Origin: a virus
Length of the DNA: 33,150 nucleotides
Reading direction: 5' to 3' (one strand)
IMG/VR virus record: IMGVR_UViG_3300007735_000630
Coordinates: 1 to 33,150 of that record
Shown: piece after piece, positions 1-33,150 of the stretch
How the letters are laid out: each line of letters opens with the position of its first letter
Position numbering within the stretch: position 1 is the stretch's first letter
The notes under the pieces: model-generated
What the model was told of the DNA's origin: nothing
The model's input: only the letters and a program-made list of their open reading frames with translations
Databases searched by the model: none
Made by a program: the position numbers and the translations under genes

Positions 1-102
1 AATTCTACACTCACAATCATCAATCAGAATATAAATCATTTCTAATTTGAGACCAGGTTCTTCATAAAGAATATCTTTTGATTTCAATTTGTATGTGCTC
101 AT
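1..102 (-). CDS. Partial copy of basic protein gene (N-terminal 34 codons)
   Basis: This is the 5' end of the gene seen complete at 32733-33125, duplicated because the sequence overlaps itself across the circular junction. Translation starts at the ATG complementary to 100-102 (MSTYKLKSKD) and runs off the left edge. The single mismatch between copies changes one residue: CTG (Leu) here, CAG (Gln) in the right copy. It should not be counted as a separate gene. Confidence 0.85.
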   Translation of the reverse strand, partial: MSTYKLKSKDILYEEPGLKLEMIYILIDDCECRI

Positions 103-127
103 TTCTTATATATTAAAATGATGTCAT
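1..127. repeat. Direct terminal repeat, left copy
   Basis: These bases recur at 33024-33150 with a single mismatch (A at 26, T at 33049). A 127-base overlap equals a k-mer length commonly used by short-read assemblers, so this is best read as the self-overlap of a circular or circularly permuted phage map rather than a biological terminal repeat. The non-redundant length is then 33,023 bp. Confidence 0.93.
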
Positions 128-137
128 CTCCTCCTGT

Positions 138-1346
138 CTAAAGGTCAAGAAAGTCGATATCAAAATCATAATCGAGAGACCTCTTTGTTTTCCAAGTCCA
201 AGTATAAAGAGCATATCTGACTGCACAAAGTCCATCATCGAAAAGTTTGACAGGTTCATCGGTCTTCAATCCACCTTTGAATTTCCATTTGTATCTTCTC
301 AATTCTTCAATTATCTTAACTGAAGAAGTGTTGACAAACATCTTATATGATTTGACACAATCTATACCTTCTCTAACCTCTTTATTTGAATTTGATATAT
401 CAAATCCAGCTCTTCTGACTGCTTCGATTGTTTTTGGTTCAGCGCTATCACCATAGATTTTCAAGTCAGAAATCTGGCAATCTTTCATTTTAATTATCAA
501 GTCTTCTGTGGTCAAATAACTCTCGTGAATGAGTTCTTTAATCCAAATTCTTTTATAGTTGCTGTCAATCCAAATTTTAACGACTGCAGAAGGATGCACA
601 AAACCCCAGTCACAACCGACGATAATCTCTTGAAACTTAGGGTGTTTCTGACCAGTTTCATCTGTCTCATATAAATCATCATCACTCGACCAAAATTCAT
701 ATTGTGAATAAACTAATTCATTGTTCTTTGCAGGCAAACCAAGTCCATATACATTCCACATATCTTCATCTGTGTCTTTGTAAGTCTCAATTTGTTTTAT
801 GATTTCTTTATCTAAGAAGGGATTATCTTTATATGTTGAGTGAATGTATAAACATTCTGGTCGTTCTTTCAAGTGTAAAGACCAGTGAAGTGCGTTCGAA
901 GGGTTTTGAGCCATCAGAATCTTTTCTGATGTTCTCATAAAGATTTGGTCAGCTTCTTCTTTTTCAATCTCATTGACCTCATCAATAAAAACTAAGTCGT
1001 GTTTTAATCCACGTAGTTTTATCGATTGGTCGATTGATATAAACTGAATGGTGTTTCCATTGAGTGAATAGATGTTGTTTGTTTTGTTGTGATTTTCGGT
1101 TTTGTAAATTCGATATCGTTTCAAGATATCAATGAAGTCTCTATAAGCTCCAAGTCTGAGTGAAGGAAATGTTTTTCTTGCTATTGTGATAATCTTGTCT
1201 TTGTTTCTAAGACAATAAATCACAATGTATTGCAAAATCGAATATGTTTTTGATGAACGAGAGCCACCAACATTCAAGATAAATCTCTCTTCAGAGGCTA
1301 ACATTTTGTCTAATATACGACTTCCTTTAATCGTTAGTTTGGTCAT
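138..1346 (-). CDS. terL: Terminase large subunit
   Basis: This is the ATPase-nuclease of the DNA packaging motor, which docks on the portal and fills the procapsid. Counting from the chosen start (402 residues), a Walker A motif GGSRSSKT lies at 27-34, a Walker B strand ending in IDE at 121-123, and nuclease-domain acids in CDWG (245-248) and YGDSAEP (298-304). A C-terminal DDG..AVRYALY (about 370-383) fits the third metal-binding acid. The layout matches PBSX/Terminase_3-type enzymes. I chose the ATG at 1346, which overlaps the upstream small-subunit gene by 20 nt; an in-frame GTG at 1388 would add 14 residues but give a longer overlap. It follows terS directly in the leftward block, and the next gene downstream lies across the circular junction. 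Confidence 0.95.
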   Translation of the reverse strand: MTKLTIKGSRILDKMLASEERFILNVGGSRSSKTYSILQYIVIYCLRNKDKIITIARKTFPSLRLGAYRDFIDILKRYRIYKTENHNKTNNIYSLNGNTIQFISIDQSIKLRGLKHDLVFIDEVNEIEKEEADQIFMRTSEKILMAQNPSNALHWSLHLKERPECLYIHSTYKDNPFLDKEIIKQIETYKDTDEDMWNVYGLGLPAKNNELVYSQYEFWSSDDDLYETDETGQKHPKFQEIIVGCDWGFVHPSAVVKIWIDSNYKRIWIKELIHESYLTTEDLIIKMKDCQISDLKIYGDSAEPKTIEAVRRAGFDISNSNKEVREGIDCVKSYKMFVNTSSVKIIEELRRYKWKFKGGLKTDEPVKLFDDGLCAVRYALYTWTWKTKRSLDYDFDIDFLDL

Positions 1347-1734
1347 GTGATATAATCTTAACAATGACTTCGTGTGGTAGTCCTTCACCAGCTGAAGTCA
1401 CGTCAAGTTTTTGAGGTTTGTGAAGACCTAAAAGTTTGTTCAATTCCTTTTGTGCTTCTAATCTCAGTTTTTCATTTTTTGTGCCCTCAATCATTTCTTC
1501 TAAACGACCAACAGCATTATTGAAACTTTGTTCGAATTCTTCTTTGAAAATCTCAGATATCTTTTCTTTAGCTTCATTGATAAGTGCATACGACCTTGTC
1601 TGACCAAATCCAATATCATTCATCAAAAAGTCTAACATAGTTTTTGTTGTTGCAAACTTTTCAATTCGCATCTTAATCAGAGATTGAACAATCTGTTCTC
1701 CATCTAAGGCCTCTCTTTCATCTTTTTTCATCAT
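1327..1734 (-). CDS. terS: Terminase small subunit (putative)
   Basis: A 135-residue, mostly helical, charged protein directly upstream of and overlapping the large terminase gene, the usual place for the DNA-recognition subunit. The N-terminal half (about residues 10-55, ending around GFGQTRSYALI) could form a helix-turn-helix, followed by a long helix (about 55-100, rich in E/K) suitable for ring oligomerisation. The C-terminal tail (QKLDVTSAGEG to the end) resembles the flexible TerL-binding tails of small terminases. The call rests on size, predicted helical layout and position rather than a decisive motif. It starts at ATG 1734; a second ATG follows immediately. An AT-rich ATATATATTATAT tract precedes the start, with no clear Shine-Dalgarno site. 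Confidence 0.75.
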   Translation of the reverse strand: MMKKDEREALDGEQIVQSLIKMRIEKFATTKTMLDFLMNDIGFGQTRSYALINEAKEKISEIFKEEFEQSFNNAVGRLEEMIEGTKNEKLRLEAQKELNKLLGLHKPQKLDVTSAGEGLPHEVIVKIISHDQTND

Positions 1735-1770
1735 ATAATATATATTCAGAAAAGACGAATTCGTTTCGTT

Positions 1771-2220
1771 CTACTTGACAGGTTTCTTCTTTCTATGTTT
1801 TTCATACCAAGATTTACCTTGTTTATATTCAAGTCTTCTTTTTTCTCCAATTTTCAATTTGTTTTTTTCATACCAACTTTTTCTGATTTGTTGTTTTTCT
1901 TCGTCTGTTTTTTTCAGACGAGCCTTTTTGACATATCTTGATTTAGATTTTTTTTTCTGGTGTTCATATGCTTGTGTCGAATCAGTAAAATCACCACCTC
2001 TTTTATTGAATAATTTTGCACCATTTTTTAAATAAAAATCAATCCAATATCTCTCTCTGCCTTTGTCAAGTGTTTCTTCAATTAATTCTATTCTGCACAG
2101 TTTGTAGATTTCAGGTGGTACTGAATAATTAGCGGAACCTTTTCTTCGATATAGTTTCAATTTTGTCAATCCGATATAGACTACTTCACCTTCATAAATT
2201 AGTTTGTAAATTTTAATCAT
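1771..2220 (-). CDS. GIY-YIG nuclease with basic repeat tail
   Basis: First gene of the leftward block. The N-terminus carries a degenerate GIY-YIG signature: KIY at residues 3-5 and YIG at 15-17, basic residues at 20-27 (KLKLYRRK), and a candidate catalytic glutamate in RERYWI (E56). The C-terminal half (about 88-149) is extremely Lys/Arg rich and repeats a SWYEK(N/H) element at about 115 and 137, which suggests a DNA-binding tail. Phage GIY-YIG proteins of this size are often free-standing homing nucleases; position just before terS would also fit a packaging-linked or HNH-like nicking role, but nothing in the sequence shows that. The start is ATG 2220, facing the rightward genes. Confidence 0.75.
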   Translation of the reverse strand: MIKIYKLIYEGEVVYIGLTKLKLYRRKGSANYSVPPEIYKLCRIELIEETLDKGRERYWIDFYLKNGAKLFNKRGGDFTDSTQAYEHQKKKSKSRYVKKARLKKTDEEKQQIRKSWYEKNKLKIGEKRRLEYKQGKSWYEKHRKKKPVK

Positions 2221-2404
2221 GATTTTTTTATTTTTTTTTGGTGAAAAGTTTTTTTATTCGAAAAAAAGTTGTATCTTTGAATATGTGATTGAGACAACGA
2301 TTATATCAATGTCAAAAATCAAAAAAAAAATTAAAAAAAGATTTGACAAATTCAAAAAAATGTCTTATCTTTATAAGACAATAACAACTAAGAAAAACAA
2401 AAAT
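2221..2404. promoter_or_regulatory. Divergent control region
   Basis: A 184-nt, very AT-rich gap between the leftward (from 2220) and rightward (from 2405) blocks. On the + strand I see TATCTTTG at 2272-2279, a perfect TAnnTTTG -7 element but without a TTTG box at the usual spacing, and a second candidate: TTTG at 2342-2345, 20 nt, then TATCTTTA at 2366-2373, one base off consensus. No matching element is visible on the - strand, so the leftward block may depend on another sigma factor. An open frame that runs through this stretch into 2405 on the + strand is low-complexity and is not called as coding. Confidence 0.6.
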
Positions 2405-2686
2405 ATGAACACAACAGTAAACATTTCAAAGAAAGAGCAGAAGATTATCAACGGTATGTTGAGTGCTACTAAGAAGAAGTTTGACACTCTTCGTAATGAC
2501 CTCAACAACAATATCTCTGTCAAGGATTTTATGCAGAAGTATGATATCTGTGAGATGCGTGGCGGTGAGTATCAGCCAAACACTTTCCGTGTTAAGTTTG
2601 ACTATCGTTTCCGTGCTTTTGTTCAGATTATCGGCAACTCAATCAATTTCATTTCCGTGTGTAACCGTGAGGGCGCATACAAGTAG
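2405..2686 (+). CDS. Hypothetical protein, first rightward gene
   Basis: A 93-residue protein I do not recognise. It begins MNTTVNISKKEQ and has a helical, charged N-terminal half and a C-terminal part alternating aromatic and basic residues (FRVKFDYRFRAF, about residues 63-74), possibly beta. The start is the ATG at 2405, 32 nt after the promoter candidate; the open frame extends upstream to 2219 but that part is poly-Lys/Phe translation of A/T runs. Codon use is strongly skewed: Lys AAG (one AAA), Gln CAG, Glu GAG, Arg CGT, like the helicase and unlike the rest of the genome. A role in early takeover or replication is only an inference from position. Confidence 0.75.
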   Translation: MNTTVNISKKEQKIINGMLSATKKKFDTLRNDLNNNISVKDFMQKYDICEMRGGEYQPNTFRVKFDYRFRAFVQIIGNSINFISVCNREGAYK

Positions 2687-2708
2687 TAATCAACACAAAA
2701 AAAAAACT

Positions 2709-2900
2709 ATGACAGCAACAATTCGTTTCAGTCGCGCAAACGGCGACTATTTTGACACAACACTCGACGACCTCGGCATCGACCAGCAGATTATCGACCA
2801 CTACGGCGACCTCAACCTCGTCTTGCGTGATGTCGTCAGTCAGCAGATTTTTATCGACAATGGCTATATTTTTTTCGATATCATTTGTCAGATAGAATAA
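2709..2900 (+). CDS. Hypothetical acidic protein
   Basis: A 63-residue acidic protein (many Asp, few Lys) with no family I recognise. It starts at ATG 2709 (MTATIRFSRANGDYFD), 22 nt after the previous stop. Nearly all codons belong to the skewed set (GAC, CAG, CTC, CGT, GGC); only the last two sense codons, ATA GAA, depart from it, which is curious because the genome's usual style resumes exactly at the gene end, inside the AT-rich promoter of the next gene. The small size, acidity and early position would suit an inhibitor or DNA-mimic protein, but that is speculation. Confidence 0.7.
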   Translation: MTATIRFSRANGDYFDTTLDDLGIDQQIIDHYGDLNLVLRDVVSQQIFIDNGYIFFDIICQIE

Positions 2901-2915
2901 TTTTTATTATATTTG
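2884..2915 (+). promoter_or_regulatory. Bacteroidota-type promoter for helicase gene
   Basis: TTTG at 2884-2887, 20 nt, then TATATTTG at 2908-2915. This matches both boxes of the TTTG / TAnnTTTG promoter described for Bacteroidota primary sigma factor. The -7 element lies 24 nt upstream of the helicase ATG at 2940; the -33 box overlaps the end of the preceding gene. Confidence 0.7.
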
Positions 2916-2939
2916 TAAATCAAACAAAAACAACAAACA

Positions 2940-4631
2940 ATGACACCAACTCTTTCACCTCGTCCATATCAGTCAGATGCTGTTAATCGTATCTGCAAGT
3001 CTCACCTCGACAATTCTACTTCTCGTGTTGTTCTTGCTGCTTCTACTGGCTCAGGCAAGACCGAGATGTCGATTATGATTATCGAGCATTTTATCACAGC
3101 AGGTCTCGGCCGTGTTCTTGTCATTGCACACCACACCAATATCATCAAGTCTAACTTCATTGACCGTCTCCAGGCTTACAACCCACAGTTCACTTATTCT
3201 GACACTGACCAGTCTGCAGATTGTTTTGTTGCTATTCGTTCTAAGTCCATCGACAATGTAGATGCTTCTCAGTTCGACCTCCTCATTGTTGACGAGGCAC
3301 ACCAGAACTACTTTGCTAAGACTATTCAGAACATCACTTGTTGTGTTAATCACCAGGTTCTTCTCACCGCTACACCTTCTAAGTTTGTAGCTGCTGGCGG
3401 TTTCGATATCATTCCGATTGCTCGTCTTGACATTCCTAATCAGTATTTTGCTGACTTGCATTTTCGTGTTGTCAATTCTGATACCGCACTCACTGACGAT
3501 GATTTCAACCATGACAAGAATGTCAAGACCTCTAAGCGTTTCAATCGTTCTGATATCAAGTCTCAGTGTGATGTTGTCATTCCGCTTCTTGACAACAACA
3601 AGAAGTTGTTTATCTGTAAGGATATCAATCAGGCTACTCAGGTTGCAAACTATTTGACTAAGAACGGCTTTTCCACTCAGGTTTCTGACAGCAAGTGCGA
3701 CCCTGACGGCACCATCATTGACCAGTTCAAGTCAGGCGTTATCAACTCACTTTGTGTTGTTGACCGTATGCGTGTCGGCTATTCTGACAACGACTTGTTT
3801 CACACAGTAGATATGTCTTTCACTCACAATCCTGATGTGATTATGCAGATTTTGTCTCGTTCTAATCGTGGCAATCAGTCTCAGCTCAAGACTTACATCA
3901 AGTTGACTAACAACACTTTCAATGTCAAGACTCGTTTTGCTCTTTCTGTTGCTCTTTGTCTTTATCGTTCTGACAATCTTGTCAAGTATGACGGCACTCG
4001 CACTCAGAACCTCAATCTGCCCATTCTTCCAGAGAAGGAGAAGACTACTCGCAAGTCATCTTCTCCAAATTCAGATAATGTTTCAGAGTTTGTGATTCCT
4101 GACAACATCGTGTTTTCATATTTGTTTGACAATTGTGATTATATTTCATCGACTGATGTCATTCGTGCAATCTCAAACCATCATCTTCGTTATGACTACA
4201 CCATGTGTGTCGAGATTGCTAAGAAGTATTCCACGTTGACCCATTTGTATAAGTTCGAGTCAGGTGTTCGTGCTTATATCACTAACAATAATTTGCTCGA
4301 CCAGTTTCTCATTGACACAGGTTTTTCTCGTCCTCGTGCAAAGGCTACAGGTCATAAGTCTTCTCAGTTGACTCGTGATATTGTTTTCAAGATTGCCAGT
4401 CAGTATAGCACCTTCAATGACTTCAGCAACCGCCACAAGACAGTTCTCAATTTTGCTAAGGCTAATGGCTTTGTCAATGACTTGATTGCAAATGACGGCA
4501 ACTTCCTTTTTATGCCCACTCGTCTTTGTCAGCATTGCAACAATCAGTATCGTTCTAAGTCTTATCAGACTCTTTACTGTAGTCCTGTTTGTAAGAAGAC
4601 AGCAGCTTACAGTCGTCGTAAGATTTCTTAG
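2940..4631 (+). CDS. SF2 DEAH-type helicase with C-terminal zinc finger
   Basis: A 563-residue superfamily 2 helicase/ATPase and the only obvious replication or DNA-processing enzyme in the window. Motif I ASTGSGKT is at 34-41, motif II DEAH at 118-121, motif III TAT at 143-145, and motif VI-like QILSRSNRG at 303-311. The region after the helicase core (about 380-525) contains two similar helical segments, 425-457 and 484-516, sharing an IA..YST......A..N..D pattern, perhaps nucleic-acid-binding. A final C-x2-C-x13-C-x3-C cluster (C530, C533, C547, C551) is a probable zinc finger. Reading every codon by eye I found no in-frame AAA, CAA, GAA, AGA, AGG, ATA, TTA or GGA, in sharp contrast to the rest of the genome. 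It has its own promoter candidate. It resembles UvsW- or ResIII-like phage helicases; origin unwinding or recombination are the likely roles. Confidence 0.9.
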   Translation: MTPTLSPRPYQSDAVNRICKSHLDNSTSRVVLAASTGSGKTEMSIMIIEHFITAGLGRVLVIAHHTNIIKSNFIDRLQAYNPQFTYSDTDQSADCFVAIRSKSIDNVDASQFDLLIVDEAHQNYFAKTIQNITCCVNHQVLLTATPSKFVAAGGFDIIPIARLDIPNQYFADLHFRVVNSDTALTDDDFNHDKNVKTSKRFNRSDIKSQCDVVIPLLDNNKKLFICKDINQATQVANYLTKNGFSTQVSDSKCDPDGTIIDQFKSGVINSLCVVDRMRVGYSDNDLFHTVDMSFTHNPDVIMQILSRSNRGNQSQLKTYIKLTNNTFNVKTRFALSVALCLYRSDNLVKYDGTRTQNLNLPILPEKEKTTRKSSSPNSDNVSEFVIPDNIVFSYLFDNCDYISSTDVIRAISNHHLRYDYTMCVEIAKKYSTLTHLYKFESGVRAYITNNNLLDQFLIDTGFSRPRAKATGHKSSQLTRDIVFKIASQYSTFNDFSNRHKTVLNFAKANGFVNDLIANDGNFLFMPTRLCQHCNNQYRSKSYQTLYCSPVCKKTAAYSRRKIS

Positions 4632-4687
4632 AAAAAATTTGGCCAATTGAAAAAGATTTTGTAAATTTAAATATAAATAAAACAACA

Positions 4688-4843
4688 ATGAAGAACACTA
4701 AGCTACATCAGATGATTGTCGGTTCACAGAGGACCGAGCAGATTGCACAGGGTTTCTTTGATGGCCGTTTTGTGCAGCGGTCTGAGAAGTCAAAGAAGAT
4801 TTATTCACGCAAGTCAAAGCACAAGAACCATGACAGCAATTAG
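4688..4843 (+). CDS. Small basic peptide
   Basis: A 51-residue Lys/Arg/Gln-rich peptide beginning MKNTKLHQMIVG and ending in a run of SK and HK pairs. It starts at ATG 4688 after a 56-nt AT-rich leader, and its last 14 nt overlap the next gene. It shares the AAG/CAG/GAG codon style of the genes before it (although AGG, CGG and CTA appear), whereas the next gene switches to AAA/CAA/AGA, so this is the last member of the codon island. The high positive charge suggests nucleic acid binding; no family recognised. Confidence 0.65.
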   Translation: MKNTKLHQMIVGSQRTEQIAQGFFDGRFVQRSEKSKKIYSRKSKHKNHDSN

Positions 4844-5435
4844 TCGAAAAGATAAAAACCATCTCAGAAACATAATCAAATCGGACTTAGACAAGTTAAA
4901 TCATTCTTATGAAAGTTTAGTTTTCTATTGTGGTCCGAACTTGAGCGGACAAAATGTTTTGATGCCAACTTTTAAAGTCGAACATATACCTCAGAGTAGA
5001 AATATGTATGAACTTTTTTTTGTTGATGGAATAAAATATCACGACTTAGATTTTGTAGAACAAACTGAATTCGAATGGCGAAAACCACAAGTCTACTCTT
5101 CGTGGACTGGTATCTGGTTTTCTGATTTAGAGGCGTTTTGTCAGAAACTCCGTTTCAAAAAAGAATTTCTCCACAAAACAATCAGTGATGTTTTTCACGA
5201 TGATCCTGAAACTATATTCAGAAACTTTATCTATCTTGATGAAGGTAAGTTTGAGTTGATGAAAAGATGGTCTTCATATACACCAGAAACAAAAGATCTT
5301 GTCTATGAAGGTTGGGAACATATAAAAGATATGTTGAAACTTGAACCTACACCTGAAGTAGTCAAAATAAAATTCTGCACAGAAGTTGAATTTGACATTA
5401 GAGATTGGAAATTAAACAGATTACTAAATGATTAA
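4830..5435 (+). CDS. Hypothetical protein
   Basis: A 201-residue soluble protein with many aromatic and acidic residues and no family I recognise. The chosen start, ATG 4830 (MTAISRKDKNHLRN), overlaps the upstream small gene by 14 nt; an earlier in-frame start at 4716 would translate the small gene out of frame and is rejected. Visible features are an N-terminal helix (about 5-30), a middle region dense in Trp/Phe (about 80-125, including SSWTGIWFSD), and an acidic C-terminus. Codon use is AAA/GAA/AGA, typical of the rest of the genome, so the codon-style switch falls at this overlap. Confidence 0.75.
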   Translation: MTAISRKDKNHLRNIIKSDLDKLNHSYESLVFYCGPNLSGQNVLMPTFKVEHIPQSRNMYELFFVDGIKYHDLDFVEQTEFEWRKPQVYSSWTGIWFSDLEAFCQKLRFKKEFLHKTISDVFHDDPETIFRNFIYLDEGKFELMKRWSSYTPETKDLVYEGWEHIKDMLKLEPTPEVVKIKFCTEVEFDIRDWKLNRLLND

Positions 5436-5447
5436 AAATTAATAAAA

Positions 5448-5759
5448 ATGAAAAACAAAAAAATCAGAAACTTAATTATAGTTTCAGCCATCACAGCAGG
5501 GGCAATCTTCGTATATGGACGAATGGCCATAAACTTTCAAAAAGAATATCGGCAAACACTAATTGACATTGAGTCGAGCAACACGGCAGATTCAATAAGA
5601 CGCCAGTTTGTTAAAGACAGCACCAGAGTAGCTGATTCGCTAACACAAATTCAAATAAAAAAATATTGGTCATCTGACGAGGCATCATCTGGTGGTCATT
5701 ATGTTAAGGGTTACAGACGAAAAAATGGCACATGGGTTTCAGGTCATTGGAGAAAATAA
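5448..5759 (+). CDS. Membrane-anchored small protein
   Basis: A 103-residue protein with a short basic N-terminus (MKNKKIRN), one hydrophobic segment at about 8-25 (LIIVSAITAGAIFVYGRM) that could be a signal anchor, a charged helical region with coiled-coil character (about 28-75), and a C-terminal HYVKGYRRKNGTWVSGHWR element. That last element resembles a tail I associate with many small Bacteroidota cell-surface proteins. It starts 12 nt after the previous stop. The topology would fit an envelope or lysis accessory function (a spanin-like subunit is conceivable), but no specific function can be assigned. Confidence 0.7.
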   Translation: MKNKKIRNLIIVSAITAGAIFVYGRMAINFQKEYRQTLIDIESSNTADSIRRQFVKDSTRVADSLTQIQIKKYWSSDEASSGGHYVKGYRRKNGTWVSGHWRK

Positions 5760-5763
5760 AATT

Positions 5764-5804
5764 AAAAAAAGAGGCCTTCTCTCTTTTGAGTGAGAGAAGG
5801 CCTC
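5764..5804 (-). terminator. Strong hairpin with U-tract only in - orientation
   Basis: Arms 5771-5783 and 5792-5804 pair perfectly over 13 bp (GAGGCCTTCTCTC with GAGAGAAGGCCTC) around an 8-nt loop. Seven A residues at 5764-5770 give a T-tract on the - strand only, so it has the shape of an intrinsic terminator for leftward transcription, although the neighbouring genes run rightward. In the + transcript it is a stable structure 11 nt before the ATG at 5816. Confidence 0.7.
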
Positions 5805-5815
5805 CATCGACAAAC

Positions 5816-6043
5816 ATGAAAACAATTAACAATGATTATATGAAAAGCGGAAAAGAAAGTTTGAATTCAAATGACAGAAAATGGATGCTAAAAGTGATTG
5901 ACACATCAAGATTTTATTGTTGGAATGACAGCCAAGTTGTCGAATTGGATATATTAGAAGCCATCTACCACAACAAAGAGGCAAAAATCACAGTTGATGA
6001 TATGAGAGAACATTTGAGATTGATTGACAAAATCTATGCATGA
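5816..6043 (+). CDS. Hypothetical protein
   Basis: A 75-residue protein beginning MKTINNDYMKSGKES. It contains charged helical segments (about 18-35 and 45-72) and ends in LRLIDKIYA; I recognise no family. The ATG at 5816 is chosen because the upstream in-frame extension would have to be translated through the 13-bp hairpin at 5771-5804; an internal ATG at codon 9 is also possible. Having the hairpin just upstream suggests structured control of its translation. Confidence 0.65.
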   Translation: MKTINNDYMKSGKESLNSNDRKWMLKVIDTSRFYCWNDSQVVELDILEAIYHNKEAKITVDDMREHLRLIDKIYA

Positions 6044-6118
6044 CAAATGTTAAATTTTTGTTAAAAAATTAAACTTTCACTCAACAACCGACTATTTAAA
6101 TTATCCAGACAATTTCAG

Positions 6119-6155
6119 AAATCGTTGTTTGTCACCAACAAACAAACGACGATTT
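6119..6155 (+). repeat. Inverted repeat (14-bp stem)
   Basis: Arms AAATCGTTGTTTGT and ACAAACGACGATTT pair with one G-T wobble around a 9-nt loop. The right arm contains ACGACGA, which is also found in the right arms of the two identical hairpins downstream. Confidence 0.7.
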
Positions 6156-6191
6156 GTTGATTAATGATTGACCATCTGATCCATTAAAAGG

Positions 6192-6233
6192 ATTTAAATA
6201 ACTCGTCGTTTCGTTCGTGTGCGAACGACGAGT
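6192..6233 (+). repeat. Hairpin repeat, copy 1
   Basis: A 42-bp unit, ATTTAAA plus two variable bases plus a 33-bp palindromic element at 6201-6233, repeated at 6546-6587; the 33-bp part is identical. Its arms ACTCGTCGTT and AACGACGAGT pair over 10 bp; an alternative fold stacks CGTTCG on CGAACG with a TGTG loop. It lies 31 nt before the ATG at 6264. Confidence 0.85.
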
Positions 6234-6263
6234 CGTGCAAGCAACAATTTAAAACAACATAAC

Positions 6264-6551
6264 ATGACAAAAAAACAAAAGAGGATTAGAAAAGAAGAGT
6301 TCATTAAAGAACATTCAATGGCCTTGGTGCAAAATTTTAATTGCAAAATTTATCAACATCATTTAAAAATCGAGATAAAAGGTGTTGAATGTGATTATTA
6401 TCCAGGTGCTGGTAGACTGAACAGGATTATAAATGGAAAGTATGAATGGTCTGATTTAGAACCAGATGACTTTTTAAAATTAATCGGTCTTGACATTGAA
6501 CCAAACAAGGACATTGAACAATTTATCGGTATAGAAACATTCGACATTTAA
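6264..6551 (+). CDS. Hypothetical protein between twin hairpins
   Basis: A 95-residue protein, very basic at the N-terminus (MTKKQKRIRKEEF) and acidic at the C-terminus (about 60-95, with EWSDLEPDDF). No family recognised. ATG 6264 is chosen over the GTG at 6219, which lies inside the hairpin. The gene is bracketed by two identical hairpin elements, and its stop codon TAA is embedded in the ATTTAAA start of the second copy, so gene plus one hairpin forms a 354-bp unit that looks like a cassette. Confidence 0.7.
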   Translation: MTKKQKRIRKEEFIKEHSMALVQNFNCKIYQHHLKIEIKGVECDYYPGAGRLNRIINGKYEWSDLEPDDFLKLIGLDIEPNKDIEQFIGIETFDI

Positions 6552-6587
6552 ACTACTCGTCGTTTCGTTCGTGTGCGAACGACGAGT
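6546..6587 (+). repeat. Hairpin repeat, copy 2
   Basis: This is the second copy of the unit at 6192-6233 (33-bp core at 6555-6587 identical; two differences in the linker). Here the flanks also pair (TTTAAACT with AGTTTAAA, offset by a short bulge), making the stem longer than in copy 1. It is followed by a run of A, not T, so it does not look like a rightward intrinsic terminator. Confidence 0.85.
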
Positions 6588-6611
6588 TTAAAAAAAAAGA
6601 ATGAACACCAT

Positions 6612-6926
6612 TTGAAAAAACAAAAACCCATTTACTACATCTATTCAATCAAACTTGGTGGTTTGACAAGATATATTGGAATGACCAACAACATTAAAAG
6701 AAGACAATCACAACATCGAACAGACAGCAAGAAATTAAATTTAACGAAGTCTTTTTACAAAATGAAACGTCAACTACACTCAGAAGAAGAAATCGTGTTA
6801 GAAGTCATTTATCAAACTGACAAAAAGATTGAAGCAATTAGAATGGAAGCTTACTTGATTTTAAAAGACCACTTTTCAGATGGTGAACTTTGGCAATCTC
6901 CACCACATATTATCAAATATTTTTAA
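6612..6926 (+). CDS. GIY-YIG nuclease
   Basis: A compact single-domain GIY-YIG endonuclease of 104 residues. The first motif YIY is at 9-11 and the second YIG at 21-23, followed by NNIKRRQSQH with the basic residues expected after YIG, and a glutamate in RMEAYLIL that fits the catalytic metal ligand. There is no in-frame ATG before the domain: I chose TTG at 6612 (MKKQKPIYYIYS); the alternative is GTG at 6573, inside the hairpin repeat. The ATG at 6601 is out of frame and stops after four codons. Together with the GIY-YIG gene at 1771-2220 it makes two such nucleases in the genome. Mobility or host DNA degradation are possible roles. Confidence 0.8.
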   Translation: MKKQKPIYYIYSIKLGGLTRYIGMTNNIKRRQSQHRTDSKKLNLTKSFYKMKRQLHSEEEIVLEVIYQTDKKIEAIRMEAYLILKDHFSDGELWQSPPHIIKYF

Positions 6927-6971
6927 ACTTTTTTCTATACTGAATATATAAACAATAAACAATTCAAAAAT

Positions 6972-7361
6972 ATGACAAAACAGGAATTAATCAACTCAAC
7001 CATCATTGTTTTAACAGCTGATGGAAAATTCAAAATCTTTGACTATGAAGATTTACCACAACTCAAATCAACAATCAATCAACCTGACATGGAAGTCAAA
7101 GCAGAACCAGCAATTGCTGCTGAGATTGAGAAACAATCACAAAGGATTTCTGAGAAATATCCACCACTGTTTATTGAAACAGAAGATGGAATTTTAATTA
7201 GAAGCAAAAAACATGGTCTTGTAGCTTTAGAAGACTGGGATTCTTTACATTTTGATGGAGCTCTACAAGGATATGCAAGATTTTTGTTGAAAGGGAAAGA
7301 GTTGAATTTGGGTGATTTGAACATCATTAATGACATTCTTATAGGCAAATTGCCGAGATAA
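6972..7361 (+). CDS. Hypothetical protein
   Basis: A 129-residue soluble, acidic protein starting MTKQELINSTI. It has a short beta-like N-terminus (STIIVLTADGKFKIFDYEDL), a linker with Glu/Ala (about 40-65) and a second small domain (about 67-129). I recognise no family. It is preceded by a 45-nt AT-rich spacer with TATATA and followed by tandem hairpins ending in a terminator, so it is probably the last gene of its transcript under most conditions. Confidence 0.7.
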   Translation: MTKQELINSTIIVLTADGKFKIFDYEDLPQLKSTINQPDMEVKAEPAIAAEIEKQSQRISEKYPPLFIETEDGILIRSKKHGLVALEDWDSLHFDGALQGYARFLLKGKELNLGDLNIINDILIGKLPR

Positions 7362-7397
7362 ATGGACCACATTTTTCAATTGCCGTTGAAATGTGAG

Positions 7398-7426
7398 AGG
7401 TGCTTCGATGAGGGGCACCTTTTTTT
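7398..7426 (+). terminator. Rightward intrinsic terminator
   Basis: AGGTGC at 7398-7403 pairs with GCACCT at 7415-7420, extendable inwards by T-G, T-G and C-G pairs to a 9-bp stem with a 5-nt loop, followed by seven T. A second hairpin just upstream (7368-7395, CACAT..TTCAA / TTGAA..ATGTG) precedes it. The terminator sits only 11 nt before the ATG at 7438, so read-through would be needed for, or would regulate, the sigma-like operon. Confidence 0.75.
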
Positions 7427-7437
7427 ATATATATGAA

Positions 7438-7761
7438 ATGTGTCCTGATTGCAACAAAGATGTGAAAATTCACGCTCAAGGTGTGTGTAAGAAATGCTAC
7501 AACTATGCTTACAGTCAAAAATATCACAAAGAAAAATCAAATGATTGGTGGAAAAAAATCGACATCTCAAGCAGAGATAAAGAACTAATTCGTTTGAGTT
7601 TGCTCAGATATAAATGGTCTTATGAAACACCGATTGATGCAATGATTTTAATTCATTTTTATTTGCAATATAAAAAAGAAAGTATGGCAAACTTTGAAAA
7701 TTATCGAACAAGTCATTATATCGACAAGATTAGAAAACAAATTCAGAAGATTTTTAAATGA
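7438..7761 (+). CDS. Zinc-ribbon protein
   Basis: A 107-residue protein starting MCPDC, with a C-x2-C-x11-C-x2-C zinc ribbon (C2, C5, C17, C20) at its N-terminus and a helical, Lys-rich remainder (about 35-107). ATG 7438 is preferred over the upstream GTG at 7393, because that extension would include the terminator hairpin. Its stop overlaps the sigma-like gene start (ATGA), so the two are translationally coupled. Zinc ribbons of this kind in phages occur in transcription regulators and in homing-endonuclease-associated proteins; given the coupling, a transcriptional partner of the sigma-like protein is a reasonable guess. Confidence 0.7.
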   Translation: MCPDCNKDVKIHAQGVCKKCYNYAYSQKYHKEKSNDWWKKIDISSRDKELIRLSLLRYKWSYETPIDAMILIHFYLQYKKESMANFENYRTSHYIDKIRKQIQKIFK

Positions 7762-8309
7762 TATGGCAAAAATGGATTTCAGAAAATTATAATCAATTGG
7801 AGTATTGGGCAAAACGAAGAGATTTCCTAAATTGGTCTGATTTGCTGACACATCTGACTCTTCATTTAGAAAAGAATTGGACGGCGTTCAATCTCATTCC
7901 AGATGACAAGAAAATAGCTTGGTGTCAAGGTTGGTATAAAAATCAAGTCAGATGGTTAAACTCAAAACATAATGTTGACGTTTTCGGTGATGAAAAAGCT
8001 GGTTCGAGTTTTTTAGAATTCAAGACAGAAATTTATGACGAAGTCGAAGTGATTGACTATGACAACTTATGTGATTATACTGGCGAAGAATTGTTGTGGA
8101 TTGATGATTTGAGTGATTCTGATATTAAAAAGATTAAAAAGATTAAATGGATTTACTTACAATTATCAAATGAAGAACAAGTTCTTTTTGATTTACATTT
8201 CACAAAAATGATGTCTCAAAGACAAATAGCAAAAAAAATAAACATTCCACTTTCTGCAGTATATAATATGTTGAAGGCCCTAAAATTAAAAATTAAAAAT
8301 GAATTTTGA
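7758..8309 (+). CDS. Sigma-factor-like regulator (region 4 HTH)
   Basis: A 183-residue protein whose C-terminus (about 134-181) reads like sigma-70 region 4: LSNEEQVLFDLHFTKMMSQ followed by RQIAKKINIPLSAVYNMLKA, the classic helix-turn-helix with the -35-type recognition helix. The N-terminal part (about 10-75) is helical and Trp-rich and could be a diverged region 2, but I cannot identify the -10-binding residues. Phages without their own RNA polymerase often encode such a factor to switch on late genes. That would explain why the long leftward block shows no recognisable host-type promoter. It starts with ATGA overlap to the zinc-ribbon gene and overlaps the next gene by 11 nt, within a compact operon downstream of a terminator. 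Confidence 0.75.
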   Translation: MIWQKWISENYNQLEYWAKRRDFLNWSDLLTHLTLHLEKNWTAFNLIPDDKKIAWCQGWYKNQVRWLNSKHNVDVFGDEKAGSSFLEFKTEIYDEVEVIDYDNLCDYTGEELLWIDDLSDSDIKKIKKIKWIYLQLSNEEQVLFDLHFTKMMSQRQIAKKINIPLSAVYNMLKALKLKIKNEF

Positions 8310-8556
8310 ACTTATCGTCGCACTTTCAGCAATCACGGTTTTAGCAGTTGAAAGCAAGCCAACAAACTTGCTTTATTATCACCTGACAAAAAAAATGAAT
8401 ATCAAAACAAGTTTGCAAATTATGGAATTTTTGAGATGTCCACTTTGTCTTGGTTTTTGGATTGGTTTGCTATTCACTTTTTCAATTCCACAAGCCGCTA
8501 TTGTTAGTGTCCTGGCACAGTTTATACAAAATCAAATTATGACTGGAAAATTATGA
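8299..8556 (+). CDS. DUF1360-like membrane protein
   Basis: An 85-residue membrane protein with hydrophobic segments at about 3-18 (FELIVALSAITVLAVE) and about 50-75 (FWIGLLFTFSIPQAAIVSVL), and the CPLCLGFW motif between them, which matches the CP.CLGFW signature of the DUF1360 family found in phages and Gram-positive bacteria. Its function is unknown; a lysis or membrane-modification role is possible. It overlaps the sigma-like gene by 11 nt and the next gene by 4 nt (ATGA), consistent with coupled translation. Confidence 0.75.
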   Translation: MNFELIVALSAITVLAVESKPTNLLYYHLTKKMNIKTSLQIMEFLRCPLCLGFWIGLLFTFSIPQAAIVSVLAQFIQNQIMTGKL

Positions 8557-8786
8557 TTGAAAGAGATATATTTTTAAGAGCACAACGATTGGTCGGTGAA
8601 TGGGAAGGTAAAGAAAATTATAGAGTTCCAGCTGATGTGATTACTGAAATCTTTAATGTTCATAATAAAATCTTTTGGGATCGCCAAGAACACTCAAAAG
8701 GTTGTAGTGGTTGTAGACAACGAGTTTGGAACAAATTAAAAACTTGGTTTCACGAAAACAAACACCATTATCAAAATGACATATAA
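8553..8786 (+). CDS. Small CxxC protein
   Basis: A 77-residue basic, helical protein with a GCSGC motif (about residues 49-53: Lys-Gly-Cys-Ser-Gly-Cys) and several His near the C-terminus (HENKHHYQND), which could bind a metal. It is coupled to the DUF1360-like gene by ATGA overlap; such pairs look familiar to me from Bacteroidota phages, but I cannot name a function. Confidence 0.7.
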   Translation: MIERDIFLRAQRLVGEWEGKENYRVPADVITEIFNVHNKIFWDRQEHSKGCSGCRQRVWNKLKTWFHENKHHYQNDI

Positions 8787-8791
8787 AAGAT

Positions 8792-9994
8792 ATGCCAATC
8801 AATCCAAGACAAAATGAAAGTCAAGATGACTTTATATCCCGTTGTATCCGTATAGAAATCGACAACGGAAAATCTCAACCACAAGCAGTTGCTATTTGTA
8901 TAAAGAAAGCAGAAGATGAATTTCGTGGAATGACACCATCTGTTTCAGATGCTACTTGGTCAACAGAAGCACCTGTTTCAATCAACTTTGAAACATATAA
9001 TGATTATCCAGAGGCCGCAAAAAACGCGGCTTGTAAAGTGCTGAGGTGGCGTGATGAACACGGTGATGAAGTTAAAGGAATGACTCGTGTTGGTTGGACA
9101 AGGGCAAATCAACTTTGTGGTGGTGAAAATATCAGTGAAGAAACCATAGCAAGAATGTCTGCTTTTCAAAGACATAAAAAGAATTCAGAAATATCACCAG
9201 AGTTTGAAGGAACACCTTGGAAAGACGCTGGGTATGTTGCTTGGTTAGGGTGGGGTGGAACCGCTGGAGTAGAATGGGCATCAAGAAAACTGGAACAAAT
9301 TAGAAAACAAAAACTCGAAAAACAAGACTTTAGAAAAGTAAAAAAGGTTCTGTTCGAAGAAGAATTCGATGTAGAAAAAGTTCGTTCTATGAAAGAAATG
9401 GGTTTCAAAGTTCTTGTTCGTTCATCAAGAAAAATCAAAAAAAGGGATAAAAAAGTTTGGAATAAATTAAAATCTGCTGGTCTTTCAGAAGATAATTTAC
9501 TTTTTGGTGAAACGAGGGAGTTGAATAATAAAATGGAGTTTTCTTACATAGATGGTGAAGATTGTATAATTACCCATTTATCTCGAACAGGAGAGACTTT
9601 CTCACCTGATATAAAGGTTTTACATTCAGAACCAGTTAAAGACATCTTACACGCAAAAGAAATCGATTTTAATTTGAGAAAACAATTTGAAGGAAAATTT
9701 AGAACTGTCAAAGTAACTTATACCTATAAAGAAATTGATGGTATACCATCGGCAAAATCTGGTTCAAGGCCATTTTGTAAAGATATGATGAGCATGAAAG
9801 GTCGTGAATGGACTTTGGAAGAATTAATATCTGCTGAAAATGAAACTTTGAAACTGGGAATGGAAAACCTTGCAGATATGAACCTACCAGAAGACTTGAT
9901 ACTTTACAGAGGTGGATTTTATAGAAATCCTGAAACTGGCATCACAACAGCATTTTGTAGACACGAATGGAAAGTGAATGTTAGGATTGTTTAG
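8792..9994 (+). CDS. Multidomain phage protein with structural-protein signatures
   Basis: A 400-residue protein, last gene of the rightward block. Three parts are visible. Residues 1-45 (MPINPRQNESQDDFISRCIR, then a repeat of acidic and AIC residues) resemble a short module found at the start of several phage head proteins. Residues about 65-165 carry a YPEAAKNAACKVLRWRDEHG segment and WKDAGYVAWLGWGG, another phage-restricted module. The C-terminal part (about 290-400) has SRPFCKDMM, DLILYRGG and a final CRHEW, resembling the C-terminal extension I associate with Bacteroidota prohead proteases or portal-linked proteins. Enzymatic activity cannot be assigned. It is encoded away from and opposite to the structural operon; its 3' end overlaps the holin gene tail to tail by 14 nt. 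Confidence 0.7.
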   Translation: MPINPRQNESQDDFISRCIRIEIDNGKSQPQAVAICIKKAEDEFRGMTPSVSDATWSTEAPVSINFETYNDYPEAAKNAACKVLRWRDEHGDEVKGMTRVGWTRANQLCGGENISEETIARMSAFQRHKKNSEISPEFEGTPWKDAGYVAWLGWGGTAGVEWASRKLEQIRKQKLEKQDFRKVKKVLFEEEFDVEKVRSMKEMGFKVLVRSSRKIKKRDKKVWNKLKSAGLSEDNLLFGETRELNNKMEFSYIDGEDCIITHLSRTGETFSPDIKVLHSEPVKDILHAKEIDFNLRKQFEGKFRTVKVTYTYKEIDGIPSAKSGSRPFCKDMMSMKGREWTLEELISAENETLKLGMENLADMNLPEDLILYRGGFYRNPETGITTAFCRHEWKVNVRIV

Positions 9995-10160
9995 AAACAA
10001 CCGACCATATAGTTCCAACCAAAGTGATGACACCACCAACGATTTCATTTACAACAGTCTCATCTACAAATCCTTTCAAAACAAGCAAACCACCAATAAA
10101 AGTTAGTGTGTGTCTGATAATTCCGAGTGCTTGTTCTTTTGATATTGATATTCTTTTCAT
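9981..10160 (-). CDS. Putative holin (Pam3-gp28-like)
   Basis: A 59-residue protein, the last gene of the leftward block. It starts MKRISISKEQALGII and continues with two hydrophobic segments: about 13-28 (including TFIGGLLVLKGF) and about 39-55 (EIVGGVITLVGTIWSVV). The charged N-terminus, the short loop with KGFVDE, and the IWSVVSK ending resemble the Pam3-gp28 family of putative phage holins. A holin makes the timed membrane lesions that let a lysin reach the wall. Its stop TAA (9981-9983) lies inside the 3' end of the convergent gene. No endolysin was recognised beside it. Confidence 0.75.
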   Translation of the reverse strand: MKRISISKEQALGIIRHTLTFIGGLLVLKGFVDETVVNEIVGGVITLVGTIWSVVSKQS

Positions 10161-10178
10161 AGATTGTTGTTTATATTT

Positions 10179-11462
10179 TTAATTTACAAATGTGAATGAT
10201 CCGCCACCACCACCGCCACTAACTGGTGTTGTTGTGAAACCAGTTGTGCGTGTTAAAGTGTTTGCTGCACCCCCTGCAACATAAATAGGTGTTGGTGCAT
10301 TCAAATCAACCAAATTCAATAAAGACAAATTTGCATAGTCTGAAACGATTATATTTGATTTTGTGCCAGATGCTGTTGCTCCTCTAAGTGTATATTGATA
10401 ATTTGTTAAAAGATTTGGTGTGCCATTTGCAATCAATCTGCCAAATGAATATGTTGCGCCATTTTCAAACAAAATCGCTGTTGCATTATTCGATGTGATA
10501 TTTGATGCCTTGTTAATCCAAGCATTTGATATATCAGCACCATTGATGCCAGTGAAAGTTGTTGTTGTGTTAGTGCCTTGTGGGTTTATTTGTAAGACAT
10601 CAATTTTTAATTTTTCGGCACAAATCATCGTTGAATTTGCTGCTGCTACAAAAATTGATGACCAGGTCATGCCTGATGTTTCAAAATATCCACTTGGTGC
10701 TGGTGTGCATCGAGGTTTTAAATATGATGGTGAAAATCTATCATCTAAGTTGCCTGAAATATATTTCCAGCGCATTGTGCCAGTTGGTGCTGTGCGACAT
10801 GAAAAAGTGCCAGAGCCGCAATCAATGACTAACATCCCCTGTATATTCAAAAAGTTTGAAAGGGCCCAACCGACATTGCCTTTGAAAGACATAGTCGAGC
10901 CTGCTGCAATGGTCATTGTGTCTGAATTGTTAAAAATATATCCATTTATTATAGAAATGTCACCCTGATATGTCGATGTGTTGAAAATCGACCTGCCATC
11001 ACCAGTCAAACCAGGGTCAAAAGATGTTAAAGTGTTGTTGTATAGGCAATCTAAAACTACTGGTGTTGTGAAATTTTTTATAGATCCACCCTCAGACATT
11101 ATATGTGAAAAAGTTAATCCATTTGCTGATATATTCATTGTGCCAGATGTTCTGCCAAAATACATCGGGATATAAAGAATACCCTGGCCTAATGACCTAT
11201 ATAAAACCGACATAGTTGGATTGAATGTGATTGATGTGCCAAACATATTCAGGCGACCTGATCCAGTTGAGAATGAAAAAGACAAAGTGCCTAAATAATT
11301 TGTGAAATCGACATTATTTATATTGTAGGTGCCGTTTATTGTTAAATTGCCTGATGTTGCGTCAGCAACTATATCATCAGTTGAAACTGGCACAACGCCG
11401 CCAATCCAAGTTGTCGTTGCATTATAGTTGCCACCTGATGCTGAAACCGTAATTGTTGCCAT
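10179..11462 (-). CDS. Beta-rich fibre/appendage protein with poly-Gly C-terminus
   Basis: A 427-residue protein rich in Ser, Thr, Asn and Gly with the repetitive strand-turn pattern of a beta-helix or beta-solenoid. The N-terminus (ATITVSASGGNYNATTTWIG, then VPVSTDDIV) resembles a module found at the start of many phage appendage proteins and G8-like sequences. The C-terminus is a run of six Gly followed by SFTFVN, which could form an exposed adhesin tip. Gly is encoded by GGC noticeably more often than in the neighbouring capsid genes, a hint of separate origin. It lies between the holin and a collagen-like fibre gene; receptor binding is the most likely role. I recognise no enzymatic residues. 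Confidence 0.75.
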   Translation of the reverse strand: MATITVSASGGNYNATTTWIGGVVPVSTDDIVADATSGNLTINGTYNINNVDFTNYLGTLSFSFSTGSGRLNMFGTSITFNPTMSVLYRSLGQGILYIPMYFGRTSGTMNISANGLTFSHIMSEGGSIKNFTTPVVLDCLYNNTLTSFDPGLTGDGRSIFNTSTYQGDISIINGYIFNNSDTMTIAAGSTMSFKGNVGWALSNFLNIQGMLVIDCGSGTFSCRTAPTGTMRWKYISGNLDDRFSPSYLKPRCTPAPSGYFETSGMTWSSIFVAAANSTMICAEKLKIDVLQINPQGTNTTTTFTGINGADISNAWINKASNITSNNATAILFENGATYSFGRLIANGTPNLLTNYQYTLRGATASGTKSNIIVSDYANLSLLNLVDLNAPTPIYVAGGAANTLTRTTGFTTTPVSGGGGGGSFTFVN

Positions 11463-11473
11463 ATATTTTTATA

Positions 11474-12211
11474 TTAAGATTTTGTTATATCTATTGAAAG
11501 ATTTACTCTTGTCAAAGTTGAAGCACTATCAACATTGAATGCAATTATATCACCAGATGTTACTGATGTTTGCCATGTTGAAAGTGAAAGGTCTTGATTT
11601 TTTGTTGCCGATGAAAGTGTTGGTCTTTCTGTGCCAGCAATTCTGTCTGCTACTGTTGGTGGAAAATTCGCGTATGTGTCTTTCCAAACATCTACAACGA
11701 TTGAACCTGTCTGGTCTGACATTATAGTCCAACCAGTGATTGTTCCGTTGTATGGAACTTCAACATATCCTTTTACACCAGTTGTGATTGCTGAACCACC
11801 ACCATCAATTGTGATGCCGAAAGATCCAAGTGATGTTGGTGAAGTGCCTGATGAACCAGATGTGCCATTAACACCAGATGTGCCTGATGTGCCATTAACA
11901 CCAGATGTGCCGCTGACACCAGATGTGCCTGATGTGCCACTGACACCAGAAGAACCAGATGAACCAGCAGAACCATTTGTTCCTGATGAACCTGATGAAC
12001 CTGATGAACCAGATGAACCAGATGTGCCATTCACACCAGATGTGCCTGATGAACCTGATGACCCAGATGTGCCTGATGAACCTGATGTTCCACTTGAACC
12101 CGTTGGTCCAATATATACACCAGTGTTAATATCATAAAGCAAACCATTTAGTGTGGTTCGAACTGATAAACCTGTGTCATTGTTGTTGATTAAATTATAC
12201 GGTGTTGGCAT
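11474..12211 (-). CDS. Collagen-like tail fibre protein
   Basis: A 245-residue protein in three parts: a short N-terminus (1-34) that probably attaches to the virion, about 30 uninterrupted Gly-X-Y triplets (residues 35-124) with X and Y almost always Ser, Thr, Val or Asn, and a C-terminal beta domain of about 120 residues (GSFGITIDGGG onwards, with VVDVWKDTYANFPPT) that would trimerise or bind. Bacterial and phage collagen-like proteins form triple helices without hydroxyproline. This one has almost no Pro or charge, so helix stability would have to come from the flanking domain or glycosylated Ser/Thr. It starts at ATG 12211 after an A-rich leader. Confidence 0.85.
   Translation of the reverse strand: MPTPYNLINNNDTGLSVRTTLNGLLYDINTGVYIGPTGSSGTSGSSGTSGSSGSSGTSGVNGTSGSSGSSGSSGSSGTNGSAGSSGSSGVSGTSGTSGVSGTSGVNGTSGTSGVNGTSGSSGTSPTSLGSFGITIDGGGSAITTGVKGYVEVPYNGTITGWTIMSDQTGSIVVDVWKDTYANFPPTVADRIAGTERPTLSSATKNQDLSLSTWQTSVTSGDIIAFNVDSASTLTRVNLSIDITKS
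11840..12109 (-). repeat. Gly-X-Y repeat-coding DNA
   Basis: Thirty 9-nt units encode GSS, GTS, GVN, GVS and similar triplets. Synonymous codons vary between units (GGC ACA and GGA ACA both occur), so the array is not a simple perfect tandem repeat. It is similar to the array at 31134-31349. Confidence 0.9.
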
Positions 12212-12229
12212 TTTATTTCTTTTTTATTT

Positions 12230-12433
12230 TTAATTTGGATATGGATTTGTTGGTGTGTCGTCCCAGACAGCATCATCTTGCCAGATTTTATTGTCGTCCC
12301 AAATCCCAAAAAATAAAATCCAGTCTGAATCTTTATTGCCTTTATTTAATCCAGCCAAAATATATTGCTTTCTAATCTTTTCCCAGTCGATTTGACTTTT
12401 TTGAACTGGTTTTTTTGCAATCGATTTTCTCAT
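12230..12433 (-). CDS. Small Trp/Asp-repeat protein
   Basis: A 67-residue protein with a basic N-terminus (MRKSIAKKPVQKSQ), a helical middle, and a C-terminal W-D repeat: GIWDDNKIWQDDAVWDDTP. Similar repeated W.D elements occur near fibre genes of phages, probably as repeated turns. Its start at 12433 is preceded by ATATATAAAG. Function unknown; position between fibre-type genes suggests an appendage component. Confidence 0.65.
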   Translation of the reverse strand: MRKSIAKKPVQKSQIDWEKIRKQYILAGLNKGNKDSDWILFFGIWDDNKIWQDDAVWDDTPTNPYPN

Positions 12434-12469
12434 ACTTTATATATCACAAATCTCGACCTTTGTTTTTTT

Positions 12470-13036
12470 TTAACTTGATGGATAAATTGGCGATGTGGAA
12501 CCACCACCAGTCAGAATTTGGTGTGTGCCTTTTGTGTATCGGATATGAACATCAAAATCAATCACTTGACCAGTTTGACCCGTGATTGTAAAATTGATTG
12601 ATTGAGTTCCAGTTGTAGACCAGTTTGTGCCAACTGTTGTAAAGTCAGATAATTTTGTTGAACTAACTGTTCCACCTACGAGTGTTAAAGCCGAACCAGA
12701 GTGTCTCCAAGCCGAAAAAAACCTTTCACAATATCCACGAGTGGCACCAAGATTTTGACCATAAATTATAGTTTCAATAAAAGCACTTTCACCAGTTGAC
12801 ATTGGAATTAAGTCAAATTTCGTAGTGGTTAAACCTGACATCGTAAAACTCAAATATGAAACAAATGTTGCGCTTTCAAGAACTGGTGAAGCAGTTGCCG
12901 TGATTTCATTTACATAAAATCTATCACCTCGGCCTTCACTATACCAAATTTGATTTCCACCTGATTGAGTTCCTGTGATGACGGCTCTGACACCAGAAAA
13001 TGAATTTACTTTTGATATTAATTTCTTTTGTGCCAC
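12470..13036 (-). CDS. Putative fibre or virion surface protein
   Basis: A 188-residue protein rich in Ser, Thr and Gly with alternating hydrophobic strands, probably an all-beta domain (from about residue 10 onwards), ending in a Gly/Ser-rich stretch (GGGSTSPIYPSS). No signature motif is recognised. The start at ATG 13036 overlaps the upstream membrane protein gene by 19 nt. Its composition and place among collagen-like and beta-rich genes suggest a virion appendage or decoration protein. Confidence 0.65.
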   Translation of the reverse strand: MAQKKLISKVNSFSGVRAVITGTQSGGNQIWYSEGRGDRFYVNEITATASPVLESATFVSYLSFTMSGLTTTKFDLIPMSTGESAFIETIIYGQNLGATRGYCERFFSAWRHSGSALTLVGGTVSSTKLSDFTTVGTNWSTTGTQSINFTITGQTGQVIDFDVHIRYTKGTHQILTGGGSTSPIYPSS

Positions 13037-13275
13037 GATTTATTCAGTTCTTTTATCTCTTTTATTAAATCGTTCATTGTTTGTTTTAGTTCATCAAACT
13101 TTTCTGTGATATGGTCGATTTTGTTTTGATAATCATTTTTTATCAATTCAAGTTGAGATTTATTTTCAAAAGACATTTGTTTTACATCTTTCAATTCTTG
13201 CATTGTGTTCTTCAAAAACCAACTGATTATTCCAACAACAATTCCAAGTCCAATTTTTATCAAGTCAAATTCCAT
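13018..13275 (-). CDS. Membrane-anchored coiled-coil protein
   Basis: An 85-residue protein with an N-terminal hydrophobic segment at about 5-21 (LIKIGLGIVVGIISWFL) followed by a continuous charged helix with heptad-like hydrophobics (about 24-80). The layout is an inverted version of XhlA-type lysis proteins and also resembles small spanin or holin-accessory proteins. Function is not established. It overlaps the upstream connector gene by one base and the downstream gene by 19 nt, so it is translated within the structural operon. Confidence 0.65.
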   Translation of the reverse strand: MEFDLIKIGLGIVVGIISWFLKNTMQELKDVKQMSFENKSQLELIKNDYQNKIDHITEKFDELKQTMNDLIKEIKELNKSWHKRN

Positions 13276-13856
13276 TATGAGATATATTTTTTCAAAAATT
13301 TAATTTCTTCTAAGGTCAAATCACGATATGTGTCTTCGATATAAATATCAGAATCCCAACCAACGACATTTGGATAAAGGTCATCAGACGCTGCGTCATA
13401 AAGTGGAAATTGTTCGTTGTTGGCACAAATGAAATTTACAATTCTTTGGTTCCAAAAATCACCAAGATTTTGCATTTCTTGTCTGATATATTTTAGTTCC
13501 TCTAAACTTGAAGAATTTGTATCAGTTGAAGTCGCTTGTCCTAATCCGAGATTTCTAATTTGAAATGCGAGGTGAGGAAGTGCTAAATAGCAAGTCCAAT
13601 AAGCCAAGGCTTTTGCTGATATTTCAATCAAGTCGATTTCAAAACTTGTAAAGTAAGGTGTTGAATATGTTGTTCCAATGAAAAGTCGATATTCGAGGTC
13701 AACATAAAGTGGTGTTCCAAGAATGTCTTGAATGTGTATATCTTGTGCTTGTTTTACAAACGGATATATTAGGTCAACATCTACATTTTTTCCAAGAGGT
13801 GAATTGTCTCTGAGATATTGGTCATCGATAAAAAGATATGAAAAAGTTGCTGCCAT
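13275..13856 (-). CDS. Head-tail connector (gp6/DUF6712-like)
   Basis: A 193-residue protein, mainly alpha-helical, beginning with FSYLFIDDQYLRDNSPLG, then VKQAQDIHIQDILGTPLY and later EISAKALAYWTCYLAL. This matches the layout of the DUF6712 connector proteins of Bacteroidota phages and, more generally, HK97 gp6-like adaptors that form a ring below the portal. Its location immediately downstream of the portal gene (2-nt gap) supports the role. The C-terminal part (about 150-193) is acidic and could contact the tail or gp10-like protein. Confidence 0.75.
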   Translation of the reverse strand: MAATFSYLFIDDQYLRDNSPLGKNVDVDLIYPFVKQAQDIHIQDILGTPLYVDLEYRLFIGTTYSTPYFTSFEIDLIEISAKALAYWTCYLALPHLAFQIRNLGLGQATSTDTNSSSLEELKYIRQEMQNLGDFWNQRIVNFICANNEQFPLYDAASDDLYPNVVGWDSDIYIEDTYRDLTLEEIKFLKKYIS

Positions 13857-13858
13857 TT

Positions 13859-15061
13859 TTATTGTTGTGGTGGATTTTGTTGAGGTTGTGCCTCATCGAT
13901 TTTAATAGGTGTCAGTTCTTCGATTTCAACTGTTGCTATACCATTGTATATCAAGACAGATTTAAATGCGTCTAACACGACTTTTCTTTCTGGTTTAATA
14001 ACCATATTATCAAAAATCTGCCAAGATTGAATCAATTCACTTGAATATCCTAATTTTCCTGGTGTTTGAATTCCAACAAGTTGAGGGTGGCAACGGTGTG
14101 CGGTGATAATTTGTTGAGTGATTTGTTCTGAAACTTGAAGTAATCTTTGGTCTATATTTGTAGCATCAAGCGTATCAACATCAGGAGCAAGTTCTTTTCC
14201 ATCTGCATATAAGATAATTGCCTTTCCAGCATTTTTGGGTCCACCGTGTTGTTGTTTAATGGCTTCTGCGTTTTGTCGTCTTTCATCTGGTGTTGGTTTT
14301 TTATAAAACTTGAAAACTATTGATGGTGAAAATCCGTTGTTAATAGCCGCCAAGTTGTAATCAGCCATCAACATATCCGCTTTTATCCATTTCAATGCTG
14401 AATAATATGAAGGAAGTGAAAAGTATTCCATATTGTTTTCTGAACCTTTAATAAAAACGAGTTGTCTTCCTTCTTCTACATCATTTGGATTGAAAGCATC
14501 AATTTCACGAGGTGGATATTTTCTGATATTTGACCAATCTTCTGAGTAGTAGTAGCAATCTGGTTCAGACCATTCATTTTCTTTTTTCTCAGGTGCAACT
14601 TTACAAGCATCAATCCAGTTTATATCAACAACTCTTGATTTGTCTACTGAATAAATGACTTCGAACGTTGCATATCCGAATGTCTCATAATCTCTTACAC
14701 AGTTTTTAAAAACAGAATCTAACTTTCGCCAAAATGGAACTAATTTCCAATTTTCAACTAAGAACTGAGAACTTTCTTCACGAGTTTTTCCAAACATAAA
14801 TCCGAGACCAGCAATCAAACTGGTTTTTCCTTCAATGATTGCGTTGTGTGTTGCTGAACCATTTTTATATTCCAACAAATCAAGCGGAAATGAATTGTTT
14901 TGACCCCAAAGAACCCAATCATATCCTCGATGTTCTTTTGGCATTGGAAGTTCTATATTGATGTTTCTAAAATTATCAACAAATGAACTACCATCTAATT
15001 TTTCTTTTTGTGGTTCTTCAACCACTTTTTGTCTGTTAAAAACAAAATCAAATAAACCCAT
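13859..15061 (-). CDS. Portal protein
   Basis: A 400-residue HK97-type portal, the dodecameric ring at one capsid vertex through which DNA passes and to which the terminase docks. Supporting features are the N-terminal amphipathic start (MGLFDFVFNRQK), the QNNSFPLDLLEYKNGSATHN segment at about 54-73 followed by KTSLIAGLGF, the YETFGYATFEVIY region around 125-137, the alpha/beta wing, and a stem/tunnel-loop region (VSEQITQQIITAHRCHPQLVG around 325-345). It ends in a Gln/Pro-rich tail. It lies after rather than before the capsid gene in transcription order, which is unusual. Confidence 0.88.
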   Translation of the reverse strand: MGLFDFVFNRQKVVEEPQKEKLDGSSFVDNFRNINIELPMPKEHRGYDWVLWGQNNSFPLDLLEYKNGSATHNAIIEGKTSLIAGLGFMFGKTREESSQFLVENWKLVPFWRKLDSVFKNCVRDYETFGYATFEVIYSVDKSRVVDINWIDACKVAPEKKENEWSEPDCYYYSEDWSNIRKYPPREIDAFNPNDVEEGRQLVFIKGSENNMEYFSLPSYYSALKWIKADMLMADYNLAAINNGFSPSIVFKFYKKPTPDERRQNAEAIKQQHGGPKNAGKAIILYADGKELAPDVDTLDATNIDQRLLQVSEQITQQIITAHRCHPQLVGIQTPGKLGYSSELIQSWQIFDNMVIKPERKVVLDAFKSVLIYNGIATVEIEELTPIKIDEAQPQQNPPQQ

Positions 15062-15062
15062 A

Positions 15063-15479
15063 TTATCTTCTTAGAGCACCTGTGTTTTTTGATGGTCTGG
15101 CTATAGTGCTCCAAGTAGCCGCATCTCCAACCATAATTTTTCCACTCTGCAATTTAGTCGAACCAGCATAGCCAGTCCAAGACCACATTCCTGATTGTAA
15201 ATTCCAAATGCCGCTATTGAGGACTTCAGGTGTTCCAACTTTGATATTAAACCTTGTCCATTTATTCTGAGGTTGTAAATCTGTGAGAGTAGCAGATTTC
15301 GTAGCCCCAGTGATGTCATTTGTTAATAAAAAAGTCCAACTACCTGTCCAACCAATAGGTGCTTCTTCTTTGAAACTCAACCAAACAGATTGTGTGATAC
15401 CAGGTGTGAAAATTATAGTCATTAAAAAACTTTTGTTTCTTTCAATTATATATCTCTTGGTGGTGATTTCGTTTTTCAC
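15063..15479 (-). CDS. Virion-associated beta-sheet protein, function unknown
   Basis: A 138-residue protein with alternating strands and many Trp and Thr. The middle (residues about 35-110) reads as a beta-sandwich: WTGSWTFLLTNDITGATKSA, then WTRFNIKVG and SGIWNLQSGMWSWTGYAG. The pattern of a short strand pair ending in SG.W resembles N-terminal domains of baseplate upper proteins, but its place between the terminator at 15498 and the portal gene does not confirm this. The first Met (15479) is followed by a basic leader (KNEITTKRYIIERNK); a second Met at codon 20 is possible. Confidence 0.6.
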   Translation of the reverse strand: MKNEITTKRYIIERNKSFLMTIIFTPGITQSVWLSFKEEAPIGWTGSWTFLLTNDITGATKSATLTDLQPQNKWTRFNIKVGTPEVLNSGIWNLQSGMWSWTGYAGSTKLQSGKIMVGDAATWSTIARPSKNTGALRR

Positions 15480-15497
15480 CAGACTATGAATATGTAT

Positions 15498-15531
15498 AAA
15501 AAAACCCCATCTTTTTGAGACGGGGTTTTTT
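15498..15531 (-). terminator. Intrinsic terminator after capsid/tube genes
   Basis: A-tract plus CCCC (15499-15508) pairs with GGGG plus T-tract (15522-15531), with an inner TCT/AGA extension across one A-C mismatch and a 5-nt loop. A runs on one side and T on the other make it bidirectional; in context it would end leftward transcripts of the capsid and tail-tube genes and lower expression of the portal and downstream genes. Confidence 0.85.
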
Positions 15532-15551
15532 CATTTATATCACATTAGAAT

Positions 15552-16064
15552 TTACAAAAGACCAGGAATGATTGAAGCAGAAACACCAGGTGCTCTTTCG
15601 ATTTCTTCACCACGTAAAGTAATCACATAGTTGGAACCATCTGCTTTAGTTGTTCCTGATGTAGAGGTGCTTTCAAGAAGATAAACTCCTTCTTCTCTTC
15701 CTGGATACCAAAAATATCCGTTAGAGTCTTTAACAATTGCTGCCAAATCTCTTTGAGTAAGGAGTGCCAAAGTATTTCTTTTTTTAACATCTCTACGAGG
15801 AATTGTCACAGTGATTGTTTGTTCAAAAAGTGCTGAACCAGCTTCAACTGATTTCACAAGGTCTTCTTGATATGTTGCTGAGTTTCTGTTAAACTCAAAC
15901 TCATAGAATTTTGACGCCGTTGCCATCGTGATTGATGAAACAGTTCCACCAGTTTCAGTGTATGAAATGATGTTGTCAAAGTCGGTTAGATACAGTTTAG
16001 TGAGACCACCGATATTGTTTTCACAATTCAAAGAAATCCCACCTGAAAAACTTACACAAGCCAT
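15552..16064 (-). CDS. Structural protein, putative major tail (tube) protein
   Basis: A 170-residue beta-rich protein directly downstream of the major capsid gene (20-nt gap) and upstream of a strong terminator, the position of an abundantly made virion protein. Segments such as GGLTKLYLTDFDNIISYTET, ITMATASKFYEFEFNRNSA and DLAAIVKDSNGYFWYPGREEG resemble a family I associate with tail tube or major tail proteins of Bacteroidota phages, with an N-terminal Cys-containing start (MACVSFSGGISLNCENN). A head decoration role is the alternative. No catalytic features. Confidence 0.65.
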   Translation of the reverse strand: MACVSFSGGISLNCENNIGGLTKLYLTDFDNIISYTETGGTVSSITMATASKFYEFEFNRNSATYQEDLVKSVEAGSALFEQTITVTIPRRDVKKRNTLALLTQRDLAAIVKDSNGYFWYPGREEGVYLLESTSTSGTTKADGSNYVITLRGEEIERAPGVSASIIPGLL

Positions 16065-16084
16065 ATTTTTTTAATTTTTTTTTA

Positions 16085-16990
16085 TTATGAATAAAGAACG
16101 ATTTCATTTCCATATAGATAATCAACACCAAATTTCAAAGAAGTTACGAATCTTTCAGTTCTTGCTCCTGAGATATTTCTTTGTGGGATAAGAAGGACTT
16201 CGTCCCAGTCAGATGTCAAGTCAGTCAAGAAGAAAACTTTATCTGAGTTGAAAGCAATCATTTGTTTGTTTGATAAACCAGATGTCGGAATCAATCTATA
16301 CCCAAGATAATTCAATTCTTTATCACCAACAAGGAATAAACCACCAGTTGTAGCCGCTTGTGCTTGTTTGTATGAGAATGCGATTGCTTGAGATACAAAG
16401 ATTTTGAAATTAGGTTGGTTTCTTACCTCTGCTGGAACTGCTTCCAACAGTCTGTTTAATTCACCAACAACATTTGATGATGTGATTGTAGATGCGGTTG
16501 CAGAAACATCGATTACTGCTGCGTCAGCCAATAATTTTTTAACCAAACCATCACAAAGATTTAGAGGATATGAAGAAGTTCCAGTATCTCCTTTGAAAAG
16601 TGTGATTTCTAAGTCAGATGCTACTTTTTCAGCAACATAATCAACTACGAATTCAGCGTATGAGTTTGGCATCACCTCTTCTGAGTTTGAACCTGCTCTT
16701 AGTTGAAGTGAAAGATAATTTGCTTCGAATGTTGTAGCACAATATTCAAGATTTACTTTCAAATCACAAACTTCTAAAGTTTTTTGATTTAATGTTCCCT
16801 CGCCTGTAGCAGAGAATGTGCAATCATCAGATTGTAAGATGTTTCCTAAGTCAGAGTAAGCTAATTTGATTTTTGATTTCACATTTGGAATCAAAGTCAA
16901 TTCAGACTTAGCAACACCTGTGGTAAGGACTTTCTTGAAGAAACCTTCAGCGTCTTTTCCATAAAAAGTAGTATTGTCAACTAATGCCAT
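16085..16990 (-). CDS. Major capsid protein
   Basis: A 301-residue protein with the composition and layout of an HK97-fold capsid protein: helical N-terminal region (about 1-40, FFKKVLTTGVAKSE), E-loop-like strands, an A-domain with GGLFLVGDKELNYLGYRLIP (about 218-237), and a C-terminal SGARTERFVTSLKFGVDYLY (about 274-293) in which the Phe/Gly-rich strand is typical of capsid proteins. It is placed right after the protease/scaffold gene and before the putative tail tube gene. A leader of 56 nt with TATATA precedes the start, possibly a promoter or strong translation leader. Confidence 0.85.
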   Translation of the reverse strand: MALVDNTTFYGKDAEGFFKKVLTTGVAKSELTLIPNVKSKIKLAYSDLGNILQSDDCTFSATGEGTLNQKTLEVCDLKVNLEYCATTFEANYLSLQLRAGSNSEEVMPNSYAEFVVDYVAEKVASDLEITLFKGDTGTSSYPLNLCDGLVKKLLADAAVIDVSATASTITSSNVVGELNRLLEAVPAEVRNQPNFKIFVSQAIAFSYKQAQAATTGGLFLVGDKELNYLGYRLIPTSGLSNKQMIAFNSDKVFFLTDLTSDWDEVLLIPQRNISGARTERFVTSLKFGVDYLYGNEIVLYS

Positions 16991-17046
16991 TTTTGTATAA
17001 TTTTTTTTTGTTCTTTCTTTATATAGAGAAAGTTGATTTTCTGTTT

Positions 17047-18126
17047 TTATTTCACTTTTGCAAAAGCCTTTACTTTGGCTTCCATTTCGGTGAATTTATC
17101 ATTGAACTTGACTTTTTGAACATCTTTTGTGATTGAACTTTCTGATGGTGTCATTTTGAATTTTTCAGAAACTTGTTTTTTATATTCTTGATATTCTTTT
17201 TCTTTATCACCCATCATAGATTTCAATGCGGTGATTTCGTCCATCAACTCTTGATATCTACTGTCAATCATCAAACTAACTTCTTCAGCTGAAAGTGATG
17301 GTGCACCAGGTGCCATATCTTCAGCTGCTGCTTCCATCGGTTCAGGTTTTCCGTCAACAACTGGAACACAATTTGGAACCTCTTTTCCATTCTCATCCAA
17401 TTTCGTTCCAACCATTTCATATCCTTCATAGCAAGGACCATCAGCTGCTAAAACCATTCCATCTTCAATGCTTTCAACAACACCACCGATAACAACTATA
17501 GTTCTTCCATCTTCGAGAACCCATCTGTCGTCGTCTGCTGGAACAGTCATTGCTTCATCAGTAAAGATTGCAGTTCCAACTTCAATCATATCACCATCAT
17601 AAAAGATTGGTGTTGTTCCATCACCTAACATCGAGGAACCTAAGTCAAGATTTACTTGTTTTTTCATACTTTGTTTTTTTATTTTTTTTATCATTTTCAG
17701 TTCCAAGTTTGCTAAGATTTCAACAGAGAAACCTTTCACTTTTTCACTTTTCACTTCGTCATTCCAAAATTTGTCATCTTTGATTTTGACACCACCGAAC
17801 CAAGTTCCTTCTGGTAAATCAAAACCAAATTTTTTACTTTTATCATCTGAACCTTCAATAACCCAGTTTTCAAAAACAAATGCATTGACACTCTCGTCTG
17901 TATGCATTAAATTGATTTCTTTATTTTTGAGTTGTTCATTAAACTTCTCAGCAATCTTTTTAATTTCACCTGATGAAAATCTAACATAATATTCACCATT
18001 CTTTTCGTCTTTTCTATATATCAGTTTGTTTGGTATCAAAAATGGACCAAACAACATTTTCTTTTCTTCGTCTGCTTTGAAATTTATATTTGTCATTTGA
18101 ATTTTACTCTTTTTAAATTTCATCAT
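17047..18126 (-). CDS. XkdF-like prohead protease with scaffold-like C-terminus
   Basis: A 359-residue serine protease that processes the scaffold and capsid during head maturation. The catalytic region (about 20-140) has the family pattern: FGPFLIPNKLIYRKDE, then EYYVRFSSGEIKKIAEKF, catalytic-His candidate H75 in INLMHTD, FDLPEGTWF and nucleophile candidate S134 in VKGFSVE. This is XkdF-like / Peptidase_S78_2. The middle (about 155-265) contains a beta module with CYEGYEMVG and NCVPV, and the C-terminal 110 residues are a charged coiled coil (EYQEYKKQVSEKF) that looks like a scaffold domain. So protease and scaffold are probably fused. The N-terminal domain usual for this family appears instead at the start of the gene upstream (18138-19949). 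ATG 18126 is followed by a second ATG. Confidence 0.88.
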   Translation of the reverse strand: MMKFKKSKIQMTNINFKADEEKKMLFGPFLIPNKLIYRKDEKNGEYYVRFSSGEIKKIAEKFNEQLKNKEINLMHTDESVNAFVFENWVIEGSDDKSKKFGFDLPEGTWFGGVKIKDDKFWNDEVKSEKVKGFSVEILANLELKMIKKIKKQSMKKQVNLDLGSSMLGDGTTPIFYDGDMIEVGTAIFTDEAMTVPADDDRWVLEDGRTIVVIGGVVESIEDGMVLAADGPCYEGYEMVGTKLDENGKEVPNCVPVVDGKPEPMEAAAEDMAPGAPSLSAEEVSLMIDSRYQELMDEITALKSMMGDKEKEYQEYKKQVSEKFKMTPSESSITKDVQKVKFNDKFTEMEAKVKAFAKVK

Positions 18127-18137
18127 CTTTCACTTTT

Positions 18138-19949
18138 CTATTGTATAGCCCAAGGTCTTGCTCTAAATCTTCTTTTATCACCACCAATCCTACTATCAAA
18201 AGTTACTGAGTAATTGACTTTTGGCATTTTACCACCCATCAAAAAACCTGGCTCCATATATTTTGGATTATTGTCAAAATCAATACCATCTCTTTTTGTA
18301 GTTCCTAAAGCATCTTTACTAATTCTTCGTGGCTTGCCAGTTTCTCTATCAACAGAATAAGGCTTGGCTTTTATAGTTTTATCTTCTGTGTTGATTGTCA
18401 CGATGTTGTAACCTGACCAACCATCTCTAAGTCTAACGTGAAGTTCATTCGGATTATCACCTTGCACATATTGATACTTGCTTTTAGCGACACCATCTCT
18501 AATTTGCATTGTGTTATTGACTTTGAGAAGTAGGCTTGAATATTCATCATTTGTTAGTTGAACTATATCACCACTCAAAATGTCTGCAGTCTTTTGACCA
18601 ACATCTGATATGCCATAAGTTTTTTCTGTGAGTCCTGATTTACGTAAGTCATTTTCATATCTTTGAATTCTTTCTTCACCATCAGCTTCTGGTCTTGATA
18701 AAACGACTTCATCATCAGGTTTGATGTCATAACCAACATATCCTTTATATAAGCCCTCATACTCTTCTTTTGTCAGGACTTTGCCATATGCTGGTCTTGT
18801 TTGTTCAGATTTAGAAGCATCTTTAGCACCAGCACCTTTAGCCTTTGGACCAGCAGCCTTTGGTGTTTTTCCAGCACCATCACCTTTTGTGTCTTTACAT
18901 CTTCTGTCAGGTTCACCATTAACTCTGGTTCCATCACCGTTTGGTGGACAAGCTAAACATTCTTTTTTAGCAAAGGTTTGTTTTTTGAACGACCACTGAA
19001 CTTCTTTATATCCACCTAAATCTGTGACCTTTCTCTTTTGACCAGGTTCTGATTTTGTTGGTTTGCCTTTATCATAATCCCAAGTTTTATCATTCTCAAT
19101 GCCGAGGTATCTCATTGCTGCTGTGTGATAATCTCGTCCCTTATCAGGACCATCAGGTGGTGATTGTTTATTTTTTAGCCAATCTGGAAAGTATTCCTGA
19201 GTTAAGGCGTTTGTAGTCTCATTTATAATTGCATCAACATATGAGTTGTTTGCTTGTTCTACTGCTTTAGGTCCTGTGAAGTCTTCGGAGCTTTTTGGAT
19301 TTTGGAAGTCACCAGAAGGTTTTCCACTTGCCTTTCCACCACCTTTTGGTGTTTTTTCAGCACCATCACCTTTACATCTCTTGTCAGGTTCACCATTTAC
19401 ACGAGTTCCATCACCGTTTGGTGGACAAGCTAAGCATTCTTTTTTAGCAAGAACCATTTTACGTTTTCTCATTCTAACAGCCATCATTGTTTTAGGCATC
19501 AAATCTTCAACAACTTTTATATGACCGTTCATATAATCAACATTTTGTGGTTGACCTGTGATTTTGTCGATTTCTGAAATTATATCTTTGAAATCGGCTA
19601 CAAGAATTTTGACTTGTTCTAAGTCTTCACGAGTAGCTTTGCCAGCCTGAATCACTCTTTTTTCAATTTCGAAAACATTATCAGCATTTTGAGCTGCTGA
19701 CCTAATCATACCGATTGTGTCTTCGTCAAGTTGCATTTCAGAATAATTTTTGAAAGTTGCTTGAGCACCAGGACAAATATCAAAGTGCTGTGTTTCATAT
19801 CCGAAAACATCTTGTAGTTTTAATTCAACTTTTCTGAGTGCAATCCAGTTGACGCCAATTGCAGGAACATCTACGAGAGAAATCTTTGATACTCCTTGAA
19901 TTTCTGCATCATCTTCGATTGTGATGTCATAGATTGGAAGGTCTTTCAT
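18138..19949 (-). CDS. Multidomain protein with prohead-protease N-module and duplicated Cys cassette
   Basis: A 603-residue protein. Residues 1-40 (IYDITIEDDAEIQGVSKISL, then VPAIGVNWIAL) match the N-terminal module that I associate with XkdF-like prohead proteases. Residues about 50-130 (FDICPGAQATF, then a helical region with EIEKRVIQAGKATREDLE) resemble a helical module also found in those proteins. Then come two near-identical cassettes, 167-210 and 327-372, each with AKKECLACPPNGDGTRVNG and a C-x2-C-x16-C pattern followed by GDG..KTPK and a Gly/Ala/Lys linker. Between them is a soluble domain (about 211-326), and after the second cassette a 230-residue C-terminal domain (about 385-603). 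The protease catalytic motifs are absent here but present in the next gene, 11 nt away. Confidence 0.75.
   Translation of the reverse strand: MKDLPIYDITIEDDAEIQGVSKISLVDVPAIGVNWIALRKVELKLQDVFGYETQHFDICPGAQATFKNYSEMQLDEDTIGMIRSAAQNADNVFEIEKRVIQAGKATREDLEQVKILVADFKDIISEIDKITGQPQNVDYMNGHIKVVEDLMPKTMMAVRMRKRKMVLAKKECLACPPNGDGTRVNGEPDKRCKGDGAEKTPKGGGKASGKPSGDFQNPKSSEDFTGPKAVEQANNSYVDAIINETTNALTQEYFPDWLKNKQSPPDGPDKGRDYHTAAMRYLGIENDKTWDYDKGKPTKSEPGQKRKVTDLGGYKEVQWSFKKQTFAKKECLACPPNGDGTRVNGEPDRRCKDTKGDGAGKTPKAAGPKAKGAGAKDASKSEQTRPAYGKVLTKEEYEGLYKGYVGYDIKPDDEVVLSRPEADGEERIQRYENDLRKSGLTEKTYGISDVGQKTADILSGDIVQLTNDEYSSLLLKVNNTMQIRDGVAKSKYQYVQGDNPNELHVRLRDGWSGYNIVTINTEDKTIKAKPYSVDRETGKPRRISKDALGTTKRDGIDFDNNPKYMEPGFLMGGKMPKVNYSVTFDSRIGGDKRRFRARPWAIQ
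18834..18971 (-). repeat. Cys/Gly cassette, copy B
   Basis: This encodes residues 327-372 of the multidomain protein. It is nearly identical in protein, and closely similar in DNA, to 19320-19451. The three Cys are C331, C334 and C351. The linker after the cassette is longer and Ala-rich. Confidence 0.85.
19320..19451 (-). repeat. Cys/Gly cassette, copy A
   Basis: This encodes residues 167-210 (C172, C175, C192). Over about 26 residues the only difference from copy B is Lys versus Arg. Several synonymous differences show that the duplication is not brand new. Confidence 0.85.
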
Positions 19950-19981
19950 ATATCATTATATATCTTTTTGTGAATTCTTGT

Positions 19982-22900
19982 TTAATTGAAGGTAGATTGA
20001 CCTTCAAGAACTCGAACTCTTCTTTGTGTTGAAGTTATATCACTTTCAACAACATAAACTCTTTGTTCAGTTTGAGTTGGTGGATTTTCTGTTTGTGTAG
20101 ATTGTTGTTGTGGCGTTCCGATATTTTGTGTGTTGAAACTTGTAAATCCACCACTTTGTCCGAACTGACTACCACCACCGATTTGTGGAATGTTTGCTGA
20201 TTGAGAAGAGAAACTTGTAGTTGCATTTGAAGCACCACCTGCAGGTGAAAATTTAGTTTTTGCTATGTTTCTTACAGCAATCGCAGTTGTAGCAGCAACC
20301 GCCGCTGCTAATATCGGACCAACAATAGCACCAGCACCGAATGGAAGTGATTGTGCTGAGGCATAAGCATCTAACGCACCTTGTATACCTGATATGATGG
20401 TGTTTGATATTCTAAGTGCCTTTTGTGTTTTGAATGTTTTTTCAGCAACTGCATTTTGTTGTGCGACTAATTCATTGTTCAAATTATCACTTCCGATTTT
20501 CAACTGATTGTCTAAAGCAAGAATCGATTGATTGTATGCTTCTTTTGTGATAAGACCTTTTTGATATCTGTCAGTTTCGAGTGCTTTTTCTTTTTCATAT
20601 CTCTGTTGAAGAGCTTGTAGTTGTTGTTCGTTTTGTTGATTTAGTAATTCTTGGTCAGTTTGTCTAATGTTGTCAATCTCATTTATCAAATCTGAAATCA
20701 CACCAAATGACTGTGAAGCAATTTGATTTACCTCTTCTACGAAAGCAAGAACATTTTCTAAAGTAATTTCTCGAACTGCCTGGCCTCTTTTATCAGCCAA
20801 ATCTATAGTTTTTTGCGCAAACTCTTCTTCTGCGGTTTGGATTTTTAAATTACTTTCAAGATTTAAATTTTCAATTTGTTTATTCAAAAAAGCTTCAGCA
20901 TCAATAACCAATTTATTAAATCTTTGCTTTTCTGCCAAAGCACGCTTTTGTAGTTCAGTTGCTATATCAAATGAATTATCACCTGCTTCTTTTCTGATTT
21001 TTGCTTCTTTGTCTACTTCGTCTTCTATATCAATTAATCTTTGAGCAAGACCTTGTCTGTCTATTTCAACTTGCGCCTTACCAGTTTCTTCATTAAATGA
21101 GACTTGAATTTGTTTTAAATCGTCATAATATTTTAAAATCTCAGTTCTTTGTAAAACTTTTTCAGTTTCTGTTGCTTGTAAAGCAATATCAAGTTCATTT
21201 TGTGCGAGTTGTTTTCTAATTTTTAATCTTTCAGTTGCTAAACGATTTTGTTCGTTGATTTCAAGAGCCGAAGTATTTTCGATATGTGCTTCTATAGAAC
21301 TCAACTGCGCATTTAACAATTCATTTTGTTGAGAAAGTATCAAGTCATTTGTGTTTTGATTTCCGAATGTGAATTCTTTATTTAAAATTTCACGGCCTAA
21401 TTTGAGTTGTTGTAAAAGAAACTGGTCTTGTTCAACTTGTTGTTCATTCAACTTTTTAATTTCACCGAGTGTTGCTTTTGCTAAATTTATAGTGACATTT
21501 TGCTTTGCCTCTTCTAATTTCAAAAGAGCTTCATTTGCTTTTACTTTGTCTTTGATATTTTCTTCAATGAACTTTTTATCAGTTTCATATTTTGTGATGA
21601 CGTTAGCAAGTGAGAGGTCAAGTTGAATTGATTGTCTTTCGACTTCAGATCTGTCTTGTGTTCTTCTTGAATTTTCTAAAGCCTTTTCAGAATCTGAAAC
21701 TTGTTTATTCCATTCAAGTAGTCTTTGTGTGAGTTGGTCATAAGCATCTTTTTGATTATTTACAGATTTGACTACTTTTTTTCCACTGTCCTCAGTTTTA
21801 AATCCTAACTTTTCGATTTCTTCTGCCAAAGCTGTTTGCGATGAACCTAAACTTTCAGTAGTTTGTTTTGCCTTATCTAATTGAATTGTCAAAAGACTTA
21901 CTTGATTTGTTTGTCTTTGTAAATCTCCTTCACGTTCTCCTGATGCTCCTTTTAATGGTGCGTCTGCAGGTGCTCTAAACTGACCAAGTGCTTCTAATCT
22001 CTTTCTTGCTTTTTCTTCTTCTTTTTTTGCCTCAGTAAGTTTTTGTGTTAGTTCTTCTTCTTTTGCAAGTGAGGCTTGTAGTTTTTCTGCATTTTTCTGT
22101 TCTTTGAAACGAAGTCGTTGAAAAGCGATATACTGAATGACAGTTGCATTTACTTGTTTTTGAAATTGGTCTTCGTCTTGTAAGTTTTTGAGAGTAGTTC
22201 CATATTGCTCATTTATATCATCAATGGTTTTTTTCCTTTCTTTACTACCTTTCGTTGTTTCTTTCAAAGCCGCAATTTGTTTGTAAAATTCAATAGTTTC
22301 TTTTGAAACAAAATCTGCCTGTTCTTTTTGAAGTTTATTTAACTCTTCGAGTTCTTTTTTTCTTTTTTCTTCTGATTTTGCTGCTTGATTGCTCGACTGA
22401 ACATAATCGTAAATAGCAACACCTACTGTCACAACAGCTGCAGCTACGGCAATCCAAGGAAGTGCTTTCTGTGCTATTGCAAGTGCTCGTGTCGCTACTG
22501 TGGCACCTTCTGTGGCTGTTGTAGTAGTAAATAAACTCGAAATATATGCTTTTGCTGGTCCAACCACAGAAGCAAAACCTGCTTTTATTTGATCGATTGT
22601 ATCAGGAAGAGCACCAGCAAATTTTATCAAACTGGCTGCTCCTAAGACACCTTGGAGAATTTGGAGAGTTTTATTTAATTTTTCATTTTCAATACCAGCT
22701 GCTTGAAATCCTTGTTGAAGACCTTGTAGTCCAACAATTCCTTGTGTTAGTGCAAGTTCAAGTGAACCACCAAATCTTTCGGCAGCATTTCCAGCAACAA
22801 CACCAATGATTGCCGACGTATCACCCATCTGGTCTCTAAGTTCTCCTGCTCGCAAACTAAGTTCTTGAAATCTTGCTGAACCAGGTTCTAAGTTGTAAAG

Positions 22901-23284
22901 TTCTTGTGTGATTTTTCTAAGTTCGGCTCTTGCTGAATTGGCTTTTGATGTGAACTTCTCAGTTTCAGAAGCAACTTGTTTAATCGGTTCAGATGATAAA
23001 TTTTGCGTTGCTTCTGCCGTGTCTTGGATTGCAGAAGCCATCTTTTTAGTTGCACCTGCAGACTTTGTGACATTCTTTGTAAAACCAGAAACATCTTCAT
23101 TTAAAGCTTTGAAAATATTTTCTAAGTTCTTTGATTGGTTTTCTAATGATTTGAATTCACGAGTTCCTGACTGCAAACCAGTGAGTTCTGCTTGTGTTTG
23201 TTGTATAGCAGTTTCAAGCTGAGATATGGTTTTGACTGTTTGTTCAACACCATTAATTTTTACATTTATTTCAAAATCGGCCAT
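19982..23284 (-). CDS. Tail tape measure protein
   Basis: A 1100-residue, mostly helical protein with long coiled-coil regions, Gln/Lys/Glu rich, the hallmark of a tape measure, which sets tail length and is ejected with DNA. The N-terminus (MADFEINVKINGVEQTVKTI and then a QLETAIQQTQ helix) is of the kind found in Bacteroidota siphophages. Two hydrophobic segments are visible at about 274-293 (LPWIAVAAAVVTVGVAIYDY) and about 985-1008 (GAGAIVGPILAAAVAATTA), possible membrane-inserting parts. The C-terminus is a Gly/Ser/Gln linker followed by RVYVVESDITS and RRVRVLEG. From the usual rule of about 0.15 nm per residue, the tail would be about 165 nm. Confidence 0.92.
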   Translation of the reverse strand: MADFEINVKINGVEQTVKTISQLETAIQQTQAELTGLQSGTREFKSLENQSKNLENIFKALNEDVSGFTKNVTKSAGATKKMASAIQDTAEATQNLSSEPIKQVASETEKFTSKANSARAELRKITQELYNLEPGSARFQELSLRAGELRDQMGDTSAIIGVVAGNAAERFGGSLELALTQGIVGLQGLQQGFQAAGIENEKLNKTLQILQGVLGAASLIKFAGALPDTIDQIKAGFASVVGPAKAYISSLFTTTTATEGATVATRALAIAQKALPWIAVAAAVVTVGVAIYDYVQSSNQAAKSEEKRKKELEELNKLQKEQADFVSKETIEFYKQIAALKETTKGSKERKKTIDDINEQYGTTLKNLQDEDQFQKQVNATVIQYIAFQRLRFKEQKNAEKLQASLAKEEELTQKLTEAKKEEEKARKRLEALGQFRAPADAPLKGASGEREGDLQRQTNQVSLLTIQLDKAKQTTESLGSSQTALAEEIEKLGFKTEDSGKKVVKSVNNQKDAYDQLTQRLLEWNKQVSDSEKALENSRRTQDRSEVERQSIQLDLSLANVITKYETDKKFIEENIKDKVKANEALLKLEEAKQNVTINLAKATLGEIKKLNEQQVEQDQFLLQQLKLGREILNKEFTFGNQNTNDLILSQQNELLNAQLSSIEAHIENTSALEINEQNRLATERLKIRKQLAQNELDIALQATETEKVLQRTEILKYYDDLKQIQVSFNEETGKAQVEIDRQGLAQRLIDIEDEVDKEAKIRKEAGDNSFDIATELQKRALAEKQRFNKLVIDAEAFLNKQIENLNLESNLKIQTAEEEFAQKTIDLADKRGQAVREITLENVLAFVEEVNQIASQSFGVISDLINEIDNIRQTDQELLNQQNEQQLQALQQRYEKEKALETDRYQKGLITKEAYNQSILALDNQLKIGSDNLNNELVAQQNAVAEKTFKTQKALRISNTIISGIQGALDAYASAQSLPFGAGAIVGPILAAAVAATTAIAVRNIAKTKFSPAGGASNATTSFSSQSANIPQIGGGSQFGQSGGFTSFNTQNIGTPQQQSTQTENPPTQTEQRVYVVESDITSTQRRVRVLEGQSTFN

Positions 23285-23287
23285 TTG

Positions 23288-24040
23288 TTAATATACTTTT
23301 ATTAGTCTGTGATATGAGTATGAACACAACCACTGAATGTTTGTTGAGCCAATACCTTGACCTTTAACATAAAAACCACTTGCATCTACTGTCAGATTAC
23401 TTTGTGGTTGAGAAGCAGGAAAACTTGACCACTCATTTTTTATCGGAACTCCAATGGTGTGTGGTGTTCCACCAGCCTCAACTGAAAAAACACCTGTCAT
23501 TTCAGATGAATAAACTATATCTGCCGAATTTATGACGGTTGCTATGATGTGTGCTTTTATTTGAACGACTTCACCATAATTGACTAAATCAGTCCAAGGA
23601 ATACTCACAATGTCATATGTTAAGGCATCAGAAGTTTGTAAAGCCTCTTGTGAAGAAATCCATTCTGATTTTTCATACTGACCAGTTCCATCGTCAGCAA
23701 AATCACCTCTAACAGCGTGATTTCCACCAGTCCATACGGTGTTTGATAACCAAGCATTTCTGTTGTTTGATTTACCAAGAAAAACTTGATGTGAAAGACC
23801 ATTTTCAAAAGTCAGTGCGTTTGTTGCCGCTACAAAACAATATGAAGTATCATCGGTTGTGATTGTTTGTGAACTGGCTATTGTGATATAATTTGTTGAA
23901 CCATTTGCTAAACCAGTTCTTACATTTAAGAAAAGTGGCCTGGATTTATTCACATTTGATGATTGTGTATGGATTTCTATTGGTGCGTTGGAACTCGCTA
24001 CACCATCAGTAGTAAGAACTGAACCAGCAGAACCAACCAT
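23288..24040 (-). CDS. Tail fibre, C-terminal part (frameshifted from 24060-24446)
   Basis: A 250-residue Ser/Thr/Asn-rich protein with mainly beta character, for example SRPLFLNVRTGLANG, SHQVFLGKSNNRNAWL, and PWTDLVNYGEVVQIKAHIIA. The frame is open upstream of the first ATG (24040) and reads IGGSSGGTTQIDINGGVYMV, which continues naturally from the preceding gene, so this is probably the second half of one fibre gene broken by a frameshift in 24093-24124. If it is translated on its own, it would start at ATG 24040 (MVGSAGSVLTTDG). A fibre or head-of-tail adhesin role is inferred from composition. Confidence 0.65.
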   Translation of the reverse strand: MVGSAGSVLTTDGVASSNAPIEIHTQSSNVNKSRPLFLNVRTGLANGSTNYITIASSQTITTDDTSYCFVAATNALTFENGLSHQVFLGKSNNRNAWLSNTVWTGGNHAVRGDFADDGTGQYEKSEWISSQEALQTSDALTYDIVSIPWTDLVNYGEVVQIKAHIIATVINSADIVYSSEMTGVFSVEAGGTPHTIGVPIKNEWSSFPASQPQSNLTVDASGFYVKGQGIGSTNIQWLCSYSYHRLIKVY

Positions 24041-24059
24041 ATAAACTCCACCATTAATA

Positions 24060-24446
24060 TCAATTTGTGTTGTTCCACCAGACGAGCCACCAATATAAAT
24101 CTTTCCATCTGAGTGTTGTTGTTCCTAAATCTGTATAATATCCAGAACGAGGTGAAACAGAGTCAGCAGAATATGTAGTTCCAATCACGATGTTTGGTGA
24201 TTGAAAGTTCCATATGTTTGCAGAACTCGAACCTGACGACGTTGCGGTAGCAAGTTGAACTATTCCATTGTTTGAACGAAAATAAGCCGTGTCATCAGTT
24301 AAATTCAAGCCAATTTCACCAATGTAAAGGTCAGTTTTCAACCATGTATCATCTGAATGGTCGTTTGAAGTAGGAATAGTGAACAGTTGTCCAGATGTTG
24401 TCAATCTGTGATGTCTTAGTCTTGAATATTGGTCAATTTTTGGCAT
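24060..24446 (-). CDS. Tail fibre, N-terminal part (frameshifted)
   Basis: A 128-residue protein that has the N-terminus of a phage fibre: MPKIDQYSRLRHHRL, then LYIGEIGLNLTDDTAYFRSN, NIWNFQSPNIVIG and YYTDLGTTTLRWKDLY, a pattern commonly seen before a longer fibre shaft. After DLY the frame goes into WWLVWWNNTN and stops, an implausible ending; shifting the frame within 24093-24124 continues into the downstream ORF. A missing pair of bases in the TATA stretch at 24094-24097 would explain it. This could be a real mutation, a reversible switch, or an assembly error. Confidence 0.65.
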   Translation of the reverse strand: MPKIDQYSRLRHHRLTTSGQLFTIPTSNDHSDDTWLKTDLYIGEIGLNLTDDTAYFRSNNGIVQLATATSSGSSSANIWNFQSPNIVIGTTYSADSVSPRSGYYTDLGTTTLRWKDLYWWLVWWNNTN

Positions 24447-24480
24447 GTATATCTTTTATATTTTTTTTCTCTTGTCGTGT

Positions 24481-27400
24481 TTATGACTTGTAGTATGTTG
24501 TTTCTCTAACAGCATCAATCACTGAATATGTTGGTGATTGAATTGCATAAGGTCCGAAAAGATTTGTTCTTGGATTTGGATTTGTGATTGTAGAAAAACC
24601 AATTTCTGGCAAATCAGGTAGAATTGCATCACTTCCTGAGTCAATCACATTTTCAAATCCATTTGTCGAAAATTCGATTACAACATCTTCACCTGCATCA
24701 AAGACATTTGTTGTTGTGTTCATTGAGTGTTTATTTTGTATAGCATCAATTCCAGCATCAATCACATTTGACCTTGAAGTAGGATTTCCAAATTTAAATC
24801 TGATTCCATTGATATAACTGACATCACTCTCATTTATCAATTTGCCGTCAGTTCCGATTATGGTTACATTCTTTTGAGAACCAGATATTTGATTTCCGTT
24901 TCCAGATGAAATATGTATGTTTTGTGCTCCATCACCTACAACGTTTTCATTGCCATTTATTTTGACATTCTTAGCTGACGGTGCTACATAATTTGATTGA
25001 CCATTAGTTTGAATTGTTGAGTTGGAACTGATATCTTGTGAAGGAACTTTATTGTTCCAGCCAGAGTTTGGTTTTTTTGAACTCGGAATATATTGAAGAT
25101 AATTTGTAGTTGTTTGTGTGCCACCAGGAACAGGATTTGGATTAAGAACTGCTGGCACTTCGAACTGAGCATTTACTTGACCGAATGAATTTGCGATTTC
25201 ATTCTTTTTTACAAACTTAGTTCCACGAGTGAGTTTCAAAAATTGACATTTTGTTAAAGATTGACCATTTGCATCATAATCAAAAACAGTTTGTAGTCTA
25301 AGCCAGTTGCCATCAATCACATAGATTTTTCTGAAATCAAGATTTGATATATCAGCTGGTGTTAGATGCAAATAAGCTATAATTGATTTTGAACCAGGGT
25401 CAGAAATCTCAGTGATATAATCTGACCAATATGTGTTGTAAAGATTGTTGTTAGTCCATCTGGCAAAATCCCAGTAAACAAAATCACCTTCTTCTAAATT
25501 ATACCAGTTCAAATCAACTGTCGGGTCTTGTGGAACATCAGAAGTTCCAGCATATGGATATTGAATATAAACTGATTGTGTCCAGCTAACTGATTGAGTA
25601 GCAGACACTTGTGATGATAAAAGTTCCCAACCCCACTTCCAACTTGTTTGTGGATTATCAAGGTCAATTTTCGAACCACCTCTTTGACCTGTATAAGGTC
25701 TCATTCCACCCCAGAATAAAATTCTTGGAAGTGGATTTTGAACAGGTTGTTTTTCACCATTGTTTTCAATATAGATTGAAGGCATCACAACATCTGAACC
25801 TTGTGGAACATTTGTCATCACACTGGTTCCGAATGGAATTTCAATCGTGATGGTTTCTTTTAAGAAATCATTGTCAATTTGTTTTTTATAATATGAATAT
25901 GGTCTACCTCTTTCTGATTTGAACTTTTCATTGAACTTGTCTGATTCATCACGGTTCTTGAAGATATAGTTTTTTGCCGTCAGTTCAGACATAGGATAAA
26001 TCTCTATGTTTTGTGTGTCAACTTTTTTTGACCAGTCTACAAAATGATTTGCACTGGAACCATCATAGTAGTAATCTGAAATCGGTTCGATATGATATTT
26101 TCTTTCAACATCACGGTCAGGTTCGATTTGTAGATTGAACTGTTTCATTAAACCAATCAAGAAATCTTTTGCCGTCATTTCTTTCGGCAGATATGATTTT
26201 GCTGATATTATAGAATTTTCAACACTTCTCGGTAGTGGATTGTTGAAGATATATGAATTCGAAACTAATTCGACTTGCCAATCACCTCTGATATCTTTTT
26301 TTGTTTCACCACTCGGGTCAGCATAAATCTCATGAAAAGCAATTGTTGAGAAATGTCCAGTAGTGGCTAAGAAATCACCATTCGGTCTTGCTTGAACATA
26401 AAACTTTAGTTCACACCAAACTAAGTCATTTTTTGCAAAATAAAGATTTGGTGATGTTAGTGGAAATTGAAAATTCTTCCAGTTTTCAGGTTGATATGTT
26501 CCGAACTTAGACCAGTTTGGATTATCAGGACTCCAAAATGAGTTCAGATTAAAATAAAACCTATCACTCGCCACTTCAGCAACAGTCGTCGTTACACCAT
26601 TTCTCAACATAAAGATGTTTGCTACAACTCTTATACCACAAGCACCTGGATGCCATGGACTTGACTGTTGAGCATCTTTTGCACCAGGCCAGTATCTATA
26701 TCCAGCAGTTAGAGGTTGCATTGATTGAGTTGCAGAACCCGTTGTTCCAACAAACCCATTCATAACACATTTACAATTTAGCAGGAGATTGGTGTTTAGT
26801 TCATACACACCATCATCACTAACTTTCCAAACATAAGTTGTTTCATTCCAGTTTCCAATGGTATTTGAAGCAGTCGAGCCATTATCATAAAAACTTGCAG
26901 TTGCATTGAAAGAACCACTTTCTTTTTTGAACGGAACTTTTGTTGCAAAAATTGAAGGCAGTATAGAATTTGTCACACCTGTGTTTTCAGAGACATTTTG
27001 AAACCAATAAAAGTTTTCTGACTTTCGAGCAGAGGCGGCTTGTTTATACGAAGATGTTAGTCCAACCCAGAATTTTCGTGAACTCAGTTCAGTCGGATCA
27101 ATCTCATAGTTTGCATATTTTTGTGTAAATATCAGTCTTTTGAAGAATTGCGTGTCAAAGAAATTCGATTGATATGTTGAATCAGAACCTTCAAAGATTT
27201 TATCAACAATGGTCTTCAAGTAAAGTGAAGGTGCAAAACTGGTTACAGGCCAAGAATTATAATCAACTTCATCACCCCATTGTATCATCGGATAAACATA
27301 TCCAGTTCCAGTGTGAACGACTTTATAGACTTTGTGATTTCCCGATATTGTTTCACCAAATGGACTAAGTGCAATCGGATAAAAATAATTGACAATAAAT

Positions 27401-28251
27401 CCAGTCGATGTTTTTGATTGAACTTGCCATTCACCACAAGCAGAACCAAGTCTGTCGTCTGTCGAGATATCAAGATTTATTCTAACCCAATCACCTGGAT
27501 TTAATCCGTGAGGCGTAGTGGTTGTGAAACTCAATCTACCAGTTGCTGGATCTTTTGATATATTAGACACAGTTCCAGATTGTGTCAGGGTGAATGTTGT
27601 TGAATTTACACCAATGTCATTAGTGTTCAATCCTGACCAAGAATTGACAATGTTTTGTGCTGACCACTGGTGGTCATATTCAGAGAAATCAAACTCATTT
27701 AATTTTACATCACCTATATCAGAAAAAAGACTTGTTAGTTCACCGTTCAAGGCAATCTCATATTCTATATTTCCAGCCATATCACGAGTGGCTTGCCTGA
27801 GTTGTAGATTGCCTTTCATTACTTGAACTCCATCGTTTAATAAAACAATCTCAGTTTTCAAGTTAGGATTGAAAGCAGTCCATACAGATTTTCCACCTAT
27901 TTGCATCCAACTGTCAGCCTGAATTTCATAGATGTGGTCGAAAATGCGTGAGTTGTTTTTTGTTCCTGGAATTCGTATAGATTTAGACCAACTCGTTTTT
28001 CTTGAACCAGGATCTCTGATGTCATTAATTGAATATGTGATTGGAATGGATATGTCTTCATATAAATCAACACGCATTCCACCAGTCGATTCTTTTTCTT
28101 TTTGATTTAAACCGATTTTATAATTTTGTTGAAATTGACCTTGTGCTACATAATTTCCGTTGAGTCCAATAGCGTTGTTAGGTGAGCCTTGAACTGAACC
28201 AGGTTTTAAAAGGGCTTGATTTGGTCTTTTGAATATAATTAGTTCTGTCAT
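24481..28251 (-). CDS. Large tail-tip/baseplate protein
   Basis: A 1256-residue protein, the longest in the window. The N-terminal part has DLYEDISIPITYSINDIRDP, TSWSKSIRIPGTKNNSRIFD and FNPNLKTEIVLLNDGVQVMK, a pattern I associate with the tail or baseplate hub proteins of Bacteroidota siphophages. The middle carries many Trp/Tyr-rich segments. Residues about 1085-1157 have the repetitive N-V-x-I-x-G strand pattern of a beta-helix, and the last 95 residues contain four related NVIDAG-type repeats. It may combine hub, tail-tip and host-binding functions. The start overlaps the upstream gene's stop (ATGA), so they are coupled. Confidence 0.75.
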   Translation of the reverse strand: MTELIIFKRPNQALLKPGSVQGSPNNAIGLNGNYVAQGQFQQNYKIGLNQKEKESTGGMRVDLYEDISIPITYSINDIRDPGSRKTSWSKSIRIPGTKNNSRIFDHIYEIQADSWMQIGGKSVWTAFNPNLKTEIVLLNDGVQVMKGNLQLRQATRDMAGNIEYEIALNGELTSLFSDIGDVKLNEFDFSEYDHQWSAQNIVNSWSGLNTNDIGVNSTTFTLTQSGTVSNISKDPATGRLSFTTTTPHGLNPGDWVRINLDISTDDRLGSACGEWQVQSKTSTGFIVNYFYPIALSPFGETISGNHKVYKVVHTGTGYVYPMIQWGDEVDYNSWPVTSFAPSLYLKTIVDKIFEGSDSTYQSNFFDTQFFKRLIFTQKYANYEIDPTELSSRKFWVGLTSSYKQAASARKSENFYWFQNVSENTGVTNSILPSIFATKVPFKKESGSFNATASFYDNGSTASNTIGNWNETTYVWKVSDDGVYELNTNLLLNCKCVMNGFVGTTGSATQSMQPLTAGYRYWPGAKDAQQSSPWHPGACGIRVVANIFMLRNGVTTTVAEVASDRFYFNLNSFWSPDNPNWSKFGTYQPENWKNFQFPLTSPNLYFAKNDLVWCELKFYVQARPNGDFLATTGHFSTIAFHEIYADPSGETKKDIRGDWQVELVSNSYIFNNPLPRSVENSIISAKSYLPKEMTAKDFLIGLMKQFNLQIEPDRDVERKYHIEPISDYYYDGSSANHFVDWSKKVDTQNIEIYPMSELTAKNYIFKNRDESDKFNEKFKSERGRPYSYYKKQIDNDFLKETITIEIPFGTSVMTNVPQGSDVVMPSIYIENNGEKQPVQNPLPRILFWGGMRPYTGQRGGSKIDLDNPQTSWKWGWELLSSQVSATQSVSWTQSVYIQYPYAGTSDVPQDPTVDLNWYNLEEGDFVYWDFARWTNNNLYNTYWSDYITEISDPGSKSIIAYLHLTPADISNLDFRKIYVIDGNWLRLQTVFDYDANGQSLTKCQFLKLTRGTKFVKKNEIANSFGQVNAQFEVPAVLNPNPVPGGTQTTTNYLQYIPSSKKPNSGWNNKVPSQDISSNSTIQTNGQSNYVAPSAKNVKINGNENVVGDGAQNIHISSGNGNQISGSQKNVTIIGTDGKLINESDVSYINGIRFKFGNPTSRSNVIDAGIDAIQNKHSMNTTTNVFDAGEDVVIEFSTNGFENVIDSGSDAILPDLPEIGFSTITNPNPRTNLFGPYAIQSPTYSVIDAVRETTYYKS
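24484..24768 (-). repeat. Four NVIDAG-type peptide repeats
   Basis: The C-terminal end of the large tail protein contains NVIDAGIDAI (1162), NVFDAGEDVV (1182), NVIDSGSDAI (1201) and the weaker SVIDAVRETT (1243). The first three are 19-20 residues apart, as expected for rungs of a beta-solenoid. Confidence 0.75.
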
Positions 28252-29717
28252 CTTAGTGTTGTTTTTAAATATGATCTTGTGAATTCAAATGCTATTTGTT
28301 GTGGTCCCGATATTTTTTGAGGTATGTTTACTTCGTTTGTTGTGATAACGATGGGTAGTTTTTGATAACTGACATCTTTTTGGATATATCCACAATCACC
28401 AACTGAGAATGTTCCAGACACCACCACTTGGTTTTCTACTGGTTCTGATACGATTGCATATCTGCCCGACTTTGAGCCGTTTTGGTCAAAGAAAAACAGA
28501 CTACCTGACGAAAAAGTATTGAGTGTGTTTTCAGCCCATTCTGGTTTTTTATACAAAAATGTTCCAAATCCTGATGCGGTTGCTACACATCTTGCTTCCA
28601 ACAATTCCGGTCTTTTGTAAATCGATACGAGTGGTGAAAAAAAGATTTCATTGACCCAAAGTGCTTCATCTCGTTTCAAAAACGAACTAACAAAGTCATT
28701 TTGTATAGCCATATTTTGCCATTGTTCAGCACCTCGGTTTCCAACATCATATGACCAACCTGAGCCTGTATTCCTTAACAAGTTTTTTTGATAAACACCT
28801 CGTTGAATTCTTAATCCACTTCTTAGTCTGTGGTCCATTGTGATGTTTGCTTGTGAACCCCATTGGTCAGTAAAACAAAATCTTGATTGAAATGATGTCG
28901 GATTTTTTAATTTGAATGTTCTAATTTCTGATACTGATGTAGTTGCTCCCCATCTCAAATTGACAGTATATCTTGAAACACTTGGATTAATCACGGTAGT
29001 TGCGGCAATCCTATTTATATCATATGGTCCGCAATGAACTCGAAATCTGTAAACACCTGTATGTGTCCTGTTTGTTGCGTAAGAATAAGTTGCTATACCA
29101 ACACCTGATTGGTCATATGTTCTCACATCAACTTTCCAATCAGCAACATTTATAGTTTGTCTTGTGATAAAATCATACGAGAACTGGTCGTTGTATGTTA
29201 ATGTGATTTCTTTTGGCGCATTTGTGATGAATGGCGTTGAGTTTGAAGTTGTTCCAACTACATAATTTGTTGTGTTGAAACTTGGCCATAATTCATAATC
29301 GATTGCACTTTCAAAGACATAAGCTGAATTTGTGTTTGCTAAATTCAGATATTGTAAAACCGAACCATCACAATCTGTTGAGTTGTCATATTCTTCACCA
29401 ATTTTTAGTTGAATAGAATATGCTGCTGATGGAACTGCTACAGTATGAGCCTCTCTTAGAACATTGGTTGCTGCTGATAAGTTTTCTAATGTTTGAATAT
29501 AGTCTTCACAAACTCGTTGAACATTTATAAATCCAAATCCAGTGATTGGGTCAGGAAACAATTTTTGAGTGTATACTTTTGTTCCGTTGATATAAAGGTC
29601 AGAGATATATCTGAAGTTGCACTTTCCAGTGTTGTTGCTATTGACAGTGATTGCGATAGGATTTGCAGATGGATAAAAGTAGTTTGCTGTCAAGTTTCTT
29701 AATATTGTGATTGCCAT
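28248..29717 (-). CDS. Tail/baseplate protein (function unclear)
   Basis: A 489-residue beta-rich protein. The N-terminus (ANYFYPSANPIAITVNSN, then FRYISDLYINGTKVYTQKLF and DPITGFGFINVQRV) resembles a family of virion proteins in Bacteroidota phages that I associate with the distal tail or baseplate. Other parts are Thr/Asn-rich with several Cys (about 87, 112, 240, 295, 390, 430). It is followed by the large tail-tip protein with a coupled start and preceded by the gp10-like gene with no gap. A distal-tail (Dit-like) role is possible but cannot be shown. Confidence 0.65.
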   Translation of the reverse strand: MAITILRNLTANYFYPSANPIAITVNSNNTGKCNFRYISDLYINGTKVYTQKLFPDPITGFGFINVQRVCEDYIQTLENLSAATNVLREAHTVAVPSAAYSIQLKIGEEYDNSTDCDGSVLQYLNLANTNSAYVFESAIDYELWPSFNTTNYVVGTTSNSTPFITNAPKEITLTYNDQFSYDFITRQTINVADWKVDVRTYDQSGVGIATYSYATNRTHTGVYRFRVHCGPYDINRIAATTVINPSVSRYTVNLRWGATTSVSEIRTFKLKNPTSFQSRFCFTDQWGSQANITMDHRLRSGLRIQRGVYQKNLLRNTGSGWSYDVGNRGAEQWQNMAIQNDFVSSFLKRDEALWVNEIFFSPLVSIYKRPELLEARCVATASGFGTFLYKKPEWAENTLNTFSSGSLFFFDQNGSKSGRYAIVSEPVENQVVVSGTFSVGDCGYIQKDVSYQKLPIVITTNEVNIPQKISGPQQIAFEFTRSYLKTTLR

Positions 29718-30194
29718 TTATTGTCCTGTATATTTTTTTGTTTCGAAATCGAGTTTATCAATTATCAATTTTTCAATTCTTTCACCAAGCATTGGATACA
29801 TTGCTTCGATTGTTGATTTGAAAAATCTTTTTGGTTTTATACCTTTTTCGAATTGAAGAACATAAGCTACTGCATATGGATTTAAATTTCTCGCAATCGA
29901 CCAATCTTTGATTGCTTCTGCTGTTCCTTTCCATCGACCTCCAAAATAAAATGGTGTTTGATAAAGTGCAAGGCCTTCTGGATTGACACCTTGGTCTTGA
30001 AACTTTCCATAGTCAGTCATCTTGAAAGAGATGTTGCCATCAGGCATTTTCTCAGCTCTTACACTCCTTGACATTTCACCACTGTCAACAACTGGATAAT
30101 CTGAAATCTTTTTTTTAATAGCCTCAATGACTTCGATTTGCCAATCGACTTCGAGTTCAGAAATAAGAATTGATATGTCTTTGTTTAAATCCAT
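29718..30194 (-). CDS. HK97 gp10-like head-tail joining protein
   Basis: A 158-residue alpha/beta protein with the typical gp10-like pattern: ISDYPVVDSGEMSRSVRA (about 30-47), then ISFKMTDYGKFQDQGVNP, a GGRWKGTAEAIKDWSIARNL helix, and YVLQFEKGIKPKRFFKST, where the G.KP..F ending is characteristic. These proteins form the head-closure/neck or tail completion ring. The gene is directly adjacent to its neighbours (1-nt spacing on both sides). Here it sits away from the connector and portal genes, in the tail module, which may be a sign that it acts on the tail side. Confidence 0.8.
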   Translation of the reverse strand: MDLNKDISILISELEVDWQIEVIEAIKKKISDYPVVDSGEMSRSVRAEKMPDGNISFKMTDYGKFQDQGVNPEGLALYQTPFYFGGRWKGTAEAIKDWSIARNLNPYAVAYVLQFEKGIKPKRFFKSTIEAMYPMLGERIEKLIIDKLDFETKKYTGQ

Positions 30195-31541
30195 TTAAAT
30201 TGTTTCTAATTTATAAGCCATCAATTTACCACTCGGGATTGACTGACCACCTCGTATGACCAAATCAGATGCTGAATATAAAAAGATTTCGATTTTGTCT
30301 AAGGCATTTAATTGTGCCTGCCAACTGCCTGTGATTTCATAATATGGTATAGTAGTTCCTGATCCATAGGTTGATGATGATTTAGCTGCAAAAGCAATCC
30401 CTGTGCCAGACCAGGTTACGCCATTTTTCTTTAAGAAAAAGACTGCCTGATTGTCTAAATTATTTTGATGACCTAATGAAACCATATAATGAAATTGATA
30501 ATATCCATCTGATACAACTGAAATCCACGATTGTGTTGCTGATGTAAATGCATTAAAACCCCATTGTGTTTCTATATTGTCGGTGAAATGCACAAAGGTC
30601 TCGGCACCAGCTGCCTTAGTCTGTGTCTTTTGAGACCAACCTGAAAAGTATGCTGGTGCGAACGAAGTGCCTGATGTGCCTGATGTGCCGCTATTTCCAG
30701 TTGCTCCAACAACACCACCTAATTCAAATGCTGATGCGTTGATATATTCATATATCAAAGTGCCTGAAAGAGACACGGCTTTTGCTAAAACTGCAAACCA
30801 ATATTGTGTTCCGATTGTGAGACCATTAACTATGAATGACAGGTTCGTTTGATTTCCAAAAGAAATCATTCTTTCAGAAACAGAAGTTCCAGTTGCTGCT
30901 GCGCCATCAATCGGTGCCACGCCTGTTCCATATCTTAGTTCATAAATCATATCAGACACACCCTGTGTTGCCTGAAATTCATAATTGACATAGACAACAC
31001 CAGTTGATTTAGGTGTGAAATAAAATCCACCAGTTGCACCTATCATTTTGCCTGATGTGCCAACATTGGGTATTGATAAAGTCTGATATGAATTTGTTGA
31101 ATTATTCCAAGTGATTTGTCCAATCGGTGATGGTGATGTTCCTGATGACCCTGACGAACCTGATGAACCACTTTGACCTGACGAACCACTTGATCCTGAT
31201 GTTCCACTTTGACCTGATGAACCACTTACACCACTTGAACCAGAGGAACCTGATGTTCCATTAGTACCTGATGAACCACTTGAACCTGATGAACCACTTA
31301 CACCACTTGAACCAGAAGAACCTGATGTGCCATTTGTGCCTGATGCACCGCTCACTGCACCCCAACTAAGGCCACCAGTTCCATCTGTTATTAAACCTTG
31401 ACCAGATGAACCATAAGATTGTGGTAAATCAAAATCAAGTTGTGATGAACCAGTATATCCAAGTGTGAGATATGTTGATGTTGAAGATGATATTTTTAAT
31501 CTACCTTCACCATTAAAAGAATTTTGATTTATTCCTGACAT
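30195..31541 (-). CDS. Collagen-like fibre with C1q-type C-terminal domain
   Basis: A 448-residue protein. Residues 1-64 may attach to the virion. Residues 65-136 are about 24 Gly-X-Y triplets, mostly GSS, GTS, GVS, GTN and GQS, with no Pro. A beta domain follows (about 138-275, including a fibronectin-like LTIGTQYWFAVLAKA), then a second short collagen-like stretch (GAT GNS GTS GTS GTS, about 279-293), and a C-terminal C1q/TNF-like jelly roll (about 297-448; SDGYYQFHYMVSLGH and DKIEIFLYSASD are typical). C1q domains trimerise and would nucleate the triple helix. Probably a trimeric tail fibre or adhesin. It is located between the tail completion and gp10-like genes. Confidence 0.85.
   Translation of the reverse strand: MSGINQNSFNGEGRLKISSSTSTYLTLGYTGSSQLDFDLPQSYGSSGQGLITDGTGGLSWGAVSGASGTNGTSGSSGSSGVSGSSGSSGSSGTNGTSGSSGSSGVSGSSGQSGTSGSSGSSGQSGSSGSSGSSGTSPSPIGQITWNNSTNSYQTLSIPNVGTSGKMIGATGGFYFTPKSTGVVYVNYEFQATQGVSDMIYELRYGTGVAPIDGAAATGTSVSERMISFGNQTNLSFIVNGLTIGTQYWFAVLAKAVSLSGTLIYEYINASAFELGGVVGATGNSGTSGTSGTSFAPAYFSGWSQKTQTKAAGAETFVHFTDNIETQWGFNAFTSATQSWISVVSDGYYQFHYMVSLGHQNNLDNQAVFFLKKNGVTWSGTGIAFAAKSSSTYGSGTTIPYYEITGSWQAQLNALDKIEIFLYSASDLVIRGGQSIPSGKLMAYKLETI
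31134..31349 (-). repeat. Gly-X-Y repeat-coding DNA with 72-bp period
   Basis: Twenty-four 9-nt triplet-coding units. Within them a unit encoding GTN GTS GSS GSS GVS GSS occurs twice with a 72-bp period (compare 31221 and 31293 on the + strand), with several synonymous changes. The other array is at 11840-12109. Confidence 0.9.
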
Positions 31542-32023
31542 TAAACTTCATTATATTTTATTGGAAATCCATAAGTTGGGTCATCACAAGGTGAAAACTG
31601 AAAATTAAATTCGATTGTTAAATCTAAAATGACACCACTGACTTTGTCTAACCATCTGTCTGAAAGAGGTTGTAAAGACCAAGTTTGTAAATTGATTATA
31701 TCACCAGCAGTTTCTTTCAAATATCTCACAAGACGAAATGCGAATTCCTCACAGTCGGATACAACATCATTTTGATTTGATAATCCGAGAGCATCTACAA
31801 AAACCAAGTCGTAAATCAAGACTTGATACTTTCTTGTGAAAGCATAATCTGAAATCGGATTCGTGGATTGAGGATTAACCCAACAACCTGGATAAAGTTG
31901 TTTTGCTTTTGGTTCTCCGTTCTCATTAAAGAACTGACCATAACCGAACTGATTTATATTCGGGTCGGCTGATGCCCAGTCTTCAAAAACCTGAGACATT
32001 CCTTTTTGCGACAAATATTCCAT
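31541..32023 (-). CDS. Tail completion / terminator-like protein
   Basis: A 160-residue protein with an N-terminal FEDWASADPNINQFGYGQFF (about 13-32), followed by QLYPGCWVNP, a TRKYQVLIYDLVFVDALG strand pair, DVVSDCEEFAFRLVRYL and a beta C-terminus. This combination is one I associate with the tail completion proteins of Bacteroidota siphophages. Such proteins cap the tail tube and join it to the head. It shares one base with the collagen-like gene downstream. It comes before rather than after the portal in transcription order. Confidence 0.75.
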   Translation of the reverse strand: MEYLSQKGMSQVFEDWASADPNINQFGYGQFFNENGEPKAKQLYPGCWVNPQSTNPISDYAFTRKYQVLIYDLVFVDALGLSNQNDVVSDCEEFAFRLVRYLKETAGDIINLQTWSLQPLSDRWLDKVSGVILDLTIEFNFQFSPCDDPTYGFPIKYNEV

Positions 32024-32042
32024 ATAATTTTATATTTTTTTT

Positions 32043-32318
32043 CTAAGATGATGTTTTTTTGTAGCCACCACTTTCAATGTAAGAAATGTGATTGAGAACA
32101 GCAACAATCGGCAGTTCATAAACAGATTGAATTTTCATTATATCACCATCACAAACACGAACTATAATATCATACATTCCCCATTTCATTTGCCATTGTC
32201 TTCGGTTAGTTTCTTCAAAATCATCTCCTCCTCCTTCATCATCATCTTCACTTCGTCCATCATTTCCTTGCCCAAAGAGGCCAGAGAATGATGCAATGAT
32301 GTCATCGAAACCAGTGAA
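32043..32318 (-). CDS. Tail assembly chaperone extension (-1 frame, GT-type)
   Basis: This is the part that would be added to the upstream chaperone if ribosomes slip back one base on the T10 run (32317-32326). Translation would continue FTGFDDIIASFSGLFGQG, then an acidic Gly-rich linker (SEDDDEGGGDDFEE), then NRRQWQMKWGMYDIIVR and a hydrophobic/beta C-terminus (SVYELPIVAVLNHISYIES), 91 residues in all, for a fusion of 264 residues. The -1 frame is closed by a TGA at 32346-32348, and the poly-T is the only slippery run between that point and the end of the zero frame. An independent start at ATG 32187-32189 (48 residues, ATGA overlap) is the alternative. The codon pattern and peptide look genuinely coding. 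Confidence 0.75.
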   Translation of the reverse strand, partial: FTGFDDIIASFSGLFGQGNDGRSEDDDEGGGDDFEETNRRQWQMKWGMYDIIVRVCDGDIMKIQSVYELPIVAVLNHISYIESGGYKKTSS

Positions 32319-32836
32319 AAAAAAAACAAGGCACCAAACACGATTTCAATTGATAAATTGTCTTTGAACAAATTTGCTCGTTTTTCAAATCCTGCCGAAC
32401 GGTGTGGTTCTATGGTATATTCAAACTCATCTTCAGAAATGACTGGTCTATAAATTAGGGCAATCAAGTTGTGTAGATTTGCATTTGTGTCTCTTTTGAA
32501 TTGTTCACAATCTATAAACACACCAGTTGACATCAGATTCAGCTCTGGTTCAATTCCATATTTTTGACCATTCAACGTAAATGTCTTTTTAAAATCCATT
32601 GTAGGTTTCTCGAGAAGAAACTCACGGGCTTCTTTTAACTGCTTGAATTCTGATATAGACATTTGTCTGATATCTTGTGGGTCTAAGTCATCACAGATTG
32701 AAATAGCTTCAATAAAATCACCAAGACCAGTGTCAGTTTTTATCAGCATCATTTCCTGATACTGACCGATTGTAACTTCTGACCACCCCTTTTTGTTCAC
32801 GAAGTTTTCTTTTTTTATATTGTCTTTGATATTCAT
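32186..32836 (-). CDS. Tail assembly chaperone (zero-frame product)
   Basis: A 216-residue protein whose first ~170 residues look like a tail assembly chaperone of Bacteroidota phages: NKKGWSEVTIGQYQEMMLIK (14-33), ICDDLDPQDIRQMSISEF (47-64), FTLNGQKYGIEPELN (86-100) and LHNLIALIYRPV (121-132). From the FFF at 171-173 the zero-frame tail (SLVSMTSLHHSLASLG and onwards) looks like out-of-frame sequence. The -1 frame instead gives a plausible acidic-linker plus C-terminal domain, as in lambda gpG/gpGT. The start at 32836 overlaps the upstream gene by 104 nt; no nearer start keeps the KKGW region. Confidence 0.8.
   Translation of the reverse strand: MNIKDNIKKENFVNKKGWSEVTIGQYQEMMLIKTDTGLGDFIEAISICDDLDPQDIRQMSISEFKQLKEAREFLLEKPTMDFKKTFTLNGQKYGIEPELNLMSTGVFIDCEQFKRDTNANLHNLIALIYRPVISEDEFEYTIEPHRSAGFEKRANLFKDNLSIEIVFGALFFFSLVSMTSLHHSLASLGKEMMDEVKMMMKEEEMILKKLTEDNGK
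32317..32326 (-). promoter_or_regulatory. T10 slippery run (-1 frameshift site)
   Basis: Ten T on the coding strand, read in the zero frame as TTG TTT TTT TTT TCA (codons 170-174). T TTT TTT is a canonical slippery heptamer shape for -1 programmed frameshifting; a run this long could equally cause RNA polymerase slippage or an assembly error of one base. Eleven T would make one continuous 264-codon gene. Confidence 0.7.
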
Positions 32837-33125
32837 TCCACTTTTCTTTATTTATTTTTTTCCATTCTTTGGAATATTCGTCCATTTTTGTTTTATTCTT
32901 CTTGTAGTATTCTTGTTCATAACTCAAAATCTTTTCAATTTTGACGTGTCTCAACCACCAATCAGGTAGTCTTTTATATTCAGTCAGTTCTACTTCAGTT
33001 GCTGACCATTTGAGTTGTCTGAAAATTCTACACTCACAATCATCAATCTGAATATAAATCATTTCTAATTTGAGACCAGGTTCTTCATAAAGAATATCTT
33101 TTGATTTCAATTTGTATGTGCTCAT
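32733..33125 (-). CDS. Basic protein, function unknown
   Basis: A 130-residue protein, the first gene after the large terminase in transcription order across the circular junction. It has an N-terminal mixed domain (about 1-60, with EPGLKLEMIYIQIDDCECRI and LPDWWLRHVKIEKI) followed by a very basic helical stretch (about 68-115; YYKKNKTKMDEYSKEWKK and QRQYKKRKLREQKG). The Lys/Glu-rich stretch resembles the tail of the GIY-YIG protein at 1771-2220, and homing-endonuclease-like DNA-binding tails. Its 3' end overlaps the tail chaperone gene by 104 nt in a different frame, so the last ~34 residues may not be functional. The upstream region has TATATAAG. Confidence 0.65.
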   Translation of the reverse strand: MSTYKLKSKDILYEEPGLKLEMIYIQIDDCECRIFRQLKWSATEVELTEYKRLPDWWLRHVKIEKILSYEQEYYKKNKTKMDEYSKEWKKINKEKWNEYQRQYKKRKLREQKGVVRSYNRSVSGNDADKN

Positions 33126-33150
33126 TTCTTATATATTAAAATGATGTCAT
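33024..33150. repeat. Direct terminal repeat, right copy
   Basis: This is the second copy of 1-127, with one mismatch (T at 33049 versus A at 26). It marks the overlap of the circular map; the gene at 32733-33125 is complete here and truncated in the left copy. Confidence 0.93.

Follow-up and report, generated by a model that had tools for sequence, protein, structure and literature searches.

Proteins that are carried in phage heads, and proteins whose domains move between conserved sequences, have been described in several systems. The internal proteins IPI-IPIII and Alt of phage T4, with their capsid targeting sequences and the gp21 protease, are a precedent for head-carried domains (PMC9026906), as are the DarA and Hdf proteins of phage P1, which are bound inside the head (PMC12810830). 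Phage polyvalent proteins have a C-terminal assemblin-like peptidase (PMC5512222), and in the S subunits of Type I restriction enzymes domains move between repeats (PMC3077401). Here we describe a locus in a virus record of 33,150 bases (the window), in which a short cysteine cassette stands before each of two variable domains of one protein. No description of this cassette, or of variable domains linked to XkdF proteases, was found in the literature, and the locus is possibly a new variant of modular, perhaps virion-carried, phage proteins.

The cassette protein and its gene setting

The window comes from a tailed phage family whose closest cultured relatives infect Bacteroidota. Its minus strand encodes head and tail genes, among them a terminase, a portal, the major capsid protein (MCP), an XkdF protease (Peptidase_S78_2) and a likely tape measure protein. 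The cassette open reading frame (ORF), at 18138-19949 on the minus strand (603 aa, P0001), is flanked by the genes for the tape measure and the protease. The features are:

19830..19949, minus strand: N-module, residues 1-40, KDLPIYDI..QGV..ISLVD.PAIGVNWIAL; 95% identical to the N-module of L004
19497..19829, minus strand: D0 domain, residues 41-151, HFDICPGAQATF..., predicted helical; 55% identity to part of a gene of L010
19344..19448, minus strand: cassette 1, residues 168-202, AKKECLACPPNGDGTRVNGEPDKRCKGDGAEKTPK; C-x2-C-x16-C
19311..19343, minus strand: linker rich in Gly, Lys and Ser, residues 203-213; DNA in common with the start of L029
18984..19310, minus strand: variable domain 1, residues 214-322; no family match
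18858..18971, minus strand: cassette 2, residues 327-364, AKKECLACPPNGDGTRVNGEPDRRCKDTKGDGAGKTPK; C-x2-C-x16-C, nearest copy in L007
18795..18857, minus strand: linker rich in Ala, Gly and Lys, residues 365-385; end point of the homology with L007
18141..18794, minus strand: variable domain 2, residues 386-603; no significant match in the libraries or the related loci
17047..18126, minus strand: XkdF-type capsid maturation protease (Peptidase_S78_2) with a C-terminal coiled coil; Pfam 4.8e-13
16085..16990, minus strand: major capsid protein, PHROG head-and-packaging match; the anchor used to find relatives
8792..9994, plus strand: orthologue of a plus-strand gene of L010, with D0 absent (sequence comparison with L010)

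A sequence-only reading of the window had proposed two nearly identical C-x2-C-x16-C cassettes in one ORF, with a domain of 116 residues between them and one of 230 residues behind the second. This layout was confirmed: the cassettes lie at residues 168-193 and 327-352, and the two domains measure about 110-124 and 220-240 aa. In addition to these parts, the protein has the D0 domain of about 111 aa before cassette 1 and the conserved N-module at residues 1-40. In other loci the XkdF protease protein begins with the N-module sequence, and the window protease (17047..18126, minus strand) is without the N-module borne by its relatives. In variable domain 1 the C-terminal part of about 37 aa is related to L029, and its last 18 aa are common to L007. 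The stretches of cassette plus linker have a strong positive charge (+9 and +8), with Gly, Ala, Lys, Pro and Ser together making up over half of their residues. The AlphaFold2 (AF2) model of the whole protein was poor (pLDDT 39), too poor for a fold search. Sequence matches of P0001 in the PDB were weak DARPin hits over D0, which we judged to be due to chance.

Other features of these phages were noted in passing. Two ORFs of the window, at 1771-2220 (minus) and 6573-6926 (plus), have N-termini that by eye resemble GIY-YIG endonucleases. In L033 (1389-1847) and L034 (1630-2088), an ORF resembling HNH endonucleases (in L033 by eye) is found where a shortened tape-measure frame begins, possibly as a split gene. 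Collagen-like GTSGSSG repeats are present in the window at 11474-12211 and 30195-31541, both on the minus strand, the latter matching tail fibre families.

The cassette block and the capsid protease gene

Alignment of the MCP gave 72 related loci. In at least 45 of these, MCP is preceded by one gene, a single ORF of about 350-400 aa, in which the N-module of about 40 aa is followed by the XkdF protease, a beta-rich part and a coiled coil. The same single-ORF layout was read by eye in the cultured Nonlabens phage P12024L. Against Pfam PF14550 the window protease scored 49.6 bits and the fusion protein of L004 52.1 bits (cut-off 24). An AF2 model of the L056 protein (32 sequences, pLDDT 68) has a beta hairpin for the N-module, a low-confidence linker at residues 31-42 and the protease domain. 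VIA-align placed T4 gp21 (5jbl_A) at the top of the matches to this model (Z 7.7, rmsd 2.9 over 114 aligned residues; 5.1 for the runner-up). Foldseek alone returned nothing at E<=0.001, and the fold evidence for gp21 is for that reason taken as supportive, with the Pfam match as the firm evidence. The usual gene of the relatives is thus one ORF joining the N-module, a gp21-like XkdF protease and the coiled coil.

A minority of the related phages carry a block consisting of the cassette, a Gly/Lys linker and a variable domain, single or twice in tandem, exactly in the disordered linker that joins N-module and protease. In L004 the whole is still a single ORF of 844 aa, with N-module, cassette, domain, protease and coiled coil. 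In the window, L006, L010 and L025 the gene is split, so that N-module, cassettes and domains form one ORF and the protease restarts in the next. The protease is also restarted in L007 and L029, where the contigs are cut; L029 starts inside a cassette-type linker, and its cassette is presumed on this ground. Every copy found has an open reading frame, and no contig that extends to the N-module has lost it.

The presence of the block is patchy on the MCP tree, requiring five changes of state. L057, which is empty, and L058, which is occupied, form a clean pair with about 80% identity on either side of the block. L049, with a cassette, and L051, without one, are sisters with full support on the MCP tree. 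From the protease onward the two have 91% DNA identity, against only about 59% just upstream (L049 ~4992, L051 ~5870), a step that points to a recombination joint at the boundary of N-module and protease.

Similar patterns were seen for other modules. D0 has 55% identity with residues 64-174 encoded by the plus-strand gene of L010, whereas the window orthologue of that gene (8792-9994) is otherwise 49-57% identical and has no D0. Relatives of D0 were found in 40 viral loci (L121-L160) in several gene contexts, in L129 at the C-terminus of another XkdF-like protein; the window copy matched no Pfam family. Judged by these sequence relatives, D0 (HFDxCPGAQ...) is a widespread phage module and a second, apparently mobile one. 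A two-cysteine module, CYEGYExVGxK..GKEVPNCVP, is found late in the window XkdF protein (17047-18126, minus strand, residues ~220-267); it stands at the N-module linker in L032 (5756-6934) and is missing from some phages, so that CYEGY...VPNC is by its distribution another apparently mobile in-frame mini-module. In L004 (5942-8470) the C-terminal half of XkdF has GCIKNQMARYGDEQKAKMACEKMM at the place of this module. In these phages, small cysteine-containing modules seem regularly to move between head genes.

Conservation of the cassette and exchange of domains

The cassette core, AKKECLACPPNGDGTRVNGEPD(K/R)RCK, has 26 residues, and the two cores of the window are identical except for the K/R position. 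Five of the 26 codons differ between them, four of these differences being synonymous. Across the eight cassette copies the pN/pS of the core is 0.14, indicating that it is kept as protein. A zinc ribbon or zinc knuckle was rejected, as four Cys/His ligands are required and each cassette has three cysteines and no histidine. No family match was found for the cassette. The three-cysteine core may be a small knob stabilised by metal or disulfide, and a metal, if bound, might be held with a different ligand or across copies.

Within the window a 42-nt pattern covering the latter half of the cassette matched the two cassettes only, and none in shuffled sequence. In viral contigs, a degenerate DNA pattern for C-x-x-C-P-x-N-G-D-G matched 26 stretches, of which those in five contigs only (L004, L006, L007, L010 and L025) combined a long frame with the remaining cassette residues. 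A second, independent pattern, directed at the latter half of the cassette, recovered these five contigs and no others. The cassette is thus present in eight copies in six records including the window, several of the records being fragments; L010 also has two copies, and the gene is always the same one. In 22 whole records, including the carriers, no copy was found outside the cassette loci. In a phage collection, tblastn gave no match to the full-length protein, to D0 or to the joined variable domains, and none to the cassette by itself with an E-value limit of 10. One genome contig matching the cassette pattern, from Desulfovibrio, had a frame of 47 aa and was dismissed as chance; the additional matches of a looser CxxCPP pattern were likewise short chance frames.

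The sequence-only reading had suggested a search of metagenomic phages for the cassette and its adjoining domains, and had held that the idea would fall if the cassette were found only here, as a local duplication. The search gave five further contigs, which together with the window have at least six unrelated domain types. The cassettes of a pair are moreover not fresh duplicates, since they are closer to copies in other phages than to each other: cassette 2 of the window is 93% identical in nucleotides (20 codons) to the L007 copy and 88% to cassette 1, while in L010 the first cassette has 92% identity with the L025 copy and 82% with the second L010 copy.

Between the window and L007, the DNA spanning the end of domain 1 and cassette 2 is 85.5% identical, domain 2 has no match, and identity is again 89% from the protease on. 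A blastp similarity between window domain 2 and L007 was set aside, being mostly due to the cassette; the domains alone were marginal (Z 2.7, 4/200 shuffles). Among 36 pairs of variable domains, two were clearly homologous, both of them involving L029: it matched domain 2 of L010 (Z 17.6), and its end matched that of window domain 1 (Z 8.0). On both counts L029 is a mosaic, resembling L010 at its front and the window at its end. Domains 1 and 2 of L010 gave Z 4.6, with one of 200 shuffles as high, and this similarity was not relied on. By sequence comparison, a conserved cassette is followed by mostly unrelated domains.

Since homology is interrupted between the cassette linker and the protease, and the block is patchily distributed, we conclude that the block and single domains are exchanged by recombination. 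The earlier description of the cassettes as modular connectors that allow domain exchange is supported by at least six mutually unrelated domain types behind the cassette in six records, and its proposed route, recombination, by the end of the window/L007 homology at the cassette-2 linker and its return at the protease. Searches of Pfam, PHROGs, NCBIfam and PADLOC linked no variable domain to a known family, whether of effectors, toxins, anti-defence or structural proteins; very divergent domains would escape such searches.

A possible cargo slot and its relation to known systems

We favour the reading that the locus is a cargo slot in a phage head gene, holding exchangeable domains directed to the procapsid in the style of T4 internal proteins or polyvalent proteins, and give it a probability of roughly 0.5. 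The cassettes would give recombination its anchor points and join the domains flexibly. The N-module is normally part of the protease-scaffold protein; together with the fusion context it would bring the domains into the procapsid, where the neighbouring protease would trim or free them. The domains would then stay as internal head proteins and may act in the next host. The cargo role is read from position, since no variable domain matches a known family. A head location of the cassette protein is likely, although the gene also adjoins the tape-measure gene. The T4-type site L-x-E-[AGS] is absent from P0001, although this site is that of T4 and may not be that of the present protease.

It is also possible, though with less than even odds, that the cassette-linked domains are prohead assembly factors rather than effectors, either scaffold or core extensions or proteins bound to the inner capsid, their diversity being that of loosely constrained, spacer-like domains; we consider this about half as probable as the cargo slot. 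The L004 fusion sets a domain within a protease-scaffold protein, domain 2 of L010 and L029 have in common a long, helical-looking stretch rich in K and E, and the relatives have a coiled coil behind the protease in the same ORF, all of which would suit an assembly role. However, L031 has no insert and an MCP 97% identical to that of the window, and as insert-free close relatives have near-identical MCPs, the block appears dispensable for building this capsid. The domains are also swapped outright, not eroded.

Less probable still is that the cassette is itself the functional element, as a putative recognition or cleavage tag ([LF]AK[KR]E|C) by which the prohead protease would cut the polyprotein into domains. 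Such a tag is plausible because the gene that follows encodes the capsid-maturation protease, and in L004 this protease and the cassette protein form one fusion. In the window, [LFVIM]AKxE occurs at both cassette starts, near the MCP N-terminus and once in the tape measure protein (4 observed, 0.87 expected; 2/300 shuffles reach 4), and the upstream [LF]AK(K/R)E is retained in 6/8 cassette copies. This motif was, however, picked after the cassettes were seen; it is lost in L004 (LATPE) and L006 (LDGSG) and is not kept at the capsid protein of outgroups, and cutting at [LF]AKxE would leave the conservation of the downstream cysteine core unexplained.

An in-frame insertion of a selfish or neutral kind, for instance the remnant of an intein-like or homing element or plain recombination debris, would account for the split gene in most carriers, the patchy distribution and the homing-type endonuclease genes that seem by eye to be common in these phages, but it is the least probable explanation, as the inserted proteins have no Hint, intein or endonuclease match (membership of the intein/Hint group was rejected in the absence of a Hint domain), the core is under protein constraint (pN/pS 0.14), and every copy is open in frame with the N-module retained where the contig reaches it.

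To return to the cargo slot, a more specific form of it can be put forward tentatively: the cysteine cassette would mark an N-terminal slot of the capsid protease into which unrelated cargos are loaded, stacked and swapped, to be carried by the capsid into the next host. If the domains are head-carried, the locus names, by position alone, fast-exchanging virion-delivered proteins of environmental phages, and offers a natural route of protein loading into capsids. The locus also shows how such proteins swap, by short conserved peptide modules at the domain joints.

The likeness in layout to the T4 internal proteins is that a short N-terminal module precedes a non-essential protein, with a prohead protease adjoining whose relative has gp21 as its best structural match. 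In T4 these proteins are single and small with a targeting sequence of about 10 residues, whereas the present protein is a tandem polyprotein with cysteine cassettes between its domains, and its N-module of about 40 aa is one that the protease also has; both targeting and cleavage are putative here. As in polyvalent proteins, two or more domains are encoded among virion genes, and the C-terminal half of the L004 protein holds a gp21-type capsid protease, at the place where polyvalent proteins have an assemblin-like peptidase (PMC5512222). Unlike in those proteins, no effector domain was recognised in any cassette copy, and a cysteine cassette repeated before each domain was not found described for them (PMC5512222).

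The joining of a conserved head-protein part to variable domains is shared with MuF polymorphic toxins (PMC5576092), but the anchor here is the N-module of a protease, variable parts lie in the middle of the protein as well as at the C-terminus, and no toxin domain was found; membership of the MuF group was rejected, Pfam and PHROGs giving no MuF match. With the S subunits (x-TRD1-y-x-TRD2-y) the locus has in common an alternation of repeat and variable part, one or two variable domains and exchange at the repeats, although protein and function are different and the repeat is a cysteine peptide with a Gly/Lys linker. We would suggest, again with some reserve, that the slot may be a phage counterpart of the domain shuffling in polymorphic toxins and S subunits.

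Follow-up and report, generated by a model that had tools for sequence, protein, structure and literature searches.

Recoding of phage tail assembly chaperone genes is textbook ribosomal frameshifting. In phage lambda (gpG/gpGT) and in HK97-type chaperones, a tail-module gene gives an N-domain product and a longer -1 fusion, to which a small C-terminal domain is added, and the shift sites are varied heptamers. Chaperones of this type bind the tape measure protein, are missing from the virion, and are required in a fixed ratio. Transcriptional slippage is the recoding route of Thermus dnaX, Shigella mxiE/spa13, Citrobacter tssM, and IS elements, whose recoding site is a homopolymer, some nine A or T long, with a stop nearby in another frame; the mRNA then varies in run length. 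Runs of nine A or T make bacterial RNA polymerase, with its hybrid of 9–10 bp, slip efficiently (review, PMC5009743), and a nine-base threshold has been found in many genomes (genome survey, PMC1088944). In our search of open-licence papers, tail chaperones and transcriptional slippage were brought together only by a general review and by prediction tools.

We analyzed a window of 33,150 nucleotides (IMG/VR virus record IMGVR_UViG_3300007735_000630), which carries terminase, portal, protease, and tail genes; its portal has about 30% identity to that of Nonlabens phage P12024S. One tail-module gene in the window shares with lambda and HK97 the N-domain product and the longer -1 fusion, but it has no detectable sequence similarity to those genes, its slip site is an all-T run of at least nine rather than one of varied heptamers, a dual-coding tail of 40–60 codons follows the slip, and the tape measure gene is not adjacent. 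It shares with the transcriptional slippage genes the homopolymer and the nearby stop, but it is a phage tail gene that also contains an in-frame ribosomal heptamer, and its polymerase slippage is predicted. The direct homologue is P12024S gp38/gp39 (phrog_32199/phrog_38404), with a T9 run, an unannotated frameshift, and about 20–27% identity to the window protein.

We propose a two-product tail assembly gene of the lambda gpG/gpGT kind. Standard reading would give a 216-aa product, and a minority event at the poly-T, either one U added to the mRNA or a -1 shift of the ribosome, would give a fusion with a second small domain. The run would act mainly through RNA polymerase slippage, to which the in-frame T_TTT_TTT may add ribosomal slippage. 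We regard this reading, taken as a whole, as moderately probable.

Two reading frames meet at a T-run

The T10 run, the zero-frame ORF, and a -1 frame open to 32043 had been described in the initial annotation, and all are present in the window (Table 1). From stop to stop the -1 ORF spans 32043–32345 (-), opening 19 nt upstream of the T10 run, and the predicted fused product is 264 aa (173 + 91).

Table 1 Features of the frameshifted gene and of related genes in the window
Feature	Coordinates	Strand	Content or basis
Zero-frame ORF, gpG-like product, 216 aa	32186..32836	-	N-terminal domain phrog_32199 (function unknown), then ~43 residues past the run
Putative T10 slip site	32317..32326	-	Zero frame TTG TTT TTT TTT TCA; in-frame T_TTT_TTT inside; A10 on + strand
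-1-frame extension, 91 aa + stop	32043..32318	-	Acidic linker, then C-terminal domain (KWGMYDI...GD...LP)
Dual-coding overlap, zero and -1 frames	32189..32316	-	Substitution pattern across the family
Stop codon shutting the -1 frame upstream of the run	32346..32348	-	Sequence
+1-frame stop, four codons past the run	32302..32304	-	Sequence; family statistic
Next tail-module gene, 160 aa	31541..32023	-	Position of P12024S gp41
Tape measure protein candidate	19982..23284	-	Downstream in the same gene series, not adjacent
Large terminase	138..1388	-	Upstream of the chaperone-candidate gene if the contig is circularly permuted, as in P12024S

Near-identity searches with the window protein among viral contigs and cultured phages returned no match, and the family was reached through the neighboring gene and profile searches. 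The 160-aa neighbor gene as query returned three contigs (87% match), in which the chaperone-candidate gene has a T9 run and its downstream domain in the -1 frame. Profile searches enlarged the set stepwise to 15 loci, to >100, and then to >300; an alignment of nine rows proved too divergent for scanning. The hosts of these related viruses are Bacteroidota, and among 397 Flavobacteriaceae genomes only 3 have the gene. In 54/54 members, the N-terminal part belongs to phrog_32199, and P12024S gp39 is phrog_38404, both PHROGs being of unknown function. The P12024S annotation lists the adjacent gp38 and gp39 (L266 137–831) as separate hypothetical proteins; both belong to a single frameshifted gene, one frame each, with T9 as its run, and should be annotated accordingly.

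The -1 offset was constant across relatives. The C-terminal domain lies in the -1 frame in 263/263 loci of the first set and in 78/80 of a deeper clade, the other two having no domain match, so that the -1 frame holds in all 341 loci with a scorable second domain. The shift joining two domains at the T-run, as originally suggested, thus extends to hundreds of relatives in which the run and both frames are conserved, and neither a T11 run nor an unshifted single gene was found among near relatives; single-ORF homologues do occur, far away. Long homopolymers are generally error-prone, and the run could in principle reflect sequencing error, a pseudogene, or phase variation. However, the -1 offset is the same in every scored locus whether the run is 7, 9, 10, or 12, no locus is single-frame, and both frames are selected (see below); the constant offset rules out sequencing error and phase variation, and we give the explanation as a whole almost no credence.

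Both frames behave as coding sequence

We compared substitution rates at zero-frame codon positions 1, 2, and 3 in 1433 non-independent pairs of moderately diverged loci. The rates were 0.158, 0.095, and 0.421 upstream of the overlap, 0.121, 0.175, and 0.187 within it, and 0.080, 0.299, and 0.144 past the zero-frame stop. The pattern of the overlap thus falls between those of its flanks, with an excess of changes that are silent in either frame. On this comparative evidence, both frames are under selection throughout the overlap; therefore the zero-frame tail is predicted to be a real product too. The initial annotation had called that tail unconvincing; in the family it runs to about 56 codons under selection and is not junk. 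Past the run, the median open length is 56 codons in the zero frame and 84 in the -1 frame, and the +1 frame is closed within four codons in 122/124 representatives. We had considered the immediate +1-frame stop as evidence for polymerase slippage and downgraded it to supportive, because it largely follows from a zero-frame Leu and a -1-frame Lys or Arg.

Run length is conserved and phase is not

The first set comprised 263 complete loci (225 different proteins), two shorter run values at contig ends being left out. None has fewer than nine T (192 T9, 70 T10, and one T12). The run lies at the same place in the enlarged set of 312 non-identical loci (207 T9, 102 T10, one T12, and two T7) and in two further, bacterial genomes, both T9, of which one has the common and the other the third phase. 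Independent assemblies concur on its length (L002, L003, and L004 all T9; L007 and L008 both T10). The two T7 loci, L284 and L288, belong to one lineage with the run in exact T_TTT_TTT phase.

The run was found in all three codon phases, with 18 Fitch changes of phase on the tree; the state of at least nine T was lost once. In the commonest phase (111 representatives) there are exactly nine zero-entropy T positions, flanked by positions of 1.44 and 1.55 bits. Among representatives whose first codon is xTT, 138/138 have T as the first base of the codon that follows the run core, whereas among those with TTT, which brings the run to nine without it, 23/34 have a base other than T there (Fisher test: P = 1e-20, uncorrected for ancestry). 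This contrast indicates that length is kept while phase changes, and run length looks selected since the residues around the run change freely. From these alignments, selection looks to set a floor of nine T under the run, whereas phase, codons, and neighboring residues vary, although amino acid constraints of two frames account in part for how well T is conserved and for how near the +1 stop lies. Conserved in the sequences compared are the two frames, the order in which they occur, and the run.

RNA polymerase or ribosomal slippage

The initial annotation had left open whether the slip is ribosomal or transcriptional. This proved the right question, with the T7 heptamer lineage on one side and the phase-independent length floor on the other; the two routes yield an identical fused peptide. 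The hallmark of transcriptional slippage, a homopolymer of about the length of the RNA–DNA hybrid (at least nine), is present in 310/312 loci, the window having T10. The hallmark of -1 ribosomal frameshifting, an in-frame X_XXY_YYZ heptamer, is present as T_TTT_TTT in every locus, which is unavoidable for any run of nine T.

We also counted long runs in the other genes of the fetched loci. In these phage genes, runs of T ≥ 8 and A ≥ 9 are strongly avoided in whatever phase: T8 occurs 3 times against 32.7 expected, T ≥ 9 once against 10.2, and A ≥ 9 nine times against 51. T8 in a phase without an in-frame heptamer is also avoided (2 vs. 16.6), and in-frame A7, a ribosomal-type site, is not (99 vs. 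95.2). Such a phase-independent hazard would be expected from polymerase slippage or from replication slippage, and the avoidance of long runs could stem from DNA replication slippage instead.

An ordinary programmed -1 ribosomal frameshift would have two Phe tRNAs slip in tandem on T_TTT_TTT, the extra Ts enhancing the shift or meeting amino acid needs. This agrees with tail-chaperone recoding as described, which is ribosomal (PMC5009743), with the heptamer in every locus, and with the T7 lineage, which retains exactly that heptamer in frame; because of this lineage, ribosomal slippage on T_TTT_TTT may still take place. However, the minimal T8 is found in 0/261 phase-1 loci, the length floor is independent of phase, and U_UUU_UUU is a weaker shift site in E. 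coli than A_AAA_AAG (PMC5009743). Nor was a stimulator, a common but not obligatory element of such sites, found: simple folding revealed no downstream RNA structure, the windows folding no better than shuffled sequences (mean z ~0.1), and a motif search found no upstream SD-like motif in 62/66 representatives. We regard a purely ribosomal shift as a serious but less probable explanation.

Mainly RNA polymerase slippage is favored because length is held at nine or more in any reading phase, and the length floor, the lack of a detected stimulator, and the phase-blind avoidance of long runs together point to this route. From the sequence comparisons we lean modestly toward a run that works mainly by RNA polymerase slippage, with ribosomal slippage possibly contributing, and a minority slip of this kind would be the source of the fusion. 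There is perhaps an even chance that, throughout this group of Bacteroidota phages, the proportion of the two tail-chaperone products is determined by RNA polymerase slippage, with a T-run matching the nine-base hybrid; if so, the supply of fusion for tail assembly would be set at transcription rather than by the ribosome. Tail-chaperone-type output seems tied to a homopolymer conserved in length, not phase, over several hundred phages, and a switch from translation-level to transcription-level recoding becomes directly testable.

Distant homologues in one reading frame

Homologues of 259–301 aa encoded by a single ORF were found in Duneviridae and Helgolandviridae (Flavobacterium phages FPSV-F7 and laban6-1, Cellulophaga phage Ingeline_1, and Polaribacter phage Leef_1) and in a Microcystis phage (Mea-Yong924-1). 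Like the window gene, they have a homologous N domain (hhalign: probability 97, E = 1.4e-10) followed by a second domain, for which the match is collinear but weak (E = 0.002, probability 13); unlike it, they have both domains in one frame, with at most T6 at the junction and no alternative frame open for >38 codons past it. By alignment, the same two domains are joined at the same point, and the long T-run accompanies the split form. Fused and split versions of one protein are thus visible side by side.

Flavobacterium phage 6H was considered as a frameshifted homologue without a T-run and set aside because its sister phages have one ORF. Its gp10 (L267 10352–10927) is annotated with 191 aa, and the sisters (FPSV-F7 and others) have a single ORF of ~293 aa, 98–99% identical over 186 residues; the 6H copy looks interrupted or mis-sequenced.

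Probable tail-chaperone identity and gene order

Comparison across the family (conserved frames, dual-frame selection) indicates a short form and a longer -1 form that arises near the end of the first frame. The tail-chaperone label given in the initial annotation therefore holds for the gpG/gpGT-like short/long design, which is conserved and selected in both frames, and is only likely for the identity of the protein, for which it draws on how the gene is built, on synteny, and on a weak similarity of fold. The model of the N domain (pLDDT 84.7) had no significant fold match in the PDB; the HK97 tail assembly chaperone 2ob9 ranked third by Foldseek (E = 3.2) and was the top chain upon re-alignment, both matches being weak (Z = 2.8, rmsd 4.4, 65 residues). 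The model of the C-terminal domain (pLDDT 70) gave no useful fold match. Pfam returned no tail-chaperone match, and PHROG only families of unknown function.

In synteny with P12024S, the gene comes after the terminase and heads the tail genes, with the tape measure gene further on. About 8.8 kb separate it from the tape measure gene downstream, which is on the same strand and in the same module, and several genes lie between. This separation, the lack of a Pfam or PHROG tail-chaperone match, and a Z of only 2.8 to the HK97 fold would suit a real frameshifted gene whose two forms, short and long, belong to some other tail or neck protein. However, the gene sits in the tail module, has the two-domain short/long design, and finds its top re-aligned fold in the HK97 chaperone, which makes such a protein an unlikely alternative. 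Judging from sequence and structure models, the gene works like gpG/gpGT and probably encodes a tail assembly chaperone. This suggests a probable function for two PHROG families that had none assigned, and it corrects their gene model.

Other features of the window

The terminase at one contig end and the tail module at the other (33125–33150) follow a P12024S-like order, which suggests that the contig is a circular permutation. An upstream ORF of 130 aa (32733–33125) overlaps the start of the chaperone-candidate gene by 104 nt; L002, too, conserves the K/Y-rich end of this ORF. Several start codons are preceded on the coding strand, at a distance of ~11–15 nt, by A8–A9 tracts (16075, 17001, 24461, and 32035) instead of Shine-Dalgarno motifs. 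Two fibre genes are collagen-like with GSSG repeats (11474–12211 and 30195–31541), the latter being inserted between two genes that adjoin in P12024S.
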